Source: Acidiferrobacteraceae bacterium (GTDB taxonomy: Bacteria > Pseudomonadota > Gammaproteobacteria > Arenicellales > UBA868). Taken from it: a DNA stretch of 64,000 nt. Shown one piece after another: positions 1 to 64,000 of the stretch; positions within the stretch are counted from its first letter, which is position 1, and each line of letters starts with the position of its first letter. Below the pieces are notes generated by a model. The model saw only the letters and a list, made by a program, of their open reading frames with translations. It was not told the DNA's origin and did not search any database. Where the stretch lies: positions 1-64,000 of the forward strand of contig PBOB01000054.1 in the NCBI GenBank assembly GCA_002724185.1, in the 5' to 3' direction. Position numbers and translations under genes: made by a program.

Positions 1-1
1 C

Positions 2-91
2 GCCTTGGAGAAACAGCGGGAGGACCTTACGCGGGAGCAAGTGGCCGCCTTGGAGAAACAGCGGGAGGACCTTACGCGGGAACAAGAGGCA
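2..91 (+). repeat. 45-bp tandem repeat, two visible copies
   Basis: Bases 2-46 and 47-91 are nearly identical and in frame. Each encodes the 15-residue unit [13 protein letters not shown] plus two variable residues (VA, then EA). The copies differ only at the end of the unit. More copies may lie upstream of the window. Fifteen residues is about two heptads, which fits a coiled-coil rod that can change length by unit duplication. Confidence 0.85.
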
Positions 92-430
92 ACGCTTAGT
101 AAGTTGGAGGCACAAAACCTTGCATTGACAAAGCAGCTAGGGCCGAAACGGAGCATGTTGGGCAAGCATGTTGTGGGGGTTAGAATTTGGATACAAGACG
201 AAATTTACCGCTTCTCTTTAGCAGATCCTCGCGATGCTGAACCGCTTGAGCTGTCGGAAGAAGAGCTTTACGCTCATTTAGATGCTCTATTGGAGCAATA
301 TGGAGACAGCCTTTACACGAAGAACATGCCGGATGATCGAATGTCCCACGGCGAGGCCAACAAGATTGTTACTTTCATTCGGTGCAAATATGATTACTAT
401 GACCCACCAAACAACTGCGAAAAGCCGTAA
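2..430 (+). CDS. Coiled-coil protein of unknown function, 5' end outside the window
   Basis: The frame is open from base 2 with no stop before the window edge, so the true start lies upstream and only the last ~142 residues are seen. The visible N-terminal part is highly charged (repeats of [13 protein letters not shown]), consistent with a long alpha-helical coiled coil. From about residue 50 the sequence becomes globular, with acidic stretches, an [16 protein letters not shown] helix and a Tyr/Pro-rich C-terminus. I do not recognise the family and assign no function. It ends 16 bases before the likely mnmG start, so the two could be co-transcribed. The more usual mnmG neighbours (mnmE, or the oriC-associated genes of E. 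coli) are not here. It looks somewhat more GC-rich than the genes downstream. Confidence 0.6.
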
Positions 431-446
431 AGACCAGCGCAGCGAT

Positions 447-2336
447 ATGCAAAGCACAGAATCAATTGATGTAATAGTTATCGGGGGCGGGCATGCCGGA
501 ACGGAGGCCGCGCTATCGGCAGCTCGTCTTGGTGCGACCACCTTGCTGATAACACATAGATTGGACACAATTGGACAGATGTCCTGCAATCCCGCTATCG
601 GTGGTATCGGTAAGGGGCATATCGTTAAAGAGCTCGATGCGCTTGGTGGAGCAATGGCTAGCGCTATTGATCGAAGCGGCATTCAGTTTCGTATCTTGAA
701 CGCGAGCAAGGGGCCGGCTGTTCGAGCAACGCGCGCCCAAGCAGATCGTGCGCTGTACAGGCAGGCCATATGTTCTCTCATAAAGAGCCAAGCAGGACTA
801 AGCGTTTTGGAGGAGTCAGTTGAAGACCTGTGGATAGAGCGCAATGCTTTGCGAGGCGTAATTACATCGAGCAAGGAAAGAATATCAGCCAGAAGCGTTG
901 TACTAACAGCCGGGACATTTCTCGCTGGCCGAATTCACATGGGTCTTGAGCAGGAAGACGGGGGTCGGATCGGTGACGCACCCTCGCGAAACTTAGCTGC
1001 TAGGCTTAAGGAGTTACCGTTTCGCGTCGGACGGCTTAAAACTGGTACTCCGCCTCGTCTTGATGGCCGAACAATTGATTACAGCAGGTTGTTGGAGCAG
1101 CGCGGAGACCTTCCGGTTCCAGTTTTCTCCTTCTTGGGTAGCTCGTCTCAGCACCCAAAGCAGATTAGTTGCTATATCACTGGAACAAACGAGAAGACGC
1201 ACAGCGTAATTCGTAGCAATTTAAGCTTGTCCCCGATGTACAGTGGCTCAATAGAGGGGGTCGGGCCGAGGTATTGCCCCTCTGTTGAAGACAAAGTTGT
1301 CAGGTTTCCCGACAGAGAAACTCATCAGATTTTTCTAGAGCCGGAAGGCCTGACAACCGACAGAGTTTATCCCAACGGAATTTCGACTGGGCTGCCGCTA
1401 GACTCACAAATCGAGATGGTGCGCACCATTGCCGGGCTTGAACAAGCAGTCGTAGAACAGCCGGGCTACGCCATCGAGTATGATTATTTTGACCCAAGAG
1501 ACCTCCGATCAACTCTTGAGACAAGAGCCATCCGCGGACTATTTTTTGCTGGACAAATTAACGGCACGACAGGCTATGAAGAAGCCGCTGGCCAGGGGCT
1601 AATAGCAGGCATTAATGCAGGGCGATCGGCTTTAGATTATGAACCGTGGACTCCGAGGCGCGACCAAGCATATATCGGAGTCATGATCGATGACCTCGTT
1701 ACACGGGGGGTTACTGAGCCATATCGCATGTTTACTTCGCGGGCAGAATATCGATTGCAATTGCGGGAAGACAACGCAGACCTTCGCCTTACCGAAATTG
1801 GCCGAGGCCTTGGTTTAATAGATGAGGCAAGATGGCGGAGGTTTAGCGAAAAGAAAGAGCTATTAGCCGCCGAAAAGGAGCGCTTCCGAAACACATGGGT
1901 CTTGCCGGACTCTCCGGCTGCCAAACGACTAGAGGCGGCACTGGGCCAGCCGCTTCGCAACGAGAGATCTTTGGCGGAACTGTTGCGACGCCCCGAGGTT
2001 TCCTACAAGCTCTTGGTTGATACGACTAGTGTCGATTCAGCCTGTGAAGATCATGAGGTTATCCAGCAAATAGAGGTGGAGTCTAAGTATTCGGGATATA
2101 TTGATCGGCAGCAAAGGGAGATTGATCGGCAACGGCGCCACGACGATCTTTTGATACCTAGCCATATAAACTTCCGGAATATCCATGGGCTATCAACTGA
2201 AGCGATCCAATTGCTGGAGCAGCATATGCCAGAGACCCTTGGACAGGCTAGTCGAATTTCTGGAATCACGCCAGCCAGCCTTTCTCTGTTATTGGTTCAT
2301 ATTAGAAAGCGCAACAGTGTGCGCACGGCGGCATAG
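447..2336 (+). CDS. mnmG: tRNA uridine-5-carboxymethylaminomethyl modification enzyme MnmG (GidA)
   Basis: FAD-dependent subunit of the MnmE-MnmG complex, which installs the (carboxymethyl)aminomethyl group at U34 of certain tRNAs in the cytoplasm. The dinucleotide-binding motif [12 protein letters not shown] sits at residues ~11-22, and the conserved [12 protein letters not shown] segment has its catalytic Cys at residue 47, as in E. coli. The [18 protein letters not shown] block is also present. An upstream in-frame start exists at 282, but it overlaps the previous gene and adds non-homologous residues. The ATG at 447 gives 629 residues, the usual family length. It is followed after 3 bases by rsmG and then parAB, a common proteobacterial order. 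Confidence 0.97.
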
Positions 2337-2339
2337 GGC

Positions 2340-2978
2340 ATGACTGATTCAAGGAAAGCGCTAACATTTCGATTAATGGAAGGCGCTACTATGTTGAATT
2401 GTCCGTTGACTAAAGAATCGATAGACAAATGCTTTGCGCACATGGATTTTCTTCTGCATTGGAATCGGACGCACAACTTGACATCGGTATGTGACCCAGC
2501 AGATTTTGTGACGCTTCATTTGCTTGACAGTCTAACAGTGGCGCCATTAATTAAAGGCACCAATATCTTAGATATTGGCTCAGGCGGCGGATTTCCCGGC
2601 ATTCCACTTGCGCTAGCTCTTCCTCATACTCGATGGACCCTTCTAGATAGTCGTGGCAAACGAGCTCGATTCCTACAAGAGGCCGCCAATCATTTAGGGC
2701 TGAAAAAGGTGGCTGTTGTGCAGGGCCGTGTAGAAGATTACCGGCCAGAGGTAAATTTTGATACGCTTGTTGCAAGGGCAGTATCTCCATTGGCAAGATT
2801 TGTGAAGGAGACCCGACACTTATGGACAGATGGAGTGCGTGTTATAGCAATGAAAGGCCGAGGCTTGGACTCAGAACTGGGTGAGATATCCTCGGCTATG
2901 CGCGAGCGCGCGGAGGTTGTAAATCTCAATATACCCGGCGAAAGCGTGGTGCGCAGAGCTGTGGTGTTTCAAAACTGA
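2340..2978 (+). CDS. rsmG: 16S rRNA (guanine527-N7)-methyltransferase RsmG (GidB)
   Basis: SAM-dependent methyltransferase for G527 N7 of 16S rRNA. The SAM-binding motif ILDIGSGGGFPGIPLA lies at residues ~71-86, followed by LLDSRGKRARFLQEA. VARAVSPL and the late VIAMKGRG segment are typical of the family. The 212-residue length is close to the ~207 of E. coli. The start lies 3 bases after the mnmG stop. A second ATG at 2391 is possible and would give a shorter N-terminus. The family is known for loss-of-function streptomycin resistance; nothing here suggests a broken copy. Confidence 0.96.
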   Translation: MTDSRKALTFRLMEGATMLNCPLTKESIDKCFAHMDFLLHWNRTHNLTSVCDPADFVTLHLLDSLTVAPLIKGTNILDIGSGGGFPGIPLALALPHTRWTLLDSRGKRARFLQEAANHLGLKKVAVVQGRVEDYRPEVNFDTLVARAVSPLARFVKETRHLWTDGVRVIAMKGRGLDSELGEISSAMRERAEVVNLNIPGESVVRRAVVFQN

Positions 2979-3005
2979 GCGTCTTATCAGATACTGGTTA
3001 ATGAC

Positions 3006-3842
3006 ATGGGTCACATAATAGCGATAGCAAATCAAAAAGGAGGTGTTGGCAAAACAACCACCTCTGTCAATCTGGGCGCATGTCTGGTTAAGATGCAGCG
3101 ACGTGTTTTGTTGATTGACCTTGATCCACAAGCAAATGCAACAGTGGGATGCGGTTTGGCATCGAACGAACAAAGACATAGCACATACTCGCTCTTGCTC
3201 AAAGAGTGTGCGCCCGACGAAGCTGTTGTTTCATCACCTTCTGGGGTCGAGCTAGTTCCATCAGAACCAGCTTTGGCGGGCATTCAAGCCGAACTCACTA
3301 GCGTAGAAGATAGAGACATTCGTTTGCGAGATGCGCTAAAAGAACTATCCTTTTACGATTATGTTTTGATTGATTGCCCCCCTTCTCTCAACGTTCTAAC
3401 AATTAATGCGTTAGTTGCTGCAGCGGGAGCATTAATTCCGGTACAGTGCGAGTACTATGCGCTGGAAGGCCTATCGGGACTCTTGGAAACAATAGGAAGG
3501 GTTAGGAAAAGATCAAACCCGAGCTTAGCCATAGAAGGCCTAGTGAGAACTATGTTTGATGGCCGAAATAGTTTGTCAAATGAGGTGTCCGATCAATTGC
3601 AGAAGCATTTTGGCGAGAAGGTATTTCGCACCGTAATACCGCGCAACGTTCGGCTTGCAGAAGCCCCAAGTTATGGGAAGCCAGTAATTGATTATGATAA
3701 AGCTTGTATAGGAGCACAGGCCTATCTCGCACTAGCTGGCGAGCTTGTTAGCCGATCTCAGGCTAATAGTGTCCATCAAACTGCTGGGGCGCTGAACGTG
3801 CCAGCAGCCAACAACCAAGCCTCATCGTCACCCCATCAATAA
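3006..3842 (+). CDS. parA: Chromosome partitioning ATPase ParA (Soj)
   Basis: P-loop ATPase that acts with ParB on the nucleoid to segregate chromosome origins. A deviant Walker A motif, KGGVGKTT, is at residues 11-18. LIDLDPQANAT follows as Walker A', and DYVLIDCPPSL as Walker B. The 278-residue length is normal. There is a low-complexity tail of about 25 residues (Ala/Asn/Ser/Gln-rich) after the conserved fold. It is followed one base after its stop by parB, so the pair is translationally linked. Its place after mnmG-rsmG is the usual one in gammaproteobacteria. Confidence 0.97.
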   Translation: MGHIIAIANQKGGVGKTTTSVNLGACLVKMQRRVLLIDLDPQANATVGCGLASNEQRHSTYSLLLKECAPDEAVVSSPSGVELVPSEPALAGIQAELTSVEDRDIRLRDALKELSFYDYVLIDCPPSLNVLTINALVAAAGALIPVQCEYYALEGLSGLLETIGRVRKRSNPSLAIEGLVRTMFDGRNSLSNEVSDQLQKHFGEKVFRTVIPRNVRLAEAPSYGKPVIDYDKACIGAQAYLALAGELVSRSQANSVHQTAGALNVPAANNQASSSPHQ

Positions 3843-3843
3843 A

Positions 3844-4704
3844 GTGGCAAAGAAACCAAGATTAGGAAAAGGCCTTGATGCGCTTTTTGGCGCCTTAGAG
3901 GAAACGAATGGTGGCAACAAGGGCCAAACAGAAATGCGAACTATAGCGATCGACGCAATCACTCCTGGCCGGTTTCAACCCAGAACCAATATCGACGATG
4001 CATCATTGCGCGACCTTGCCGCTTCTATTAAGAACCAGGGAGTTGTTCAACCGGTTGTTGTCAGGGAGACCGTAGCGGGTGGATTCGAGCTGATTGCCGG
4101 TGAGCGTCGCTGGAGAGCCTCACAGATGGCCGGGGCTGAAACCATCCCAGCAGTTGTGCGCCGGGTTTCGGATGAAATCGCTTTAGCGCTTGGCCTGATT
4201 GAGAACATACAGCGTGAAAACTTAAATCCTATTGAAGAGGCTATGGGCCTGAAAAGACTGCTCGAAGAGTTTGGGATGACACACCAACAGGTTGCAGACA
4301 GCGTTGGGCGGTCGCGAGCGTCGGTAACGAATTTACTTAGAATTCTAAATCTTGACCCAATAGTGAAGAACCATATTGAAAGTGACTTGATAGAAATGGG
4401 GCACGGGAGAGCGCTTTTGGCGTTGCCACGCGAAAGCCAGGCTTCTGTATCAAAAGCTATTATTCAGAAGAAGCTATCAGTACGACAGACAGAGCAGGCA
4501 GTAAGACGCTTGCTTGCTGGGGAGCGCAAGGGTAAGCCAAAACAGAAATCAAAAGATGCCGATGTACGACGACTAGAAAATGAGTTGTCAGAGGCGCTTG
4601 GCGCTAAAGCTTATTTAGAGCATCGTGGAAACGGGGGCAGAATTGTAATTGACTACCATAGCCTAGAAGAGCTAGACGGAATTATTGAGAAGCTGAGAGA
4701 CTAA
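3844..4704 (+). CDS. parB: Chromosome partitioning protein ParB (Spo0J)
   Basis: Centromere-binding CTPase that loads at parS sites and works with ParA. The start is GTG, one base after the parA stop. The opening MAKKPRLGKGLDALFG is the conserved N-terminal region that contacts ParA. The ParB/Srx nucleotide-binding box ELIAGERRWRAS is at residues ~83-94. A central helix-turn-helix (QQVADSVGRSRASVTNLLR, ~145-163) and a C-terminal dimerisation segment follow. Length is 286 residues. In many relatives the atp operon follows, but here the next gene lies on the opposite strand. I found no convincing parS in the window. Confidence 0.96.
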   Translation: MAKKPRLGKGLDALFGALEETNGGNKGQTEMRTIAIDAITPGRFQPRTNIDDASLRDLAASIKNQGVVQPVVVRETVAGGFELIAGERRWRASQMAGAETIPAVVRRVSDEIALALGLIENIQRENLNPIEEAMGLKRLLEEFGMTHQQVADSVGRSRASVTNLLRILNLDPIVKNHIESDLIEMGHGRALLALPRESQASVSKAIIQKKLSVRQTEQAVRRLLAGERKGKPKQKSKDADVRRLENELSEALGAKAYLEHRGNGGRIVIDYHSLEELDGIIEKLRD

Positions 4705-4756
4705 TTTCGTATCTAACAATTTTCAGCAATCTAGTTTACGGTGGTCGCACAAAGCG

Positions 4757-5311
4757 CTATTGCTGTTTTCTGCGGATTCCTATAACACTTCCACAATTTT
4801 CTGGGCGGGGTAACTCATTGTGGGCGTCACGTAATGCTTCTAGTTGGGCGACAATATGATTCGGAAACTCAGAGCTACGCCGATTTTCTAGGTTGACATG
4901 CATCATGATTTGCTCAGATGTGGCCGCAAGATAATTCTCATTCGCCTGGCGCATATACATAAAATAGTGAATCCTCTTGGCGTCAAAGTCCAAGAGATGA
5001 CAGTTTAAGCTTATGGGGTCTCCAAGCCGCAGCTCCTGAATATAGTTCACGTGTATTTCTAATGTGAAAGTCGAGGAATGATATTGCTCAATGTAGCTTG
5101 GGGTAATTCCGATAGTGTCCATGAGCGCATCTACTGCTTTATCAAATGCTAGAACATAATATGCGACATTCATGTGGCCGTTATAATCTATCCACTCTGG
5201 GAGGACGCGAAGTGACGGAAGTGTTAGTAGCTTTGAGTTTAAAGATCCGCTCATGTTTGTTGGCACCCGAGTGAAGACTCTAGTAACCCACTGATTATAC
5301 AGCGGCAGCAT
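4757..5311 (-). CDS. Acyl-CoA thioesterase-like protein, 4HBT / hot-dog fold
   Basis: Likely hydrolyses an acyl-CoA thioester; the substrate is not predictable. The hot-dog signature WIDYNGHMNVAYY, with its D-x-x-G-H-M-N pattern, is at residues ~41-53. A helix, KAVDALMDTIGI, follows as expected for the 4-hydroxybenzoyl-CoA thioesterase superfamily. At 184 residues it is slightly long for a single hot-dog domain because of ~20 extra N-terminal residues. An alternative ATG at residue 20 (base 5254) would remove them; neither start has a clear ribosome binding site. It stands alone on the minus strand, divergent from the sugar dehydrogenase gene. Confidence 0.85.
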   Translation of the reverse strand: MLPLYNQWVTRVFTRVPTNMSGSLNSKLLTLPSLRVLPEWIDYNGHMNVAYYVLAFDKAVDALMDTIGITPSYIEQYHSSTFTLEIHVNYIQELRLGDPISLNCHLLDFDAKRIHYFMYMRQANENYLAATSEQIMMHVNLENRRSSEFPNHIVAQLEALRDAHNELPRPENCGSVIGIRRKQQ

Positions 5312-5341
5312 AGCGCCTTATCAACTGAAGCGACAAGAACA

Positions 5342-6553
5342 ATGAAGGCAGTTCAAAAAACAATAAAATCCGCCTCGCCAACCTTGACGACTTTGTTTGA
5401 GTGGCTAATTCTTGTTACCCATCGAGTCATGTTGTTCGCGTTGATTAGCGGCGCCCTATTGTTTCAGGCGCCAGCCCTTTCAAGCGGCCAGATATTTAAG
5501 AGCCAAAAAACAGACTTTCGAGCGACGGTAATTGTGTCCGGGCTCGAGCATCCATGGAGCATGGCTTTTTTGCCGGACGGACAAATGCTTATCACAGAAA
5601 GATCCGGCAATTTGCTTTGGTATAAAAATGGCAATATTCAAACCGTCGAGGGGTTGCCGAAGGTTGTGTCAAGGGGTCAGGGAGGCCTGCTTGATCTGGT
5701 GCTACATCCCAACTATCTAATCAACAGAAAGATATGTTTTTGCTACTCAGCGGGGGAGCCAGGCAGGGTAAGCACAGAGATCGCATGTGCAAAGTTTGCT
5801 GATGGAATGCTATTCGACGCGCAAGTTATTTTTAGGGCGATGCCAAAATCATCAACATCTAGACATTTTGGCTCTCGACTAGTGTTTGGGCCGGACGGAT
5901 ATCTATACGCTACTTTAGGCGATCAAGGGAATCGGCCAAACGCTCAAGACCTCGGAAACCACCATGGGTCAGTGATTCGCATCACAGACACGGGGCTGGT
6001 GCCCACCGATAATCCATTCTTGGGCAACAGTCACGCACAGCCAGAGATCTTTTCTTATGGAAACAGAAATTCGCAAGGCATCACTCTTAGCCCAAATCGC
6101 AAAGAGATATGGATGCATGAGCACGGCCCCCGCGGTGGCGATGAACTTAACATCTTGATGGCTGGTGCAAACTATGGATGGCCGGTTGTGAGTTTTGGGC
6201 AAGAATATTTCCTTCCTAAACCGGTAGGCGAAAGTACGTCCAAGGCTGGCATTAAAGAGCCTCTTTACTATTGGTCTCCTTCCATCGCACCATCGGGAAT
6301 GACATTTTATACCGGGAGCCGAATGCCAGAATGGCGAAACAATCTTTTCATCGGGTCACTAAAATTCAAGTTATTAGTAAGATTGGAGTTGGATGGTGAA
6401 ACAGTATTAGCGGAGGAGCGCCTAATGCAGGGCGCATTTGGTCGTATCAGAGATGTGCGCGAGGGCCCAGACGGCTTTTTGTACTTTCTAACAGACCGTA
6501 AAGACGGGCAATTGATACGCTTGGGTCCAGCAGATGCTTACTATGACGGTTGA
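5342..6553 (+). CDS. PQQ-dependent soluble aldose sugar dehydrogenase-like protein (YliI family)
   Basis: Six-bladed beta-propeller of the soluble glucose/aldose dehydrogenase family, which oxidises sugars in the periplasm with pyrroloquinoline quinone. Family landmarks are [34 protein letters not shown] and GANYGWP. A hydrophobic stretch ([13 protein letters not shown]) followed by small residues looks like a signal peptide. If so, the ATG at 5429 (residue 30) is the better start and the first 29 residues are not translated. The last 13 bases overlap convergent trmL. PQQ-synthesis genes are not in the window, so cofactor supply is unresolved. Confidence 0.88.
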
Positions 6554-7020
6554 AAAAGCCGACTCCCTCTAAAACCCAATTGGCGCCATGCTTCGTATAC
6601 TACGATAGCCACCGAATTTGCCAGATTTAAGCTACGATTGTTTGGAGTCATGGGTATCGTGAGCCTCGCTGATTCGTGGGCCGATTCAGCCACTAAACTT
6701 GGTAGGCCTCTGGTTTCCGATCCGAATAATAGCGCGTCGTTTTCGGCGAACTCGAAATCAGTAAATGCTTGACTATGACGAGTGGAAAAGGTTGCCAGTC
6801 TTATTTTTCCAAGGGCGTCCCTACAGGCGTCAAGGCTAGGATAAACCCCCACCGAGGCTACGTCTGAGTAATCTAGCCCTGCGCGACGAAGCTGTCGACT
6901 ATCTAGTGAAAAACCGAGGGGTTCAATCAAATGCAAGGCGCTACCCGTATTTGCGCACAACCTCATAATATTTCCGGTGTTAGAGGGTATGTCGGGTTGG
7001 AAAAGGATTATATTAAACAT
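6541..7020 (-). CDS. trmL: tRNA (cytidine(34)-2'-O)-methyltransferase TrmL
   Basis: SPOUT-class methyltransferase that 2'-O-methylates the wobble base of certain tRNA-Leu. The N-terminal [19 protein letters not shown], the central [11 protein letters not shown] and the C-terminal [19 protein letters not shown] are the three conserved blocks forming the knotted SAM site. The 159-residue length matches the family (157 in E. coli). Its 3' end overlaps the convergent sugar dehydrogenase gene by 13 bases. hemW lies upstream on the same strand with a 53-base gap, so the two may share a transcript. Confidence 0.96.
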
Positions 7021-7073
7021 GTATTGAGCACTTCCGAATCAATTAGGATGTTTTTATTTGAGGCAGGATGCAC

Positions 7074-8231
7074 TTAGGGCAAGAATAGTTCAACGAGATC
7101 ATCTAGGAACAGGCGACCTAGCTCTGTTGTTTTTACCACGCCGTTCTCATTTTGGACGAGTCCTTTAGTTACAGCTTCGTGTATCTGCTGAGATATGACG
7201 AGAAAACGAACCCCTGTTCGTTTCTCAAAATCACTGATGAGAAATCCTTCAGATAGACGAAGAGCATTAAGCATGAATTCAAAACAAAGATCTTTGGTGG
7301 ATAATATGTTGCTATAGATGGACGCGGAGCCCACGCTAACCTTTTCGATATATTTGTCAGGTTGTTTTTCTTTCATATAGCGAGTTACCGAATTTTTCGA
7401 TGTAACTTTTCCATGCGCGCCGGCTCCTATTCCCACGTAGTCACCGAATTGCCATATGTTCCGATTATGTCGGCAATACGCATCGGGCTTGGCAAACGCC
7501 GAAATCTCATAGCGGTTGTAGCCTGCAGCACATGTGATTTTGTAGATGGTTTCCCTTATCTGGGAATCTGTTTCTTCATCGGGAAGTGTTGGTTTATGCA
7601 CTGCAAAGTAAGTGTTAGGTTCTATAGTTAGTTGATATAGTGAAAGATGCTGAGGCTGGTATTCGAGCGCTGTGACTAAATCATTCTTTGCCTCCTTTGC
7701 GTTCTGTGAGGGCAATCCAAACATGAGGTCAATGTTAACGTTGGTGAATCCTGCCTCTATAGCCGCTTCAATGGCAAGGCGGGCTTGGACGCTATTGTGT
7801 GCTCTCCCGAGAACAAGAAGCTTGTCGTCAGAAAAAGTTTGTACGCCGAGAGATAGGCGGTTAACGCCCGCTTCGCGATAACCGACGAATCGACCCGAGT
7901 CCGAAGACCCTGGATTCGCCTCCAGCGTGATCTCGGCATCATTGTCTACAGCAATCATCCCACGAACGCCCGAGATCAACCTAGCAACAGAAGAGGCCGA
8001 AAAAAGACTGGGCGTTCCACCACCAATAAAAATAGAAATAATAGAGCGGCTCTCTAGATGTTCGCTATCTTGTGCAAGATCGAGCAATAATGCTTGCAGA
8101 TATTCTTCTTCTTTAATAACAGTTTTGATCGGGTGTGAGTTGAAATCGCAATATGGACATTTGCTTTCGCACCATGGCAGATGAATATAGAGAGACAGAG
8201 GAGGCTGTTGCAGATTCATGGCTACAGGCAT
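7074..8231 (-). CDS. hemW: Radical SAM heme chaperone HemW
   Basis: Radical SAM protein related to oxygen-independent coproporphyrinogen oxidase. The family is now regarded as a heme-trafficking chaperone. The cluster-binding motif is CESKCPYC (Cys21, Cys25, Cys28), followed by DFNSH. FIGGGTPSLF and the ITLEANPGS block follow in the usual order. The C-terminal HemN-type domain (residues ~295-385) is present. Length is 385 residues, normal for HemW and shorter than HemN, which carries an N-terminal extension. A second ATG four codons in is equally possible. Divergent from the Nudix gene across a 160-base gap. Confidence 0.94.
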   Translation of the reverse strand: MPVAMNLQQPPLSLYIHLPWCESKCPYCDFNSHPIKTVIKEEEYLQALLLDLAQDSEHLESRSIISIFIGGGTPSLFSASSVARLISGVRGMIAVDNDAEITLEANPGSSDSGRFVGYREAGVNRLSLGVQTFSDDKLLVLGRAHNSVQARLAIEAAIEAGFTNVNIDLMFGLPSQNAKEAKNDLVTALEYQPQHLSLYQLTIEPNTYFAVHKPTLPDEETDSQIRETIYKITCAAGYNRYEISAFAKPDAYCRHNRNIWQFGDYVGIGAGAHGKVTSKNSVTRYMKEKQPDKYIEKVSVGSASIYSNILSTKDLCFEFMLNALRLSEGFLISDFEKRTGVRFLVISQQIHEAVTKGLVQNENGVVKTTELGRLFLDDLVELFLP

Positions 8232-8391
8232 TTGTGCGTTTAGTGGTCTTCCAGCTAGTTTATTACACTCTAGCCCTATGAAGGCTATATTGGTTAACAG
8301 CGCTTTCTAACCATCTTTCTTACAGATGATATATGCATATTAATCATTAAGTGCTATCTTGATAGCAAGTGCGTGATAAATAGGATGAGGT

Positions 8392-8988
8392 ATGTTTGAG
8401 CTAGAAAACATACAAAGCGCGTTTAGTGGGCATGAACCGATCGTGCTTAGAGCGCCGAAAGAAAGACGGGCATCAGTGGCTTTGATCTTGAACGGAGATT
8501 TGCCAACCGGAGATCCCAGCATTATCTTTATCGAGCGAGCATTTCATTCTGATGATCCGTGGTCGGGGCACATGGCTTTGCCCGGCGGCCGATTTGAGAT
8601 GCAGGATCGAAACCTTTTGGGGACGGCGAGACGCGAGACGCGAGAAGAGATAGGGGTTGATTTGTCGAGCGGTACATTTTTGGGAAGATTAGACGATTTG
8701 CAGGGGAAGCGCGGCAGCAAATCCACCGACATTGTTATAGCCTGTTTTGTTTTTCAAATGCCCCAGATAGCTAGTTTTGTGCCGAACAGAGAGGTAGCTG
8801 ATATTGTAAATTTGCAAGTTTCTAGAATACTAGATCCTGCTACCTACACAATCGCCTCAACGGCAGCATCCGACCGGGCATTCCCAGGCATTTCCATTGA
8901 TGGTGGTGACCGCATCATTTGGGGGCTAACATATAGGTTTTTGCGCTTGTTCTTCTCGTTGATGGGCTATGATCTTCCGCCAGATTAA
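8392..8988 (+). CDS. Nudix hydrolase, CoA-pyrophosphatase-like
   Basis: The Nudix box begins at GGRFE (residues ~65-69) and runs to RRETREEIGV (~80-89), with the metal-binding Glu residues in place. Immediately before it is SGHMALPGG, as in the CoA pyrophosphatase (NudL-like) branch, so CoA or a related nucleoside diphosphate derivative is the likely substrate. Length is 198 residues. The ATG is preceded by AGGATGAGGT, a good ribosome binding site. The assignment to Nudix is firm; the substrate is inference. The next gene starts the Mrp operon, after a gap that holds a candidate promoter. Confidence 0.88.
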   Translation: MFELENIQSAFSGHEPIVLRAPKERRASVALILNGDLPTGDPSIIFIERAFHSDDPWSGHMALPGGRFEMQDRNLLGTARRETREEIGVDLSSGTFLGRLDDLQGKRGSKSTDIVIACFVFQMPQIASFVPNREVADIVNLQVSRILDPATYTIASTAASDRAFPGISIDGGDRIIWGLTYRFLRLFFSLMGYDLPPD

Positions 8989-8997
8989 CCTCATAGT

Positions 8998-9027
8998 TTG
9001 GCAGATGGGCTGATGATCCGATATGAT
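8998..9027 (+). promoter_or_regulatory. Candidate sigma-70 promoter for the Mrp operon
   Basis: TTGGCA (8998-9003) and TATGAT (9022-9027) are separated by 18 bases, 50 bases before the mrpE start. The position suits transcription of the whole antiporter operon. The -35 match is imperfect. A second -10-like TATAAC lies nearby around 9041. Confidence 0.4.
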
Positions 9028-9077
9028 CTACGCAGTCTGGTATAACACCTTCCATCGCTAAATATTAAGGAAAAGAA

Positions 9078-9548
9078 TTGAAAAAATTTTTTGGGTTGTT
9101 TTTGTTCCTTTACCTGATTTGGCTGCTGTTGTCTGGCCACTACAGCCTCTTGTTCATGGCGCTCGGATTCATTTCTTGTTTGGGCGGAGTTTTTTTGGCC
9201 CACAAAATGGGGTTAGTAGACGAAGAAGGCATACCCGCTCAATTAGTGCCAGCAATTTTTCGCTATATACCGTGGTTGTCTGGCACCATAATTCGATCAA
9301 ATATTGACGTTGCTATGAGGATTCTAAATCCTCGACTGCCAATTTCGCCAGAAGTTATAAGAGTGCCCGCCACCCAAAGGACTTCGCCTGGGAGAGTGTT
9401 GTACGCGAACTCAATTACGCTCACGCCTGGAACACTTTCGCTTGAGTTGACTAATAGCGATATAGAGGTTCATGCGCTGTCTCTTCAGGCAACGAAAGAG
9501 CTCCAGTCTGGAGACATGGGAAAGCGAGTCGCTTCTTTGGAGACCTAA
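9078..9548 (+). CDS. mrpE: Mrp-type Na+/H+ antiporter subunit E
   Basis: Small membrane subunit of the multi-subunit Mrp (Mnh/Pha) cation/proton antiporter. Two N-terminal hydrophobic segments (residues ~5-18 and 22-42) are followed by a soluble domain carrying the signature NSITLTPGTLSLEL and a later VHAL. Length is 156 residues, usual for MrpE. The start is TTG, preceded by TAAGGAAAAGAA, a good ribosome binding site. It is the first gene of an operon in which every following gene is overlapping or within a few bases. Starting with E-F-G rather than A-B-C is typical of the order seen next to archaeal membrane-bound hydrogenases. Confidence 0.93.
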   Translation: MKKFFGLFLFLYLIWLLLSGHYSLLFMALGFISCLGGVFLAHKMGLVDEEGIPAQLVPAIFRYIPWLSGTIIRSNIDVAMRILNPRLPISPEVIRVPATQRTSPGRVLYANSITLTPGTLSLELTNSDIEVHALSLQATKELQSGDMGKRVASLET

Positions 9549-9550
9549 AT

Positions 9551-9835
9551 ATGCTAATTATTGTTGTGATAGCGCTATTAATGGCCATGGCCCTCGCCTT
9601 ACTCCGAGCGATTCGTGGACCAACTGTTTATGACCGCATACTTGCAGCAAACGTGTTTAGCACGAAGACGATACTCATGATAACAACGTTCGGATTTTTC
9701 GTTGGTAGGCCAGAGCTCTATATAGATATCGCTATTATGTATGGTCTTATTGGATTTATAGGCACTGTTGCTGTTCTAAAAGTTTCTGAGTTCGGGAATC
9801 TTGGGCAGTCAGGCCCTCAATCTGGAGGGCAGTAA
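9551..9835 (+). CDS. mrpF: Mrp-type Na+/H+ antiporter subunit F
   Basis: A 94-residue protein with three hydrophobic segments (residues ~1-19, ~33-50 and ~56-77). The conserved RAIRGPTVYDRILAANV loop after the first helix is the MrpF/PhaF hallmark. It starts 2 bases after the mrpE stop. In the family the subunit is needed for complex assembly and has been linked to bile-salt or cation efflux; a separate role here is not indicated. Confidence 0.92.
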   Translation: MLIIVVIALLMAMALALLRAIRGPTVYDRILAANVFSTKTILMITTFGFFVGRPELYIDIAIMYGLIGFIGTVAVLKVSEFGNLGQSGPQSGGQ

Positions 9836-9837
9836 AA

Positions 9838-10155
9838 GTGGGCTTTGTTATCGAAGTTATTAGCGCCATGCTTCTTGTGATCGGATCAGTCGCCGTGTTA
9901 GTTAGTGGTATTGGTATTATACGAATGCCGGATGTTTTCACACGATTGCATGCGGTTGGCATAACAGATACGGTAGGCGCTGCGGCAGTTCTACTGGGGC
10001 TCTTGCTCAGATATGGATGGGACCCAGTGATGATCAAAATACTATTTCTTTTAGCGCTTCTTTTAGTCTTAAATCCGTCAGCATCACATGCTTTGGGAAG
10101 AGCGGCGGTTCATGGGGCTCGGCGACCTTGGTTAAGCGATGGTGACCAAGGGTGA
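9838..10155 (+). CDS. mrpG: Mrp-type Na+/H+ antiporter subunit G
   Basis: A 105-residue protein with three predicted membrane helices. The block GIGIIRMPDVFTRLHAVGITDT is the signature of MrpG/PhaG. The start is GTG two bases after the mrpF stop, with CTGGAGGGCAG upstream as ribosome binding site. Its stop overlaps the GTG start of the next gene (GTGA). The short polar C-terminal tail ends in an Arg/Trp-containing segment. Confidence 0.92.
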   Translation: MGFVIEVISAMLLVIGSVAVLVSGIGIIRMPDVFTRLHAVGITDTVGAAAVLLGLLLRYGWDPVMIKILFLLALLLVLNPSASHALGRAAVHGARRPWLSDGDQG

Positions 10156-10703
10156 TTGCTGAAATCATTAACGTTGTACTTTTGGGGCTCTTGGTTATTA
10201 CAGCGGTGGCGGCCATTCGTCTTCATGATCTATTTGCTGTCGTTATGGTTTTTGGGATTTATAGTTTTTTAGCAGCTACTGTTTTCGTCGTGCTTGATGC
10301 TGTCGACGTAGCTTTTACAGAGGCTGCTGTGGGGGCTGGCATCTCTACGATTCTTATGCTTGCCACAATTAGCCTCGTAGGCCGGTGGGAGCGCCGTCCC
10401 GCACATCGTCCATTCTTGCCGATATTGGTAGTAGTGGTCACGGGTGGGGCACTGGTTTATGGAACGCTGGACATGCCTAATTTTGGCGAACAAAGTACGC
10501 CAGTACATGAGCATATTGCTCCATATTATCTAGAGCAGTCCAAAAGCGACATTGGTATCCCAAATGTTGTTACTAGCGTTCTGGCGAGTTATCGTGGTTA
10601 CGATACCCTAGGCGAGTTGACAGTCATTTTTACTGCTGGGATTGGTGTACTAGGAATACTGGGAATTCGGCGCCGCAGAGAAGAGAAAAACAGTGAAGGA
10701 TAA
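10152..10703 (+). CDS. Mrp subunit A C-terminal module (DUF4040 / MbhD-MbhE-like)
   Basis: A 183-residue membrane protein equivalent to the C-terminal part of classical MrpA, which in Bacillus is fused to a NuoL-like domain. The first ~85 residues hold the DUF4040-type segment, with VAFTEAAVGAGISTILMLAT as its most conserved stretch. The C-terminal part (DTLGELTVIFTAGIGVLGIL) matches the MbhE-like tail. The NuoL-like N-terminal part of MrpA is missing from this gene, so this is a split MrpA, as in archaeal Mrp/Mbh modules. Start GTG, overlapping the mrpG stop; its end overlaps mrpB by 11 bases. Confidence 0.82.
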   Translation: MIAEIINVVLLGLLVITAVAAIRLHDLFAVVMVFGIYSFLAATVFVVLDAVDVAFTEAAVGAGISTILMLATISLVGRWERRPAHRPFLPILVVVVTGGALVYGTLDMPNFGEQSTPVHEHIAPYYLEQSKSDIGIPNVVTSVLASYRGYDTLGELTVIFTAGIGVLGILGIRRRREEKNSEG

Positions 10704-11115
10704 CCAAGTTCTTCGAGTAGTTGCGAAGATCATGATACCAGTCATTCTGCTTTTTGCTTTTTATGTTCAATTTCATGGAGATTATGGCCCAGGCGGAGGT
10801 TTTCAGGCCGGCGTGATTTTCGCGGCAGGACCCATTTTGTATGGCTTGATATTTGGTGTAGAGCGACTTCAAAGCGTGTTTACTATCGTCTCTTTGAAGA
10901 TCCTTATTGCCGCTGGGTTGTTGCTATTCGCGGGCGTGGGATTCGCTACAGTTTTTTTGGGTGGAGACTATTTAGATTATGATCAACTTAACCGAGACCC
11001 TATTTTAGGCCAACATCTTGGTATATTGTTAGTTGAGCTAGGTGTTGGTATTACCGTCGCTGCTGTTATGATAACGATTTTTATCGCTTTTGCTGGGCGC
11101 CAAAACCACCGATGA
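10693..11115 (+). CDS. mrpB: Mrp-type Na+/H+ antiporter subunit B
   Basis: A 140-residue protein with the MnhB domain. About four membrane helices are evident. The signature FHGDYGPGGGFQAGVIFA lies after the first helix, and LGQHLGILLVELGVGITV near the C-terminus. The start is GTG within the end of the preceding gene (11-base overlap). Its stop overlaps the mrpC ATG. Family members form part of the core that contacts MrpA. Confidence 0.93.
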   Translation: MKDNQVLRVVAKIMIPVILLFAFYVQFHGDYGPGGGFQAGVIFAAGPILYGLIFGVERLQSVFTIVSLKILIAAGLLLFAGVGFATVFLGGDYLDYDQLNRDPILGQHLGILLVELGVGITVAAVMITIFIAFAGRQNHR

Positions 11116-11465
11116 GCGCCCTGGGTCTCTATAATTATTGGATTGTAATTTTTTTGATGATGACCGGCTTTTATGTTGTTATTTCAAGCGGCAACCTAGT
11201 CAAAAAAATAATTGGCCTGAGTCTTTTTCAAGCTTCCGTATTCATTCTCTACATAAGTCTAGGTAAGATTTCTAATGGTGGCCCTCCCATTCTTAGAGAA
11301 GGTGTCGAGCTATATTCAAATCCATTGCCACATGTATTGATCCTGACAGCCATTGTAGTTGGTGTGTCTACTACCGCTTTAGGTTTATCTCTCGTCGTAC
11401 GAATCAAAGAATCTTATGGCGCAGTCGAAGAAGAGGAAATTCATCGGCAGGATGAGTCGCTTTGA
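11112..11465 (+). CDS. mrpC: Mrp-type Na+/H+ antiporter subunit C (NuoK-like)
   Basis: A 117-residue, three-helix protein homologous to NuoK of complex I. The DPLPHVLILTAIVVG-type motif appears as NPLPHVLILTAIVVGV, and the first helix contains GFYVVISSGNLVKKIIGL. It starts in an ATGA overlap with mrpB and ends in a TTGA overlap with mrpD. The acidic C-terminal tail (EEEEIHRQDE) is polar and probably cytoplasmic. Confidence 0.93.
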   Translation: MSALGLYNYWIVIFLMMTGFYVVISSGNLVKKIIGLSLFQASVFILYISLGKISNGGPPILREGVELYSNPLPHVLILTAIVVGVSTTALGLSLVVRIKESYGAVEEEEIHRQDESL

Positions 11466-12940
11466 TCGATAGCCAACTCTTGCTTTTGCAGGTAACTCTG
11501 CCACTAATAGCAGCTCCTATTTGCTTGTTAATTAAGAGTGGTCGCGCTTGTTGGGCTATAGCCTTTATCGTTACTATATCGTCATTTTCGCTCGCTGCAA
11601 TTGTGTTTTCCTACGTGCTTACATATGGCGTGCTTGAGTATAACTTCGGTGGTTGGGTCGCACCTTGGGGAATTTCCTACAGAGTAGACATTGTTAATGG
11701 GTTAATAGCGTTGCTGGTCTCGGCAATAACGACCATCGTGTTAGTTTTTGCTCGAACAAGTGTTTCTAACGAGATTAAAAATAAGAATCAATCAATTTTT
11801 TATACTGCTTGGCTATTGTGTCTGGCTGGCCTTCTAGGGATCACAGTCACAGGAGATGCTTTTAACCTATTTGTGTTTCTCGAGATTTCTTCTCTTGCGA
11901 GTTATGTGCTGATTGCTTTTGGTCAAGACAGGAGGGCCCTTACTGCCTCTTATCAGTATCTTGTGATGGGCACTATTGGCGCTACATTTATATTAATTGG
12001 GGTTGGCCTGCTCTATGCTATGACGGGGACGCTAAATATGGTTGACATTGCAGCTCGGTTGCCTCAGGGAGTGACAAACCGCACTGCACAAACAGCCCTG
12101 GCTTTTTTGGTGGTTGGTGTTGGCTTAAAACTAGCTTTGTTCCCTTTGCACTTATGGTTGCCTAATGCCTATACATTTGCACCGTCTGCGGTGGGCGCTT
12201 TTCTTGCTGCCACAGCCACTAAGGTTGCGATATATGTTCTTTTACGATTCCTGTTTACCGTGTTTGGTTTCAATTTTTCGTTTGAGGAAATGCCCCTTGA
12301 TCTTATTTTTGTCACGCTTGGGATAGTGGCAGTCATTTCAGCATCAGCTGTGGCGATTTTTCAAGATAATGTTAAAAGAATGTTTGCATACTCGAGTGTA
12401 GCTCAGATTGGCTATATGATTATTGGATTGGGTTTGTCATCAAAAGCTGGCCTCACCGCATCGATACTGCATCTTTTCAATCATGCTTGGATAAAGGGTG
12501 GGATATTTTTAGCACTTGGTTGCGTGGCTTATAAGTTAGGGAGCGTAAGGTTGGGGGCCCTCGCAGGTGCAGGCTATCGTATGCCCTGGACTATGGCTGC
12601 TTTTCTATTAGCTGGGCTCAGCCTCATCGGTGTGCCACTTACAGCAGGCTTTATTAGCAAGTGGTACTTGTTTGAAGCGGCAATTGAAAAAGACTGGTGG
12701 CTCATGCTCATCGTAATAGTTATGGGATCGTTGCTATCGTTAATTTACGTATGGCGGGTAATTGAGATGGCTTATCTGAGGCGCCCAGATCATGAGGAAG
12801 AAAAATCAGAAGCGCCTCTATCCTTGTTGCTCCCAACGTGGGTGCTTGTTTTTGCAAGTTTCTACTTTGGTTTAGACACTCGTCTCAGCGTAGGAGTTGC
12901 ACATAAAGCAGCGGAAACACTGATCGGGTATTCACCATGA
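11462..12940 (+). CDS. mrpD: Mrp-type Na+/H+ antiporter subunit D (proton-conducting, first copy)
   Basis: A 492-residue polytopic protein of the NuoL/M/N antiporter-like family. The helix FNLFVFLEISSLASYVL carries the conserved membrane Glu. GLKLALFPLHLWLPNAY carries the conserved Lys and the broken-helix motif. A second Lys is in ATATKVAIYVL. These residues form the proton path in the family and all are present. Start TTG in a TTGA overlap with mrpC. It is the best match to canonical MrpD among the three antiporter-like genes here, judging by the PNAYTFAPSAVGAFLA stretch and its place right after C. Confidence 0.93.
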   Translation: MIDSQLLLLQVTLPLIAAPICLLIKSGRACWAIAFIVTISSFSLAAIVFSYVLTYGVLEYNFGGWVAPWGISYRVDIVNGLIALLVSAITTIVLVFARTSVSNEIKNKNQSIFYTAWLLCLAGLLGITVTGDAFNLFVFLEISSLASYVLIAFGQDRRALTASYQYLVMGTIGATFILIGVGLLYAMTGTLNMVDIAARLPQGVTNRTAQTALAFLVVGVGLKLALFPLHLWLPNAYTFAPSAVGAFLAATATKVAIYVLLRFLFTVFGFNFSFEEMPLDLIFVTLGIVAVISASAVAIFQDNVKRMFAYSSVAQIGYMIIGLGLSSKAGLTASILHLFNHAWIKGGIFLALGCVAYKLGSVRLGALAGAGYRMPWTMAAFLLAGLSLIGVPLTAGFISKWYLFEAAIEKDWWLMLIVIVMGSLLSLIYVWRVIEMAYLRRPDHEEEKSEAPLSLLLPTWVLVFASFYFGLDTRLSVGVAHKAAETLIGYSP

Positions 12941-14385
12941 TCTCCTTGCTCTTCATCCTTTTGGTTCCGCTTGCAACAGCGCTCGCGGTTAGTCGACTAA
13001 CAGCATGGCCAAATGTCAGAGAAGCTATAAGCCTTTTGTCGGGGGGGTTTTTGTTTGCTCTAGTGTTGTCCTTGATACCTTCGGTTCTTGATGGCAGTCA
13101 GCCGAGCTATACGATCGCAGAGCCCATTGCAGGCTTACCAATTCAGCTTCGAGCAGAGCCTCTAGGTGTTATTTTTAGCGCTACTGCCAGCTTTCTTTGG
13201 TTGGTGACGACACTCTATTCAATAGGATATATGAGGAGCCACGGAGCCTCCAACCAGAGCCGATTCTATGCATTTTTTGCGGTTGCAATCACAAGCACTA
13301 TGGGGGTCGCTTTTTCAGCAAATCTCTTCACGCTATTTTTGTTCTATGAGCTATTAACATTTTCAACTTATCCATTGGTGACTCACACTGGAACCGTTGC
13401 AGCGAGAAAGGCAGGACGCACCTATCTGAGTATCCTCTTGACAACATCGATGGCTTTCTTTTTGGTCGCTATCGTCTGGACATGGAATTTATCAGGGACG
13501 GGAGACTTCAAAATTGGGGGCATACTGGAGGACAACGCAACACCATTTACAATTGGCCTTTTGTATGCTCTTTTTGTGTTCGGTATTGGCAAAGCGGCTC
13601 TAATGCCATTTCATCGGTGGTTGCCAGCCGCTATGGTTGCACCTACCCCCGTGAGCGCGTTGCTGCATGCAGTGGCTGTCGTAAAAGCAGGCGTATTCGC
13701 AATTTTAAAAATAACAATCTACATTTTTGGGTTGGATTTAATTGGTGAAACAGGCATGTCAACCTGGCTGCTGTGGGTTGCATCAGCAACCATAGTAATA
13801 GCGTCTCTTATTGCTTTGCAGCAAGATAATTTAAAGAGGAGATTGGCGTATTCGACAGTGAGCCAACTTTCATACATTGTTATGGGTGCTATTCTCGCAA
13901 ACAGCAACGCCATACTTGGCGCAACAATGCATATAACCATGCATGCTGTTGGTAAGATCACACTGTTCTTCTGCGCAGGCGCAATTCTTGTTGCCTCGCA
14001 TAAAACTCGAGTTAGCGAGATGGACGGGTTGGGACGCAGGATGCCGTTTACTATGGCAGCTTTTTTTGTTGGTGCTATCAGTGTTGCAGGCTTGCCGCCC
14101 TTGGGCGGTTTCTGGGGGAAATGGCACTTGGCGTTGGGGTCTCTTGACGCGGGTTACAGCATTCTAGTAGCGGTACTGATGGTGAGTACTTTGCTAAATA
14201 TAGCCTATCTGATTCCGATACCGTTGAGAGCGTTTTTCTTTAAGGGGCCGTCTCAGGAATACTGCGGCATTAAGGAGGCTCCGGTCGCGTGTCTATTGGC
14301 AATGGGTATAACGGCTTTTTGTAGTCTAGTGCTGTTTTTTTACCCAGAACCACTCTACCAGTTGGTGATTGAAATTGTAAATTGA
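12937..14385 (+). CDS. Second antiporter-like subunit (MrpA/NuoL-like flavour)
   Basis: A 482-residue membrane protein of the proton-conducting transporter family. The conserved Glu is in FTLFLFYELLTFSTYPLV and the conserved Lys in GIGKAALMPFHRWLPAAM. The following VAPTPVSALLHAVAVVKAG resembles the MrpA/NuoL version of the motif rather than MrpD, so this subunit may stand in for the missing NuoL-like half of MrpA. That is inference from motif flavour only. It begins in an ATGA overlap with mrpD and ends in a TTGA overlap with the next small gene. Confidence 0.85.
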   Translation: MISLLFILLVPLATALAVSRLTAWPNVREAISLLSGGFLFALVLSLIPSVLDGSQPSYTIAEPIAGLPIQLRAEPLGVIFSATASFLWLVTTLYSIGYMRSHGASNQSRFYAFFAVAITSTMGVAFSANLFTLFLFYELLTFSTYPLVTHTGTVAARKAGRTYLSILLTTSMAFFLVAIVWTWNLSGTGDFKIGGILEDNATPFTIGLLYALFVFGIGKAALMPFHRWLPAAMVAPTPVSALLHAVAVVKAGVFAILKITIYIFGLDLIGETGMSTWLLWVASATIVIASLIALQQDNLKRRLAYSTVSQLSYIVMGAILANSNAILGATMHITMHAVGKITLFFCAGAILVASHKTRVSEMDGLGRRMPFTMAAFFVGAISVAGLPPLGGFWGKWHLALGSLDAGYSILVAVLMVSTLLNIAYLIPIPLRAFFFKGPSQEYCGIKEAPVACLLAMGITAFCSLVLFFYPEPLYQLVIEIVN

Positions 14386-14645
14386 ATAGCACCATGCCAG
14401 AGAAAAACCATTTTTTTGATAACAAACAGAATGTCCGTCTAATTATGTGGCTTCTTGTAGCTATATGTTTTGTTCTTGTTATTATCGATTTGATTGTTCA
14501 TAGGCATGTTGTTCATCCTATAGAAGCCCTTTGGTCTTTCTACGCTTGGTTTGGCTTTATATCCTGTGTTTTTCTAGTGCTGGTGTCAAAGTTATTGCGA
14601 AAAATCCTTATGCGAAGAGAGGATTATTATGATGCCAATGACTGA
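14382..14645 (+). CDS. Small two-helix membrane protein of the Mrp operon
   Basis: An 87-residue protein, unrecognised. It has two strongly hydrophobic segments (residues ~20-38 and ~49-69) linked by a short HRHVVHPIEALWS loop, a Lys/Arg-rich end after helix 2, and an acidic DYYDAND tail. Start TTG in a TTGA overlap with the preceding antiporter-like gene; the end overlaps the next antiporter-like gene by 17 bases. Tight translational coupling on both sides argues it is a real subunit or assembly factor of the same complex. An ATG five codons downstream is an alternative start. Confidence 0.7.
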   Translation: MNSTMPEKNHFFDNKQNVRLIMWLLVAICFVLVIIDLIVHRHVVHPIEALWSFYAWFGFISCVFLVLVSKLLRKILMRREDYYDAND

Positions 14646-16323
14646 TTTGCCGCCCTTCCTGATTTTCTATATTGCGGCTATTTTGGTTATGCTGTTGCCC
14701 AATCGATTAGGCCAGTTAGTATCTCTTACAGCACCCGTGCTGGGTGGGCTACTGCTTTATTTCTTAGCCGATACTGCAGGACAGTGGCATATTGCGGAAG
14801 TTGTTTTGGAGCCGGTAAGAGTTGACGATCTGAGTCGCTTGTTTGGCTACCTTTTCCATATCGCAGCTTTTATTGGAGTTCTTTTTTCAATTCATTTGCG
14901 AGATCGGCTTCAAGCAACTACAAGCCTTTTGTATGCCGGCAGTGCTATCGGGGCGGTTTTTGCCGGCGATTTATTGACCCTGTTTTTTTTCTGGGAACTA
15001 ATGGCTCTGAGTTCTATGTTTCTGATTCTGGCACGAAGAACAGAACGGGCCTATCGAGCGGGTATGCGCTATTTCTTAATCCAGGCGGTCTCGGGAGTGT
15101 TGCTTTTGCTGGGCACTTTAATTATCTATGCGCAGACAGGGTCGCTTGCTTTCGATCACATTGAGCTCACTAGTTTAGCCAGTTTGCTAATTTTTGTAGC
15201 TTTTGGAATCAAGTGCGCCTTCCCGCTTTTCCACAATTGGCTGACGGACTCTTATCCAGAGTCTACCCCTACAGGCGCTGTCTTCTTAAGTGCTTTTACG
15301 ACGAAGGTTGCAGTGTATGCGCTCGCTCGCGGTTTCGCTGGAACAGAAGCGCTTGTATATATCGGCGCTGTGATGACTTGTTTTCCTATTTTTTATGCGG
15401 TTATAGAGAATGACCTTCGACGGGTGTTGGCATATAGCATGATAAATCAAATAGGATTCATGGTCGTTGGTATAGGGCTTGGCACTGCCTTGGCTATAAA
15501 TGGAGCAATTGCTCACGCGTTCAACGATGTCATCTTTAAAGGATTACTGATGATGTCGATGGGTGCGGTATTATTTCGAACAGGTCGAATGAATGGATCA
15601 GATCTAGGTGGTTTGTATAAGAGCATGCCGGTTACTACTTCCCTTTGCATCATAGGCGCGGCATCGATCTCAGCGTTTCCATTATTTAGTGGGTTTGTTA
15701 GTAAGGCCATGGTAATGTCAGCGGTGTTAGATGAAGGGCACGAATTTGTTTGGTTAGCTTTGCTCTTTGCATCGGCTGGGGTATTCCATCACGCAGGGAT
15801 CAAAATTCCATTTTTTGCTTTTTTTGGCCACGACGCAGGTATTCGTACCTCAGAGCCGCCAGTAAATATGTTACTAGCGATGGTGATTGCTGCTATTCTT
15901 TGTGTCTTGATTGGCGTCTATCCATGGTTGCTTTATGATTTATTGCCGTTCAGCGTTGACTACAACCCATTTGATCGTTCACATGTGCTTGCACAGCTTC
16001 AGCTACTCATGTTTTCTGCTGCGGCCTTTGCTTGGCTTAAGTTTGCCCGCATCTATCCACCCGAGCTTAGGTCGACCAATATCGATGTAGAATGGCTTTA
16101 TAGAAAGTTTTTACCCGGATTATCGAGTTACTGTGGCGGTTTGCTGTCAAGTGGCAGCCGCGGTACTTCAGCCGCATTAAGAGCAGGGAATAAAGCAATT
16201 ATGAAGGTTATTTTCAGGCACTATGGGCCTCATGGCACTTTGGCTCGAACATGGCCAACCGGTAGCATGGTTTTGTGGGTAGCCATTATTCTCGCTGCGA
16301 GCTTATTACTTTATTATTTCTGA
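14629..16323 (+). CDS. Third antiporter-like subunit (MrpD/NuoN-like)
   Basis: A 564-residue polytopic protein, longer than the two preceding paralogues because of a C-terminal region of ~100 residues that ends in one more hydrophobic helix. The family Glu is in LTLFFFWELMALSSMFL. The family Lys is in FGIKCAFPLFHNWLTDSYP, and a second Lys in SAFTTKVAVYALARG. NDLRRVLAYSMINQIGFM is the other conserved block. The ATG at 14629 is preceded by AGAGAGGATT; in-frame ATGs at 14632 and 14638 also exist. It is the last antiporter-like gene of the operon, and all proton-path residues I can check are retained. Confidence 0.88.
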   Translation: MMPMTDLPPFLIFYIAAILVMLLPNRLGQLVSLTAPVLGGLLLYFLADTAGQWHIAEVVLEPVRVDDLSRLFGYLFHIAAFIGVLFSIHLRDRLQATTSLLYAGSAIGAVFAGDLLTLFFFWELMALSSMFLILARRTERAYRAGMRYFLIQAVSGVLLLLGTLIIYAQTGSLAFDHIELTSLASLLIFVAFGIKCAFPLFHNWLTDSYPESTPTGAVFLSAFTTKVAVYALARGFAGTEALVYIGAVMTCFPIFYAVIENDLRRVLAYSMINQIGFMVVGIGLGTALAINGAIAHAFNDVIFKGLLMMSMGAVLFRTGRMNGSDLGGLYKSMPVTTSLCIIGAASISAFPLFSGFVSKAMVMSAVLDEGHEFVWLALLFASAGVFHHAGIKIPFFAFFGHDAGIRTSEPPVNMLLAMVIAAILCVLIGVYPWLLYDLLPFSVDYNPFDRSHVLAQLQLLMFSAAAFAWLKFARIYPPELRSTNIDVEWLYRKFLPGLSSYCGGLLSSGSRGTSAALRAGNKAIMKVIFRHYGPHGTLARTWPTGSMVLWVAIILAASLLLYYF

Positions 16324-16335
16324 GAGGCCCACAAT

Positions 16336-16614
16336 ATGGTATTGAAATTTATTAGGAACCAGTTTAGTCGAGACTCAAAACTCAATATAGAGAAAACCCA
16401 AAATCAAGCTGTTGAATATCAAGGGTATACGATTGTACCTACTCCTCTTAAGTCAGGTGCTGGATGGTCTACTGAAGGAGATATCGAGTGGAGCGATGAG
16501 ACGCAATCTTACTCAGAGCATTTTATTCGGGCAGAGACGCACCCTGAATTTGATCAAGCAGTTAGCCATACGATTACTAAAGGTAAACACATTATTGATG
16601 AAAAGATTCTATAG
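16336..16614 (+). CDS. HlyU-family protein
   Basis: A 92-residue protein with the small HlyU-like domain. The pattern EYQGYTIVPTPL, a middle EHFIRAETHPEFDQAV and the end KGKHIIDEKI matches the family order. HlyU of Vibrio is described as a transcriptional activator of haemolysin, but most family members are uncharacterised, and no helix-turn-helix is evident here, so a regulatory role is not assumed. It begins 12 bases after the last Mrp gene and is probably on the same transcript. It is convergent with moaB; I see no clear terminator in between. Confidence 0.75.
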   Translation: MVLKFIRNQFSRDSKLNIEKTQNQAVEYQGYTIVPTPLKSGAGWSTEGDIEWSDETQSYSEHFIRAETHPEFDQAVSHTITKGKHIIDEKIL

Positions 16615-16663
16615 ATGTTCTTTGAATTAATAGAAAGGCTTTAATTGGGCGACGCCATTCTTG

Positions 16664-17191
16664 CTAACGAGCCTCAAGCAAACGGGGCATTAACTCTACA
16701 AGGTTGCACGGTTTGGTCCTGTAATCGAGCTGGAACTGAAGAATTTTATCCCATGCGGTGGCGCAGGCACCTGATGACCCAGGCAGGCAGAATATATAGG
16801 TACCATTAGTTACCCCAGCGAGGGCTCGAGAGTTAAGCGCCGAAGTTCCAATTTCCTCATAGGAGAGTGATCTAAATATTTCCCCGAAACCATCAAGCTT
16901 TTTCCCCAGAAGGGGTTCGACAGCTTCCGGGGTTCCATCAAAACCAGTGACACCAGTTCCACCAGTCATAATTACCACTTGAATGTTTTCATTGGCAATC
17001 CATGTGCTCGCAGTATTTCGGATCTGAGTGACGTCATCCTTTACGATACAGCGGTCAGCCAGCGTGTGCCCGGCAGAGATTAGGCGGTTTGCCAGAAGAT
17101 CTCCAGACTTATCATTATCGGCTGTTCTGGAATCAGAAACAGTAAGCACTGCAATATGGACGGGGATAAAATCACGACGTTGATCAGACAT
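16664..17191 (-). CDS. moaB: Molybdenum cofactor biosynthesis protein MoaB
   Basis: MoaB/Mog-type molybdopterin adenylyltransferase-fold protein. The signature VIMTGGTGVTGFDGTPEAV lies mid-protein, followed by GFGEIFRSLSYEEIG and the C-terminal FCLPGSSGACATAWDKIL. Length is 175 residues, typical of MoaB (170 in E. coli). No other Mog-type gene is visible in the window, so it may carry the adenylyltransferase step alone. Divergent from moaD across 89 bases. Confidence 0.94.
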   Translation of the reverse strand: MSDQRRDFIPVHIAVLTVSDSRTADNDKSGDLLANRLISAGHTLADRCIVKDDVTQIRNTASTWIANENIQVVIMTGGTGVTGFDGTPEAVEPLLGKKLDGFGEIFRSLSYEEIGTSALNSRALAGVTNGTYIFCLPGSSGACATAWDKILQFQLDYRTKPCNLVELMPRLLEAR

Positions 17192-17280
17192 GCTACCTAC
17201 CTTTAGCTATCGCTTAATTAATAAACATCCATTATAGTTCGACTTTCCCAATATTATGCGAAGTGAGGCTGCACTTTCAC

Positions 17281-17511
17281 ATGGCGATTAAAGTCCGATT
17301 TTTCGCAAGTCTTCGAGAGCAGACCGGCATCTCTAGAAAGCAGATTGCAGCGGATGGGCTAGAGACGGTCAGTGATCTCTGGTTAGCCGTTACTGAGGCG
17401 CCCCTAGATGAAACGACACTAGTGGCTGTCAACAAGACTTATGTTGGGCCAGATTATCAGATTACAGACGGTGATGAAGTGGCCTTTTTCCCGCCTATTA
17501 CGGGTGGTTAA
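17281..17511 (+). CDS. moaD: Molybdopterin synthase small subunit MoaD
   Basis: Ubiquitin-like sulfur carrier of molybdopterin synthase. The C-terminal Gly-Gly (VAFFPPITGG) that becomes the thiocarboxylate is intact. Using the ATG at 17281 gives 76 residues beginning MAIKVRFFASLREQTG, matching the family start. A GTG at 17263 would add six residues without homology. It is followed one base after its stop by moaE, its catalytic partner. Confidence 0.94.
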   Translation: MAIKVRFFASLREQTGISRKQIAADGLETVSDLWLAVTEAPLDETTLVAVNKTYVGPDYQITDGDEVAFFPPITGG

Positions 17512-17512
17512 T

Positions 17513-17959
17513 ATGATTCCTGTGCGGATCGAGCTTCGCAAAACGGGCTTCGACGGTTTCGCGGAGGTTCAAGAATATCGAAAAAGTATTCCAGCTGTAT
17601 CAGATTATGGGGCATGCTCAAACTTCGTTGGTACAATGAGAGAGTATAACCAAGGCGATCAAGTCGTCTCGATGTATTTGGAACATTATTCAGGAATGAC
17701 TGAAGAGCAGCTTGAGGCTATAGTTGGTAAGGCGCAAAATGATTATGAAGTCTTGGCGGCGCTGCTATTGCACCGGATTGGAGAGGTTCAGCCCGGCGAA
17801 GATATTGTAGCCATAGCCGTTTGGTCAACACACAGAAAGGATGCTTTCGCAGCGTGTCGGGACATAATGGAGGCATTGAAAAGCACAGCTCCTTTTTGGA
17901 AAAAGGAGCAACTTCAAAACGAGGATCGCTGGGTTAAAAATAATTCCCCTGGCCAATAG
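17513..17959 (+). CDS. moaE: Molybdopterin synthase catalytic subunit MoaE
   Basis: Catalytic subunit that receives sulfur from MoaD to make the dithiolene of molybdopterin. The ATG at 17513, just after moaD, gives 148 residues (150 in E. coli); a longer frame opens further upstream inside moaD but is not homologous. Landmarks are CSNFVGTMREYN, MYLEHYSGM, HRIGEVQPGEDIVAIAV and the Lys-containing STAPFWKKEQ end that provides active-site lysines. Confidence 0.95.
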   Translation: MIPVRIELRKTGFDGFAEVQEYRKSIPAVSDYGACSNFVGTMREYNQGDQVVSMYLEHYSGMTEEQLEAIVGKAQNDYEVLAALLLHRIGEVQPGEDIVAIAVWSTHRKDAFAACRDIMEALKSTAPFWKKEQLQNEDRWVKNNSPGQ

Positions 17960-18048
17960 TCACCCCTAAAATCAGACAGTTAATAGTTCACCTAATGGGA
18001 TACTTGGGTAACATTTCGAGCTGAGAGCTCAAAACGAGAGATCTTATC

Positions 18049-18615
18049 CTATTTAGGAGCTTGGGCTATGATGTACGAATATGGTTGCTGGGAATCAACT
18101 CCATCGTCATAAGCTGTTATTTGCAAACCTTCGAAAGCCTCAGCGAGCTCTCCAGGACGAAGTAAATATTCTTTCGCAAATCCTGGTGTTTTCTCCAAGT
18201 GATTTTGGTTGAATGTTTTATAGACCACTCGTCCCCCAGGATTTAACGCCCACTTAATCATAGGAAATAATCTGCGATTCAGGTATCGAAAACATGTAAT
18301 TAGATTAAAAGTTGATTTTGGGAGGAGGTAATCATCAAGATCAATTACCAGACCCTGAACAAATACACCACTTTTTATTGCAAGATGTTGACCGATCTTT
18401 AAAGCGGTTAGGCTACAGTCAAGTGCAATGACACTATAGCCTGATCTTGCTAAGTGGATAGATGTTCCGCAGGTTCCAGCCGCGAGATCAATGGCCAGAC
18501 CAGTACCGTTTAGCAGATGCTTGTGGCTGACTAGCAGCGGGTCTGCATCTTGCTGAACAGACAGTTCTGATTTTGTACTATATTTTTTCTCCCAACGTTC
18601 GATGTCAGAGCGCAT
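18049..18615 (-). CDS. Class I SAM-dependent methyltransferase, TehB-like
   Basis: A 188-residue Rossmann-fold methyltransferase. Motif I is AIDLAAGTCGTSIHLARSGY (residues ~37-56), followed by VIALDCSLTAL as the acidic motif II. A short segment LITCFRYLNRRLF replaces the usual post-II region. The substrate is unknown. It starts 6 bases after the moeA stop and is therefore probably co-transcribed with moaC-moeA. That does not by itself give a role in cofactor synthesis; other small methyltransferases of this type act in detoxification or small-molecule modification. Confidence 0.75.
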   Translation of the reverse strand: MRSDIERWEKKYSTKSELSVQQDADPLLVSHKHLLNGTGLAIDLAAGTCGTSIHLARSGYSVIALDCSLTALKIGQHLAIKSGVFVQGLVIDLDDYLLPKSTFNLITCFRYLNRRLFPMIKWALNPGGRVVYKTFNQNHLEKTPGFAKEYLLRPGELAEAFEGLQITAYDDGVDSQQPYSYIIAQAPK

Positions 18616-18621
18616 CCCGAG

Positions 18622-19884
18622 TTACAGTAGGCTCGCAAACGGCTCAACAGTAACAATGTCGCCAACATCTGCACCTTTACTTTCTAGGGGTAAAACGATA
18701 AAACAGTTTGCTCTCGACATAGAAGTCAGTATGCCAGAACCCTGCTCTCCTGTTGTTTTAACGATAAGCTGTCCATCGCGATCTAACGATAGCACTCCTC
18801 GTTGGAACTCGGCCCGACCTGGTTTCTTCCTAAGCTTGTCCGCCACCTTAGCAGAACAGCGAAATCCTGAGATATTTTTCTCTCCAGAAAGTCTTCTTAA
18901 AGCTGGTAGAACAAATTGGTAGAAAGTTACCATCACCGAAACAGGGTTTCCTGGCAATCCAAAAAGAATGGCCGAGCCAATTTGTCCCACCGCCAAGGGT
19001 CGCCCGGGCTTCATGGCAATTTTCCAGAATCTGACCTCACCAAGTTCTTGAAGAATGTTATGTACATAGTCAGCTTCACCGACAGATGCCCCCGCCGAAG
19101 TGATAACAAGGTCAGCGATCTTTGATGCCTTTGCGAAGGTCTCTTTTAGGCGAGCAGGATCGTCGGGCACCAGTCCGAGATCGACAAGCTCCACTCCCGC
19201 CTGAGTTAACATCCCATATAGCGTGTGGCGGTTGGAGTCATATACTTCACCATGTTCTAATTGCTCAGTAATGGGCCGAAGTTCATCCCCGTTTGAGAAA
19301 AACGCTACTGTTGGTTTTTTGTATACTGGTAATTCACTTACTCCGAGCGAGGCTGCTATACCCAATTCTGCGGGCGATATTCGGGTTCCGGCTAATAAGG
19401 CAACTTCGCCGTTAGCTAGATCCTCACCAGCATAGCGAACATGTTGCCCCTTTTTTTGACCATGTGCTACTCGAACTGTATCGCCGTTGCGTTCTGTGTG
19501 TTCCTGCATAACGACCGTATCGCTATTGTCCGGCATAATCGCCCCAGTCATAATTCGAACACATTCTCCTGGGTTCATTATTCCCTCAAATCTTTTTCCA
19601 GCCCAGGCTGTTCCGATTGAAGTAAGGGAGGAACGCGACAAATCATCAAACCGAATGGCGTATCCATCCATCGCCGAATTGTTGTGATTTGGAACATTTG
19701 TTGGTGACAAGATATCTCGCGATAATACCCTACCCAAGGTTTCACGCAAAGGAACAACCTCGTCATTTTCGCATGGAGAAACCATGTCGGCAATTTGTTC
19801 AAGCGCTCCCTCGACTGACATTAGGGTAGAATCGAAAATGTCTTCGCAGCTCGGGTCGATATTAATGTCGGTACCCTTACTCAT
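18622..19884 (-). CDS. moeA: Molybdopterin molybdenumtransferase MoeA
   Basis: Inserts molybdate into adenylylated molybdopterin. Domain landmarks are the [14 protein letters not shown] segment near residue 70, [10 protein letters not shown]-like [27 protein letters not shown] and [14 protein letters not shown]. The ATG at 19884 gives 420 residues and overlaps the moaC stop (ATGAGTAA), which suggests translational coupling. An upstream ATG at 19917 would add 11 residues and deepen the overlap. GGAG lies just before the chosen ATG, and a further GGAG lies upstream. Confidence 0.93.
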
Positions 19885-20371
19885 CGCTCCTTTTCCAAGC
19901 TCCTGATTGGCCACCATCTTTTTCTAGTAACATAACAGATTTAATAACCATGCCTCGATCTGCTTTCTTGCACATGTCGTAAATCGTGAGCAACGCTACT
20001 TGCGTTGCCATCAATGCTTCCATTTCTACACCTGTACGGTCACGAGTCTCTACAGTTGTTTCGCATAGCACTGAATTCTGGTTTTCGTCTAACAGTAAAC
20101 GGATCTCTACATGAGTTATCGGTATAGGATGACAAAGTGGTACTAATTCAGCAGTCTTTTTGGCAGCCATGATGCCCGCTATACGCGCGACTGCAAGCAC
20201 ATCGCCCTTTTTATGTGCTCCTGATTGTATAAGTCGCAAAGTCTCTTGGGCCATCGTAATTTGACCTTGAGCGACAGCTACTCTGGCGGTTATATCCTTA
20301 TTGCCCACATCAACCATGCGAGCGTTGCCCTCACTGTCGAAGTGAGTAATATTCTTGTTGGTTGTATTCAT
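19877..20371 (-). CDS. moaC: Cyclic pyranopterin monophosphate synthase MoaC
   Basis: Second enzyme of molybdopterin synthesis, acting after MoaA to form cyclic pyranopterin monophosphate. The opening [18 protein letters not shown], the central [16 protein letters not shown], and [19 protein letters not shown] are conserved. Active-site KKADRG follows. Length 164 residues, normal. It is the first gene of a moaC-moeA-methyltransferase run. moaA is not in the window. Confidence 0.95.
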
Positions 20372-20488
20372 AGCTAAGAGTTCATGTCTATGTGTATTGT
20401 AACGGGGTTATGAAGTGAACAGACGACCTTTGCGCTACTGCGTGATAATATTGGTCATAAGCGAATTACATAATCCGGATTAAGAACT

Positions 20489-21079
20489 ATGGCACATATC
20501 TCTACGATGCAAGATCTCGGTACTACTGCACCCTATTTTAGCCTGCCTAATACCAACACAAAAATCGGTTCAGACACAGTAACGCTGGACGATTTTGTTG
20601 AAAATCCAGCATTGCTAGTAGCCTTTTATTGTAATCATTGTCCCTATGTCATTCATATTAGAGATTCATTTGTAAAGTTTGCCTCGGAATATACAAGCAA
20701 GGGCCTGGCGATAGTAGCTATTTGCGCTAACGATGTGGAAACGCATCCTGATGATAGCCCTGAACATATGGAAAAACAGGCATTACAGTTTGGATACCCC
20801 TTCGCTTATCTCTATGACGAAAGTCAGAAAATTGCCAAGGACTATCGAGCTGCATGCACGCCAGATTTTTTTCTCTATAACAAGAGTCGAAAATTGGTCT
20901 ACCGGGGTCAATTTGACGGTAGCCGACCAGGAAACAACATCGCTGTAACAGGAGCAGATCTACGTGCGGCCGCTGACGCCTTGTTGCATGGTGCTGAAGT
21001 CCCTTTAGATCAGAATCCAAGCATGGGATGCAATATAAAATGGCGTCCTGGAATGGAGCCCGATTATTTTGGTGTTTAG
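20489..21079 (+). CDS. Thioredoxin-like / redoxin family protein
   Basis: A 196-residue thioredoxin-fold protein of the AhpC/TSA-like group. The CxxC motif is CNHC at residues 48-51 (AFYCNHCPYVIHI). The segment GLAIVAICANDVETHPDD and the later CTPDFFLYNKSRKLVYRGQFDGSRPGN-like region are typical of cytosolic PRX-like thioredoxins found widely in proteobacteria and cyanobacteria. No signal peptide, so cytoplasmic. Reductant and target are unknown. It stands alone, divergent from moaC and convergent with the Nudix gene. Confidence 0.85.
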   Translation: MAHISTMQDLGTTAPYFSLPNTNTKIGSDTVTLDDFVENPALLVAFYCNHCPYVIHIRDSFVKFASEYTSKGLAIVAICANDVETHPDDSPEHMEKQALQFGYPFAYLYDESQKIAKDYRAACTPDFFLYNKSRKLVYRGQFDGSRPGNNIAVTGADLRAAADALLHGAEVPLDQNPSMGCNIKWRPGMEPDYFGV

Positions 21080-21106
21080 CGGCCTGCCTTAATAAGGGGG
21101 TTTGTT

Positions 21107-21628
21107 TTAAGGTGCTAGATGATCCATACTGAGGATGGCTATAATCGTTTTAGCATCTTGCAGGTGGTTATCCGCCAGCATCTGGAGTACTTCGTCTTTT
21201 GTTTTCCAGTGAACTTCTATTTGCTCATCAATATTAGGTGCGGAATTTACCTCTGACAGTTGGCGAGCGCTGTATAAGTATAACCGCTCATCACAAAATC
21301 CTGGGGTTGGCAGTATCGATAAAAGCGATTGCCACTCGTTAGCTACCAGTCCTGCCTCCTCTCGCAATTCTCGTTTTGCAGCAGAGATTGGTTCTTCTTT
21401 TTTCTCGATGACTCCGGCCGGTATTTCCCAGATCCATTGTGCAACGGCGTGACGATATTGTCTCAGCAAGCAAATATGACCCATTTCATTGATAGCAAGG
21501 ATCGCTGCTCCTCCAGGGTGCCTTATAATTTCAAGGCCCAAAATCTCGCCATTAGCCAGAGTGATTTCCTCTATGCCCAAGTCAACAAGATTTCCTTGAT
21601 AGATAGTAGTTCGTTGTTTGCTGCTCAT
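21107..21628 (-). CDS. Nudix hydrolase, ADP-ribose pyrophosphatase-like
   Basis: A 173-residue protein with a Nudix box starting at GVIEKKEEP and ending REEAGL. The preceding IWEIPAGVIE and the layout (an N-terminal beta domain before the box) are those of ADP-sugar pyrophosphatases (NudF/NUDT5-like). ADP-ribose is the most likely substrate, but this is inferred from family layout. It lies 20 bases downstream of gpmA on the same strand. Confidence 0.86.
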   Translation of the reverse strand: MSSKQRTTIYQGNLVDLGIEEITLANGEILGLEIIRHPGGAAILAINEMGHICLLRQYRHAVAQWIWEIPAGVIEKKEEPISAAKRELREEAGLVANEWQSLLSILPTPGFCDERLYLYSARQLSEVNSAPNIDEQIEVHWKTKDEVLQMLADNHLQDAKTIIAILSMDHLAP

Positions 21629-21648
21629 TCGCTACTTGACTTAAAAAG

Positions 21649-22374
21649 TTAGCCTCTAGCACGTTTCATTGCGGCTTCAAGTTCTTCAGTTTCTATAAGA
21701 AAGGATGTTTTCAGTACTGACAAATCCCCGTCGAGTTTATATCCAAGTGGGATAGCGGTAGGAATGTCTCGGTTCAATATTTCATCCTCTGATAGGTTTT
21801 CTAGTAATTTCACTAGCGCCCGAAGACTGTTGCCATGGGCCACAACGAGCACACAGCGATTGTTGTTAATCGCAGGCGCAAGATATTCTTCCCAATATTC
21901 CTTAACACGAACTAATGTATCAGCCAGCGATTCGCCATTAGGGACTTTTGTTAGGTTTGCATAAGCTGGGTCATTTGCTGGATGTGTTGGGTCACCATCG
22001 GCAAGTTTAGGCGGTCGGGTAGAAAAGCTGCGACGCCATTTTACAACCTGCTCTATTCCATGTTCTGATGCGGTTTCTTTTTTGTTGAGGCCTTGTAAAG
22101 CGCCGTAGTGACGCTCGTTTAATCGCCAGTCGATGGTTTTAGGGATAGAGCAATGGTTCATTTCTTGGAGTACTATTTCGAGTGTTTGCTGAGCTCTTCC
22201 AAGATACGAGGTGAAGGCGTGATCAAAGACATAATCGGAGTCGCGCAAGATCTTGCCTGCGTAGCGCGCTTCATTAACACCGTTATCTGAAAGTGGGATA
22301 TCAATCCAACCTGTAAATCTGTTTTCAAGATTCCAAACGCTTTGGCCATGGCGAAGCAAAATCAGATTATGCAA
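21649..22374 (-). CDS. gpmA: 2,3-bisphosphoglycerate-dependent phosphoglycerate mutase
   Basis: Glycolytic and gluconeogenic enzyme interconverting 3- and 2-phosphoglycerate through a phosphohistidine. The phosphate-binding motif LILLRHGQSVWN is at the N-terminus with the catalytic His at residue 9. The second active-site His is in VVAHGNSLRAL. LNERHYGALQGLNK is also conserved. Length 241 residues fits the dPGM family (~250), ruling out the shorter broad-specificity phosphatases. Confidence 0.95.
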   Translation of the reverse strand: MHNLILLRHGQSVWNLENRFTGWIDIPLSDNGVNEARYAGKILRDSDYVFDHAFTSYLGRAQQTLEIVLQEMNHCSIPKTIDWRLNERHYGALQGLNKKETASEHGIEQVVKWRRSFSTRPPKLADGDPTHPANDPAYANLTKVPNGESLADTLVRVKEYWEEYLAPAINNNRCVLVVAHGNSLRALVKLLENLSEDEILNRDIPTAIPLGYKLDGDLSVLKTSFLIETEELEAAMKRARG

Positions 22375-22418
22375 TTCTATTCACCTATCTTTTTTGACTA
22401 TTCTATAGAGTAAAATTC

Positions 22419-23021
22419 TTAGAGATGCAACCTTTCTAAGAGTCCGCGCAATGCTTGTCCACGGTGGCTAATCTGGTTTTTTTCAGCTTCAGTTAGTTCC
22501 GCAGCTGTTCGATTAAGATTATCAATTAGGAAAATCGGATCGTAGCCAAAACCGTTTTGACCATGTTCAGAAGAGCTAATTGAACCCTCCCAAGTGCCTA
22601 AGGAAATTAGAGGTGATGGGTCGGAAGGTGACCTTAGGTAGACCATAGCACACTGGAATCTTGCCATTCTTTTTTTCGGCGGCAAATTTTTCAGAACTCC
22701 AAGTAGTTTCTCTCGGTTGTCTTGGTCGGTCGCGTTTTCTCCAGCGAATCGAGCTGATCTAAGCCCAGGAGCGCCATTAAGAAAATCTACCTCAAGACCA
22801 GAGTCATCAGCTATGGATGATTGACCACTGTGTTTGCAAGCATTACGGGCTTTTATCAAAGCGTTTTCTACGAAGGTTAAACCAGTCTCTAAAGCCGGAG
22901 GTACATTATATTTTTGCTGCGATTCGATTTCTATATCTGTTCCAGCTAGTAGAGACTCAATCTCCAGCAATTTACCTAGATTGTTGGTGGCAAGAACAAT
23001 TGTTTCTTTTGTAAATGGCAT
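22419..23021 (-). CDS. rdgB: XTP/dITP pyrophosphatase (non-canonical purine NTP hydrolase)
   Basis: House-cleaning enzyme that hydrolyses dITP, ITP and XTP to monophosphates. The N-terminal IVLATNNLGKLLEI, SIADDSGLEVDFLNGAPG, ARFAGE and GFGYDPIF motifs are all present in order, with QISHRGQA near the end. The ATG at 23021 gives 200 residues; an upstream ATG at 23057 would overlap rph and add a non-homologous extension. It begins 7 bases after the rph stop, an rph-rdgB linkage seen in many bacteria. Confidence 0.95.
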   Translation of the reverse strand: MPFTKETIVLATNNLGKLLEIESLLAGTDIEIESQQKYNVPPALETGLTFVENALIKARNACKHSGQSSIADDSGLEVDFLNGAPGLRSARFAGENATDQDNREKLLGVLKNLPPKKRMARFQCAMVYLRSPSDPSPLISLGTWEGSISSSEHGQNGFGYDPIFLIDNLNRTAAELTEAEKNQISHRGQALRGLLERLHL

Positions 23022-23028
23022 TGATGCA

Positions 23029-23742
23029 TCAGGATCTGGTTTGAAGTTGCAAGGCAATTAACTGACGTATTCCTGTTTGTGCGACAGAAGCCATCAACTG
23101 GAGTTGGTCTATAGCAAACGAAGATTTTTCAGCAGTGCCCTGAATCTCAATAAATTTCCCTTCTGAATTGATTACAAAATTCATATCGGTATCAGCTCGA
23201 CTGTCTTCGGCATAATCGAGATCCAACATCACAATATCATCAATAAGGCCAACAGCTACTGCAGCAACCTGGTCCGTGATCGGCTTTTTATGAATTACGC
23301 CGGATTCAACTAGGTGGTCGAGAGCATCAGCTAAGGCAATCCAAGCTCCAGTAATTGCGGCGGTTCTAGTGCCACCGTCTGCTTGTAGCACATCACAATC
23401 AAGGATAATTGTTCTCTCGCCGATGGCCTCAAGCTCAACCACAGATCTTAATGACCGACCGATCAGTCGTTGGATCTCCTGAGTCCTGCCAGCCTGCTGA
23501 TTTTGTTTGGCTTCTCGACGGGTACGAGTATTGGTAGCCCTTGGCAGCATACCGTACTCTGCTGTAACCCAGCCCTGGTTTTTGCCCCTAAGAAAAGATG
23601 GCACACTGTTCTCAATACTTGCTGTGCAGAGAACATGGGTATTTCCAAATGCTACTAAGACTGACCCCTCGGCGTGTGGATTGTAGTTTCGGGTGAAACT
23701 AATGGGTCTCATTTCATCATTTCGACGGTCATGCGATCTCAT
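23029..23742 (-). CDS. rph: Ribonuclease PH
   Basis: Phosphorolytic 3'-5' exoribonuclease that trims tRNA 3' ends. The ATG at 23742 gives 237 residues (238 in E. coli) beginning [20 protein letters not shown], which aligns with the family N-terminus. The upstream in-frame ATG at 23802 overlaps the regulator gene and is rejected. [30 protein letters not shown] and [19 protein letters not shown] are conserved. C-terminus appears complete, unlike the frameshifted rph of E. coli K-12. Confidence 0.95.
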
Positions 23743-23755
23743 AAGAGTAGAATAC

Positions 23756-24517
23756 CTAGTTATCCTTATGATTGGGAAACCCCATTTCTCGTCGCGCCGC
23801 ACGCGCTTGGCGCTGACGATCTATATCAACCTGGGAAAGTGTTTTTTCGACTTGATTTATATGATAATCGGACGCAGTGCGAGCTGCCGCGGAGTCACCT
23901 TTCAATATCGCAGTAAGCAAGTGGTAATGTTGATCACGTAGTTGAGCAAACATGCCGGGATAAGTGTATAAGTTCTCCAGATTGAATCTAATACTCTTTT
24001 TTAACAGCGAGAATAAGCTTCTCATAACGTGGAGTAGTACCACATTGTGGGATGCTTCGCCGATCGCCAAATGGAAATCCGCGTCGGCACGAGCTTCAAG
24101 AGATGGGTCTCCGAGCCCATGCGATTCTATCAGGCGCTTATAGGCAGATCTAAGCATTTCCTTGTCGGTTATCGTATGGCGTTCTGCAGCTAGAGAAGCG
24201 GCTAGCGATTCGATAGCATGTCGCAATTCAAGCACGTCGCCATGACTTTCGGGGGCATTGCTAATCAATTCAAGCAAGGGATCTTCCAACGTGGGATTTA
24301 AGGTGTCGGTAACATATGTGCCGCCCCCTTTTTCGCTCCTCAAAATGCCTCTCGTAGCAAGAATCCGAAGAGCCTCTCTCAGAGACGGCCGGGAAACACC
24401 AAGTTGTTCTGCTAGAGGGCGCTCTGCTGGGAGTTTTTCGCCTGGGGCTAGACTACCCTCTAGAACAGATTGCTCAATACGTTGGCAGACAAGTTCGGCG
24501 ACGCGCGGTCGGTCCAT
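23756..24517 (-). CDS. GntR/FadR-family transcriptional regulator, PdhR-like
   Basis: A 253-residue repressor with an N-terminal winged helix ([20 protein letters not shown], residues ~25-44) and a C-terminal all-helical FCD ligand domain. It resembles PdhR through the stretch [13 protein letters not shown] and the following [14 protein letters not shown]. In E. coli PdhR senses pyruvate and represses pdhR-aceEF-lpd. No pyruvate dehydrogenase genes are nearby; it sits 13 bases before rph and divergent from yicC. The operator in front of it suggests autoregulation. LldR or another FCD regulator is the main alternative identity. Confidence 0.85.
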
Positions 24518-24535
24518 AATGGATATCGTATGGTT

Positions 24536-24552
24536 AATTGGTAAGACCAGTT
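24536..24552 (-). promoter_or_regulatory. Putative PdhR-type operator
   Basis: AATTGGTAAGACCAGTT reads as an imperfect dyad (AATTGGT / ACCAGTT around AAG) with one position breaking symmetry. It closely resembles the known PdhR box with half-sites ATTGGT and ACCAAT three bases apart. It lies 19 bases upstream of the PdhR-like start, where it would block transcription of that gene, in the region shared with divergent yicC. Confidence 0.7.
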
Positions 24553-24656
24553 TATGTGAGAGCGTACCATATATTGTGCGTGAATAGCGCCAAAAAAGCA
24601 GATAAAATCAGGTTTTCTTCTGACTAAATTAGTTCTATTTAACCCAAGGATATGAT

Positions 24657-25526
24657 ATGGCTCAAAGTATGACCGCATTTAGCCGTGAGGAGTCGGATGG
24701 CTTGGCTGGTAAGCTAACTTGGGAAATCAGATCGGTCAATCATCGATATAAAGAGATTTCTCTTCGTTTGCCAGACGAGTTAAGAGCTATAGAACCATCG
24801 GCTAGAGGAATCATTTCTGAGACGATAAGGCGTGGCCGGATTGATGCAACTCTCCATTACCAGTCAAATTCTGATTCTGATGATGATGAGAGACAACTAA
24901 ACACCGATAGTATTCAACGCCTTGCTCAATGGGAAGGCCAGCTACGAAATTATATTACTGATGTTGTGCCACTTAGTGCAGCCGATATCTTACGTTGGCC
25001 AGGAGTGTTGTATGTAGAGGCTAAGGACGTCGACAGCCTATCTGAGCGGGCATCAGTATTGTTGGGTAAAGCTCTTGAGGTCCTTATTCACAATCGGCAG
25101 CGAGAAGGCGAAAAATTGACAGAGATTCTCAGTGACAATCTTTTGTCTACTAGGAGTTTAGTTATTGATATTGGCCAGCAGTGGCCAGCAGTGGAGACTG
25201 CAACGCGCAACAGACTTAATAGCAGGATCGCCGAGTTTAAAGATCAATTAGATCCAGATCGACTGGAGCAGGAAGTAGTTTTACTTCTCAGTAAGGCTGA
25301 TATTAAGGAGGAGCTCGATCGTCTTGTTTTGCACATCGAGGAGGTTGGGCGCGTGCTGGCTTCTATTGAACCGATTGGCCGGCGTCTAGATTTTCTAATG
25401 CAAGAGCTTCATAGAGAGGCCAATACTCTGGGCTCGAAATCAACTCATCCGACAATTACATCGGCCAGTATTGATCTAAAAGTATTGATAGAGCAAATGC
25501 GTGAGCAAGTTCAAAACATCGAATAG
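24657..25526 (+). CDS. yicC: YicC/YloC family endoribonuclease
   Basis: A 289-residue protein beginning MAQSMTAFSREE, the family opening. It has WEIRSVNHRYKEISLRLPDEL and an ending with RRLDFLMQELHREANTLGSK that is the most conserved block. YicC of E. coli is an RNA-degrading enzyme acting on a small RNA. It is commonly placed before gmk, as here. An AAGGATATGAT ribosome binding site precedes the ATG. It is divergent from the PdhR-like regulator. Confidence 0.94.
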   Translation: MAQSMTAFSREESDGLAGKLTWEIRSVNHRYKEISLRLPDELRAIEPSARGIISETIRRGRIDATLHYQSNSDSDDDERQLNTDSIQRLAQWEGQLRNYITDVVPLSAADILRWPGVLYVEAKDVDSLSERASVLLGKALEVLIHNRQREGEKLTEILSDNLLSTRSLVIDIGQQWPAVETATRNRLNSRIAEFKDQLDPDRLEQEVVLLLSKADIKEELDRLVLHIEEVGRVLASIEPIGRRLDFLMQELHREANTLGSKSTHPTITSASIDLKVLIEQMREQVQNIE

Positions 25527-25617
25527 GTGTTAGTTGGAGTATTGCGCTTTATTCTTAACTGCGTCGTGTCATTGCGAGATAATCGTATCCCCTGGCACAA
25601 TTATACGGTAGATTTCT

Positions 25618-26253
25618 ATGGTGGATTCTTCACCTAAGTTGTTGATTCTTTCGTCACCTTCAGGGGGCGGAAAAACAAGCTTAGCGCGCGCGCTATCCAC
25701 GTCTATGGAAAATGTTAGTGTTTCGATATCACATACCACTAGACCGCAGCGCGCGGGTGAGCAAGATGGCGAGGACTATTTTTTTGTTGGAGAAGAAAAA
25801 TTTAAAGAAATGATAGATAGTAATAAATTTCTAGAGCATGCACGCGTTTTTGAGCATTTGTATGGCACTGCAAGATTACCTGTACAGAGCAGGTTAAATG
25901 ATGGACAGAGTGTTATTCTAGATATTGATTGGCAGGGTGCTCGCCAAATCCGGAATGCAATCCGGGACACTCTTAGTGTATTTGTGTTGCCGCCTTCGCT
26001 TGAAGATCTAGAACGTCGCTTATTGACGCGCGAACGAGAAAGCAGGGACATTATTGATGAACGAATGCGCGGAGCGATCAGCGAGATAAGTCACTATGTC
26101 GAATTTGATTATGTCATCATTAATGAAGATTTTAGCGACGCATTATCGGAATTACGGGATCTCCTTCAGTTTGGCCGAGAACCAAGGTCTGCTGAAAACA
26201 TTAAGCGGTTAAGCTTCCTGAAAAGACAGAAAACCGTTAAACTAAAGGACTAA
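25618..26253 (+). CDS. gmk: Guanylate kinase
   Basis: Phosphorylates GMP to GDP. The P-loop LSSPSGGGKTSLARAL is at residues ~12-27. SHTTRPQRAGEQDGEDYFFV is the GMP-binding region, ILDIDWQGARQI follows, and the lid is in RLLTRERESRD. Length 211 residues. It leads toward rpoZ and spoT, the common gammaproteobacterial gmk-rpoZ-spoT order, with 121 bases before rpoZ. Confidence 0.96.
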   Translation: MVDSSPKLLILSSPSGGGKTSLARALSTSMENVSVSISHTTRPQRAGEQDGEDYFFVGEEKFKEMIDSNKFLEHARVFEHLYGTARLPVQSRLNDGQSVILDIDWQGARQIRNAIRDTLSVFVLPPSLEDLERRLLTRERESRDIIDERMRGAISEISHYVEFDYVIINEDFSDALSELRDLLQFGREPRSAENIKRLSFLKRQKTVKLKD

Positions 26254-26332
26254 CCGGGATATATTTGATTAACTTCATTCCTAAGCTAGAGCCTCAAGTT
26301 CTACAGCGGGGGGATGCAAAAGAGGCTGGCTT

Positions 26333-26356
26333 GGTAGTCCACCGTGCTACCTTTTT
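26333..26356 (+). terminator. Weak terminator-like hairpin between gmk and rpoZ
   Basis: GGTAG (26333-26337) and CTACC (26347-26351) form a five-base-pair stem with a nine-base loop, followed by five T. The short stem makes it a weak or attenuating signal at best. Confidence 0.35.
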
Positions 26357-26374
26357 CTCAAACGGAGTAGGATT

Positions 26375-26818
26375 ATGGCAAGAGTTACCGTCGAGGATTG
26401 CCTCGATAATGTGGAAAATAGATTTGAATTAGTGCTAGTTGCAGCGAAGCGCACCCGGCAGTTGATGCTAGGCGCGGATCCATTAGTGCCAGAGGACCGG
26501 GATAAACTGACGGTTGTCGCTTTGCGTGAAATCGCTGAAGGGATGATTACTAGTACAATTCTCGAAGAGACAGAAGTGGATCTAGAAAAAGAGCTTTTCG
26601 GCGAGTCAGAGGATCCGGCAGAATTATCTCAAGATGATAGTGATAACGTTGCTGTTGTTGCAGAAAATTCTAAAGAAGCAATTAATGCATCCCACGTAGA
26701 AAGTATCATGGTAGTCGACCCCCCTCAAGAAGTGCCCTCAGAGAATCTAGGCGGAACAAGCGATGTCAACAGAGAGAGTGCGGACTCAGGCGAAAGTCAG
26801 GAAGAGCCCACGAGCTGA
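26375..26818 (+). CDS. rpoZ: RNA polymerase omega subunit with long acidic tail
   Basis: Omega binds the beta' subunit and helps RNA polymerase assembly and ppGpp response. [20 protein letters not shown] is the conserved start, and the core ends near residue 65 ([11 protein letters not shown]). Length is 147 residues against ~91 in E. coli; the extra ~60 residues are acidic and Ser/Gln-rich, likely disordered. The last 56 bases overlap the spoT start in another reading frame, so the tail is partly shaped by sharing DNA with spoT. A good ribosome binding site (GGAGTAGGATT) precedes the ATG. Confidence 0.95.
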
Positions 26819-28982
26819 ATCTGCTCAACCCGGATCTCAGTATTTAGGGCGCAAAACTACTGTCAATAGTTTACTCCAGGCAGTAAGTTATCTGGAAAAA
26901 AATGAGCTGGATCAAATTCGTCATGCGTATCGTTTTGGCGAAGATGCTCATTCAGGCCAAGAACGCAAGTCAGGTGAAGCCTATATAAATCATCCTTTAG
27001 CTGTGGCGCGTATCCTTGCTGACCTTCATCTGGATAGTAGAAGTATTGTTGCAGCTATTTTGCACGATGTTATCGAAGATACACCAACAGCTAGAACACA
27101 TTTGGTAGAAGAATTCGGCGAAGAGGTTGCCCTTTTGGTTGATGGTGTCACTAAGATTGGACAAATCCAATTTGAATCTTCAAAGCATGCCGAAGCCGAA
27201 AACTTCCATAAGATGTTATTGTCAATGTCGCGAGACATACGGGTAATCTTGATCAAGTTGGCAGACAGAATCCATAATATGCGCACTTTGGATTCATTGC
27301 GGCTCGAGAAGAGAAAGCGCATAGCCCAGCAGACGCTGGATATTTTTGCCCCGATTGCAAATCGGTTAGGTCTTTATACGTGGGCTCAGGAACTTGAAGA
27401 TTTAAGTTTTCGCTATTTATATCCGAAACGACATAGTGCCATTCAGCGCGAATTAGAAAAGCAAAGAGGCAATCACCGCAAAATCGTTGATAAGACACGC
27501 CGGCGAGTATCCGAAGAATTAGGAAAAGCAGAGATTGAAGCCACAGTGTCTGGTCGTGAAAAAAGTCTTTATAGGGTCTATTTAAAGATGCAGTCAAGAC
27601 ATGTTCCCTTGTCAGAGTTACGGGACGTTTTTGCAATAAGGGTAGTTGTTAATACGGTAGATGAGTGCTATAGAGCTTTAGGAATTATCCATAGTTTGTA
27701 CAAACCGGTTCCGGGCAAATTTAAGGACTATATATCTATTCCAAAAGCTAATGGCTATCAGTCTTTGCACACATTGCTGTTCGGCACCTTTGGGCAAAGT
27801 ATTGAGGTTCAAATAAGAACTATAGACATGCATCGTGTAGCGGAAACGGGCGTTGCGGCACACTGGCGCTATAAATCGTTGACTGTAGGCCAGAATCCCC
27901 AACAACTCACACGGACTTGGCTCAATGATCTACTCGATGGTCAGGTACATGCAAGCAATCCAACTGAGTTCCTAGAGCACCTAAAGACAGATCTTTTTCC
28001 CGATGAAGTTTATGTTTTTACCCCAAAAGGCGATATAAAAAAGCTGCCCAAAGGAGCGACGGCGCTAGACTTTGCCTATGCCGTACATTCTGATATCGGA
28101 AATAATTGTGTCGGTGCGAAAGTTGATCATGAATTGGTCCCACTACACCATACTCTAAATAATGGTAACCACGTTGAAGTATTGACCACCCGCTCATCAG
28201 TGCCCAGTCCTATGTGGCTAAACTATGTAGTTACTGGAAAAGCTCGCTCCACGATCCGTGCCTATTTGAAACACCAACGAACTGATGATGCGGTTAAGCT
28301 CGGAAAGCAACTACTAGAAAGAGCGCTGGGCTCACTAGGCTTAAATACTCGGCTCAAAACACAGCAAAAAGTAGAGCTACTTGGAAGGATTGGTAAAGAG
28401 GATTGGACTGAATTGCTCGGGGATATTGGTACTGGTCGAAGATCACCAATGGTAATTGCTCAACAGTTGTTACCCGAAGAGGAAATAGGTCGGCAGAAAA
28501 AGGGAAGAAATAGGCCTTTGGTGATCAAAGGTGCAGAAGGCATGATTGTTCGGTATGGGCAATGTTGTAGGCCTATTCCAGGTGATAGCATTGTTGGTCT
28601 GTTTTCGCGGGGTAGGGGAATTGTTATACACGGCGCTAAATGTGCGAATACGAAGCGGCGCGGCAAGAATAGTGACAATTGGATTCCGGTGGCCTGGTCG
28701 GAGGAAGTCAAAGGAGAATTTCCCGTAGATATTTATCTTGAAACTGCCAATCGCCCGGGGGTGCTTGCCCGTCTCGCTGCTGTTATAGCTGATGAAAATT
28801 CAAATATAAATAAGGTATCTGTTACAGAACGCGATACTCGGCACGCGACTATTCGATTTACAATTGGTGTTGATAACAGACAGCATTTGGCACGGATCAT
28901 GCGAAAGTTGCGAGCCCGTCGGTCTGTTATTCGTATCGGCCGTTCAACTAGTTACATGAGGGGTAAAAAGATTCTAAAATGA
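26763..28982 (+). CDS. spoT: Bifunctional (p)ppGpp synthetase/hydrolase SpoT
   Basis: Makes and degrades the stringent-response alarmone. Domains in order: HD hydrolase ([11 protein letters not shown], residues ~97-107), synthetase ([17 protein letters not shown] then VQIRT), TGS ([21 protein letters not shown]), a CC/helical part with [13 protein letters not shown], and a C-terminal ACT ([16 protein letters not shown]). Length 739 residues, ~35 more than E. coli, from an N-terminal extension that overlaps rpoZ. No other ATG, GTG or TTG exists between base 26778 and the conserved core, so the overlap is real. Coupled to ridA by ATGA. Confidence 0.96.
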
Positions 28983-29365
28983 GCAAAGAAGCAATTCATA
29001 CGAATCGAGCACCACAGCCAATAGGTGCTTATTCACAAGCTGTAAAAGTCGATCAGATAGTTTTTATTTCAGGCCAGATTCCATTAGACCCCATAACTAT
29101 GAAGTTAGTTGATACATCGATAGAAAAACAAGTGCATCAAGTCTTTCAGAATCTGTCATCGATAACTAAAGCAAGCGGGTCGAGTTTGGATCAGGTTGTC
29201 AAATTGACAGTTTTCCTCAAGGAGCTTGATAGTTTCTCCATCGTTAATGAGGTGATGGTTGAATATTTTGGTCCGCCATTCCCCGCTAGAGCCGTCGTTG
29301 GTGTCGATCAATTGCCAGGTGGAGCAGAAATTGAGATTGACGCTATAGCACATCTTCGCTCCTGA
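28979..29365 (+). CDS. ridA: RidA family reactive intermediate deaminase
   Basis: Deaminates reactive enamine/imine intermediates from PLP enzymes such as threonine dehydratase. The opening HTNRAPQPIGAYSQAVKV, FISGQIPLDP and the C-terminal PARAVVGVDQLPGGAEIEID carry the family signature, including the Arg that binds the substrate carboxylate. Length 128 residues. Starts in an ATGA overlap with the spoT stop; spoT-ridA-recG is a common order. Confidence 0.95.
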   Translation: MSKEAIHTNRAPQPIGAYSQAVKVDQIVFISGQIPLDPITMKLVDTSIEKQVHQVFQNLSSITKASGSSLDQVVKLTVFLKELDSFSIVNEVMVEYFGPPFPARAVVGVDQLPGGAEIEIDAIAHLRS

Positions 29366-29381
29366 TCTATGAATTTAACTT

Positions 29382-31460
29382 GTGGATGTGGATGCTTTGT
29401 CTCAGGCGCTCATCACAATTAAGGGAGTTGGTCCCCAGACTGTACATAAGCTAGCTAAGCTTGGCATTTACCATGCAGAAGATGCTCTCTTTCATTTTCC
29501 TATTCGTTATGAGGATCGTACTCATATATCGTCAATTGGTAGTGTTCAACCGGGGGATAAGGCACTAATTCACGGTGAAATCTTGAGTTCGGAAGTCCGA
29601 ATTGGCCGACGCCGCAGTCTTGCGACGATTATCTCAGATAATACGGGCGAACTAACAATTCGCCAGTTTCATTTTAGCGCATCTCAGCAACGAAATTTAA
29701 AACGAGGCCTTTGGGTACAGTGTTTTGGAGAATTACGCGAAGGCCCTAGTGGTCCCGAGCTTATCCATCCAGAGTATAGGATATTGACTGGCCCCGATAA
29801 GGTTATTTCAGAAACTTCGCTGACGGCCATCTATCCAACCACTTCTGGTCTTGGCCAGGCAACCTGGCGTAATTTAATTAATGCTGTTCTGTTAAAGAAG
29901 GAAAAACATATACCCGAGCTTATCTCGTCGGAAATATTGCGGGGCCTTAAGTTGCCAACCCTGCTTGAAGCTTTATATCTTATCCATCAACCCCCCAACG
30001 GGACGGACACAGTTGCTCTTATGAATGGAGTGCATCCTGCCCAGCTACGTCTCGCGTTTGAAGAGTTATTAGCACACTATTTGGCATTACGAGAATATAG
30101 AACCAAACGCCAATTGCATTCTGCGGTAATTATCCCAAGAAATATTGAGCTCTGGCCACGCCTGAAGAAGAATTTAGGCTTTGATTTAACAAGGTCACAA
30201 GAGAAAACAATTTGTGAAGTCTTCACTGATCTTAGCTCACCTCGACCATGCTTAAGGCTCATCCAGGGTGATGTTGGCTGCGGGAAAACAGTTGTAGCTG
30301 CGGCCGCGGCATTAGCTGTAATTGAATCTGGATCTCAGGTAGTGCTTATGGCGCCTACTGAGCTATTATCCGAACAACATTTTCAAACCTTTACTGAATG
30401 GTTTAAAGACTTTGGAATCCTACCAGTTTGGCTAACCGGTAGATTAACTTCGAAGGAAAGGCAACGAGTCCGAGAATCGCTAGCCAGTGGTAGCTCAAAA
30501 CTTGCCATCGGGACTCATGCTCTATTTCAGGAAGATGTGCGTTATATGGACCTCGGCTTAGTTGTTGTGGATGAACAACACCGTTTTGGTGTTCGCCAAC
30601 GTTTAGCGATGCGCGATAAAGGGCGCAATGGCGACAAGCTACCTCATCAACTCATCATGACAGCCACTCCAATTCCTCGAAGCCTAACAATGGTTCTTTG
30701 CGCTGATATGGATGTTTCTGTTATTGATGAGATGCCACCGGGTAGACAGCCTATTGAAACTGTGGTGATGCCAAATACTCGACGGCATGAAATACAGCAA
30801 AGAGTATCAAGCGCATGTAAAAACGGCGAGAAAGTTTATTGGGTATGCTCAATAATATCAGAATCTGATGTCTTAGATGCTGAGGCTGCCGTCGAGCGAG
30901 CACAATCGCTGAAAGTGGATTTACCGGAACTTCGTATAGCTCTTCTTCACGGTCGAACTCAGCCCTCGGAGAAAGAGGCTACTATGAAAGCGTTCCGAGC
31001 AGGAGATGTGGACCTATTAGTTGCAACAACAGTTATAGAGGTTGGAGTTGATGTGCCAGACGCTACACTTATGGTAATCGAAAATGCTGAAAGATTAGGC
31101 CTTGCACAATTGCACCAACTGCGCGGGAGGATAGGGCGTAGTGACCGACAGTCAGTCTGTGTATTGATGTATCAATCTCCACTTAGCGCTGTTGCTCGAG
31201 ATCGTTTGACTTTGCTAAAGCGAAGCAATGATGGGTTTGAGATTTCGAGGAAAGACCTGGACTTGAGAGGTCCCGGAGAGATTTTGGGGTTTCGCCAAAG
31301 TGGTAGCCCAGAATTTCGTATAGTAGATCTTGGCCGACATAAGGTAGTAACGAATTGGGTTAAACAGGCTGCTGATCTGTTGTATAAAGAGAATCCTGAG
31401 CTTATTCCCAGATTGATCCACCGCTGGTTAAATGTCGTTAATCGGTCTCCCCATGTTTAA
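29382..31460 (+). CDS. recG: ATP-dependent DNA helicase RecG
   Basis: Branch-migration helicase for stalled replication forks. An N-terminal wedge/OB domain (residues ~1-230) precedes the motor. Walker A is QGDVGCGKTVVAAA, motif II is VVDEQHRFGVRQR, and motif III is MTATPIPRSL. The C-terminal LRGRIGRSDRQSVC and the DLDLRGPGEILG block are RecG-specific. Start GTG, 16 bases after ridA. Length 692 residues (693 in E. coli). The 3' end overlaps the likely ubiA start by up to 29 bases. Confidence 0.96.
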   Translation: MDVDALSQALITIKGVGPQTVHKLAKLGIYHAEDALFHFPIRYEDRTHISSIGSVQPGDKALIHGEILSSEVRIGRRRSLATIISDNTGELTIRQFHFSASQQRNLKRGLWVQCFGELREGPSGPELIHPEYRILTGPDKVISETSLTAIYPTTSGLGQATWRNLINAVLLKKEKHIPELISSEILRGLKLPTLLEALYLIHQPPNGTDTVALMNGVHPAQLRLAFEELLAHYLALREYRTKRQLHSAVIIPRNIELWPRLKKNLGFDLTRSQEKTICEVFTDLSSPRPCLRLIQGDVGCGKTVVAAAAALAVIESGSQVVLMAPTELLSEQHFQTFTEWFKDFGILPVWLTGRLTSKERQRVRESLASGSSKLAIGTHALFQEDVRYMDLGLVVVDEQHRFGVRQRLAMRDKGRNGDKLPHQLIMTATPIPRSLTMVLCADMDVSVIDEMPPGRQPIETVVMPNTRRHEIQQRVSSACKNGEKVYWVCSIISESDVLDAEAAVERAQSLKVDLPELRIALLHGRTQPSEKEATMKAFRAGDVDLLVATTVIEVGVDVPDATLMVIENAERLGLAQLHQLRGRIGRSDRQSVCVLMYQSPLSAVARDRLTLLKRSNDGFEISRKDLDLRGPGEILGFRQSGSPEFRIVDLGRHKVVTNWVKQAADLLYKENPELIPRLIHRWLNVVNRSPHV

Positions 31461-32298
31461 GAAATTGTCTGCCTACACGCGACTTACTCGTATGAATAAG
31501 CCAGTCGGTTGGTTGTTACTTTTATGGCCTACCTTATGGGCAGTTTGGATTGCTGGCTATGGTTCACCAAAAATTACTATTGTCGTAATCTTTGTTGTTG
31601 GTGTTATCATCATGCGGGCTGCTGGATGTATCGTGAATGATTATTTAGATAAGGATCTAGACGGACATGTTTCTCGCACACGAAACCGACCATTAGTTAC
31701 CGGAGAAGTTACTACATATGAAGCTTTGTTGTTGTTTGTTGTGCTTATTGTGATGGCATTGTTCTTGGTCTTGATACTAGGCAGATTAACGCTGCTTTTT
31801 GCTCTCGTTGGATTTTTTCTGGTTATTACCTATCCACTGTTTAAGCGATTTACTCATTTGCCGCAACTATATCTAGGTGTTGTATTTTCGTGGGGGATCC
31901 CCCTGGCATTCGTTGCCCAACAAGGAAAAGTGCCTAATATTGCTTGGATGTTGTTTCTTGCCAATTTCCTGTGGGTTGTTGCTTATGACACGATGTACGC
32001 AATGGCAGATCGTCCAGATGACAAAAAGATTGGAATTAAGTCGACCGCTATTCTAGTTGGGAAGTATGACCTTATTTTTAACATTGCTTGCCAAGCAGCA
32101 TCACTAGGAGTACTAGCAGCGATTGGTAATCTTCTTGAATTAGGTCTATGGTTCTATGCAGGGCTTTGCGTAGCGGGACTAACTGCAGTTTACCAGAGTT
32201 ATTTATGCAAGAGTAGAGATCGCGAGCTTTGCTTAAAAGCATTTATAAATAACATATGGTTCGGCGGAGCAATTTTTATTGGTTTAGTAATGGCATAA
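31432..32298 (+). CDS. ubiA: 4-hydroxybenzoate octaprenyltransferase UbiA
   Basis: Membrane prenyltransferase of ubiquinone synthesis. The two Asp-rich motifs are present: NDYLDKDLDGHV and DTMYAMADRPDDK. The start region RMNKPVGWLLLLWPTLWAVW is characteristic. About eight hydrophobic helices are evident; length is 288 residues (290 in E. coli). The ATG at 31432 overlaps recG; an ATG at 31453 gives a start seven residues shorter and is equally plausible. chorismate lyase (ubiC) is not adjacent. Confidence 0.94.
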   Translation: MSLIGLPMFKKLSAYTRLTRMNKPVGWLLLLWPTLWAVWIAGYGSPKITIVVIFVVGVIIMRAAGCIVNDYLDKDLDGHVSRTRNRPLVTGEVTTYEALLLFVVLIVMALFLVLILGRLTLLFALVGFFLVITYPLFKRFTHLPQLYLGVVFSWGIPLAFVAQQGKVPNIAWMLFLANFLWVVAYDTMYAMADRPDDKKIGIKSTAILVGKYDLIFNIACQAASLGVLAAIGNLLELGLWFYAGLCVAGLTAVYQSYLCKSRDRELCLKAFINNIWFGGAIFIGLVMA

Positions 32299-32359
32299 AT
32301 GGGATAGTAAGAACATAGCAGGTAGTTTTGGATCTACAGTAGTTGATAGACATCAAGAT

Positions 32360-34525
32360 TCACTCAGGATTTAGGTTCGCGTAGCTCAACACAAGCCATT
32401 TATTGCCGGCATCTTCAAAATTTACTTGGACTCTTGCGGATGCTCCCTGGCCTTCTATAGTTATCACAGTTCCCGCGCCGAAACTCTTATGTACTACACG
32501 ACTTCCAAGTTGTATTTCGTCATTCTCTGTTATTGCATCAGTAGCGGCGCTTCGGTCAATTCTTGCATCAGGTTGCATATTGATAGAGCGAATATTGTGA
32601 ATCAGTTTTTCGGGAATCTCGAGTAGAAATCGAGAAGGTTTACTGTAGTTTTCTCTGCCATGAAGATACCGAATCTCAGCCCACGTTATGAATAACTGTT
32701 GCATGGCGCGTGTCATTCCGACATAGCAAAGCCGACGCTCTTCTTCCAGACCTCCTGACTCCTGGATAGACCGTTGATGCGGAAATAGTCCCTCTTCTAC
32801 CCCGCATAGAAATACAAGCTTAAACTCCAATCCCTTAGCAGAGTGAAGACTCATTAGTTGAACGCAATCTTGCCAAGCTTCTGCTTGTGATTCCCCAGCT
32901 TCTAAAGCTGCATTTGCTAAGAAATCTTCGAGTGGGTTGATCACACCATCAGCATCTGGTTCAGAATTAAAATTCTTCGCCGCATTTACGAGTTCTTCGA
33001 TGTTTTCAATTCTCGTAAGAGCTTTTTCCCCTCCTATTTTTTGGTAGTGGGGAACAAGCCTGCTTCTATCTATAACGATACTCGTTTGTTCGTGGAGTTC
33101 TAGACTGGCTATTTGTTTGTCAATCGAGTCAATTAGATCAACAAAAGCTTGTAGGCGGGTTCTTATACGCATAGGTGTATCATCGATAGACAAGAGATCA
33201 ATCACACTATTCCATAGCGAGTGATTTGTTTTTCTGGAATGATCCCTGAGAGTTTCCAGTGTGCGATTGCCAATACCCCGAGGAGGGACGTTTACTATCC
33301 TTTCAAAAGCCGGATCGGAATTCCTGTTATGTATTAATCGTAGATATGCCAGAACATCTTTAACTTCGGCTCTCTCAAAAAATCGTAAGCCACCATAAAC
33401 TCGATAAGGAGTGCCTGAGTCAAATAGCAATTCTTCAAAGATTCGCGATTGCGCATTTGACCTATATAAAATTGCGATGCTATCTCGTCTATGACCGTCT
33501 GCAATCCAGGTATGGATCGTATCAAGTACGAATTTACCTTCGTCCAAATCGTTATAAGCAGCGTAGACTTTGATCGGATCGCCGTCCCCATCTTCCGTCC
33601 AAAGGTTCTTTCCTAATCGGCCTTTATTGTGGTCAATAACCGCATTAGCTGCTTGAAGTATATTGCCCGTTGATCGATAGTTTTGTTCTAGCCGAATAAT
33701 TTGTGTTTCTGGGAAGTCATACTGAAAATTTGTCATGTTTTCTATTCTGGCGCCTCGCCAACCGTAAATAGACTGATCATCATCACCTACAGCAAAAATA
33801 TGATTTCTTGGTTCCGTAATTATTTTCAGCCATTGATATTGAATTTTATTCGTATCTTGGAACTCATCCACTAGAGTGTAACTAAATCGCGTACGATAGT
33901 TCTTTAGGACGTCCTGATTATTTGAAAATAGTTCGTGTGTTCGCAATAATAGTTCTGAAAAGTCGACAAGACCGAATCGTTGGCATAAGTTTTCGTAATG
34001 CTCGTAGATTCGGAGCAAGGTATGATCCATATTTTCGTTGTCGTTTTTCAAGTGAATAGATCGAATTCCCTCCTCTTTTTTGTTGTTAATGAACCACTGT
34101 ATTTGTCGGGGCTGCCAATGTTCTTCGTTAAGTTGTAGTTCTTTTAGTATTCTTCTAATAAGTCGGTATTGATCATCAGCATCCAAGATTTCAAAGGCTT
34201 CAGGTAAATTCGCTTCTTGGTGATGAGCTCGTAAAATTCGATGTGAAAGACTGTGGAAGGTTCCTATCCACATGCCTCGGATATTAAAGCCAAGAATAGA
34301 CTCTATTCTGTGTCTCATTTCAAGTGCTGCTTTATTTGTAAAGGTTACCGCTAGGATTGAAAGTGGAGAGATGCTGAGAGCTTCTATCAGCCAAGCGATC
34401 CTATAAGTTAAAACGCGGGTTTTACCACTGCCAGCTCCGGCTAGTATTAGTAATGGACCTGGTTCTGATGCTACAGCTTCCCGCTGTACTTTGTTTAGCT
34501 CCCCAAAGATATGTGTTAGTTCCAT
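32360..34525 (-). CDS. uvrD: DNA helicase II UvrD
   Basis: Superfamily 1A 3'-5' helicase of nucleotide excision and mismatch repair. The N-terminal LNKVQREAVASEPGPLLILA runs into Walker A AGAGSGKTRVLTYR, AVTFTNKAALEMRHRI is motif Ia, and LVDEFQDTN is motif II. VGDDDQSIYGWRGA, LEQNYRST and LMSLHSAKGLEF follow as motifs III, IV and V. Length 721 residues matches UvrD (720), and the N-terminal 60 residues follow the UvrD rather than the Rep pattern. The C-terminal part carries a SH3-like end (RVVHKSFGAGTVI). Confidence 0.95.
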   Translation of the reverse strand: MELTHIFGELNKVQREAVASEPGPLLILAGAGSGKTRVLTYRIAWLIEALSISPLSILAVTFTNKAALEMRHRIESILGFNIRGMWIGTFHSLSHRILRAHHQEANLPEAFEILDADDQYRLIRRILKELQLNEEHWQPRQIQWFINNKKEEGIRSIHLKNDNENMDHTLLRIYEHYENLCQRFGLVDFSELLLRTHELFSNNQDVLKNYRTRFSYTLVDEFQDTNKIQYQWLKIITEPRNHIFAVGDDDQSIYGWRGARIENMTNFQYDFPETQIIRLEQNYRSTGNILQAANAVIDHNKGRLGKNLWTEDGDGDPIKVYAAYNDLDEGKFVLDTIHTWIADGHRRDSIAILYRSNAQSRIFEELLFDSGTPYRVYGGLRFFERAEVKDVLAYLRLIHNRNSDPAFERIVNVPPRGIGNRTLETLRDHSRKTNHSLWNSVIDLLSIDDTPMRIRTRLQAFVDLIDSIDKQIASLELHEQTSIVIDRSRLVPHYQKIGGEKALTRIENIEELVNAAKNFNSEPDADGVINPLEDFLANAALEAGESQAEAWQDCVQLMSLHSAKGLEFKLVFLCGVEEGLFPHQRSIQESGGLEEERRLCYVGMTRAMQQLFITWAEIRYLHGRENYSKPSRFLLEIPEKLIHNIRSINMQPDARIDRSAATDAITENDEIQLGSRVVHKSFGAGTVITIEGQGASARVQVNFEDAGNKWLVLSYANLNPE

Positions 34526-34630
34526 GTTGGTATCATTCAGGTATGGGGTTGCGTCAATTTAACGTAGATCGGGATAGACTCTGATAGGTATGGGACGCTG
34601 CAGTAACGAGAATAGTTTATGTAGAAATAG

Positions 34631-35101
34631 TTACACGCTGCGACGATAGTAGCATTGTTGCCTAAGTCTAGGATCATCTTGGAGTTCGAGAATGGGTCCA
34701 GGCTTCCACTCTTCGTGGCGTAATTCTGGAAAATATACGACATGACCAGTTACAGCTTGCGTAGGGACGTAGGTGACGTCTATTAATTCACAGTATGAGA
34801 GTGCGCTCTTGTACAGCATTGCACCGCCTATGAACCATACATCACCGTCACATTCCGAAAGCGCAGTACCAATTGTTGAAAATACTTCGACATTAGAAAT
34901 GCTATTGCTAGAAATGACAATATTTCGCCGTTTAGGCAGAGCCCTACACCCAATTGATTCCCAGGTCAGTCGCCCCATAATTATGTTAGAGCCGATCGTT
35001 CGATCTTTAAAGCGTTTTAAATCAGCCGAATAATGCCAGGGTAGTTTACCGTTAGCCCCGATTATGCGATTCGAAGACATCGCAACAATTGCTGCTATCA
35101 T
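34631..35101 (-). CDS. folA: Dihydrofolate reductase
   Basis: Reduces dihydrofolate to tetrahydrofolate, regenerating folate consumed by ThyA. The start AIVAMSSNRIIGANGKLPW, the active-site acid at residue 27 in YSADLKRFK, and IIMGRLTWESIG are typical. VWFIGGAMLY is the second cofactor-binding element. Length 156 residues (159 in E. coli). It begins 2 bases after the thyA stop, the usual thyA-folA operon. Confidence 0.96.
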   Translation of the reverse strand: MIAAIVAMSSNRIIGANGKLPWHYSADLKRFKDRTIGSNIIMGRLTWESIGCRALPKRRNIVISSNSISNVEVFSTIGTALSECDGDVWFIGGAMLYKSALSYCELIDVTYVPTQAVTGHVVYFPELRHEEWKPGPILELQDDPRLRQQCYYRRSV

Positions 35102-35103
35102 AT

Positions 35104-35982
35104 CTATACAGCTACCTTGAATGGTATAGCAGGATGTGGATTATATCCGGCTAATTGGAAAGTGCTAAGGAGGGATTCGGTGTCAGCTGTCAATAGTTCT
35201 GGGATATCATCCAGTGTCATAACTGACTTATCAATGTTTAGAGTTGGTAGCACGCGCGGGTTTCTCTTTAACTGCTTCTTAAGATTTGGAATATGATCGT
35301 ATTCTGGTTGCGTTCCATCCGCTTTTGAAGTGTAAATGTGTGCATCAACCAACGTGTGTCCCAGTATGCCTGGGCGAATACCACTGAATCTTCCAAAGAG
35401 CTCGAGTAAAAATGCGTAACCTGCAATATTATATGGAACGCCAAGGGCGATATCGCAACTTCTCTGGGTAAGGTGTAAGCAGAGCAAAGGCTCACCATCG
35501 GCAGTATTTTGCACGTTCAGTACCCAGAAAGCATGACATGGTGGAAGGGCGCTCGTCTGCGCATTACCTGGCGCCCATGCGGACACCACAAGTCTTCGAC
35601 TTTCTCGATTTCTTTGTAGTTCATCAACCACGTATCGTATTTGGTCATTAAAAGCTAGTCGCCCATCTCGATGTACCGGAAACTGTCTCCAAAAATTCCC
35701 ATAAGCGCTTGGAACCTGACCATTTTGATCGGCCCATGGATCCCAGAATTTGCAACCATGCTTTTGCAGCAAACTAATATTCGTATCTCCAGACAAAAAC
35801 CACAAATTTTCTACGACAATATTTTTCCAAGAAATCTCTTTTGTAGTTAACAAAGGAAAACCTTCCCGCAAATCAATTTGATAATTCAGATTAAAGCTAG
35901 AAATAGTATCGACCCCAGTCCTACTTGTTTTTCGAACCCCGTGTTCCAACACTTCTTTGACTGCCCAGAGATATTGTTTCAC
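35104..35982 (-). CDS. thyA: Thymidylate synthase
   Basis: Converts dUMP to dTMP with methylenetetrahydrofolate. The catalytic Cys is residue 149 (SALPPCHAFW). RTGVDTISSF, LLTTKEISWKNI, CDIALGVPYNIAGYA and the Arg-rich RESRRLVVSAWAP are conserved. Length 292 residues, about 28 longer than E. coli ThyA, from internal insertions around residues 80-120 as in many other bacteria. Directly followed by folA. Confidence 0.96.
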   Translation of the reverse strand: MKQYLWAVKEVLEHGVRKTSRTGVDTISSFNLNYQIDLREGFPLLTTKEISWKNIVVENLWFLSGDTNISLLQKHGCKFWDPWADQNGQVPSAYGNFWRQFPVHRDGRLAFNDQIRYVVDELQRNRESRRLVVSAWAPGNAQTSALPPCHAFWVLNVQNTADGEPLLCLHLTQRSCDIALGVPYNIAGYAFLLELFGRFSGIRPGILGHTLVDAHIYTSKADGTQPEYDHIPNLKKQLKRNPRVLPTLNIDKSVMTLDDIPELLTADTESLLSTFQLAGYNPHPAIPFKVAV

Positions 35983-36024
35983 TAGCTGTTCCAGTTCGTC
36001 ATGTTTGATTAGAATCTAACCAAT

Positions 36025-37254
36025 TTAGCTGCGGCTAAAGAAATTCTCAAGTGCCTTTCGGGCTATTTGACTTGACTTTACATACCAATAGTCTTTATTA
36101 ATACATAAGGCGGCGAAAGCAATTTTCTGTTCACCCCTATGGGCGTAGCCAACAAACCAATCATATCGACCCTCTGGATTTTTTCCTGAAAGAGATCCAG
36201 TTTTACCCCCAACCGAGACACCTTGAAAATCATTACGCTCAAAACCTAGAAAACTTTGACGTGCAGAACCACTCCGAACGGTTTCTCGCATCATAATCTG
36301 AAGTTGTTTTGTTGTTCTAGGAAGGATAGTAGGTTCAATAGCTTCCGACTCGTTTGCGTATAGCACAATACCACTATCGTCAGTTAACGAGTCTACTATT
36401 ATTGGAGGTATTATTCTGCCGCCATTAATAACTGCGGCGGCGAGTAGCGCACCATGCACTGGGCTGATGGTATTGCGACGAGTATAGCCAGCAGCAGCTT
36501 CAACAACCCTCCAGTCGTCTTCTGTTTTGATAACTGATTTACTTTCGGACAAGTCAAAGTCACCTTGTAACTCCCTGTTGAATCCAAGCTTTGTTGCGTA
36601 TGTCTTCAGTTTTTCACCCCCCACCTGCTCCAAGCCGATGCGACCGAATACTGTGTTTACTGACTTTGCAAAAGCAATTCGAAGTGGTATATGCTGTGTC
36701 CACTGATTGTCTTCATGACGAAATACATTTTTTCTGTAGAGGCTGGTAGTTTTTCCATTGAAAGGGATAATTGTCTCCGCATTGACCTTCCCAAGGTCGA
36801 TCGCCGCCGCCGCGGTTACAAGTTTAAAAATAGAGGCGGATGGATAAGTACCTGCAAGAGCAAGATTAGTATCATTATTATCATCGCGCTTATGACTAGC
36901 CATCGCGAGTATTCGGCCAGTATCTGGATCAACAGCAACGAAAACTCCATAGTCTGGTCTATGTGCTTTTAGCACTGATTCTATGCTGCTTTGCAGTTTA
37001 TTATCTAGAGTATAGTGAATCGTTGCTTGCCGAGATTCTCCATTGTGATGTACTAGAACCCTACGAGGATAGTTGTTGGTGGATATCAATGGTGACAAGG
37101 AATCTCTAATTAGGTTCTTATCTATTCCCCAGACGGCAGTTCTGTCACTTTCCATCGAACTCAGATATTTCGGCCAGCCCAGAGCGCCTACTGCTGCGGC
37201 AATCGGCAAGCCTATAAGGAACGTATAAAGATAAATCCGAGATCGGTTTTTCAA
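36025..37254 (-). CDS. Short penicillin-binding protein transpeptidase
   Basis: Periplasmic DD-transpeptidase-type protein anchored by an N-terminal helix (residues ~7-27). All three active-site motifs are present: SIFK (Ser141-Lys144), SVN (198-200) and KTG (351-353). It starts with a single membrane segment followed by only ~80 residues before the transpeptidase domain, so the large dimerisation domain of PBP2/FtsI is missing. VAVDPDTGRILAMAS precedes the catalytic Ser, as in class B PBPs. Length 409 residues. Neighbours on the same strand are a J-domain membrane protein and thyA. The peptidoglycan function is clear in type but not in place or time; OXA-like beta-lactamases are a distant alternative. 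Confidence 0.85.
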   Translation of the reverse strand: MKNRSRIYLYTFLIGLPIAAAVGALGWPKYLSSMESDRTAVWGIDKNLIRDSLSPLISTNNYPRRVLVHHNGESRQATIHYTLDNKLQSSIESVLKAHRPDYGVFVAVDPDTGRILAMASHKRDDNNDTNLALAGTYPSASIFKLVTAAAAIDLGKVNAETIIPFNGKTTSLYRKNVFRHEDNQWTQHIPLRIAFAKSVNTVFGRIGLEQVGGEKLKTYATKLGFNRELQGDFDLSESKSVIKTEDDWRVVEAAAGYTRRNTISPVHGALLAAAVINGGRIIPPIIVDSLTDDSGIVLYANESEAIEPTILPRTTKQLQIMMRETVRSGSARQSFLGFERNDFQGVSVGGKTGSLSGKNPEGRYDWFVGYAHRGEQKIAFAALCINKDYWYVKSSQIARKALENFFSRS

Positions 37255-37418
37255 ATTGTCGCTACCCCTTTCGCAATGTACTAATATTTATTTGATCAAT
37301 AAGAATTAGTACGATTGGTTTTTGATATCTAAAAACGTTGTTCTTTGTGTTCTATTTTATTAATGACTCTTAATACGAATTCAGATTCCAATTATAAACT
37401 CGCTAACAGTTTTTTTCG

Positions 37419-38129
37419 TCAATCTTCTAATAGTACATCTCGGGCTTGATTTACGAGGGAAGCCAGATAATCAGTGCCCCCGCGATCAGAATGAAGTTTC
37501 TGTATTAGTCTACGATGTGTCTCAATAACTTTATCCGATGCTGAGTTCTCATCAAGGCCAAGAATTTCTGCTGCTTCACGACGACTCATCGGGCCTGTGG
37601 GAGATTGACGTTTGGGTTCATCAGTCGAATCATCCTTTCGCCAGGTATTGCCGTGATAGCGATCAAGAAAGGCTTCTAGTAAAGCTGCTGATTGAGGATC
37701 ATCAGAGCGACATTCATTTAGCAGAATTAGTAACTGCTCTAGAGAAAGATCACTAATATTATTTCCAGAAAATTCACCCTTAGTAATATCTCCTGTTAGT
37801 TCGCCACTATCATGATCAAGTATCATAACAAAGTAACGAGTTTCGACTTTAGAAGTGTTTCCTGCTGGAGGTTTGCGCTTAGATCTAAACAATTTCCATG
37901 CTTGTCTAGCAACAAAATATCTTTGTATCCAAGGAACAGCGGCGCTCAATAGGGCGAATAGCCAGTGGATTCGGCCAGTAATTACCATGATTAGCAGAAA
38001 GCCCGCTACACCATAGAGTAGTATCATTCTAAAAAGATGTGTCCGTTGGATTGGCGAAGACTTTCTCAACCACGTGGCAAGCCAGAACAGGCCTATTATG
38101 GCGAATAAAGCTAGCAAAAGCCTTATCAT
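37419..38129 (-). CDS. Membrane J-domain protein with degenerate HPD motif
   Basis: A 236-residue protein with two or three N-terminal membrane helices (residues ~2-19, ~34-50 and ~55-70), a mixed linker, and a C-terminal J-like domain (residues ~180-235: MSRREAAEILGLDENSASDK onward). The signature loop reads KLHSDRGGTDYLAS, so the HPD tripeptide that stimulates DnaK is HSD (213-215). This is the Tim14/DnaJC15-like type of J domain. A VWA protein gene lies just upstream with 13 bases between. The same pair occurs, as far as I recall, in alphaproteobacteria. A role in membrane protein quality control is only a guess. Confidence 0.75.
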   Translation of the reverse strand: MIRLLLALFAIIGLFWLATWLRKSSPIQRTHLFRMILLYGVAGFLLIMVITGRIHWLFALLSAAVPWIQRYFVARQAWKLFRSKRKPPAGNTSKVETRYFVMILDHDSGELTGDITKGEFSGNNISDLSLEQLLILLNECRSDDPQSAALLEAFLDRYHGNTWRKDDSTDEPKRQSPTGPMSRREAAEILGLDENSASDKVIETHRRLIQKLHSDRGGTDYLASLVNQARDVLLED

Positions 38130-38142
38130 CGTGGATCGACTC

Positions 38143-38853
38143 TCAGCGAGTTTTTGCTAGTTGATGTGTTAGCTGAGCAATGTTTGTGCCATGCGAGATC
38201 GTATATTTATTGAGTGCCTTGTGGCCACCCGCAACAAATACTGCAACGGCACATAGTAGGTCTTTTAATTTGTGGACGCTGTTTGTGTCGAATTGACAAT
38301 ATGCCCCCTTGCTTAGGCGTGCAATATCACGAAAAGAACGTTCAGCAATCACGTCAAAACCATCTTGGAAAACAAAAATAGGCACACCCACAATACCAAG
38401 CTTTCCAGCTAGGCTATTTAGAATTATCGGGTCTTCTTCCATTGCGTCACCTACAAAAACTAGAGCTTTCACAGTTGTTTTCGAGCTTTCAGATATCGTA
38501 TGATCTAGTATCTTTGCGATTTGAGTTTGACCAGCCGCGCATCGGATGGAGCCCATATATGAGAGTAGACTTTCACCACTATTAGCCCAGGGAGTTGTTT
38601 CAAACTCTAAAAACCCTCGATAGTATGCCAATTGTATATCGAGACCACCCAGCGAGAGCGTCTCTTTGAACATTTGTGCTTGAATGTGGCAGGCACTATC
38701 CCACATTGGTTCACGGCTTGCCGTGGCATCCAACGAAAATATTAGTCTCGGATGCTTTGTCGTTATTTTTTCAACCGGAGTTGTCTTAACTTTCTGCAGG
38801 AAAGCAGTAATATCATCACTATTTGCTTTCTTTGGCAGTTTTTTGTTTTTCAT
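38143..38853 (-). CDS. VWA-domain protein
   Basis: A 236-residue von Willebrand factor A-like protein without signal peptide. The metal-ion site is LDATASREPMW (Asp42-x-Thr44-x-Ser46), a DxTxS variant of the usual DxSxS. Further landmarks are GGLDIQLAYYRGF, CAAGQTQIAKIL and ALVFVGDAMEED. The N-terminal ~30 residues are basic. The family is widespread beside a membrane J-domain gene; the function is unknown. It is the first gene of a VWA - J-domain - PBP run on the minus strand. Confidence 0.8.
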   Translation of the reverse strand: MKNKKLPKKANSDDITAFLQKVKTTPVEKITTKHPRLIFSLDATASREPMWDSACHIQAQMFKETLSLGGLDIQLAYYRGFLEFETTPWANSGESLLSYMGSIRCAAGQTQIAKILDHTISESSKTTVKALVFVGDAMEEDPIILNSLAGKLGIVGVPIFVFQDGFDVIAERSFRDIARLSKGAYCQFDTNSVHKLKDLLCAVAVFVAGGHKALNKYTISHGTNIAQLTHQLAKTR

Positions 38854-39307
38854 GTTGTTCAGAACCGATCGTCCACTACAGCGTTAAAAGGAATATTAAC
38901 ACTGCTTCATATCTTTTCTCGACCATGGCGTTTTGTTGAGAAGAAATCTATGGATTTTTCAAAATACTCGCAAGAGTAATACTCGTTATCAGTATTTTCT
39001 TCACATAGTTGCTACCATTCGACGATAGCTCGTCTATGGATGGCTTGAAGCCAATGCCACCGAATCTACACTAATATCGTTATGCCAAAATCTCGGGAAT
39101 TTGACTGTTTATGCCATATTTTTTGTGGTCTGGTCCATCTTCTGGAAAATGTGTATAAAAATTGGCCAGGGAGGTGAAACACATCAAGAAAAGGAGTAGG
39201 ATTACTAAGACGGACATGGCGGCTGCGTTATAGTTCAATATTAGAGCCGATTCTTCACATTTTTTTTCAGAGAGTTAAGTATGCTTCTCTGCCCACTGGA
39301 GTCTTAT
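38854..39307. other. Intergenic region, no gene found
   Basis: About 450 bases between the divergent VWA gene and the ydcH-like gene. It contains no convincing ORF, tRNA or riboswitch. A purine-rich stretch near 39170-39200 (GGGAGGTGAAAC, then AAAAGGAGTAGG) looks like ribosome binding sites, but only a 19-residue frame follows, which I do not call. It probably carries promoters for both flanking genes. Confidence 0.4.
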
Positions 39308-39514
39308 ATGAGTGATGATCAAGGAAGCGAACTGTCGCAACGCATTGAAGATCTTAAGGGAGAACATCGTGCTTTAGATCAAGAGTTGCGGTCGATGGCC
39401 GATGATCCGTTAGTAGATGATTTACAAATACAGAGATTAAAAAAGCGGAAGTTGTTTTTGAAAGATAGTATTGCGCATCTTGAGAGCAATCTTATGCCTG
39501 ATATGACTGCCTAA
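39308..39514 (+). CDS. YdcH-family small protein (DUF465)
   Basis: A 68-residue helical protein. The pattern ELSQRIEDLKGEHRALDQEL, then LQIQRLKKRKLFLKDSIAHLE, is the DUF465/YdcH two-helix hairpin, likely a coiled coil. Function unknown. The ATG at 39308 has CTGGAG eight bases upstream; a longer frame opening at 39281 lacks such a site and adds a non-family extension. It is convergent with ahcY and separated from it by a terminator hairpin. Confidence 0.85.
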   Translation: MSDDQGSELSQRIEDLKGEHRALDQELRSMADDPLVDDLQIQRLKKRKLFLKDSIAHLESNLMPDMTA

Positions 39515-39540
39515 CAGTCATTATGGAAGAAAAACACGAG

Positions 39541-39569
39541 AGGGAGCGCCACTGAGAGAGGCGCTCCCT
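39541..39569. terminator. Hairpin terminator between ydcH-like gene and ahcY
   Basis: AGGGAGCGCC (39541-39550) pairs with GGCGCTCCCT (39560-39569) around a nine-base loop, a ten-pair GC-rich stem. Only a short T stretch follows on the plus strand; on the minus strand T-rich sequence follows a few bases further on. Its place between convergent genes suits a two-way terminator. Confidence 0.7.
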
Positions 39570-39577
39570 TATCAGGC

Positions 39578-40990
39578 CTAGTATCGGTAGTAATTTGGCT
39601 TAAAAGGACCTTCTATGGGTACGCCTATATAATCTGCTTGTTCTTCGCTAAGTGTTGTCAAGGTGGCGCCAATTTTTCTTAGATGGAGACGAGCTACCAT
39701 TTCATCCAGTTTCTTGGGCAGCACATGTACTCCGCTGTTGTAATGTTCCGTTTGTTGCCATAGTTCAATCTGAGCTAGCACCTGGTTCGTAAACGAGTTA
39801 GACATAACAAAGCTTGGATGGCCGGTGGCACAGCCCAAATTAACCAGCCTTCCTTCAGCTAGAAGAATTATACGCTTTTTGTCAGGAAAAATAATATGGT
39901 CGACTTGGGGTTTTATATTTTCCCAAGAGTATTGACGCAGCGATGCTACATCAATTTCATTATCGAAATGACCAATATTGCAAATAATAGCTTGGTCTTT
40001 CATTTGACACATATGCTCATGTTGGATTACATGATAGTTTCCAGTCGCAGTCACAAAAATGTCCGCACGTGCTGCAGCATCCTCAATCGAAACTACCCGA
40101 TATCCCTCCATAGCAGCCTGGAGAGCACATATGGGATCGATTTCGGTTACCCAAACAGTTGCACCTAAACCACGTAGCGCCTGAGCACAACCTTTGCCAA
40201 CATCTCCATAGCCCATAATAAGTGCAGTTTTACCAGCAACCATAACATCAGTCGCTCTTTTAATTCCATCAACTAGTGATTCTCGACAACCATATAAATT
40301 ATCAAATTTAGATTTAGTTACAGAATCATTTACATTGATAGCTGGAAATGGCAATTCCCCTGCTTTTTCCATTTGATATAGGCGATGTACGCCCGTTGTT
40401 GTTTCTTCGGTTACGCCGCGAATATTTTTTAGAATACGACTATAGAAACCTGACTGTTGTAACCGTTTTCGTATACTAGAAAATAGTGCTTCCTCCTCTT
40501 CGCTGGTTGGTTTGGATATCAGGGAAGGATCATTTTCCGCTTTTGCTCCCAATGTCACTAGCAGAGTCGCATCACCTCCATCATCGAGAATCATATTAGG
40601 GGTGCTACCATCATGCCACTGCAATATTCTATGCGTAAATTCCCAGTATTCGTCGAGTGTTTCACCTTTGTAGGCAAATACTGGAATTTCATTTGCAGCA
40701 ACCGCGGCTGCAGCATGATCTTGTGTGGAAAATATGTTACATGATGCCCACCGAAGATCAGCACCAAGGACTTGCAATGTTTCAATAAGAACGGCAGTCT
40801 GTATAGTCATATGCAAGCTGCCAGCTATTCGCGCGCCCCGTAATGGTTGGCTCGCAGCATACTCTTCTCTCAAGGCCATTAGCCCAGGCATTTCTGTCTC
40901 AGCTATAGCAATTTCCCTCTGCCCCCATGCAGCTAGCGAGAGATCAGCAACTTGGTAGTCAGAAAACTCAGATTTTGTTTGAGCGCTCAT
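39578..40990 (-). CDS. ahcY: S-adenosylhomocysteinase AhcY
   Basis: Hydrolyses S-adenosylhomocysteine to adenosine and homocysteine, closing the methyl cycle. NAD-binding [18 protein letters not shown], the substrate region [14 protein letters not shown] and the C-terminal [10 protein letters not shown] are diagnostic. Two ATGs occur, at 40996 and 40990. GGAG (40997-41000) abuts the first but lies six bases before the second, so 40990 is chosen, giving 470 residues (long type, as usual in proteobacteria). An SAH riboswitch lies in its leader. metK lies upstream on the same strand. Confidence 0.96.
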
Positions 40991-41008
40991 ATGCATCTCC
41001 TAATCAAT

Positions 41009-41090
41009 CGAGCGCCGTTGCTATTTTAAGACTCTGATTTTGCCGAGCCTGGCAGCATAAAAACAAACTGCTGTCGCAACGCTCCTCGGC
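41009..41090 (-). ncRNA. SAH riboswitch
   Basis: On the minus strand the leader of ahcY reads GCCGAGGAGCGTTGCGAC ... GCCAGGCTCGGC ... CAACGGCGCTCG, the consensus of the S-adenosylhomocysteine riboswitch class. Helix P1 pairs 41085-41090 with 41042-41047. The pseudoknot pairs GAGCGTT (41078-41084) with GGCGCTC (41010-41016). P2 has a large AT-rich loop. It ends 19 bases before the ahcY start. The class is an ON switch that raises ahcY expression when SAH accumulates. The location and conserved core make the identity strong; switching mode is family knowledge. Confidence 0.93.
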
Positions 41091-41144
41091 TGAGCCTGTT
41101 CAGCTAGTGGTGAGTAGCAAAAACCAATTTATGGTGAAAATTAG

Positions 41145-42317
41145 CTATATAGTAATCCCAGCTGCCTCCCTAAGTAAATCTACTTTGTCGGTATGTTCCC
41201 AGCTAAACTGATTCTCAGTTCTGCCAAAGTGGCCATAAGCTGCGGTATCTTTATATATCGGTCGAAGTAAGTTGAGTTCTTGGACTATCCGTTTTGGTCG
41301 TAGATCAAAATGCTCCGTGACAAGCGATTCTATATCTTCTTCTGGTATAGCATGGGTTCCAAAAGTATTAACCATCAGCGACACTGGGCGCGCTACTCCT
41401 ATCGCATATGCTAGTTGTATTTCGCATTTTTCCGCAAGACCAGCTGCAACTACGTTTTTAGCTACATACCGAAGTGCGTATGCTGCTGAACGGTCGACTT
41501 TAGATGGATCTTTTCCAGAAAAAGCCCCACCTCCGTGATGAGCAGACCCACCATAAGTATCGACAATAATCTTACGCCCAGTTAATCCGCAATCTCCGTG
41601 CGGGCCTCCAATCACAAAACGGCCTGTTGGGTTGACGAGAAATCTGGTTTTATTTGAAATCATTGTCGTTGGTAACACTGGTTTAATGATTTCATCAATT
41701 ACGCTATCACTAAGGGTTTCATGAGTAACATCTTCATCATGTTGGGTTGAAAGCACGACGGTATCAATTAGGGTAGGTTTTCCATCTTCATATCGCACGC
41801 TAATCTGGCTTTTCGCATCGGGCCTTAGCCATGGTAACTTGCCAGATTTGCGAACCTCTGCCTGTTTCTTTACCAATCGGTGAGCATAAGTGATTGGAAA
41901 AGGCATCAAGACATCTGTTTCATTACAAGCAAAGCCAAACATAAGGCCTTGATCACCAGCGCCCTGTTCTAGATCTATTCCTTCGCCTTCATTTACACCT
42001 TGAGCGATATCACTTGATTGTTTATCAAGGGCTATAACTACAGAACAGCTAGCGTGGTCATAGCCCATATCAGATGAGCAATATCCGATATCTTGAATGG
42101 TGTTTCGGACTACTTGAGTGGTATCGATTTGTGCGTTTGTTGTTATCTCGCCAGAAATTACCGCTAGCCCGGTCGTTACCAAGGTTTCACACCCTACTCT
42201 AGAACTAGGATCTTGCTCTATTAAAGCATCAAGCACCGCATCAGAGATTTGATCTGCCATCTTGTCTGGATGGCCTTCTGATACAGATTCTGAAGTAAAT
42301 ATGAAGTCGCGCGACAT
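41145..42317 (-). CDS. metK: S-adenosylmethionine synthetase MetK
   Basis: Makes S-adenosylmethionine from methionine and ATP. The start [20 protein letters not shown], the [10 protein letters not shown] loop, [17 protein letters not shown] and [19 protein letters not shown] are the conserved blocks. Length 390 residues (384 in E. coli). The ATG is preceded by AGGAGGGTTA, a strong ribosome binding site. It lies between ileS and the SAH riboswitch plus ahcY, all on the minus strand. A 163-base leader separates it from ileS. Confidence 0.97.
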
Positions 42318-42411
42318 TAACCCTCCTATGTTAGTAAAACTTTATTCGATCACTAATCAATACTGTATGAATGTTTATCATCTATTTCTTAGGTTCATTC
42401 TAGCAGAGTGT

Positions 42412-42434
42412 CTGCACATGATCTCTTTGTGCAG
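42412..42434 (-). promoter_or_regulatory. Inverted repeat in the metK leader
   Basis: CTGCACA and TGTGCAG form a perfect seven-pair stem with a nine-base loop, between the ileS stop and metK. No T run follows, so it is not a standard terminator. I do not recognise a known riboswitch core here. It may be an operator, an RNA processing site, or chance. Confidence 0.35.
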
Positions 42435-42480
42435 GTAAATTGCCCCATTCAATATCATAGGCTAGTGCCTACGTCAGCAG

Positions 42481-45400
42481 CTAAATTTTGCGAAGTGCAA
42501 TTGTCCATGTGTGCTTATCAATTTGATTTTCACTTGCAAAAGTATCGGCGAAGTCATTGTCCATCCATTTCTTCGCAAGGGTTTCTGCCATAATCCAATT
42601 TTGATGAATCTCGATACTTCGTTCTATTTCAATAGAGCCGGTAACTCGCAATTCGATCCGGTCGGAAACTTCAAGACCCGCTTGTTTTCTGGTTTCTTGC
42701 ACCGTACGAATAAGCTCGCGTGCTAATCCTTCAGCTTCAAGTTCCGGTGTCATTCGTGTGTCTAGTGCCACCAGATAGCCATCCGATTCAGAACTCGCAT
42801 ATCCCTCGGCAGCTTCTGTCTCTATCAATATGTCTTCTGGCTCAAGAATAACTTTTTGCCCATCAACGAGCAGAAAATTCGTTTGGCCTCGTTGCTGCTT
42901 ATCGGCAATCACAGAGCTATTTGCCTCTAAAAGGGTTTGGCGAATTCTGGGAATTAACTTTCCATAGCGCGAACCGATTCTTGGTAAATTTGGCTTTAAT
43001 CGGTAAACAATGAGTTGATCATCCTGTTGAACAATTTCAAGTTCTTTAACGTTTAATTCTTCAAGGATTAATTCCTTATGCTGGATTGCAGATTCAATTG
43101 TCGCTTTATCGGGCAACCGAGCTAGCATTCTCGAGAGTGGTTGCCTGATGCGGATTCGATTGCTTTCTCTAGCTGCTCGACCTAGTGCAACAATTTTTTG
43201 AGCAACAGCTATTGATGTCAATAGTTCGTCGTTCCTCCAAGCAGGATTAGCCTTTGGCCAGTCGGCCAAGTGAACACTAATCGCAGTTGCTTCCTCATCG
43301 GCACGAACTAAATTTTGATATATTTCGTCAGCTAAAAATGGCATAAAGGGAGCAATTAACCGATGAACAGCATCAAGGCAATTGTACAGAGTCAAGTAGG
43401 CAGATTGTTTGTCGTCCCCAGCTTCGCTTTTCCAAAAGCGCCTTCGATTGCGACGTATGTACCAGTTACTTAATTGATCCGTGAAGTTCTCAATTAAGTT
43501 CCCAGCTCGTTTTGCATCGTAGCTTTCAAGCGCACGGGTTACGGATGTAATAGTTTGGTAGAGTAGAGCCAATATCCAGCGATCAATCTCGGGGCGTCTG
43601 GTTAACGGTATTTCTTGATGTAGATTGACATTATCCAGTGTCGCGTACAATGTAAAAAAAGAATATGTATTCCAAAGTGTGTTCACAAAAGAGCTTGCTA
43701 CCTCAGCAACTATTTCAGTAGATATACGCTTTTGAGCTTCAGGAGCAAGGCGCGCTAGAAAATACCAGCGCAGCGAGTCGACTCCGACAGTATCAATAAC
43801 ATCATATGGATTGACAATGTTACCTTGTGATTTAGACATCTTTTTACCATGTGCATCTACGATATGGTTGAGACAAACACAATTTCGAAAGGCTACGCTG
43901 TCGGAGACCAAAGTGGCAATTGCATGCAGGCTGTAAAACCAGCCGCGCGTCTGGTCTATTGCTTCACAAATATAATCAGCAGGAAAATGACGGTTAAAAG
44001 TGGTATTATTTTCAAAAGGGTAATGCCACTGAGCATATGACATGGCTCCAGAATCGAACCAACAGTCAATTACTTCTTCAACACGGTGATATTCTCGGCC
44101 AGTTTTAGAATCCTTGAAGGTTATCTCATCTATCGATGGCCGATGCAGATCGACATCGTCAAGAGATCGGCCGCACAAAGACTCGAGCTCTGCTAGTGAG
44201 CCTATACATCGAAAATCGCCTTGGCCATCGGTCCAAATTGGTAACGGCGTTCCCCAGAACCTTTCGCGGGAGAGCGCCCAGTCGACATTGTTCTCTAACC
44301 AATTGCCGAATCGTCCATCTCGAATAGTTTGTGGCACCCAATTTATACTTTGATTTAGCTCAACCATTCGGTCACGTCTAGAAGTAGTGCGTATATACCA
44401 GGCGTTCTTAGCATAATATATTAGAGGGTCTCCGGTTCTCCAGCCAAAAGGATAGTTGTGTTTGAAAGACTTCTTTTGAAATAGGAGGCCTTTTCCCTCA
44501 AGTAGACTGATAATTATAGGGTCTGCGTCTTTAAAAAATATTCCCGCTAGGAATTTTATATCTGCTTTGAAGCAACCATCCAAACCAACCCCATGGATTA
44601 TGGGAAGATCGTTTTTCTGGCCAAGTTCTAGGTCGTCTACACCATATGCGGGTGCAATGTGAACTATCCCAGTCCCTTCGTCTATGCTAACAAAGCTAGC
44701 GGCGAGTACCCGACATATTTCTCCTGATGCATCTAGATCATTAAATAGGCGTTCATAACGTAAACCAACTAGTTCGTTGCCAGTAACGGTTTGGACTACC
44801 TGATAGTTCTTATTAATCAACACCGATTCAACTAGTGACGACGCAATCAGATAAGTCTCATCGTCGCAATGCACATAAGAGTATTCAATATCGTTCCCGA
44901 CTGCCAAAGCTAGATTTGATGGGAGGGTCCAGGGTGTTGTCGTCCACACCAAAAAAAATGTTTTAGTTTGATCTACCAGGGCAAACTTCACTATTATGGA
45001 CGGGTCTTCCGTCTCTCGATATCCTTGTGCAACTTCGTGGGACGATAAGGTGGCGCCAATGCGTGGATCATATGGGACAACTTTGTAATCTTGATAAATT
45101 AGACCTTTATCCCAAATAACCTTAAGCAGGTTCCATACTGATTCAATGTAGGAATTATTAAGTGTGTAATATGCCTCATCTAGGTCAACCCAGAATCCCA
45201 TGCGTTCTGTGAGAGCTTCCCACTCGCCTATATAGCGCATCACGGATTCTCTACAAAGTTTTGTGAATTCAGCTATTCCTATTTTCTGTTCAATGTCGTG
45301 TTTGTTAAAAATCCCAAGTTCTTTTTCAATTTCATGCTCAACTGGGAGGCCATGTGTATCCCAGCCAGCCTTGCGTGGTACGTGAAAGCCTTGCATAGTT

Positions 45401-45618
45401 CTAAATCGAGGATAAATATCTTTAAATGTTCTCGCTAACACGTGGTGTATTCCAGGTCGACCATTAGCAGTCGGGGGACCGTCATTGAAAGTGAATAGTG
45501 GCTTATTTTGCGACTGCCGTAACGATTCTTCGAATACTTTATTTATACGCCAAAAATCAAGTATTCGTTTCTCAATTTCGGGGCCGTCATAACGTCCAGC
45601 CACAGTTTTGAATTGCAT
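42481..45618 (-). CDS. ileS: Isoleucyl-tRNA synthetase, type 2 (eukaryote-like), GIHH signature
   Basis: Charges tRNA-Ile. From the ATG at 45618 it has 1045 residues, ~110 more than E. coli IleRS, and follows the type 2 (eukaryote-like) pattern: FTFNDGPPTANGRP then GIHHV at 56-60, GWDTHGLPVEHEIEKELGI, and a long C-terminal extension. The class I signature HIGH is replaced by G-I-H-H (bases 45442-45453). The second signature KKMSKSQGN is intact. A TTG six codons upstream is an alternative start. Type 2 IleRS is associated with natural mupirocin resistance. It lies alone before metK rather than in the usual ribF-ileS-lspA group. Confidence 0.93.
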   Translation of the reverse strand: MQFKTVAGRYDGPEIEKRILDFWRINKVFEESLRQSQNKPLFTFNDGPPTANGRPGIHHVLARTFKDIYPRFRTMQGFHVPRKAGWDTHGLPVEHEIEKELGIFNKHDIEQKIGIAEFTKLCRESVMRYIGEWEALTERMGFWVDLDEAYYTLNNSYIESVWNLLKVIWDKGLIYQDYKVVPYDPRIGATLSSHEVAQGYRETEDPSIIVKFALVDQTKTFFLVWTTTPWTLPSNLALAVGNDIEYSYVHCDDETYLIASSLVESVLINKNYQVVQTVTGNELVGLRYERLFNDLDASGEICRVLAASFVSIDEGTGIVHIAPAYGVDDLELGQKNDLPIIHGVGLDGCFKADIKFLAGIFFKDADPIIISLLEGKGLLFQKKSFKHNYPFGWRTGDPLIYYAKNAWYIRTTSRRDRMVELNQSINWVPQTIRDGRFGNWLENNVDWALSRERFWGTPLPIWTDGQGDFRCIGSLAELESLCGRSLDDVDLHRPSIDEITFKDSKTGREYHRVEEVIDCWFDSGAMSYAQWHYPFENNTTFNRHFPADYICEAIDQTRGWFYSLHAIATLVSDSVAFRNCVCLNHIVDAHGKKMSKSQGNIVNPYDVIDTVGVDSLRWYFLARLAPEAQKRISTEIVAEVASSFVNTLWNTYSFFTLYATLDNVNLHQEIPLTRRPEIDRWILALLYQTITSVTRALESYDAKRAGNLIENFTDQLSNWYIRRNRRRFWKSEAGDDKQSAYLTLYNCLDAVHRLIAPFMPFLADEIYQNLVRADEEATAISVHLADWPKANPAWRNDELLTSIAVAQKIVALGRAARESNRIRIRQPLSRMLARLPDKATIESAIQHKELILEELNVKELEIVQQDDQLIVYRLKPNLPRIGSRYGKLIPRIRQTLLEANSSVIADKQQRGQTNFLLVDGQKVILEPEDILIETEAAEGYASSESDGYLVALDTRMTPELEAEGLARELIRTVQETRKQAGLEVSDRIELRVTGSIEIERSIEIHQNWIMAETLAKKWMDNDFADTFASENQIDKHTWTIALRKI

Positions 45619-45736
45619 ATGATCTATTCCAAGCAATACTATGGGTTGATTTAGATAGTATTGGAGGTGTTGAGCTTACTGCAAGGATGACACCATATCC
45701 GAAGGTGAGTCAAACTTATTGTTGTCATAGCAAAGA

Positions 45737-46690
45737 TTAGATTGCTGCTGAATCATCTAGTAATACTGAGATATGCTTGGCTACGCTCTCAGACAATCCC
45801 TTTAGATTGTAGCCCCCCTCAAGGACAGAAATTAGTCTACCTTCTGACGAAGAGTCTGCGACTTCAAGTAGTCTCGTGGTCATCCACCCATAGAAATCGG
45901 TACTAAGGTTAATATCTCCTAACGGATCAGTTTGATGTGCATCGAAGCCAGCTGAAATAACAACGGCGTCCGGCTTAAATTCGTAAGCAAATGGAAGAAT
46001 AACTTCTCGGAAGGCTTGTTCATATTCGTTATCTCCGCTTCCTGCATGCATTGGGCAGTTAAGGGTAGCACCAACTCCAGAACCGACCCCTGTTTCGCTT
46101 GAAGCCCCTGTTCCAGGATAGTGGGGGTATTGATGCAGACTTACATATAGGACAGAAGGATCCTGCTCAAATATATGCTGAGTCCCATTACCATGGTGTA
46201 CATCCCAATCAACTATTAGAATTTTATCAAGTCCATATTGTTTTTGGAGATAACGAGTTGCTATGGCAACATTGTTAAATAAGCAAAATCCCATAGCTTC
46301 GCTTCGCTCTGCATGGTGTCCAGGCGGACGGACTAGTGCGAATCCATTATTAACTTGTCCTGACATAACAGCATCGGCAATCCGCATTACACCGCCAGCG
46401 GCGAGTAGTGCAGTATCGAAAGATTTCGTACTGACTTGAACATCAGGGCTATCAAGTTGTCCTCCGCCATTCGCGCAAGTTTCTCGAGCGCGTTGGACAA
46501 GCTTCATATCGTGAACCTCAGTTAGCCATTTCTCATCACAGGTCTCTGCGGTGATTGGTAGTAACGTTTCGAACCACGAAAATTCTCTAATATGATCAAG
46601 TACTGATCTCATCCGAGCAGGCCGCTCTGGATGAGACTTTCCAGTGTCGTGGAGCAAGAAACGTTCATCAGATAGGAAGCCAGTATTCAT
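45737..46690 (-). CDS. Histone deacetylase family protein (AcuC/HdaH-like)
   Basis: A 317-residue zinc-dependent deacetylase of the arginase/deacetylase fold. Active-site RPPGHHAE (His125, His126), zinc ligands in DWDVHHGNG (Asp163, His165) and TDPLGD (Asp255), and LHQYPHYPGTG are all present. Bacterial members act on acetylated small molecules such as polyamines, or on acetyl-lysine of proteins such as acetyl-CoA synthetase. No acs or polyamine gene is near, so the substrate is open. Confidence 0.9.
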   Translation of the reverse strand: MNTGFLSDERFLLHDTGKSHPERPARMRSVLDHIREFSWFETLLPITAETCDEKWLTEVHDMKLVQRARETCANGGGQLDSPDVQVSTKSFDTALLAAGGVMRIADAVMSGQVNNGFALVRPPGHHAERSEAMGFCLFNNVAIATRYLQKQYGLDKILIVDWDVHHGNGTQHIFEQDPSVLYVSLHQYPHYPGTGASSETGVGSGVGATLNCPMHAGSGDNEYEQAFREVILPFAYEFKPDAVVISAGFDAHQTDPLGDINLSTDFYGWMTTRLLEVADSSSEGRLISVLEGGYNLKGLSESVAKHISVLLDDSAAI

Positions 46691-47074
46691 ACGTATACCT
46701 TAATAATATAAATCGTTTTAGTAAAATAGCGATATTTTTTGAACAGCTTAATACTGAACATTGCAGATCTATATCCATATTATAGAGCTTTTTCAGGGTG
46801 CCACGGCTAGAATTCAAAGGTTAGAAACTACCCTTTGTTCCAATAGTCGACAGGCTGTCAGTTCGTTGAGACGAACATCGCAATTGACCAATCCTCTGGG
46901 CTAGGTTAGTTAATAAATGATGTAAGCCTAATTTTATTATACTTGCAGCTATGTTGTGATAACGAAATTTTAGTTGGCAATTACATTGATGCTTATTGGA
47001 GCATTATGCAAAGATAGTTATTTCTATTGTGATTAGATTGATTCATTTGACGTGCGGACGTTGGTTCTAGTTCA
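46691..47074. other. Intergenic region, nothing recognised
   Basis: About 380 AT-rich bases between divergent genes (histone deacetylase family and EEP protein). I see no ORF of note, no tRNA, and no clear hairpin with T run. It should contain promoters for both genes. Confidence 0.4.
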
Positions 47075-47857
47075 ATGTTGGCTATTACAGTCATCGTTGC
47101 AACTATATTGATGATTTGGTTGGCAACTAAACACTGGCCAATTAGACCCGGAGAGGGTCGAGAATTTTCGAATTCGATCGACTATCGATCCGACAAAACC
47201 GAATGTTTCACAGTTGGAACATTCAATATTCATCGCGGCAGAGGAATCGATGGGATTCGAAGTTTGGCGCGTATTAGCGATACAATCTGTGACTGTGATG
47301 TAGTGGGCCTTCAGGAAGTAGAGGGATATAGTCTTAGGAATTCCAAGAATCAAGCCTATCTACTGGCTGAGTATGGACAATACGCAGTGCACTTTTCTCC
47401 CACTCGGAAGCAGTTATTTCTTCCACATCGTGGTAATGCCCTATTGACTCGGTATCCCGTTTCCTACTGGTGCAGAGAGCCGTTATTTCCAACCCATGGT
47501 AAAGCTTATAGGAATTTGACGATGTATACTCTACAAATCAGTGGTCAGGAAGTGCATGTAATTAATACACATCTTTCGAAGCCGACCGATCAGAACGCAC
47601 CGCTGCAGCGTGTATTGGAACTATTTGTCAGTCTAGAACGTGCTGTTTTAGTTGGAGATTTCAATACACATGCTTGTCATCCGTTGATCCAAGAAATTAC
47701 CAACCTACAGGCTGTTGATGCAACATCTCTAAGCAGTGAAGATCCAAATAGAGTTGATTGGATTTTGGTTCGAGGGCTAGAAATAGTTTCAGCGACATAC
47801 ATTCCCGCTAGCGCTTCAGACCATCCGTTTTATTCGGCTGAATTACGGCTGATGTGA
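47075..47857 (+). CDS. Endonuclease/exonuclease/phosphatase (EEP) family protein
   Basis: A 260-residue protein with an N-terminal membrane helix (residues ~2-18) followed by a periplasmic or extracellular EEP domain. TVGTFNIHRGRGIDG, VVGLQEVEGYS, NTHLSKPTDQ, LVGDFNTHACHP and SASDHPFYSAEL are the metal-binding and catalytic segments in order. The family includes phosphodiesterases and lipid or sugar phosphatases. It sits at the edge of LPS-core genes and overlaps the convergent kinase gene by 15 bases. A similar family member lies near LPS genes in Pseudomonas, but I cannot assign a substrate. Confidence 0.85.
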   Translation: MLAITVIVATILMIWLATKHWPIRPGEGREFSNSIDYRSDKTECFTVGTFNIHRGRGIDGIRSLARISDTICDCDVVGLQEVEGYSLRNSKNQAYLLAEYGQYAVHFSPTRKQLFLPHRGNALLTRYPVSYWCREPLFPTHGKAYRNLTMYTLQISGQEVHVINTHLSKPTDQNAPLQRVLELFVSLERAVLVGDFNTHACHPLIQEITNLQAVDATSLSSEDPNRVDWILVRGLEIVSATYIPASASDHPFYSAELRLM

Positions 47858-48595
47858 TTTATACGCTGAGGCGAATGTCCACCCTAATCTGCCGAGCTTT
47901 TCTAGAGAAAATTCATATAGGTTAGGATAGTCTTGCTTAAGATCCCGAAGAAATCTGGTAGCATCTCGATTGACAGCTGATGCAGCGGATCTTTTGTTAT
48001 CATGTTGTTTCATCACATCAAGGTCGAGTAAAAGAATTTGATCGTTTGACAATAAAATATTGCTCGATTTGGTATCGCCATGGGTAATGCTACGGTCCCA
48101 TAGACTGTTTAATGTATTAATAATTTTTTCCAATGCTTGTAGCTGACTTGGTTCATCTGAACCTGAGCGTAGATAATCTGCCCAAGTGCGGCCATCAATG
48201 AACTTATATAAATACCAAGATCGGCCTTTTAATCTGCCCAGAATATATTCCTGAATAAATGCTACTGGGTCTGCTACTGAAAAACCCAGATCTTGAAGTT
48301 TTTTTGCGTAAATCCAGCAATTTTCTGCTCTGGAATTGCTAATGCTTCTTCGTACTGCATGCCACCTGTTGGCTGTGTTGTAAGCCTTAATTACAAGCTG
48401 ACCATCATTAAGCAGATTGGGTAGTAGATTTATAGTAGTTTTCTGGTCCTGTTTTAGAGGTGGGAAGATTGCATATTGCGCAATCGCCTGATCAGGATCT
48501 TCTAGGCAGTACTGCAATTTCCCTTCCGCGTCGTAGTCAAAATCATATATGCCCCTTAGATTCTTGTACGCGAACATCTGCGTTGTTTTAGACAT
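47843..48595 (-). CDS. Lipopolysaccharide kinase-like protein (Kdo/WaaP family)
   Basis: A 250-residue protein of the LPS-core kinase superfamily with eukaryotic-kinase-like catalytic pieces: SITHGDTKSSNILL (catalytic loop HGDxKxxN) and ILLLDLDVMK (metal-binding DLD). The N-terminal lobe contains a Lys in LVIKAYN. It likely phosphorylates a core sugar such as heptose, or Kdo. It lies 43 bases downstream of the WaaG-WaaP fusion and is probably its operon partner. Its 3' end overlaps convergent EEP. Confidence 0.8.
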   Translation of the reverse strand: MSKTTQMFAYKNLRGIYDFDYDAEGKLQYCLEDPDQAIAQYAIFPPLKQDQKTTINLLPNLLNDGQLVIKAYNTANRWHAVRRSISNSRAENCWIYAKKLQDLGFSVADPVAFIQEYILGRLKGRSWYLYKFIDGRTWADYLRSGSDEPSQLQALEKIINTLNSLWDRSITHGDTKSSNILLSNDQILLLDLDVMKQHDNKRSAASAVNRDATRFLRDLKQDYPNLYEFSLEKLGRLGWTFASAYKSHQP

Positions 48596-48638
48596 ATCGA
48601 TAGCGTAATCTTAATTCGAGTCAATTAAAGCTAAAATC

Positions 48639-50819
48639 TTATTGGAGCATGCGGGCGGATGGAGCCGGATTGGCCTGCTGAGGTAAGTTCTGCACATTTT
48701 TACGTTGCTCAGCTGCATACAGATTCTCTGCTTTTGATATTACTTCATTCCAAAATAGGGCATCACCAGATAGTGTTTCTCGTAAAGAGATTCCCATGTA
48801 ATCAGCAATGAAGCGATAGAGATCTCTACTAGTCAGGATGCCTGATTCGATCAGTGTAAGACAAGAATACCTTAGTCCAGAAATATCCTTTAGCTTCCAT
48901 CGTTCAGGTGTTTGACGGCGAATCTGCATCCTATGCAAGTCAATTACGTGCAGCGTACTTTTATTAGTAGAAAGTTTGCCCTTGTCGTAAGCGCGACGTA
49001 ACAAGAAATGACATAAGTAGAAGTCTCTGTGATTGGCGCCACTTTGATGAATGGTGCGCGCCATTCTTGCTACTCTTCTGATTAGCCATCGCTTGTATCG
49101 GAGGTCACTGCGAGTTTTCGGAGGATTTTTTTGCCACTCATAGCCTAGCTCTTCAAGACTAATTGAGCCACCTATTTCTTCGGTAATAATAAATGACTGT
49201 CGGTTGGCAGCTTTTTTGTATGAAGTTCCATAGCCGGCGATTGTAAGCGTACTAATGCCATGCCGGCGGAGATGGTGAACACCGTGCCATTCGTTTTTTG
49301 CACCAAGTACAGGCGGACGAAGATAAGTCCAGTTCTTGATAATTTCACGCCAACCAACCCCGGTATGCGTTTTTATGTAATATGTCTTATTTCCAAATTT
49401 GTGACGCCTGGTTTCGCGACCTAATCCTGTCCTAATTAACTCTCCCCGTTTTTGGATTTGCATTATCTGACCAAGATGCGCTCCTTGAAATATTTCGATG
49501 GGCAGACTTTGATCTAAATATTGAATAGACTCATCTGGCCTTTGTGCGCGTCCCATCTTTTTTTCAACATTGTTCTGGCAGTGCTTCTCAATGATATCAA
49601 CCGCATCGATGGGCATATGGTACAGGTCTTCGTTCTCGCCATATCTTAGGCCATTATTGCTCCATTTCTTCCGAATAGTTGGTGAAGATAGAATATTTTC
49701 AAGTTTGTAGTTGAGCTGACTTTGCTCAAATGGTTCAGGTAGTACAATCCCAGCCTTAGCTTGCTCAACATGTTCGGCATAGCCACATACTTCCGTAGTT
49801 AGAACTGGGACACCCGCCACAATCGCCTCTAGGAGCACTGTTCCTGTATTCTCACGATATGCAGGATGTATCAATAAATCTCCAGCAGCATACCACTCAC
49901 GGATATCATCACGGCCACCAACAAAATGAACCCTCGCATTAACTCCTAGCTTTTTTGCTAGGTCGAGGTAATCATTTGCATGGTCTCTTCCAATCACCAT
50001 CAATTGAGTGCGTTGTTGCAACCTAAGTGGCAAGCTCGCAAGTGCTTTAACAGCTCGATCGAGACCTTTGGTTTCGAATCCTGAGCCTATAAATAGCAAT
50101 AGTAGCTCGTCAGGCTCTATATCGAAATCTTTACGCATTTGATATCTTGTGCCGAATCGATTCTGAGCGGGTTTTCTATCTTTTTTGCTCAAGGTGGGCG
50201 GAAGCAGCATGAAGCGAGAATTATCAGTGTGATAGTACTCCTGAAATACTTTCTTTTCTCGTTTAGACAGAGATAGGATTAATGTTTGACTAGCAGTTCC
50301 GAACACCGCATTTTCAAATCGGAAAAGATGTTGATAGCGTGGTGTTAATTTGTATAGTGATCGGAAATCGAAACCCGGTGCATGAAGAAGTATTTTTCTT
50401 ATCAGTTTCCTTAAATTTTTGTGCGGGTAAATTGTTTTTAAAGCTCTTTGCAGGTATCTGATCGATTTGGGGATACTTTTTTTCGCATCACGAGCGATAT
50501 AGCAGACATCAGCACCATAATAAACATCAAGGCCAGGCATTTTGTTGAAGCCTATCACGGCATCGAATCTTTTCATTCGAAGTTGGTCTTGGACTTTATT
50601 ATGGTATGCCTTATCCTTCCTATGATTCGAGCGAAAGTGATCTCGCCAGTCATTTAAGCATGTAACTTTTGGCTCGCTTTCAATTGCAGGTCCTTCCCAT
50701 GTTCTAACAAAGATTTCGACCTCGTGTCCTCGGTTTTGACATTCTTCAAGAATTCGACGGAAATCGCGCGATAGGCCGCTATGAGGCAGATAATTAAAAT
50801 GGCAGAAAGCAAACTTCAT
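48639..50819 (-). CDS. Fused WaaG glycosyltransferase and WaaP heptose kinase
   Basis: A single 726-residue frame. Residues 1-~415 match WaaG, the GT4 enzyme that adds glucose to core heptose II: start MKFAFCHFNYLPHSGLSRDF, the EEVDLLLFIGSGFETKG-like LLLFIGSGFETKGLD, and the nucleotide-sugar motif RENTGTVLLEA (Glu323, Glu331). A ~20-residue linker follows. Residues ~437-660 match WaaP, the kinase that phosphorylates heptose I: YYIKTHTGVGWREIIKNW, SFIITEEI, catalytic NHRDFYLCHFLL (Asp599) and VIDLHRMQIR (Asp627). Both halves look intact. In E. coli and Pseudomonas these are adjacent separate genes. No stop or frameshift separates the halves. Confidence 0.92.
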   Translation of the reverse strand: MKFAFCHFNYLPHSGLSRDFRRILEECQNRGHEVEIFVRTWEGPAIESEPKVTCLNDWRDHFRSNHRKDKAYHNKVQDQLRMKRFDAVIGFNKMPGLDVYYGADVCYIARDAKKSIPKSIRYLQRALKTIYPHKNLRKLIRKILLHAPGFDFRSLYKLTPRYQHLFRFENAVFGTASQTLILSLSKREKKVFQEYYHTDNSRFMLLPPTLSKKDRKPAQNRFGTRYQMRKDFDIEPDELLLLFIGSGFETKGLDRAVKALASLPLRLQQRTQLMVIGRDHANDYLDLAKKLGVNARVHFVGGRDDIREWYAAGDLLIHPAYRENTGTVLLEAIVAGVPVLTTEVCGYAEHVEQAKAGIVLPEPFEQSQLNYKLENILSSPTIRKKWSNNGLRYGENEDLYHMPIDAVDIIEKHCQNNVEKKMGRAQRPDESIQYLDQSLPIEIFQGAHLGQIMQIQKRGELIRTGLGRETRRHKFGNKTYYIKTHTGVGWREIIKNWTYLRPPVLGAKNEWHGVHHLRRHGISTLTIAGYGTSYKKAANRQSFIITEEIGGSISLEELGYEWQKNPPKTRSDLRYKRWLIRRVARMARTIHQSGANHRDFYLCHFLLRRAYDKGKLSTNKSTLHVIDLHRMQIRRQTPERWKLKDISGLRYSCLTLIESGILTSRDLYRFIADYMGISLRETLSGDALFWNEVISKAENLYAAEQRKNVQNLPQQANPAPSARMLQ

Positions 50820-50902
50820 TTTGTTGCGGAAGACTTTATGGGCGCTGCTAGGCAGAGAGTAATGTAGTTGAATCTAGGTCGTTGTTTCGTATAGACCCCA
50901 AT

Positions 50903-51913
50903 TTAGTCCTCATTGTATCGTTTTTCCCATTCCCACGCTGTTCTGCATATTTCCTCAAGATTGTCATGCATCGGCACCCATCCGAGCACCTCAAGAATTC
51001 GTCTGTTATCAGCGACCACTTGGGGAGCATCACCCTGACGTCTAGGGGAAGCAACGATAGGAAAGTTTACATTAGCGACAGATTTTATTGTATTTACAAC
51101 TTGTTGGACACTATAACCTTTTCCATAACCACAGTTTAGCCGTTCTGAATCGCCCCCGTTTGCTAGATATTCAAGTGCATCGAGGTGGGCGGTAGCAATG
51201 TCTTCGACATGAACATAGTCACGAATGCATGTACCGTCAAGTGTTGGATAATCTGTACCAAAAATCGACATAGTCTTGTGTTTTCCTAGAGCAGTTTCAC
51301 ATGCGACTTTAATCAAGTGGGTTGAATCTGGCGTGGCTGGACCCAAGGTTCCATCGAAACTGGCTCCAGCGACATTGAAGTATCTCAGCGCAACATATCG
51401 AAATTGTGAATGACTATTTTGGCTGCTCGCTGCTATATCGTGTAAATTCCATTCGGTAATGAGCTTGGTACGACCATAGGGATTGATTGGTATTGTAGCT
51501 GTTGTTTCTGAAACGGGTATTTCTGCGGGATTTCCATATACAGCTGCGCTGGAAGAGAAAACGAACAAACCGATGCTGCATTTTCTACATGCACTAATTA
51601 AGTTCATTGAGCCTACTACATTATTTTCATAGTACTTTAATGGGTCTTTTATTGATTCCGGTACTACGACATCACCGGCAAAATGGATAACAGCTTCGAT
51701 ATCGTTGCCTCTAAGTATCTCAACCATTTCTTCTCGATTACCAGAATCTAGACGATAAAATTTTGCCGACTTAGGAACTGCCCAGCGATGTCCAGTTGAC
51801 AGTGTATCGACTATGGTCAATGTGTACCCCGCATCAATCAGTTTTCTAGCGGTATGTGAACCTATATAACCTGCACCGCCTGTAATGAGGATCCTTGAGA
51901 TGTTACTTGGCAT
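50903..51913 (-). CDS. galE: UDP-glucose 4-epimerase
   Basis: Interconverts UDP-glucose and UDP-galactose. NAD-binding ITGGAGYIGSHTARKL is at the N-terminus, the catalytic YxxxK is in NPYGRTKLITEW, and the SSAAVYGNP segment supplies the active-site Ser. Length 336 residues (338 in E. coli). It lies between waaF and the waaG-waaP fusion, so a role in supplying UDP-Gal or UDP-GalNAc for core or O-antigen sugars is likely. UDP-GlcNAc epimerases of the same family are an alternative. Confidence 0.9.
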   Translation of the reverse strand: MPSNISRILITGGAGYIGSHTARKLIDAGYTLTIVDTLSTGHRWAVPKSAKFYRLDSGNREEMVEILRGNDIEAVIHFAGDVVVPESIKDPLKYYENNVVGSMNLISACRKCSIGLFVFSSSAAVYGNPAEIPVSETTATIPINPYGRTKLITEWNLHDIAASSQNSHSQFRYVALRYFNVAGASFDGTLGPATPDSTHLIKVACETALGKHKTMSIFGTDYPTLDGTCIRDYVHVEDIATAHLDALEYLANGGDSERLNCGYGKGYSVQQVVNTIKSVANVNFPIVASPRRQGDAPQVVADNRRILEVLGWVPMHDNLEEICRTAWEWEKRYNED

Positions 51914-51972
51914 AAGCGTATTGTCTAAATCTTGATTGGTCTATTTGAGTATCGAATCGCATTTGATGTTTG

Positions 51973-53004
51973 TTAGTCCCTTTGGAATGATTCTAATTCC
52001 GCTATTACTTGTTCGGCAGATAATCGCTCAAGGCAGTTGGTATGCCCAAGGGGACAATGTCGCTCTTGGCAGGGGCTGCACGCTAATTCCTCCCATAGTA
52101 TGGTTGCTTTCGTGCTTAGGGGTGGATTGATTCTTGGACTTGTTGACCCGTAGATGGCAATAACTTTTGTGTTGACCGCAGCAGCTAGATGCATTAGACC
52201 AGAGTCATTACTAATCACACAGTCAGTTGCGCTTAGTAGGTCGATAACCTCTTCTAATGTGGTCTGTCCAGCAAGATCGAACAGGTTTATATTTCTGGTT
52301 CCATTATGTATTTCAGCTGTTATAGCCGAATCTTTTTCGGATCCGAGAAGCCATACTTGCCAGCCTTTAAGTGCTTGATGTTGAGCAACTTGAGCAAAGT
52401 ATGCAGCCGGCCAGCGCTTAGATGGACCGAACTCCGCCCCAGGGCAAATAGCAAGAACTGGTTGGTCAGTTTGTTCGATTCCCAGATTGTCTAGAATCCC
52501 TTTTACGGCGTCTCGATTGATTCTAAGTCTAGGTGTTGGGTAGTTCTTGCATGTATAATCACCCTTAGTGCGGCCTAGCTGAACAAACTTTTGTACAGTT
52601 AAAGGCAATTGAGTTGTATCGAGAGGATGCACGTCGTTTAACAAACCATAGCGTTTTTCTCCCAAGTATCCAGTTCGCTGGGGAATACCAGCGAGAAATG
52701 GCACCAACGCAGCTTTTATTGACCTGGGTAAAATAATTGCTTGGTCGAATTTTCTCTCTCGTAGTGTTTGTGCAAGATCCCACCTTTTGTAGAGTGATAA
52801 TTGACCATGTTCGAATCCTGTCGGAATCACACTAGATACTTGAGGCATACGATACAACAAGGGTGATGACCAAGAGGGCGCCATAACCGATAATTGCAGA
52901 CTATCCTGCTTTTGCAGCAATGTTTGAAACAAGCTTTGAGCCATCACCATATCACCAATCCAAGATGGTCCAACGACTAAGACATTGTGACAATCAGGTG
53001 CCAT
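51973..53004 (-). CDS. waaF: ADP-heptose:LPS heptosyltransferase II
   Basis: Glycosyltransferase family 9 enzyme adding the second heptose to the inner core of LPS at the cytoplasmic face. The start NVLVVGPSWIGDMVMAQSLF, ICPGAEFGPSKRWPAAYFA and NDSGLMHLAAAVNTKVIAIYG are the WaaF blocks. The C-terminal CSPCQERHCPLGHTNC is Cys-rich, as is usual for WaaF. Length 343 residues. waaC, usually next to it in Pseudomonas, is absent from the window. Confidence 0.94.
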   Translation of the reverse strand: MAPDCHNVLVVGPSWIGDMVMAQSLFQTLLQKQDSLQLSVMAPSWSSPLLYRMPQVSSVIPTGFEHGQLSLYKRWDLAQTLRERKFDQAIILPRSIKAALVPFLAGIPQRTGYLGEKRYGLLNDVHPLDTTQLPLTVQKFVQLGRTKGDYTCKNYPTPRLRINRDAVKGILDNLGIEQTDQPVLAICPGAEFGPSKRWPAAYFAQVAQHQALKGWQVWLLGSEKDSAITAEIHNGTRNINLFDLAGQTTLEEVIDLLSATDCVISNDSGLMHLAAAVNTKVIAIYGSTSPRINPPLSTKATILWEELACSPCQERHCPLGHTNCLERLSAEQVIAELESFQRD

Positions 53005-53065
53005 ATAAAGAATGTCTTATTAAAGTTCAGTCAGTACATCCGTATTGGGTATTGGTTCATAGCGA

Positions 53066-53302
53066 TTAGTCCTTGGCGTCCGATAATACATATATAGTTC
53101 CGCAGTAGGGACAAACAACTTCGTTGTCCAGCTCTATAGCGAGATAAACTCGCGGATGCGCGCTCCACAACATTGTGTCTTTATTTGGACAATAGAGTGG
53201 TAGATCATGCTCGCCTAAACAATAGCGACGTTGATTACTCGTGGTATCTTTTTCACTGGCAGACACAATAGACTCAGGTTTATTAATTGCAGGAAGTCGC
53301 AT
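53066..53302 (-). CDS. Zinc-finger domain protein, zf-CHCC family
   Basis: A 78-residue protein with the CHCC zinc-binding pattern: RRYCLGEHDLPLYCPNKDT, HPRVYLAIE and VVCPYCGTIYVL, giving the C...H...C..C ligand set. It is a short relative of the complex I NDUFS6 domain. The ATG at 53302 starts just after the ilvE stop; an ATG seven codons upstream overlaps ilvE and is less likely. ilvE followed by this gene and waaF is a recurring gammaproteobacterial order. Confidence 0.85.
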   Translation of the reverse strand: MRLPAINKPESIVSASEKDTTSNQRRYCLGEHDLPLYCPNKDTMLWSAHPRVYLAIELDNEVVCPYCGTIYVLSDAKD

Positions 53303-53304
53303 AA

Positions 53305-54225
53305 TCAAATATGCACCAGCCATTCGAGGTGTTGTGGATTCCTTCCGTGTACGCAGTCAAAATAGCGTGATTGTATCTGCTCCGTTATTGGGCCGCGGGT
53401 ACCAGAGCCGATTAGGCGGCCATCGAGTTGAGCAATAGGTGTTACCTCGGCTGCAGTCCCAGTAAAAAACGCTTCGTCAGCAACATAAACCTCATCGCGA
53501 GTTATACGTTTTTCTATAAGGTCAAACCCAAGCTCATCAATTAGTACGACGATAGTATCGCGTGTTATGCCTTCTAGTGCTGATGTTAGGTCAGGAGTGA
53601 ATATCTTCCCATCACGAACGATAAACACATTCTCGCCTGTTCCCTCCATCACATATCCTTCATTATCAAGCATTAGTGCTTCGTCTGCACCAGCGGCTAC
53701 AGCTTCTTGTAGAGCAAGAATGGAATTGATATAGTGGCCACAGGCTTTAGCACGGCACATGCTGATGTTAACGTGGTGACGCGTCAGGGACGACGTTTTG
53801 ACTCTTATGCCTTTCTCTAGACCATCTTCTCCAAGGTAAGTGCCCCATTCCCATGCTGCTATGGAGACATGGGTTGATAGTGTATCTGCTCGAATCCCCA
53901 TGCCCTCAGAACCATAAAAGACAAGGGGGCGGATATATGCGCTGCTAAGGCTATTTTTTTCTACGATACTCTTTTGTGCATCATTTAGGGTCTTCTTGTC
54001 ATATGGCATATTCATTCCTAGGATGTGCGCTGATCGGAACAACCGATCTGTATGATCTTCTAGCCGAAAGATAGCTGGGCCTTTTTCTGTACTATAGGCT
54101 CGTACTCCTTCAAATGCTCCTAGGCCATAGTGGAGTGTGTGAGTCAGGACATGAACTTGCGCATCTCGCCATGGAACCATTTCCCCATCAAGCCATATAA
54201 ATCCATCTCTATCCGAAAATGACAT
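53305..54225 (-). CDS. ilvE: Branched-chain amino acid aminotransferase
   Basis: PLP enzyme for the last step of valine, leucine and isoleucine synthesis. The PLP Lys is in RAKACGHYINSILA. LHYGLGAFEGVRAY near the N-terminus, MEGTGENVFIVRDG and LEGITRDTIVVL are conserved. Length 306 residues (309 in E. coli). Located between the lumazine-synthase-like gene and zf-CHCC/waaF, as in the Pseudomonas glnE-ilvE-waaF order with one extra gene inserted. Confidence 0.95.
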   Translation of the reverse strand: MSFSDRDGFIWLDGEMVPWRDAQVHVLTHTLHYGLGAFEGVRAYSTEKGPAIFRLEDHTDRLFRSAHILGMNMPYDKKTLNDAQKSIVEKNSLSSAYIRPLVFYGSEGMGIRADTLSTHVSIAAWEWGTYLGEDGLEKGIRVKTSSLTRHHVNISMCRAKACGHYINSILALQEAVAAGADEALMLDNEGYVMEGTGENVFIVRDGKIFTPDLTSALEGITRDTIVVLIDELGFDLIEKRITRDEVYVADEAFFTGTAAEVTPIAQLDGRLIGSGTRGPITEQIQSRYFDCVHGRNPQHLEWLVHI

Positions 54226-54300
54226 TACCTATACCTATCCCTCTTGTTGTAATGAATATATGTTTTTTGACTTTGTCTTGTTGGTCTAAAGCAAGTATGG

Positions 54301-54726
54301 TTAGCAAAACTTACCAACGTTCTCTAATGCAGAGCGAACAGCAAGTACCGAATTCTGCGCATAGGGGACAAGCCGCTCTTGAATTTCTTCTCTACTAATC
54401 TCAGGGCCAAGTATACCTACACCAATTGGTTTCATCAGTTCCAACTGAAGATCGAGAATGGCCTTAAAAACAGCTTCCGCCATTACTCTGCCATGAGCTG
54501 TCTGCCCATTCTCTATAATTCCAAGGGCAATTGCACCACTGATAGCTGGCTTTCGCAAAAGACTTTTAAGGGCGAGCGGCTTTTCCATTGAGCCGAATAC
54601 CCAGACTTGCTCAGTTATAACAAGATCATTTTCGCTAGCAGTGACGATCGCACTTTCCACCATATTCTCTACATGTTTCCGGTGGAAACTTCCCGCGACA
54701 ATTGCAATTTGATCCGCTTTTGGCAT
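54301..54726 (-). CDS. ribH: 6,7-dimethyl-8-ribityllumazine synthase, archaeal-like type
   Basis: Penultimate riboflavin enzyme, condensing ribityl-aminouracil with dihydroxybutanone phosphate. Fold landmarks: IAIVAGSFHRK, VWVFGSMEKPLAL (the PGxxEIP-type loop with its Glu kept), ALGIIENGQTAHGRVM (catalytic His kept) and GILGPEISREEIQERL. Length 141 residues, shorter than the ~156 of E. coli RibH. The block PIGVGILGPEISREE and the following YAQNSVLAVRSAL resemble archaeal RibH more than the usual proteobacterial form. Not next to ribD, ribE, ribBA or nusB; it lies between glnE and ilvE. It could be a second copy or the main one. Confidence 0.8.
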   Translation of the reverse strand: MPKADQIAIVAGSFHRKHVENMVESAIVTASENDLVITEQVWVFGSMEKPLALKSLLRKPAISGAIALGIIENGQTAHGRVMAEAVFKAILDLQLELMKPIGVGILGPEISREEIQERLVPYAQNSVLAVRSALENVGKFC

Positions 54727-54797
54727 GAGCAGTACTTCTGAATTTTTCTAACCGATACTATAGATTAAGCTATTTAGGTGGTGAGCGACAAATTGTC

Positions 54798-57683
54798 CTA
54801 ATTACTTTCGCCCATAAAGTGTTCCCATATATGTCGTACCCATCGTCGTTCATCACCTAATTCTGTGTGCGGTATAAGTGCAGGTTTCTCCTGAAGTTTA
54901 AGTAAGTTCTCTTTTTTAAGAAAGGATGCCAATATATCAATTAATCGTTCGCTATCAGAATTATTGATGATATTTATGTCGGTTAAAGTTCTAATTATGA
55001 CTTGGCTTTCCGTGCTGTCCGCTAGTTGTGGATATATATTAGCCCAGCGTAACACTAAGTATTGGATGAGAAACTCAAGATCAAGAATACCGCCACGATC
55101 TATTTTTAGATCAAAGTATTTCGTATCACTCTGACAATTTGCGGCTATAGTTCGGTTTCGCATATTTGTGACAGATTTTTTAAGTTCAACTTTATCTCTG
55201 GGCAACCGTATTATTCTTGTGCGAGTTCGCTCGAATTGCTCCATCAAGGATTTGTTCGTGCTTATCATTCGCGCTCGTACTAGTGCTTGATGTTCCCACG
55301 AATGCGCTTTATAAAGCTGATAGTTCGAAAAACGATTTAGAGAGTTTATAGGAATTCCGGATTTTCCATCAGGGCGCAGTCTCAGATCAACTGGATATAA
55401 TTGGCCTGCTCTTGTTCGCGTTGTCAGAAGATTAATTAATCTTTGTAGCAATCTATTATAGTTTCGAAAGTGTAAATCGTTATCCGACTCGACTGCTTCT
55501 TCTACGAGAAAAATAAGATCTAGGTCAGAATTGTAACCGAGCTCTTTACTACCAAGTTTTCCATAGGCAACAATACCAATACTGTGAACATCTATTTCGT
55601 TGTTTTCACTTACGAGACTTTTTGTAGAGCACACTAGAGCTTGCTCTAAGATGCTTTCGGCAAGTGAGGATAATACTTTCGACACTTCTGCCTGGGTAAC
55701 GATTTTTGCGATATCCGCAGCAGCTAATCGCAGAGTATATCCTTGTCGGAACTCCCTAAATACATCCATCAATATCTCTAAATCGTCTGGTTCTACATCA
55801 GCAATTTTGCGTGCTAACTCTTTAGCAATCTGATCCTTAGACTCAACTTGATAACTATTTATTGGATCGAGCAATTCGTCAAGCATCGCTGGATGTTGTT
55901 TAATCCAACTAGCAATCCCACGACTTGCGGTGATTAGACGTACCAATTGAGTTAGAGCGAGAGAGTTTTCGTATAGTAATGATAGATAGGCAGAGCGCCG
56001 CCCAATAGCCTCAATCAATTCAATTAGGCGACTTAATGCAATCATTGGATCATCGCTGAGACTACACTCAGAAAGGGCAGCAGGCATCAGTTTTTCTAGC
56101 CGATCTCGGCCAATTCTTGAGAATGTGTGATAAAAATAACTAGTCTTTAAGTTGTCCAGCAAATCCAATACGTGTTCAGGTTGTTCAAATCCGTTTTCAG
56201 TAAGAAACAACACCGCATCAGATTTTTCAATACTGGCTAGCCAGATATCATTCCATTCAGCAAGAGCACCGTCTGTTGTGTCTTCTGACTCCACCATAAA
56301 TAACTCGTCGAAATATTTATGGACAGTTGTGAGTGTCTCTCTTAAGTGCTCAAAACAAGCGTTCCAATCCATGAAGTCCAAAGAGGTTGCTAGTTGTTCT
56401 CGTTTAGTCTGATCTTCTGGCAGTGAATGCGTCTGCCTATCATCTGCTGCTTGCAACCGATTTTCTGTTTTCCGAAGAACGACATAACATTCTCGAAGTT
56501 TCTGCGCTTGTGTATTATCAATAAATTTCAAAGAGGCTAGCATGTCAAGAGCGGCGCTCAATTGTCCCGTTTGCAGTTGCGGTTCACGACCACCACGGAT
56601 GAGTTGATGGACTTGTACGATGAACTCAATTTCTCGTATACCACCTGTTCCAAGTTTAATATCGCAGAGCGAGTTTTTTCTCAACAATTCGCGAGTTATT
56701 CTATTTTTCATTAGGCGAAGCGCTTCAAAACATCCAAAGTCTAGGTATTTTCGATAGACAAATGGCTTTAGCATGTCGATCAACTCAACAGTGTCCTCGC
56801 TGTTTCCGGCGACTGGACGCGCTTTGATCAAAGCATAGCGTTCCCATTCTCTTCCATGGGTGATGTAGTATTGATTAATAGCGCTGAAAGATAATACGAG
56901 TGGCCCACTATCACCATTTGGTCGCAATCGCATGTCTGTCCTAAACACAAAACCATCGGACGTATGTTCGCTAAGAATTCGGATCAAATTTTGGCCAACC
57001 TTGGTGAAGAACTCCTGATTGCTTATTGATTTTGGGCCATTTGTCACTCCTGATTCTGGGTAGGCAAATATAAGATCGACGTCTGATGAGAAGTTGAGTT
57101 CTTTACCGCCCAGCTTTCCAAGCCCCAGGACTACAAGAGTTAACTCCCTGCCCGTCTGAGCACCGATAGGGTAACCATGCTCTTTGGAGACCACTTTATG
57201 AGCCATTATCAGTGCGATACGGATCGCTTCATCGGCCAACAAGGAAAGGTTACTCATAACTTCATCAAGTGTTGCCAATCCAGCTAGATCACGCCAACCA
57301 ATTCGCACGATCTCACGGCGTCGAACAATACGAAGCGAGATCATTAGTTCGGGGATATTATTTGAAGTTTGAAGACAATTACCTACGATCTTCTTTAGGT
57401 CAGTCAAGACCCTTTCTTTGAGTACATCATCTTGACTCAGTAAGTCTGCGCATAAACCGGGTGTGAGCAAAAGTGCATTGCTAATGAAATCACTGATAGC
57501 CATCACCTTAACCAAAGATTTCAGTGCAAGCCGACCTCTATAGTTATTTGCGGCTTTGTGTATGGGTTGTGAAGTATGTGGTGCTCGGAGGAATTCTTGG
57601 AAGCGAGTTTTTGCAATCTCTGCAGGCAAAGGTGCCAGCGTTAATACTGCTTCTTCAAATACTGCGCTAGCTGGCGATTCCAT
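54798..57683 (-). CDS. glnE: Glutamine synthetase adenylyltransferase/deadenylase GlnE
   Basis: Controls glutamine synthetase by adding or removing AMP in response to PII. Two nucleotidyltransferase domains are visible: LGLGKLGGKELNFSSDVDLIF in the N-terminal half (deadenylase) and YGKLGSKELGYNSDLDLIFL in the C-terminal half (adenylyltransferase), each with the G-S/SDxDL active site. LRPNGDSGPLV and LRPDGKSGIPI follow the two sites. Length 961 residues (946 in E. coli). ilvE lies downstream, as in Pseudomonas. Confidence 0.95.
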   Translation of the reverse strand: MESPASAVFEEAVLTLAPLPAEIAKTRFQEFLRAPHTSQPIHKAANNYRGRLALKSLVKVMAISDFISNALLLTPGLCADLLSQDDVLKERVLTDLKKIVGNCLQTSNNIPELMISLRIVRRREIVRIGWRDLAGLATLDEVMSNLSLLADEAIRIALIMAHKVVSKEHGYPIGAQTGRELTLVVLGLGKLGGKELNFSSDVDLIFAYPESGVTNGPKSISNQEFFTKVGQNLIRILSEHTSDGFVFRTDMRLRPNGDSGPLVLSFSAINQYYITHGREWERYALIKARPVAGNSEDTVELIDMLKPFVYRKYLDFGCFEALRLMKNRITRELLRKNSLCDIKLGTGGIREIEFIVQVHQLIRGGREPQLQTGQLSAALDMLASLKFIDNTQAQKLRECYVVLRKTENRLQAADDRQTHSLPEDQTKREQLATSLDFMDWNACFEHLRETLTTVHKYFDELFMVESEDTTDGALAEWNDIWLASIEKSDAVLFLTENGFEQPEHVLDLLDNLKTSYFYHTFSRIGRDRLEKLMPAALSECSLSDDPMIALSRLIELIEAIGRRSAYLSLLYENSLALTQLVRLITASRGIASWIKQHPAMLDELLDPINSYQVESKDQIAKELARKIADVEPDDLEILMDVFREFRQGYTLRLAAADIAKIVTQAEVSKVLSSLAESILEQALVCSTKSLVSENNEIDVHSIGIVAYGKLGSKELGYNSDLDLIFLVEEAVESDNDLHFRNYNRLLQRLINLLTTRTRAGQLYPVDLRLRPDGKSGIPINSLNRFSNYQLYKAHSWEHQALVRARMISTNKSLMEQFERTRTRIIRLPRDKVELKKSVTNMRNRTIAANCQSDTKYFDLKIDRGGILDLEFLIQYLVLRWANIYPQLADSTESQVIIRTLTDINIINNSDSERLIDILASFLKKENLLKLQEKPALIPHTELGDERRWVRHIWEHFMGESN

Positions 57684-58066
57684 GTAGTCTCAGTGCGAGG
57701 TCGCTATTGACATAATCTCGTCGATTATGCCCTAAACGTTGCATTTATTGCATCGTAGCTATTTAAGAAAAGCCAACAAAAAGGTGTAATTTGCGACAAG
57801 TACAATAATGGAGAACCTATTTCATTTAAGTTATGATGAAATTCTTGCGATACGATTTGTATACTAGGCAATTGTGCAATAACGTTATAGTCTATATTCG
57901 ATAATTGCGAATAGGTTGTTTTGTCGAATTCGTATTGAGTGCTTAAAGCTTTGCTGACGAAAGAACAACCTAGCAAAACGCATCTTGTTATATGCGAAAG
58001 GCTATTATGAGTAATGTCATAGAGTGAATATAGAGGGTAAAATCTACCCATTAACTGGAGACAAGT
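57684..58066. other. Intergenic region with a dubious ORF
   Basis: About 380 AT-rich bases between divergent glnE and the first SDR gene. A 108-codon frame on the minus strand (57725-58051) fills most of it, but it has no ribosome binding site and no family resemblance that I can see, so it is not called. GGAG at about 58056 serves the SDR start. No RNA gene is recognised. Confidence 0.4.
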
Positions 58067-58804
58067 TTGAGTTTAAGTAACCAACAAACAGCTGTTGTAA
58101 CGGGTGCTTCTAGCGGCATTGGTGCTGCTACTGCACGGGCATTGAGTAAGCGTGGACTTACAGTCCATGTTTTAGCACGCCGATCAGGACGTTTAGCAGA
58201 GCAAACTGGTTGTATTCCACATGTACTCGATGTCCGAGACACGGAGACCCTAAAATCTCTTTTAAACTCGCTCAATGTAGATATTCTTATAAATAACGCC
58301 GGAGTGGGTCGTGGATATAAGTCTTTAGCAGAAGCCCACTCAAGCGATATAGATTGCACTATAGAGACGAATGTTCAAGCCGCCGTCCATGCCGTCCATG
58401 CCGTTTTGCCCTCGATGCTAAAAAAAGGTTCCGGTCATATAGTTAACATAGGATCAATGGCTGGATTATATTCTTTGCCTTCTGCACTTTATGGAGCGTC
58501 CAAGGCAGCTATACACCTCATGTCACAGGACTTGAGATTAGAGCTTGAAGGGACGGGTATTAGGGTAACAGAGATTTGTCCAGGTCGTGTTCGCACGGAG
58601 TTCTACGACGCTGCAGTAGATGAGCCAGAAGAACGTGAAAAGATGAAAGACTCGGGTATTGATGAATTAACAGGCGATGATATAGCTGAATCGATTATTT
58701 ATGCCCTAGACGCACCATGGCGAGTAAATGTTAATCGTATCGAACTCCAGCCAACAGAGCAGATCTATGGTGGTTCACAATTTACGCCTCGAGAACGTCC
58801 TTGA
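58067..58804 (+). CDS. SDR family oxidoreductase (YdfG-like)
   Basis: Short-chain dehydrogenase of 245 residues. TGASSGIGAATARAL is the cofactor motif, with RRSGR after the second strand indicating NADP preference. LINNAGVG, NIGSMAGLYSLPSALYGASKAA (catalytic Ser, Tyr-x-x-x-Lys) and EICPGRVRTEF follow. It resembles NADP-dependent hydroxy-acid dehydrogenases such as YdfG; substrate unknown. Start TTG after CTGGAGACAAGT. Its stop overlaps the next SDR start (TTGA). Confidence 0.87.
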   Translation: MSLSNQQTAVVTGASSGIGAATARALSKRGLTVHVLARRSGRLAEQTGCIPHVLDVRDTETLKSLLNSLNVDILINNAGVGRGYKSLAEAHSSDIDCTIETNVQAAVHAVHAVLPSMLKKGSGHIVNIGSMAGLYSLPSALYGASKAAIHLMSQDLRLELEGTGIRVTEICPGRVRTEFYDAAVDEPEEREKMKDSGIDELTGDDIAESIIYALDAPWRVNVNRIELQPTEQIYGGSQFTPRERP

Positions 58805-59547
58805 GTCTAGAGGGCAAAGTATGCGTTGTTACTGGAGGAGCTTCAGGAATGGGCGCTGCCAGTATTCGTGCGTTTGCTAATGCAGGAGCTACTACTGTTT
58901 TAGTTGATATTGATAAAAATGGAGCAGATCTTGTAGCCAAGGAAACCGGGGCACTCATGATGATAGGTGATGTTGCAGATTCATCGTTTTGTACTAAGGT
59001 AGCTGACGATGTAGTTCGTAACCAGGGTCAGATTGACATTCTCGTTAATTGTGCGGGTACTATATTGCGAGCCGATGCGATCAATACATCGGATGATGAA
59101 TGGCGGCGGATACTAGCTGTTAATGTAGACGGAGTTTTCTTTATGTCTAGGGCAGTGGTTAGACATATGATACATAGAGCCTCAGGGAGCATCGTAAATT
59201 TCGGCTCTATATGGGGGGATGTGGGCGCATCTGGAGTTACGGCTTATTGTGCGACTAAGGGCGCAGTTCATCAAATCACTAAAGCAATGGCTTTGGATCA
59301 TGTCGAAAATGGCATTAGAGTCAATGCAGTCGCCCCTGGCGAAGTGAATACTCCAATGCTCTCATCTGGTCGGTTAGCACCACCAAGTGCTGCAGATTTA
59401 GCGAATTTGGCACAAAACACTATTCCCATGAAGAGATTAGCAGAACCTGAAGAGATAGCAGAAGTTGTTCTATTCCTAGCATCGGACAAGTCAAGTTATA
59501 TGACCGGCGTTATTGTGCCAGTTGATGCAGGATATACAGCGCGTTAG
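58801..59547 (+). CDS. SDR family oxidoreductase (FabG-like)
   Basis: A 248-residue classical SDR. VTGGASGMGAASIRAF is the cofactor motif and VDIDKNG supplies an Asp typical of NAD use. NFGSIWGDVGASGVTAYCATKGAV has the catalytic Ser, Tyr and Lys; VNAVAPGEVNTPML and SYMTGVIVPVDAGYTA are the later blocks. It could oxidise a hydroxyacyl or sugar substrate. TTG start in a TTGA overlap with the previous SDR, so the pair is translationally coupled and may act on consecutive intermediates; they are not close duplicates. Confidence 0.87.
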   Translation: MSLEGKVCVVTGGASGMGAASIRAFANAGATTVLVDIDKNGADLVAKETGALMMIGDVADSSFCTKVADDVVRNQGQIDILVNCAGTILRADAINTSDDEWRRILAVNVDGVFFMSRAVVRHMIHRASGSIVNFGSIWGDVGASGVTAYCATKGAVHQITKAMALDHVENGIRVNAVAPGEVNTPMLSSGRLAPPSAADLANLAQNTIPMKRLAEPEEIAEVVLFLASDKSSYMTGVIVPVDAGYTAR

Positions 59548-59658
59548 GGAATAGTATTCATATCAAATTTTGATTTAGAATATCTATTCTTGTTGGAGCA
59601 TTTGACTTGCCCCAACACGTTTTAACTTTCATTGGAATTCGTATGGCAGTATAGGGTG

Positions 59659-60519
59659 ATGACAGCCGACCTTTTTGAATTTTCCTTGGTAAAGAAGCGA
59701 TTTGCAGTTATAGGTAACCCAGTTGCGCATAGTAAATCCCCAGAGATTCACCAGATATTTGCACAGCAATGCAACATTGTTCTGGATTACCAAGCTATCC
59801 ATGTTGACCACGGTGGATTCGCGCAGGCGTTGAGAAATCTTCAGGCTCGAGGCTTCGCAGGAATAAACATCACTGTTCCATACAAACAAAACGCGGCTGA
59901 ACAGGTGGATTCGATTAGCAAAAGAGCCCGTGTCGCCAATGCGGTTAATACAATTAAATTCGAAGATGATGGCTCCATGTATGGTGACAATACTGATGGT
60001 GAAGGCTTACTTCGTGATCTGGAAAAAAATCTTTGTCAGTCTATCTGCGATAGTAAAATTCTGGTAGTTGGTGCGGGTGGAGCTGCACGCGGAATTCTAG
60101 AGCCTATTCTGGCTGCTAAACCAGAGATGGTCGCAATCACTAACAGAACTGCGAAACGAGGTATTTCAATTTCAAATGAGTTTTTGCAATATGGACCAGT
60201 AAGTTGGCAATCCTTTGACCAGGTTAGTGAGCTTAGTTTTGATATCGTAGTCAATGCAACATCAGCTAGTTTAACTGGTGATATTCCGAACCTCCCCAAT
60301 CAAATATTTGCACCGGGTAGTCTTGCTTATGATATGGGATATGGCGAACAGTCTACGCCCTTTATTATTTGGGCGAAAAAGCAGGGTGCCGCTCGGACAG
60401 CTAATGGGCTTGGCATGCTTGTTGAGCAAGCCGCTTCATCATTCAAGTTATGGCATCAAGTTGAACCTGATACAGGAGCTGCTCTACTGGCTATTTGCCC
60501 AAACCGAATGCAATCCTAA
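59659..60519 (+). CDS. aroE: Shikimate dehydrogenase
   Basis: NADPH-dependent reduction of 3-dehydroshikimate. FAVIGNPVAHSKSPEIHQIF at the N-terminus, NITVPYKQNAAE with the catalytic Lys, and VVGAGGAARGILEPIL (cofactor) are diagnostic, as is TANGLGMLVEQAA late. The ATG at 59659, preceded by AGGGTG, gives 286 residues; an upstream TTG at 59632 would add nine. It stands alone and ends before a strong terminator. Confidence 0.94.
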   Translation: MTADLFEFSLVKKRFAVIGNPVAHSKSPEIHQIFAQQCNIVLDYQAIHVDHGGFAQALRNLQARGFAGINITVPYKQNAAEQVDSISKRARVANAVNTIKFEDDGSMYGDNTDGEGLLRDLEKNLCQSICDSKILVVGAGGAARGILEPILAAKPEMVAITNRTAKRGISISNEFLQYGPVSWQSFDQVSELSFDIVVNATSASLTGDIPNLPNQIFAPGSLAYDMGYGEQSTPFIIWAKKQGAARTANGLGMLVEQAASSFKLWHQVEPDTGAALLAICPNRMQS

Positions 60520-60560
60520 TTCTGCAAGAAAGACTATTTTTCTTGATGAGTTAGCATGGA

Positions 60561-60587
60561 AAAAGGCGACGGTTTCCGTCGCCTTTT
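60561..60587. terminator. Bidirectional intrinsic terminator
   Basis: AAAAGGCGACGG (60561-60572) and CCGTCGCCTTTT (60576-60587) form a perfect 12-pair hairpin with a TTT loop. A run of four T ends the plus strand and four A open it, giving T on the minus strand too. It lies between convergent aroE and the H1-like gene and probably serves both. Confidence 0.92.
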
Positions 60588-60632
60588 CCTAGAAACCCCA
60601 CAATAAGTAGAGTTAAATTACCACTTTGAAGA

Positions 60633-60848
60633 TTACCTCTTCTTACGAGCAGCCTTCTTCTTTGAAGCCTTCTTACGAGCAGCCTTCTTCTTCGTAGCCT
60701 TCTTACGAGTAGCTTTCTTCTTTGAAGCCTTCTTCTTCGTAGCCTTCTTCTTCGTAGCCTTCTTACGAGTGGCCTTCTTTGCCGTAGCCTTCTTTGCTAC
60801 TCGTTTCTTTGCCGCCTTCTTCTTTGTAGCTCTCTTCTTTGCCGCCAT
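60633..60848 (-). CDS. Histone H1-like Lys/Ala-rich protein
   Basis: A 71-residue, extremely basic protein made almost only of Lys, Arg, Ala, Thr and Ser, resembling the C-terminal tail of eukaryotic H1 and bacterial H1-like proteins (AlgP or Hc1-like). From residue 24 to 68 it consists of nine KKA[TSA][KR] pentads. It should bind DNA non-specifically and compact or organise the nucleoid. It has a strong ribosome binding site (GAGGAGAAACACT) and a near-consensus promoter, suggesting high expression. No globular domain is present. Confidence 0.88.
   Translation of the reverse strand: MAAKKRATKKKAAKKRVAKKATAKKATRKKATKKKATKKKASKKKATRKKATKKKAARKKASKKKAARKKR
60645..60779 (-). repeat. 15-bp coding tandem repeat, nine units
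   Basis: Nine in-frame units encode KKATR, KKATK, KKATK, KKASK, KKATR, KKATK, KKAAR, KKASK, KKAAR. At DNA level they share runs such as GCCTTCTTACGAG and GCCTTCTTCTT on the plus strand. Copy number may vary between strains by slippage or recombination. Confidence 0.9.
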
Positions 60849-61191
60849 AGTGTTTCTCCTCTACATGGATTGGATACCACTGGACAGTCTTACGAATACA
60901 ACCTCACATTCCCTGGTATCATACGCTTCTTTTTGCTATTCGAGTAAATCATAAATGTCTATTAGAAATTAGCAAGAGAGAACGAGAAATAGAGGGGGTG
61001 ATAACTTTTTGGTTGCTTCGTATGCGCGAACTATAACGACGCGTGAAAAAATGTCAAGTAATGTAAAAATCTTCCATATTCATAAATTTACAGTTTTGAC
61101 GACCAATTGATATAATTTTTCGGCAACATTTCTATCTTTGTTAAGTGAAAGTAACAAATTTCCAACAAGAATAGTTAGTTTAACAAGTTTT
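60849..61191. other. Intergenic region with H1-like gene leader
   Basis: About 340 AT-rich bases between waaA and the H1-like gene. It contains the promoter at 61030-61057 and then a leader of roughly 175 bases before the H1-like start. I recognise no ORF, terminator or known RNA motif in the rest. Confidence 0.5.
61030..61057 (-). promoter_or_regulatory. Near-consensus sigma-70 promoter of the H1-like gene
   Basis: On the minus strand TTGACA (61052-61057) and TATAGT (61030-61035) are 16 bases apart. The perfect -35 box and one-mismatch -10 box predict strong transcription toward the H1-like gene. The long leader may carry regulatory structure. Confidence 0.75.
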
Positions 61192-62472
61192 TTACTTAGA
61201 TTTTCCAATTAGTGGCGACAAAATGTTCATTGAAAGTTCTATAGCACCAGCGTTTTTTGCAACCATTTTCACTCCATTTTCACCCATCGTTGCCCGCAAG
61301 TTCGGATCATCTAAAAGGGTGGATAACTGAGTTTCTAGATCATTCTGACTGTGAACCTGAACGCCAGCTTGGGAGTCAATTGCTATTTGGCTAATTTCCC
61401 TGAAATTAGGCATAACTGGTCCAAAGACTACTGGTACGCTGACAGCACATGGTTCTAAGATATTGTGCCCGCCTAGTCCTTGTAGCAGGCTGCCGCCGAC
61501 AAAAGCAATATCAGCGGCGGAATACAAGATTGGGAGTTCACCTAAAGTGTCCGCGATTAGGATATCTAAGCCGTGCGGGAGGGATCCTTGTTGTTCACTT
61601 CGGCGCGTCGCTCTGAGATTCATCTTTGACGTTAGCTTGAAAACGCTATCAAAGCGTTCGGGATGCCGAGGAGCCACCACCATTAAGAGTTCTGTAAATC
61701 TGATCTTAAGTTGCAGATAAACTCGCAACAAAATCTCTTCCTCACCTTCATGCGTACTTCCCGCCACAATGATCAGCCTGTCCCGACCCCAGTCCTGACG
61801 CACCGCTTCAGCCACTTCACGCACTCCTGCTGTTAGCTTGACCTCAAATTTCATACTGCCAGTTTTCTTTATAACAGATTGATCTACACCTAGCGCTATC
61901 AGCCGCGTCTGATGCGTATAAGACTGAACCCCGAATTGTGCTATGTAACCTAGAGTTTGTTTCAAAAGCCAAGTAATGCGCTGATATTTACGAAGCGATT
62001 TTTCAGAAAGGCGAACATTCAGCATCACAATAGGTATGTTTCTTTTCCAGCAAGCATAGATTGTGTTTGGCCAAATTTCGGTTTCAATAAGCACCAAAAG
62101 CTTGGGACGTACCTGATTAACAAATCGTGTAACAGCAAAAGTGTAGTCGTAGGGTGCGTATGAGTGGCCAATAGTGTTGCCAAACGCAGAGTTGATTCGA
62201 TCAGATCCGCTTGGCGTCATCGTAGTAATGTAAATGCGGATTTCGGGATAGGTGCGCATCAGCTCCTGGACAAGTGGTATCGCTGCGGTAGCCTCTCCCA
62301 TTGAAACTGCGTGTATCCAGATATCATAGCCAGCATTCTCTTTGCTGACATAGCCAAGACGCTCAGCCCATCGTTGTTGATACTTCGGATTCTTGATGCT
62401 GCGCCAAAGTAAACGGCCCCAAACGATGGGAAGTAACAACCAGAGTAGCAGCGAGTAGATATGTCTTGCCAA
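61192..62472 (-). CDS. waaA: 3-deoxy-D-manno-octulosonic acid (Kdo) transferase
   Basis: Adds Kdo to lipid IVA at the inner membrane. An N-terminal hydrophobic segment anchors it (residues ~4-25), followed by IWIHAVSMGEATAAIPLV and ETEIWPNTIYACWKRNIP. VAGSTHEGEEEILLR and AFVGGSLLQGLGGHNILEP are the nucleotide-sugar-binding blocks. Length 426 residues (425 in E. coli). It is separate from the waaF/waaG cluster at 48-53 kb. Confidence 0.95.
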   Translation of the reverse strand: MARHIYSLLLWLLLPIVWGRLLWRSIKNPKYQQRWAERLGYVSKENAGYDIWIHAVSMGEATAAIPLVQELMRTYPEIRIYITTMTPSGSDRINSAFGNTIGHSYAPYDYTFAVTRFVNQVRPKLLVLIETEIWPNTIYACWKRNIPIVMLNVRLSEKSLRKYQRITWLLKQTLGYIAQFGVQSYTHQTRLIALGVDQSVIKKTGSMKFEVKLTAGVREVAEAVRQDWGRDRLIIVAGSTHEGEEEILLRVYLQLKIRFTELLMVVAPRHPERFDSVFKLTSKMNLRATRRSEQQGSLPHGLDILIADTLGELPILYSAADIAFVGGSLLQGLGGHNILEPCAVSVPVVFGPVMPNFREISQIAIDSQAGVQVHSQNDLETQLSTLLDDPNLRATMGENGVKMVAKNAGAIELSMNILSPLIGKSK

Positions 62473-62513
62473 GAAAGAGATATAGTATTTTAGTTGCTAA
62501 CAAATTTAGAGTT

Positions 62514-62540
62514 TAGTCATTTAGATTGGACAAATGACTA
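62514..62540. repeat. Inverted repeat between waaA and tsaC
   Basis: TAGTCATTT and AAATGACTA form a perfect nine-pair dyad with a nine-base spacer, 42 bases upstream of the waaA start on its 5' side. AT-rich and without a T run. It could be a regulator binding site for waaA, or chance. Confidence 0.4.
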
Positions 62541-62654
62541 GAAACATTAGATTCTCGGATTAAAAAAGTTTGTTAGTTTGTGCAATTCATCCATACCGAT
62601 ATTATGTCATCATGTGTGTGCCAAGCGGTAGCCCACTATCTAGATGTCGCTATA

Positions 62655-63206
62655 TCAGCGTATTATTGCTCCGGACATAGCATCCTGAATAGTGCTGGGC
62701 GCGGTCATTTTTCCTACCGGTGCATCTACAATGAAGTCGATATCAGTCCCAAATTCACGTCGTACATGGAGGCCTTTTCTTAATGGCGGTCGACCAGTTC
62801 TATTAGCGCTGGTTGAAACTATTGCAGCACCAAAGTGACGGCAAAGAGCTATTGCTGTAGGATGGTTAGGTATACGAACCGCAATGGAGTCATGGTGGCC
62901 GCGTATCCATTTCGGTGCTCTACTTAACGCTGGGAGTAGCCAAGTGTGAGGACCAGGCCAAGTTGAACGTGGTTCTTCCAGTAGCTGTTCGTCAGACAGA
63001 TCTATAAATGGGCCAAGTTGATCTAGATCTGAAGCAATTAGGATTAATCCCTGACCCCAATGACGATGCTTAATATGCAGTATTCGTTTTACAGCGCCGT
63101 AATTCATTGGATCACATCCTAGTCCATAACAATATTCTGTAGGATATGCAATTACTCCAGATTCCAATAAAAATGCTACGGCATTATTGATGGATGAATT
63201 ATACAA
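62655..63206 (-). CDS. tsaC: Threonylcarbamoyl-AMP synthase TsaC
   Basis: Makes L-threonylcarbamoyl-AMP for the t6A37 modification of ANN-decoding tRNAs. The YrdC-like domain is seen in GVIAYPTEYCYGLGCDP, RILHIKHRHWGQGLILIA, TWLLPALSRAP, IAVRIPNHP and IVSTSANRTGRPP. Length 183 residues (190 in E. coli) marks the short TsaC rather than the long Sua5 form. It starts 2 bases after the purE stop, where purK is often found. Confidence 0.94.
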   Translation of the reverse strand: MYNSSINNAVAFLLESGVIAYPTEYCYGLGCDPMNYGAVKRILHIKHRHWGQGLILIASDLDQLGPFIDLSDEQLLEEPRSTWPGPHTWLLPALSRAPKWIRGHHDSIAVRIPNHPTAIALCRHFGAAIVSTSANRTGRPPLRKGLHVRREFGTDIDFIVDAPVGKMTAPSTIQDAMSGAIIR

Positions 63207-63208
63207 AG

Positions 63209-63715
63209 TTAATCTTTTGCGATTTTTGCTTGCAGCAAAGTATCTTTGGCTCGCACCGCATCAGCTTGTGATTTCTTGGCATTTTTTAGCTGTTCAGCAA
63301 GTTGTGGGTCATTGAGTGCTAATATTTGGGCGGCAAGCCAGCCTGCATTTGTGGCACCGGCATTACCAATGGCTACGCAAGCTACTGGAACACCACCTGG
63401 CATTTGTACTGTTGAAAGAAGTGCATCAAAGCCGTTTAGCGCCCCCCCGCTGATTGGTATGCCTATAACGGGTTTGGTAGTGAGGGCTGCTACCGTACCT
63501 GCCAGATGTGCTGCTAATCCCGCCGCCGCTATAAATACGGCACAACCAGAATTTTCAGCATTTTCAACAAAATTCCTTGTATCCTCAGGAGTGCGATGAG
63601 CTGATGTCACTTTTACTTGCCATGGGATAGCAAGTTTTTCTAGGACATCAAGTGTATTTTGGACTACAGGTAGATCTGAGTCCGATCCCATCAGGACGGT
63701 CACATAAGAATTCAC
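63209..63715 (-). CDS. purE: N5-carboxyaminoimidazole ribonucleotide mutase PurE
   Basis: Converts N5-CAIR to CAIR in purine synthesis. VLMGSDSDLPVVQNTL binds the phosphate, VTSAHRTPEDT carries the active-site His, and AAAGLAAHLAGTVAA and GIPISGGALNGFDALLSTVQ follow. Start is GTG (63715) with AGGAGTACGTTATC upstream. Length 168 residues. Class I by the SAHRTP segment, so it normally needs PurK; purK is not in this window. Flanked by purD (upstream) and tsaC. Confidence 0.95.
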   Translation of the reverse strand: MNSYVTVLMGSDSDLPVVQNTLDVLEKLAIPWQVKVTSAHRTPEDTRNFVENAENSGCAVFIAAAGLAAHLAGTVAALTTKPVIGIPISGGALNGFDALLSTVQMPGGVPVACVAIGNAGATNAGWLAAQILALNDPQLAEQLKNAKKSQADAVRAKDTLLQAKIAKD

Positions 63716-63739
63716 GATAACGTACTCCTATTCTTTAGT

Positions 63740-64000
63740 TTATGAGTTTGCTTCACGGGCTATAGCTCGGTAACCGATATCTGGCCTGAAATAAGCATTT
63801 TCCCATTGGATTTGATTGACATATCGATAAGCGGTTGTTTGCGCATCAGATACGCTACGCCCTAGAGATGTTACACATAACACCCGGCCTCCATTGGTTA
63901 CTATATTTGAGCCGAGATTTGTTGTACCAGCATGAAAAACTTGTGTATCTTCCCCGCCTATGTTTATTAAACCTTCTATAACGTTTCCTGTCTTGTACCT
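63740..64000 (-). CDS. purD: Phosphoribosylamine-glycine ligase PurD, C-terminal part
   Basis: The minus-strand frame entering from the right edge gives the last 86 residues of PurD. TQVFHAGT, TNGGRVLCVTSLGRSVSDAQ and the ending DIGYRAIAREANS correspond to the C-terminal end of E. coli PurD. The stop is at 63740-63742 and purE starts 24 bases later. The 5' part lies outside the window. It is the third step of purine synthesis, so purD-purE form a small purine operon here. Confidence 0.93.
   Translation of the reverse strand, partial: RYKTGNVIEGLINIGGEDTQVFHAGTTNLGSNIVTNGGRVLCVTSLGRSVSDAQTTAYRYVNQIQWENAYFRPDIGYRAIAREANS

Follow-up and report, generated by a model that had tools for sequence, protein, structure and literature searches.

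A predicted Group 3 Mrp antiporter operon with three antiporter-like subunits and a conserved small membrane protein

Introduction

What kind of complex is encoded by an mrp operon that carries three large antiporter-like genes, an additional small one and only the C-terminal module of MrpA, and would all three large subunits conduct protons? The question is raised by a locus in the 64,000-nucleotide stretch of gammaproteobacterial DNA analyzed here (the window), for which an earlier note, made from the letters of the sequence, had described a split MrpA and a gene order of archaeal type. According to a study of the Pyrococcus Mrp, what follows from the operon differences among Mrp groups is not well studied (PMC8415708).

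Results and Discussion

A ten-gene operon with an MBH-like order

Ten tightly packed ORFs, all on the + strand and each adjacent to its neighbor or overlapping it by a few bases, occupy positions 9078-16323 of the window in the order E-F-G-A′-B-C-D1-D2-S-D3, where S is an 87-aa ORF; all ten were found where the earlier note had placed them. Pfam and NCBIfam name nine of the ten genes, S being the exception, with Pfam E-values across the operon ranging from 9e-11 to 2e-63. The first gene, mrpE (9078..9548), begins with a TTG start codon and matches MNHE (3.9e-29). It is followed by mrpF (9551..9835; MrpF_PhaF, 2.9e-15), with its conserved Asp in the motif GPTxxDR, and by mrpG (9838..10155), which matches PhaG_MnhG_YufB (4.3e-22) and scores above the cut-off of TIGR01300. 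Next comes A′ (10152..10703), a stand-alone homolog of the MrpA C-terminal module (MbhD plus MbhE, or "DUF4040"; Pfam MbhD 2e-17, MbhE 9e-11), which reaches 208 bits against the NCBIfam model PRK12504 (cut-off 141). The domains in its 183 aa are those of the part of MrpA beyond the NuoL-like half, and that half is not fused to A′, as had been proposed. The acidic motif DTLGE of A′, the mrpF Asp and the mrpG His are all kept. Two further core genes, mrpB (10693..11115; MnhB 2.7e-29, and PRK12508 above its cut-off) and the NuoK-like mrpC (11112..11465; Oxidored_q2 1.2e-20), precede the antiporter-like genes. Proton_antipo_M is matched three times in the operon, by the MrpD-type D1 (11462..12940; 1.7e-63), by D2 (12937..14385; 6.4e-55) and by D3 (14629..16323), the last of which also scores 698 bits against the NCBIfam model PRK12668 (cut-off 564); S (14382..14645) lies between D2 and D3. 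The comparison of the E-F-G-A′-B-C-D order with MBH is borne out by these Pfam and NCBIfam domains.

An Rfam search of the operon returned no match, scans of it for promoters and terminators gave no more sites than shuffled sequences did, and no near-identical plasmid copies of it were found. Downstream, the ORFs at 16664-20371 resemble by eye moaB, moaD, moaE, moeA and moaC, genes for the molybdopterin cofactor that are unrelated to the antiporter.

The operon belongs to the Group 3 Mrp systems

By the earlier note's own account, a full-length mrpA elsewhere in the genome would speak against its reading. We searched the source genome (2.69 Mb in 96 contigs, 92.9% complete) and obtained a single MbhD/DUF4040 match in the Pfam domain search, together with seven Proton_antipo_M matches, namely D1, D2, D3 and two NuoL/NuoM pairs on contigs C15 and C61. 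The top match of the MrpA model is itself a NuoL, at 273 bits against a cut-off of 920. With a lone MbhD and a NuoL as the best match of the MrpA model, we therefore found no full-length mrpA outside the operon as far as this assembly shows, and since the assembly is fragmented and not fully complete, the absence is strong rather than absolute. As a separate observation, the two NuoL/NuoM pairs of this genome bin (G000) differ from each other, and they represent either two complex I operons or contamination, estimated at 4.1%.

A full-length MrpA, with its NuoL-like half fused to the MbhD/E module, characterizes Group 1 and Group 2 Mrp and was not found here. Those complexes (Bacillus, Dietzia, Vibrio) have homologs of E, F, G, C and D and key residues in common with the operon in the window, but their full-length MrpA is one of two pumps and their gene order begins with A. 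Group 3 Mrp has been described as comprising clusters with an irregular gene order (PMC5703873) and as having mrpD, at times in several copies, without mrpA (PMC8415708). The operon brings together homologs of mrpE, F, G, B, C and D, as judged from its ORFs and from Pfam and NCBIfam; its order is irregular, with several mrpD-like genes, and no full-length mrpA accompanies it in the 92.9%-complete genome. On its sequence it is a Group 3 Mrp (CPA3), that is, a predicted cation/proton antiporter.

The operon type is already described and widespread rather than exotic. The clusters MrpEFGBCD1D2D3 of Verruconatronum (PMC13274419) and MrpEFGBBCDD of the Solemya velum symbiont (PMC4287430), and the extra mrpA/mrpD-like genes beside the group 3 Mrp of Ca. 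Nitrospira alkalitolerans (PMC7784846), resemble it, by reported gene content, in their MBH-like order and several mrpD-like genes; set against the descriptions in the available parts of these three papers, our operon shows no substantial difference, and those parts hold no discussion that we could find of S or of a D3 clamp. Plasmid clusters of a haloarchaeon and of Peptoclostridium have the same E-F-G-A′-B-C-D1-D2-D3 order and a D2 that groups with that of the window, with S not annotated between D2 and D3; in Peptoclostridium, unlike in the window, A′ is split into MbhD and MbhE. The membrane module of the Pyrococcus MBH (MbhA-H) shares the E-F-G-A′-B-C-D order but combines one MrpD-type antiporter-like subunit with a hydrogenase, whereas the window encodes three such subunits, and no hydrogenase or sulfane reductase module was recognized among its ORFs on inspection by eye.

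The ten-gene block recurs across phyla

The earlier note had set the archaeal-type order against the standard bacterial one and had proposed a comparison of the operon across genomes. This comparison gave no support to the order as an archaeal-type oddity in bacteria: many Pseudomonadota have the exact ten-gene block, and it occurs in other phyla too. We read the order E-F-G-A′-B-C-D1-D2-S-D3 from the genomes of about 25 relatives in the same order and phylum, in several of which A′ and B are fused. Using D3 to scan the GTDB species genomes, we obtained at least 587 relatives, the closest among the matches listed being an Arenicellales MAG at 73% identity, a hint at the host group but no proof of it. 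When the best 80 of these at least 587 loci were fetched, all 80 kept D2-S-D3, with S between the two large genes, and the remaining block as well wherever the contig reached far enough. The titles among these 80 include Arenicellales, Shewanella, Neptuniibacter, Alteromonas, Gemmatimonadota, Nitrospira, Latescibacteria, Verrucomicrobia and Planctomycetaceae, among others. Because the gene order recurs in all 80 loci from other genomes, contig ends permitting, it is not due to chance. Of 143 gammaproteobacterial genomes sampled evenly, 29 had a D3 above the curated cut-off.

Two variants deserve mention. Five loci of the same phylum (L092-L096) hold Group 3-like clusters in which E-F-G-A′-C precedes other antiporter-like genes that are more divergent, and S was not detected in them. 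One contig (C244 of genome G467) carries two D3 and two S genes together, a possible tandem duplication of the unit.

D2 and D3 form clades of their own

We placed the three large subunits in a maximum-likelihood tree of 78 sequences of the antiporter-like family, in which the deep branches between clades have weak support. D1 joins the MrpD proteins of Group 1/2 complexes, with a support of 81/96 that does not reach the level starred by the tool. D2 (100/100) and D3 (100/99) each form a clade apart, that of D3 leaving outside the Peptoclostridium D3, which sits on a long branch. MrpA and NuoL group together (100/99), with the D2 and D3 clades outside this group, and haloarchaeal and rhizobial complex I proteins fall into both the D2 and the D3 clades. 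By their sequences, then, D2 and D3 would each represent a distinct lineage of the family, found in bacteria and archaea alike. The proposal that all three subunits belong to the antiporter family holds, as each matches Proton_antipo_M and the tree places none outside. That of a split MrpA holds in part: A′ does match the MbhD/MbhE part of MrpA, but neither D2 nor D3 groups with MrpA or NuoL. As the tree sets D2 and D3 apart, the NuoL-like half of MrpA would have no direct ortholog here. The idea of D2 or D3 as the detached N-terminal half of MrpA finds no support in the tree, although D2 has the MrpA-type His-Lys pair on TM8, and an origin of D2 and D3 as recent copies of MrpD is rejected by it.

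Channel residues and the C-terminus of D3

We aligned the three subunits to E. coli NuoL, taking E144, K229 and K399 as reference positions. The corresponding residues are E141, K223 and K400 in D1, E138, K219 and K395 in D2, and E123, K195 and K359 in D3, in agreement with the earlier note, which had seen the membrane Glu and Lys in all three. A Lys on TM8 is also present in each, so that every one of the three has Glu-TM5, Lys-TM7, Lys-TM8 and Lys-TM12. D2 has in addition a His on TM8 (H244), as MrpA does, and a His and Lys pair on this helix has been described for MrpA in the Mrp structure paper (PMC7419157). At the three NuoL positions, Glu, Lys and Lys are found throughout the D1 and D2 proteins compared; among the 16 D3 proteins compared, that of the window included, Glu-TM5 and Lys-TM12 are invariant, and Lys-TM7 is present in 13 and replaced by Asn in three, among them a rhizobial (Sinorhizobium, L180) and a haloarchaeal one (L181). 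On account of these three, D3 may not conduct in all members of the family.

In an AlphaFold2 model of D3 built from 47 sequences (mean pLDDT 88.6), TM15 (450-472) is followed by a long helix (488-532) and TM16 (539-563), and structure comparison matches the fold with the MrpA chain of Mrp and the NuoL chain of complex I. As modeled, the C-terminus of D3 is thus of the NuoL/MrpA type (TM15 - long helix - TM16). The equivalent helix (HL) in MrpA and complex I braces the row of pumps (PMC7419157), and a longer HL has been tied to extra pumps (PMC9040806). We measured the linker between TM15 and TM16, both placed by hydropathy, and compared medians because the outlying MrpA and NuoL values are suspect (four MrpA values, 73-75, fall at the limit of the searched span and probably reflect TM17, and three NuoL values are 120-164). 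The median is 49 residues in MrpA (n = 19), which spans one inner pump, and 86 in NuoL (n = 17), which spans two. D3, at 74 residues (n = 111), would be better suited to two inner pumps (D2 and D1) than to one, with the caution that its linker is shorter than that of NuoL, although both would bridge two pumps.

These observations bear on whether D3 is a pump at all. In the same Group 3 Mrp, protons could be conducted by D1 and D2, or by D1 alone, with D3 and S capping the row as structural parts and the D3 helix holding it together. The Asn found in place of Lys-TM7 in rhizobial and haloarchaeal D3 proteins would fit such an arrangement, as would the location of the modeled clamping helix in D3; the D3 of the window, however, keeps all four residues of the proton path and the D3 sequence is strongly conserved, and we consider the arrangement unlikely.

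S and the D2-S-D3 unit

S is a conserved membrane protein without a family name in the databases searched: by sequence it gave matches at chance level in Pfam, NCBIfam and the PDB. Its predicted structure consists of two helices of membrane-spanning length (15-38 and 53-76), and its C-terminal part carries a strongly conserved motif, K-x-x-R-K-x-L-M-R-x-E-D-Y-Y-D. In the sample of 143 genomes, S adjoins D3 in every one of the 29 that have D3 (Fisher p about 2e-29 for co-occurrence, relatedness ignored). S occurs in one more of them (G393), about 430 bases from the start of a contig and beside two antiporter-like genes.

The same unit is found in another setting. On plasmids of Sinorhizobium, Phyllobacterium and Ensifer we read the order J-K-D2-S-D3-M-N-A-B-C-D, with S annotated as hypothetical, so that a homologous D2-S-D3, in the same order as in the window, takes the place of NuoL between K and M. 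The "green" complex I of rhizobia is reported to have two MrpD-like subunits in NuoL's place (PMC9040806, citing Degli Esposti and Martinez Romero, 2016), and we found no mention of S in the available portion of that account. There the unit lies inside a nuo operon that also encodes NuoM, NuoN and the redox arm, and the D3 linker is longer (92 residues, n = 1), whereas in the window the neighbors of D2 and D3 are mrp genes. Since it replaces NuoL inside the operon of a complex, D2-S-D3 was probably built to dock.

D2 and D3 might instead form a separate transporter, outside the Mrp complex and merely co-transcribed with a one-pump Mrp core, as the behavior of D2-S-D3 as a unit, present in rhizobial complex I without E-F-G, could suggest; given that it adjoins E-F-G-A′-B-C-D1 in every fetched locus whose contig reached far enough, we regard this as very improbable. 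Equally remote is the idea of a redox-driven pump (MBH/MBS or complex I-like) that has its membrane arm encoded here and its soluble module elsewhere. The MBH-like order, the A′ domains and the occurrence of D2-S-D3 in a true complex I operon would fit it, but against it stand D1 grouping with MrpD, the location of the genome's NuoL/NuoM genes on other contigs and an inspection by eye of the large ORFs in the 64-kb window, in which no hydrogenase or Nuo catalytic gene was recognized.

A proposed three-channel antiporter

We think it probable that the operon encodes a Group 3 Mrp antiporter in which D1, D2 and D3 form a row outward from C with three proton paths, D3 clamping the row and S joining its D2/D3 part. 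By analogy with MBH and Mrp, E, F, G, A′, B, C and D1 would make up the cation module and its junction. D1, D2 and D3 would be stacked outward from C, each with proton half-channels, and protons would enter through three antiporter-like subunits instead of the two of an ordinary Mrp, driving Na+ (or another monovalent cation) out through the E/F/G/A′/B/C side; cation, direction and ratio are taken from the family, by analogy with solved Mrp complexes. D3 would be outermost, its long C-terminal helix clamping the row as in NuoL and MrpA, and S, with its two helices, would be a small subunit belonging to the D2/D3 part. Three conducting channels would suit the residues conserved in the subunits, the resemblance of D3 to NuoL in its C-terminus and linker length, and the use of D2-S-D3 in rhizobial complex I. 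In the literature searched we came across neither a structure nor an activity for an Mrp with three D subunits, and the subunits could also form alternative complexes instead of one.

More tentatively, and with the balance tipped slightly against it, D2-S-D3 might be an exchangeable "double pump" module with S as an obligate small subunit. On an Mrp core it would yield an antiporter with three channels and a raised H+ to Na+ ratio, in place of NuoL in complex I a four-pump enzyme, and S would be an unrecognized subunit of both.

Having three D subunits could raise the coupling from 2 to 3 H+ per turnover, which would be useful at high pH or high Na+; alternatively, D3 may be mainly structural. 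The operon type being known and common, the points worth retaining are S, a conserved protein without a name, and the indirect indications of a three-pump row. S is a concrete, testable part of the system. Mrp, MBH and complex I differ in the number of stacked antiporter-like subunits, and with a natural three-channel Mrp the question, open for complex I, of whether each added subunit adds a proton to the cycle could be addressed in a system free of redox chemistry.

Follow-up and report, generated by a model that had tools for sequence, protein, structure and literature searches.

The window, a 64,000-nucleotide stretch of DNA from an Acidiferrobacteraceae bacterium (positions 1 to 64,000 of contig PBOB01000054.1, assembly GCA_002724185.1), carries a gene for a GntR-type regulator that is followed on the minus strand by rph, rdgB and a gpmA-like gene and is faced by yicC on the plus strand. 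A previous sequence-only reading had described this arrangement, which the open reading frames bear out. The features on which the analysis rests are the following:

24657..25526, plus strand: yicC, the divergent neighbour (open reading frame)
24561..24566, minus strand: candidate -10 element TACGCT of the regulator promoter, proposed by eye
24536..24552, minus strand: predicted autoregulatory operator, AACTGGTCTTACCAATT, with the core TGGTCTTACCA at 24539-24549 (conservation and matrix score)
24531..24534, minus strand: possible extra half-site ACCA, 4 bases past the core on the gene side (by eye)
23756..24517, minus strand: GntR-FCD regulator of the PdhR/LldR group, 253 aa (Pfam, NCBIfam and alignment)
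23029..23742, minus strand: rph (open reading frame), 13 bp behind the regulator
22419..23021, minus strand: rdgB (open reading frame), 7 bp behind rph
21649..22374, minus strand: gpmA-like phosphoglycerate mutase (Pfam His_Phos_1), 44 bp behind rdgB

We take rph to be such from its resemblance to Rph (its name and start were also given by the sequence-only reading), and rdgB is presumably what its own resemblance suggests. The next gene follows gpmA after 20 bp, and the short gaps along this row of genes (13, 7, 44 and 20 bp) make co-transcription plausible; rph-rdgB-gpmA are probably co-transcribed with the regulator in the window's genus and in a second genus of the family, g5.

The predicted operator and its conservation

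The 17 bases at 24536-24552 read AATTGGTAAGACCAGTT and differ at a single position from the PdhR operator pattern ATTGGT-N3-ACCAAT, every other site in the window having at least two mismatches. On the coding strand of the regulator the site reads AACTGGTCTTACCAATT, and 18 bases separate it from the ATG of the gene (24517, minus strand). The sequence thus confirms the one-mismatch PdhR pattern reported in front of a PdhR-like gene; the short distance also stands, although the count is 18 rather than the 19 bases given. The operator of the E. coli K-12 pdhR gene, AATTGGTaagACCAATT (PMC7660256), differs from AATTGGTAAGACCAGTT in one base with the spacer counted. FCD-type regulators have operators of the TKGT/ACMA type in common (PMC4494728), and TGGTAAGACCA in the window fits this type as described there, with 3 bases between GT and AC.

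In order to score such sites, we derived a 17-bp matrix solely from sites in front of the regulator's own gene (self-sites, 20 different ones), so that all promoters scanned below lie outside the matrix set. The window site reaches 22.5 bits with this matrix and 21.3 bits, the top score of the window, with a matrix of 18 self-sites that excludes the window's genus. With 50 mononucleotide-shuffled windows, the highest site scored 20.3 bits and the mean of the maxima was 13.2. The bare TGGT-N3-ACCA core was found at 3 places in the window, where 0.61 would be expected, and thus proves little by itself.

The regulator was found in 23 of the 25 family genomes compared (G000-G024), with 58-84% identity to the window protein; no close match was found in G015 and G024, which are 61% and 70% complete. 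All 23 have the TGGT-N3-ACCA core unbroken at this position, as does G032, a member of another family, and we consider this conservation the best evidence for the site. Across these loci the 17-mer starts 21-35 bases ahead of the ATG, with CTT, CAT, CAG or CTG as spacer. The independent cases number fewer than 23, given the kinship of the genomes and the near-identity of some loci. Those of G007 and G014, for instance, are near-identical and may represent contigs that binning assigned to both assemblies; G014 has a further regulator copy on C186, which lies outside the comparison. Downstream of the regulator, rph-rdgB-gpmA are found in 5 of the 23 family genomes (G000, G001, G005, G009 and G012), while an Mrp-like antiporter operon takes this place in the other loci examined gene by gene (L028, L029, L033, L038 and L109; confirmed by an MNHE domain in L029 only). 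The site stays constant while the genes downstream vary, and so it belongs to the regulator gene: 24536-24552 is most likely the autoregulatory operator of the adjoining GntR/FCD regulator.

Further elements around the operator were seen by eye. An ACCA placed similarly to that at 24531-24534 appears in many family loci, G005, G009 and G012 not being among them, and extra half-sites of this kind are known for other GntR regulators (PMC4494728). A TANNNT-like element lies 9-13 bases ahead of the operator in several family loci; a promoter scanner run over 24400-24700 found no promoter. The operator follows the possible -10 box, a position that would suit repression.

The regulator protein

Both Pfam domains of the regulator score above their cut-offs (PF00392, GntR, 74.9 bits; PF07729, FCD, 85.1 bits), and the combination of a GntR winged helix with an FCD domain places the protein in the FadR/FCD subfamily of the GntR family. 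Among NCBIfam models LldR ranks best, with 235.4 bits (cut-off 311), followed by PdhR with 223.9 (cut-off 330) and by GlcC with 172, also below its cut-off. Since every curated model remains below its cut-off, 'PdhR-like' is a fair but not an exclusive label. In a 41-protein tree, whose base is unresolved, the window regulator pairs with L027 only and joins neither PdhR nor LldR. E. coli PdhR clusters in this tree with L043-L047 (support 82/83), in 4 of which aceE adjoins the regulator, and E. coli LldR groups with [Pseudomonas] boreopolis and, with lower confidence, with Thiothrix. The name given earlier therefore holds as a statement of resemblance but is too narrow, as the LldR model outscores the PdhR model and the tree places the protein with neither.

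The recognition helix of the window regulator, VSRPSLRE, is identical to that of E. coli PdhR, whereas E. coli LldR has VSRNSLRE. A set of one Asp and three His residues makes up the metal-ligand pattern of FCD domains. In a 16-row alignment all four (D145, H149, H197 and H219) are kept in the window regulator, but the first two are missing from E. coli PdhR. Relatives of the regulator at 48-58% identity are found beside lutABC, at lctP-dld-lutA, or ahead of aceE; the lactate loci of Thiothrix, for example, have related regulator genes beside lctP, dld and lutA.

Predicted targets elsewhere in the genomes

The most regular remote sites precede lutA. Among the family loci, 20 of 22 carry a site of at least 7 bits, the other two (G011 and G019) reaching 5.5, and in all 22 the top-scoring site of the 250-bp upstream region is located between -111 and -168; no close lutA match was found in G009, G015 and G016. 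None of seven control genomes of the order, all without a close orthologue of the regulator, reaches 7 bits at lutA (maximum -1.9). These are seven of the eleven order genomes that have lutA besides G032, the other four being G028, G031, G038 and G040, and one of the seven, G030, carries a 42% regulator. Of 2000 random 250-bp windows from lut loci, 4.0% reach 7 bits. The information content of the lutA sites is 1.81 bits in core columns and 0.36 in the flanks, a difference that is inflated by anchoring on the site, unlike the constant position in 22 of 22. In most relatives TCCA replaces ACCA in one half of the site. G024 has a lutA site of 10.8 bits although the regulator was not found there, and the second lutA copy of G004 has none. 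In the window's own genome, ATTTGGTCTGACCAGAT lies between a divergent MFS gene and lutA of lutABC and scores 23.9 bits, which makes it the strongest promoter site found in this genome (an in-gene copy on contig C60 scores 23.8). Predicted operators before lactate-utilisation genes, a feature expected of LldR, are thus present at lutA.

Sites were also found before aceE, in a search that took in G000-G015 and G025-G033, with G016-G024 outside it. Upstream sequence was available for 13 family loci, of which 8 have sites of 8.6-19.5 bits at about -140 to -200, and the remaining 5 are weak or lack a site (-2.6 in G004; 1.8-3.3 in G005, G009, G012 and G015, all of genus g5). The aceE site of G032 scores 15.0 bits, and none of the 7 control loci has a site (best 4.2). 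Not counted were G000 (96 bp upstream), G002 (no aceE match), G003 and G029 (fragments), and two additional aceE copies: L210 of G025, where the core is not matched, and L211 of G030, which has a site beside the adjoining 42% regulator. In the window's own genome, G000, aceE opens a contig, whose end cuts the promoter. In G001, of the same genus, CGATGGTCTTACCAGGG lies between aceE and the divergent sat, and a G000 contig that starts just ahead of sat carries CAATGGTCTTGCCAGAT at C86:65-81 (12.1 bits). As this is the position next to sat where G001 has its aceE-sat site, an aceE site is expected in the window's own genome as well, and is likely but not proven.

In G002, G004 and G018 a pyruvate:ferredoxin-type oxidoreductase operon follows lutABC. 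The gamma subunit of G004 scores above the TIGR02175 subfamily cut-off, and pyruvate-specific models are the best matches of the G004 oxidoreductase proteins, yet below their cut-offs. All four porG promoters with a close orthologue of the regulator in the genome have sites, of 17.7, 17.7 and 16.5 bits in G002, G004 and G018 and of 15.0 in G032; the near-identical por DNA of G002 and G004 is counted as one case, and the site of G032 could be owned by a second, 45% regulator present in that genome. In the 3 genomes with porG and without a close orthologue no site was found (1.5, -0.6 and -5.6 bits). The lut-por DNA of G002:C18 (L225) and G004:C8 (L228) is near-identical although the two genomes belong to different genera, and may stem from contigs binned twice.

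We rejected gltA as a family-wide target. TGGTCTAACCA lies about 230 bp ahead of gltA in the window's own genome (G000:C59:43610-43620, L149) and also in G001 (L292), with 12.3 and 9.4 bits, and within the family these sites are confined to the window's genus, the other 13 family loci reaching at most 3.0 bits (one of them with no more than 99 bp of upstream sequence). Outside the family, the scores are 10.5 in G032 and at most 6.0 elsewhere. TGGTCTAACCA recurs at G000:C33:47390-47400 (L142), between LysR-type and ABC-transporter genes, which may be a further target or chance. The own-genome copies at C60:1493, C1:51021, C2:103089 and C86:7570 lie inside open reading frames and were taken as chance for that reason. 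Counting the bare motif genome-wide is uninformative: against a reversed control pattern it gave 132 versus 90 rows and 22 versus 20 rows in the window's own genome, and 18 versus 37 in five relatives, with no clear over-representation.

The genes next to the regulator fare differently. Where family genomes have rph without the regulator and with an upstream region, none of 9 loci has a site of at least 10 bits (G013, whose contig starts inside the gene, was dropped from this count). Outside the family, matches of 12.9 bits inside rph in G032 and of 12.0 bits about 0.67 kb upstream in G031 were seen. Further, no regulator separates rph from the yicC that it faces in G032 and G027, an order that we read as the older one. 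As the rph operons of the family that lack the regulator also lack such a site, any tie to gpmA or RNA trimming amounts at most to co-transcription in two genera; such co-transcription may have effects, yet would not make these genes a conserved target. Nor does yicC find support as a target in the loci compared, in several of which a kinase-like open reading frame intervenes. This frame was identified as protein-kinase-like in L028 (4993-5865, Pkinase 117 bits), between yicC and the regulator, and similar frames exist in L033 and L038. Thus the suggestion that the site ties pyruvate status to gpmA, RNA trimming or yicC is unsupported as a conserved function, whereas its alternative, that the regulator acts on remote targets, is well supported by the sites that precede lutA, aceE and porG where the regulator is present. 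These are also the further copies before pyruvate-related genes whose absence was to have counted against the original proposal.

Proposed role and alternative explanations

On the evidence above, we consider it likely that a PdhR/LldR-type regulator controls its own gene through this operator and has a remote lactate/pyruvate regulon, to which the neighbouring genes are mostly incidental. A dimer of the regulator would bind the palindrome just ahead of its own start codon and repress its own gene, and a carboxylate of the lactate-pyruvate node (pyruvate or lactate) would release it from the DNA. The main regulon would lie elsewhere in the genome and comprise LutABC, which leads from lactate to pyruvate, and either pyruvate dehydrogenase or the pyruvate:ferredoxin-type oxidoreductase, which lead from pyruvate to acetyl-CoA, while rph-rdgB-gpmA would ride on the regulator transcript in the window's genus and in g5. 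Comparison between genomes lends good support to the remote pyruvate/lactate regulon; that the regulator binds these sites, that it represses and does not activate, and that its effector is pyruvate or lactate are inferences.

The alternative to be taken most seriously is that the protein is an LldR-like sensor of lactate rather than of pyruvate, with aceE and por as side targets. LldR is the best NCBIfam model, lutA is the most regular remote target, no other remote promoter of the own genome has a site as strong, and the relatives at 51-58% identity are located at lactate loci. Sites before both aceE and porG speak against it, however, as do a recognition helix that is that of E. coli PdhR and not that of LldR and a tree that does not join the regulator to LldR; we regard a lactate sensor as possible, if somewhat doubtful. 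A main purpose close to home, with rph-rdgB-gpmA and perhaps yicC under pyruvate control, appears very improbable. The gaps of 13, 7 and 44 bp do suggest a single transcript, and the gene order recurs in five genomes of two genera, but the self-site is conserved equally where other genes follow, none of the 9 family rph operons that lack the regulator has a site, and in G032 and G027 rph faces yicC without it.

It is also quite unlikely that the remote sites are owned by another FCD regulator of the same cell. Operators of the TKGT/ACMA type are common to FCD-type regulators (PMC4494728) and the own genome encodes two further FCD proteins, yet these have the recognition helices IGRTPIRE and ASRGTVRE and align with the window regulator only in part, at 30-34% identity. 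Moreover, the matrix derives from the promoter of this very regulator, and control genomes without the regulator are also without sites. That the palindrome is a chance string without function is hardly credible: the bare core is frequent and shows no clear enrichment, and some high-scoring copies (C60, C1 and C2) fall inside genes, but chance would have to account for an intact core at the same place in each of the 23 family genomes found to have the gene.

Among known systems, E. coli K-12 PdhR has an autoregulatory operator ahead of pdhR and counts pyruvate dehydrogenase and lactate genes among its targets (PMC7660256), like the predicted sites here; its operator is the same but for one base and its recognition helix is identical. 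However, pdhR stands ahead of aceE whereas the window regulator stands ahead of rph, and E. coli PdhR lacks the first two FCD metal residues that the window regulator keeps, the PdhR model remaining below its cut-off. LldR, the best model, has lactate-oxidation genes as its target in E. coli, as is predicted here, but its model is also below cut-off, the tree sets it apart, and sites of the window type also precede aceE and porG. Control of pyruvate dehydrogenase and lactate use by one regulator is described for Shewanella and E. coli (PMC5343134, PMC7660256). The expanded PdhR regulon of Shewanella includes pyruvate dehydrogenase, the lactate genes lldP-dld, and gltA (PMC5343134, PMC3223726), whereas the family of the window has sites at lutABC and the pyruvate:ferredoxin-type oxidoreductase, with gltA above 4 bits in G000 and G001 only. 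A GntR gene named PdhR occurs in a pdhR-lutABC-lutP cluster of Sideroxydans (PMC5178258); there the regulator adjoins lutABC, whereas in the window's genome the two are on different contigs.

We found no description of this family's regulon in the PdhR/LldR literature searched. Our tentative proposal, to which we give nearly an even chance, is that a third PdhR/LldR-type lineage with an intact FCD metal pattern serves as a single switch for the route from lactate through pyruvate to acetyl-CoA, that its operator tracks whichever pyruvate-oxidising enzyme is present (pyruvate dehydrogenase or the pyruvate:ferredoxin type), and that in two genera the regulator, placed ahead of the housekeeping genes rph-rdgB-gpmA, has captured these as well. 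For a family of mostly uncultured gammaproteobacteria this yields a testable carbon regulon from sequence alone. It suggests that the operator tracks function, in the form of either pyruvate-oxidising enzyme, and not neighbourhood, and it cautions against inferring the targets of such regulators from adjoining genes. The known picture of PdhR-type control is unchanged, the regulator looking like an ordinary carbon-metabolism switch.

Finally, a gene for a DctP-type TRAP solute-binding protein lies near the regulator in L039, L043, L044, L045, L047 and L050, including loci where aceE follows, and TGGTCATACCA is found about 0.3 kb ahead of a DctP-like gene in G001 (G001:C21:3035-3045, L236). The DctP-type TRAP protein is a candidate importer of pyruvate or lactate under the same control.
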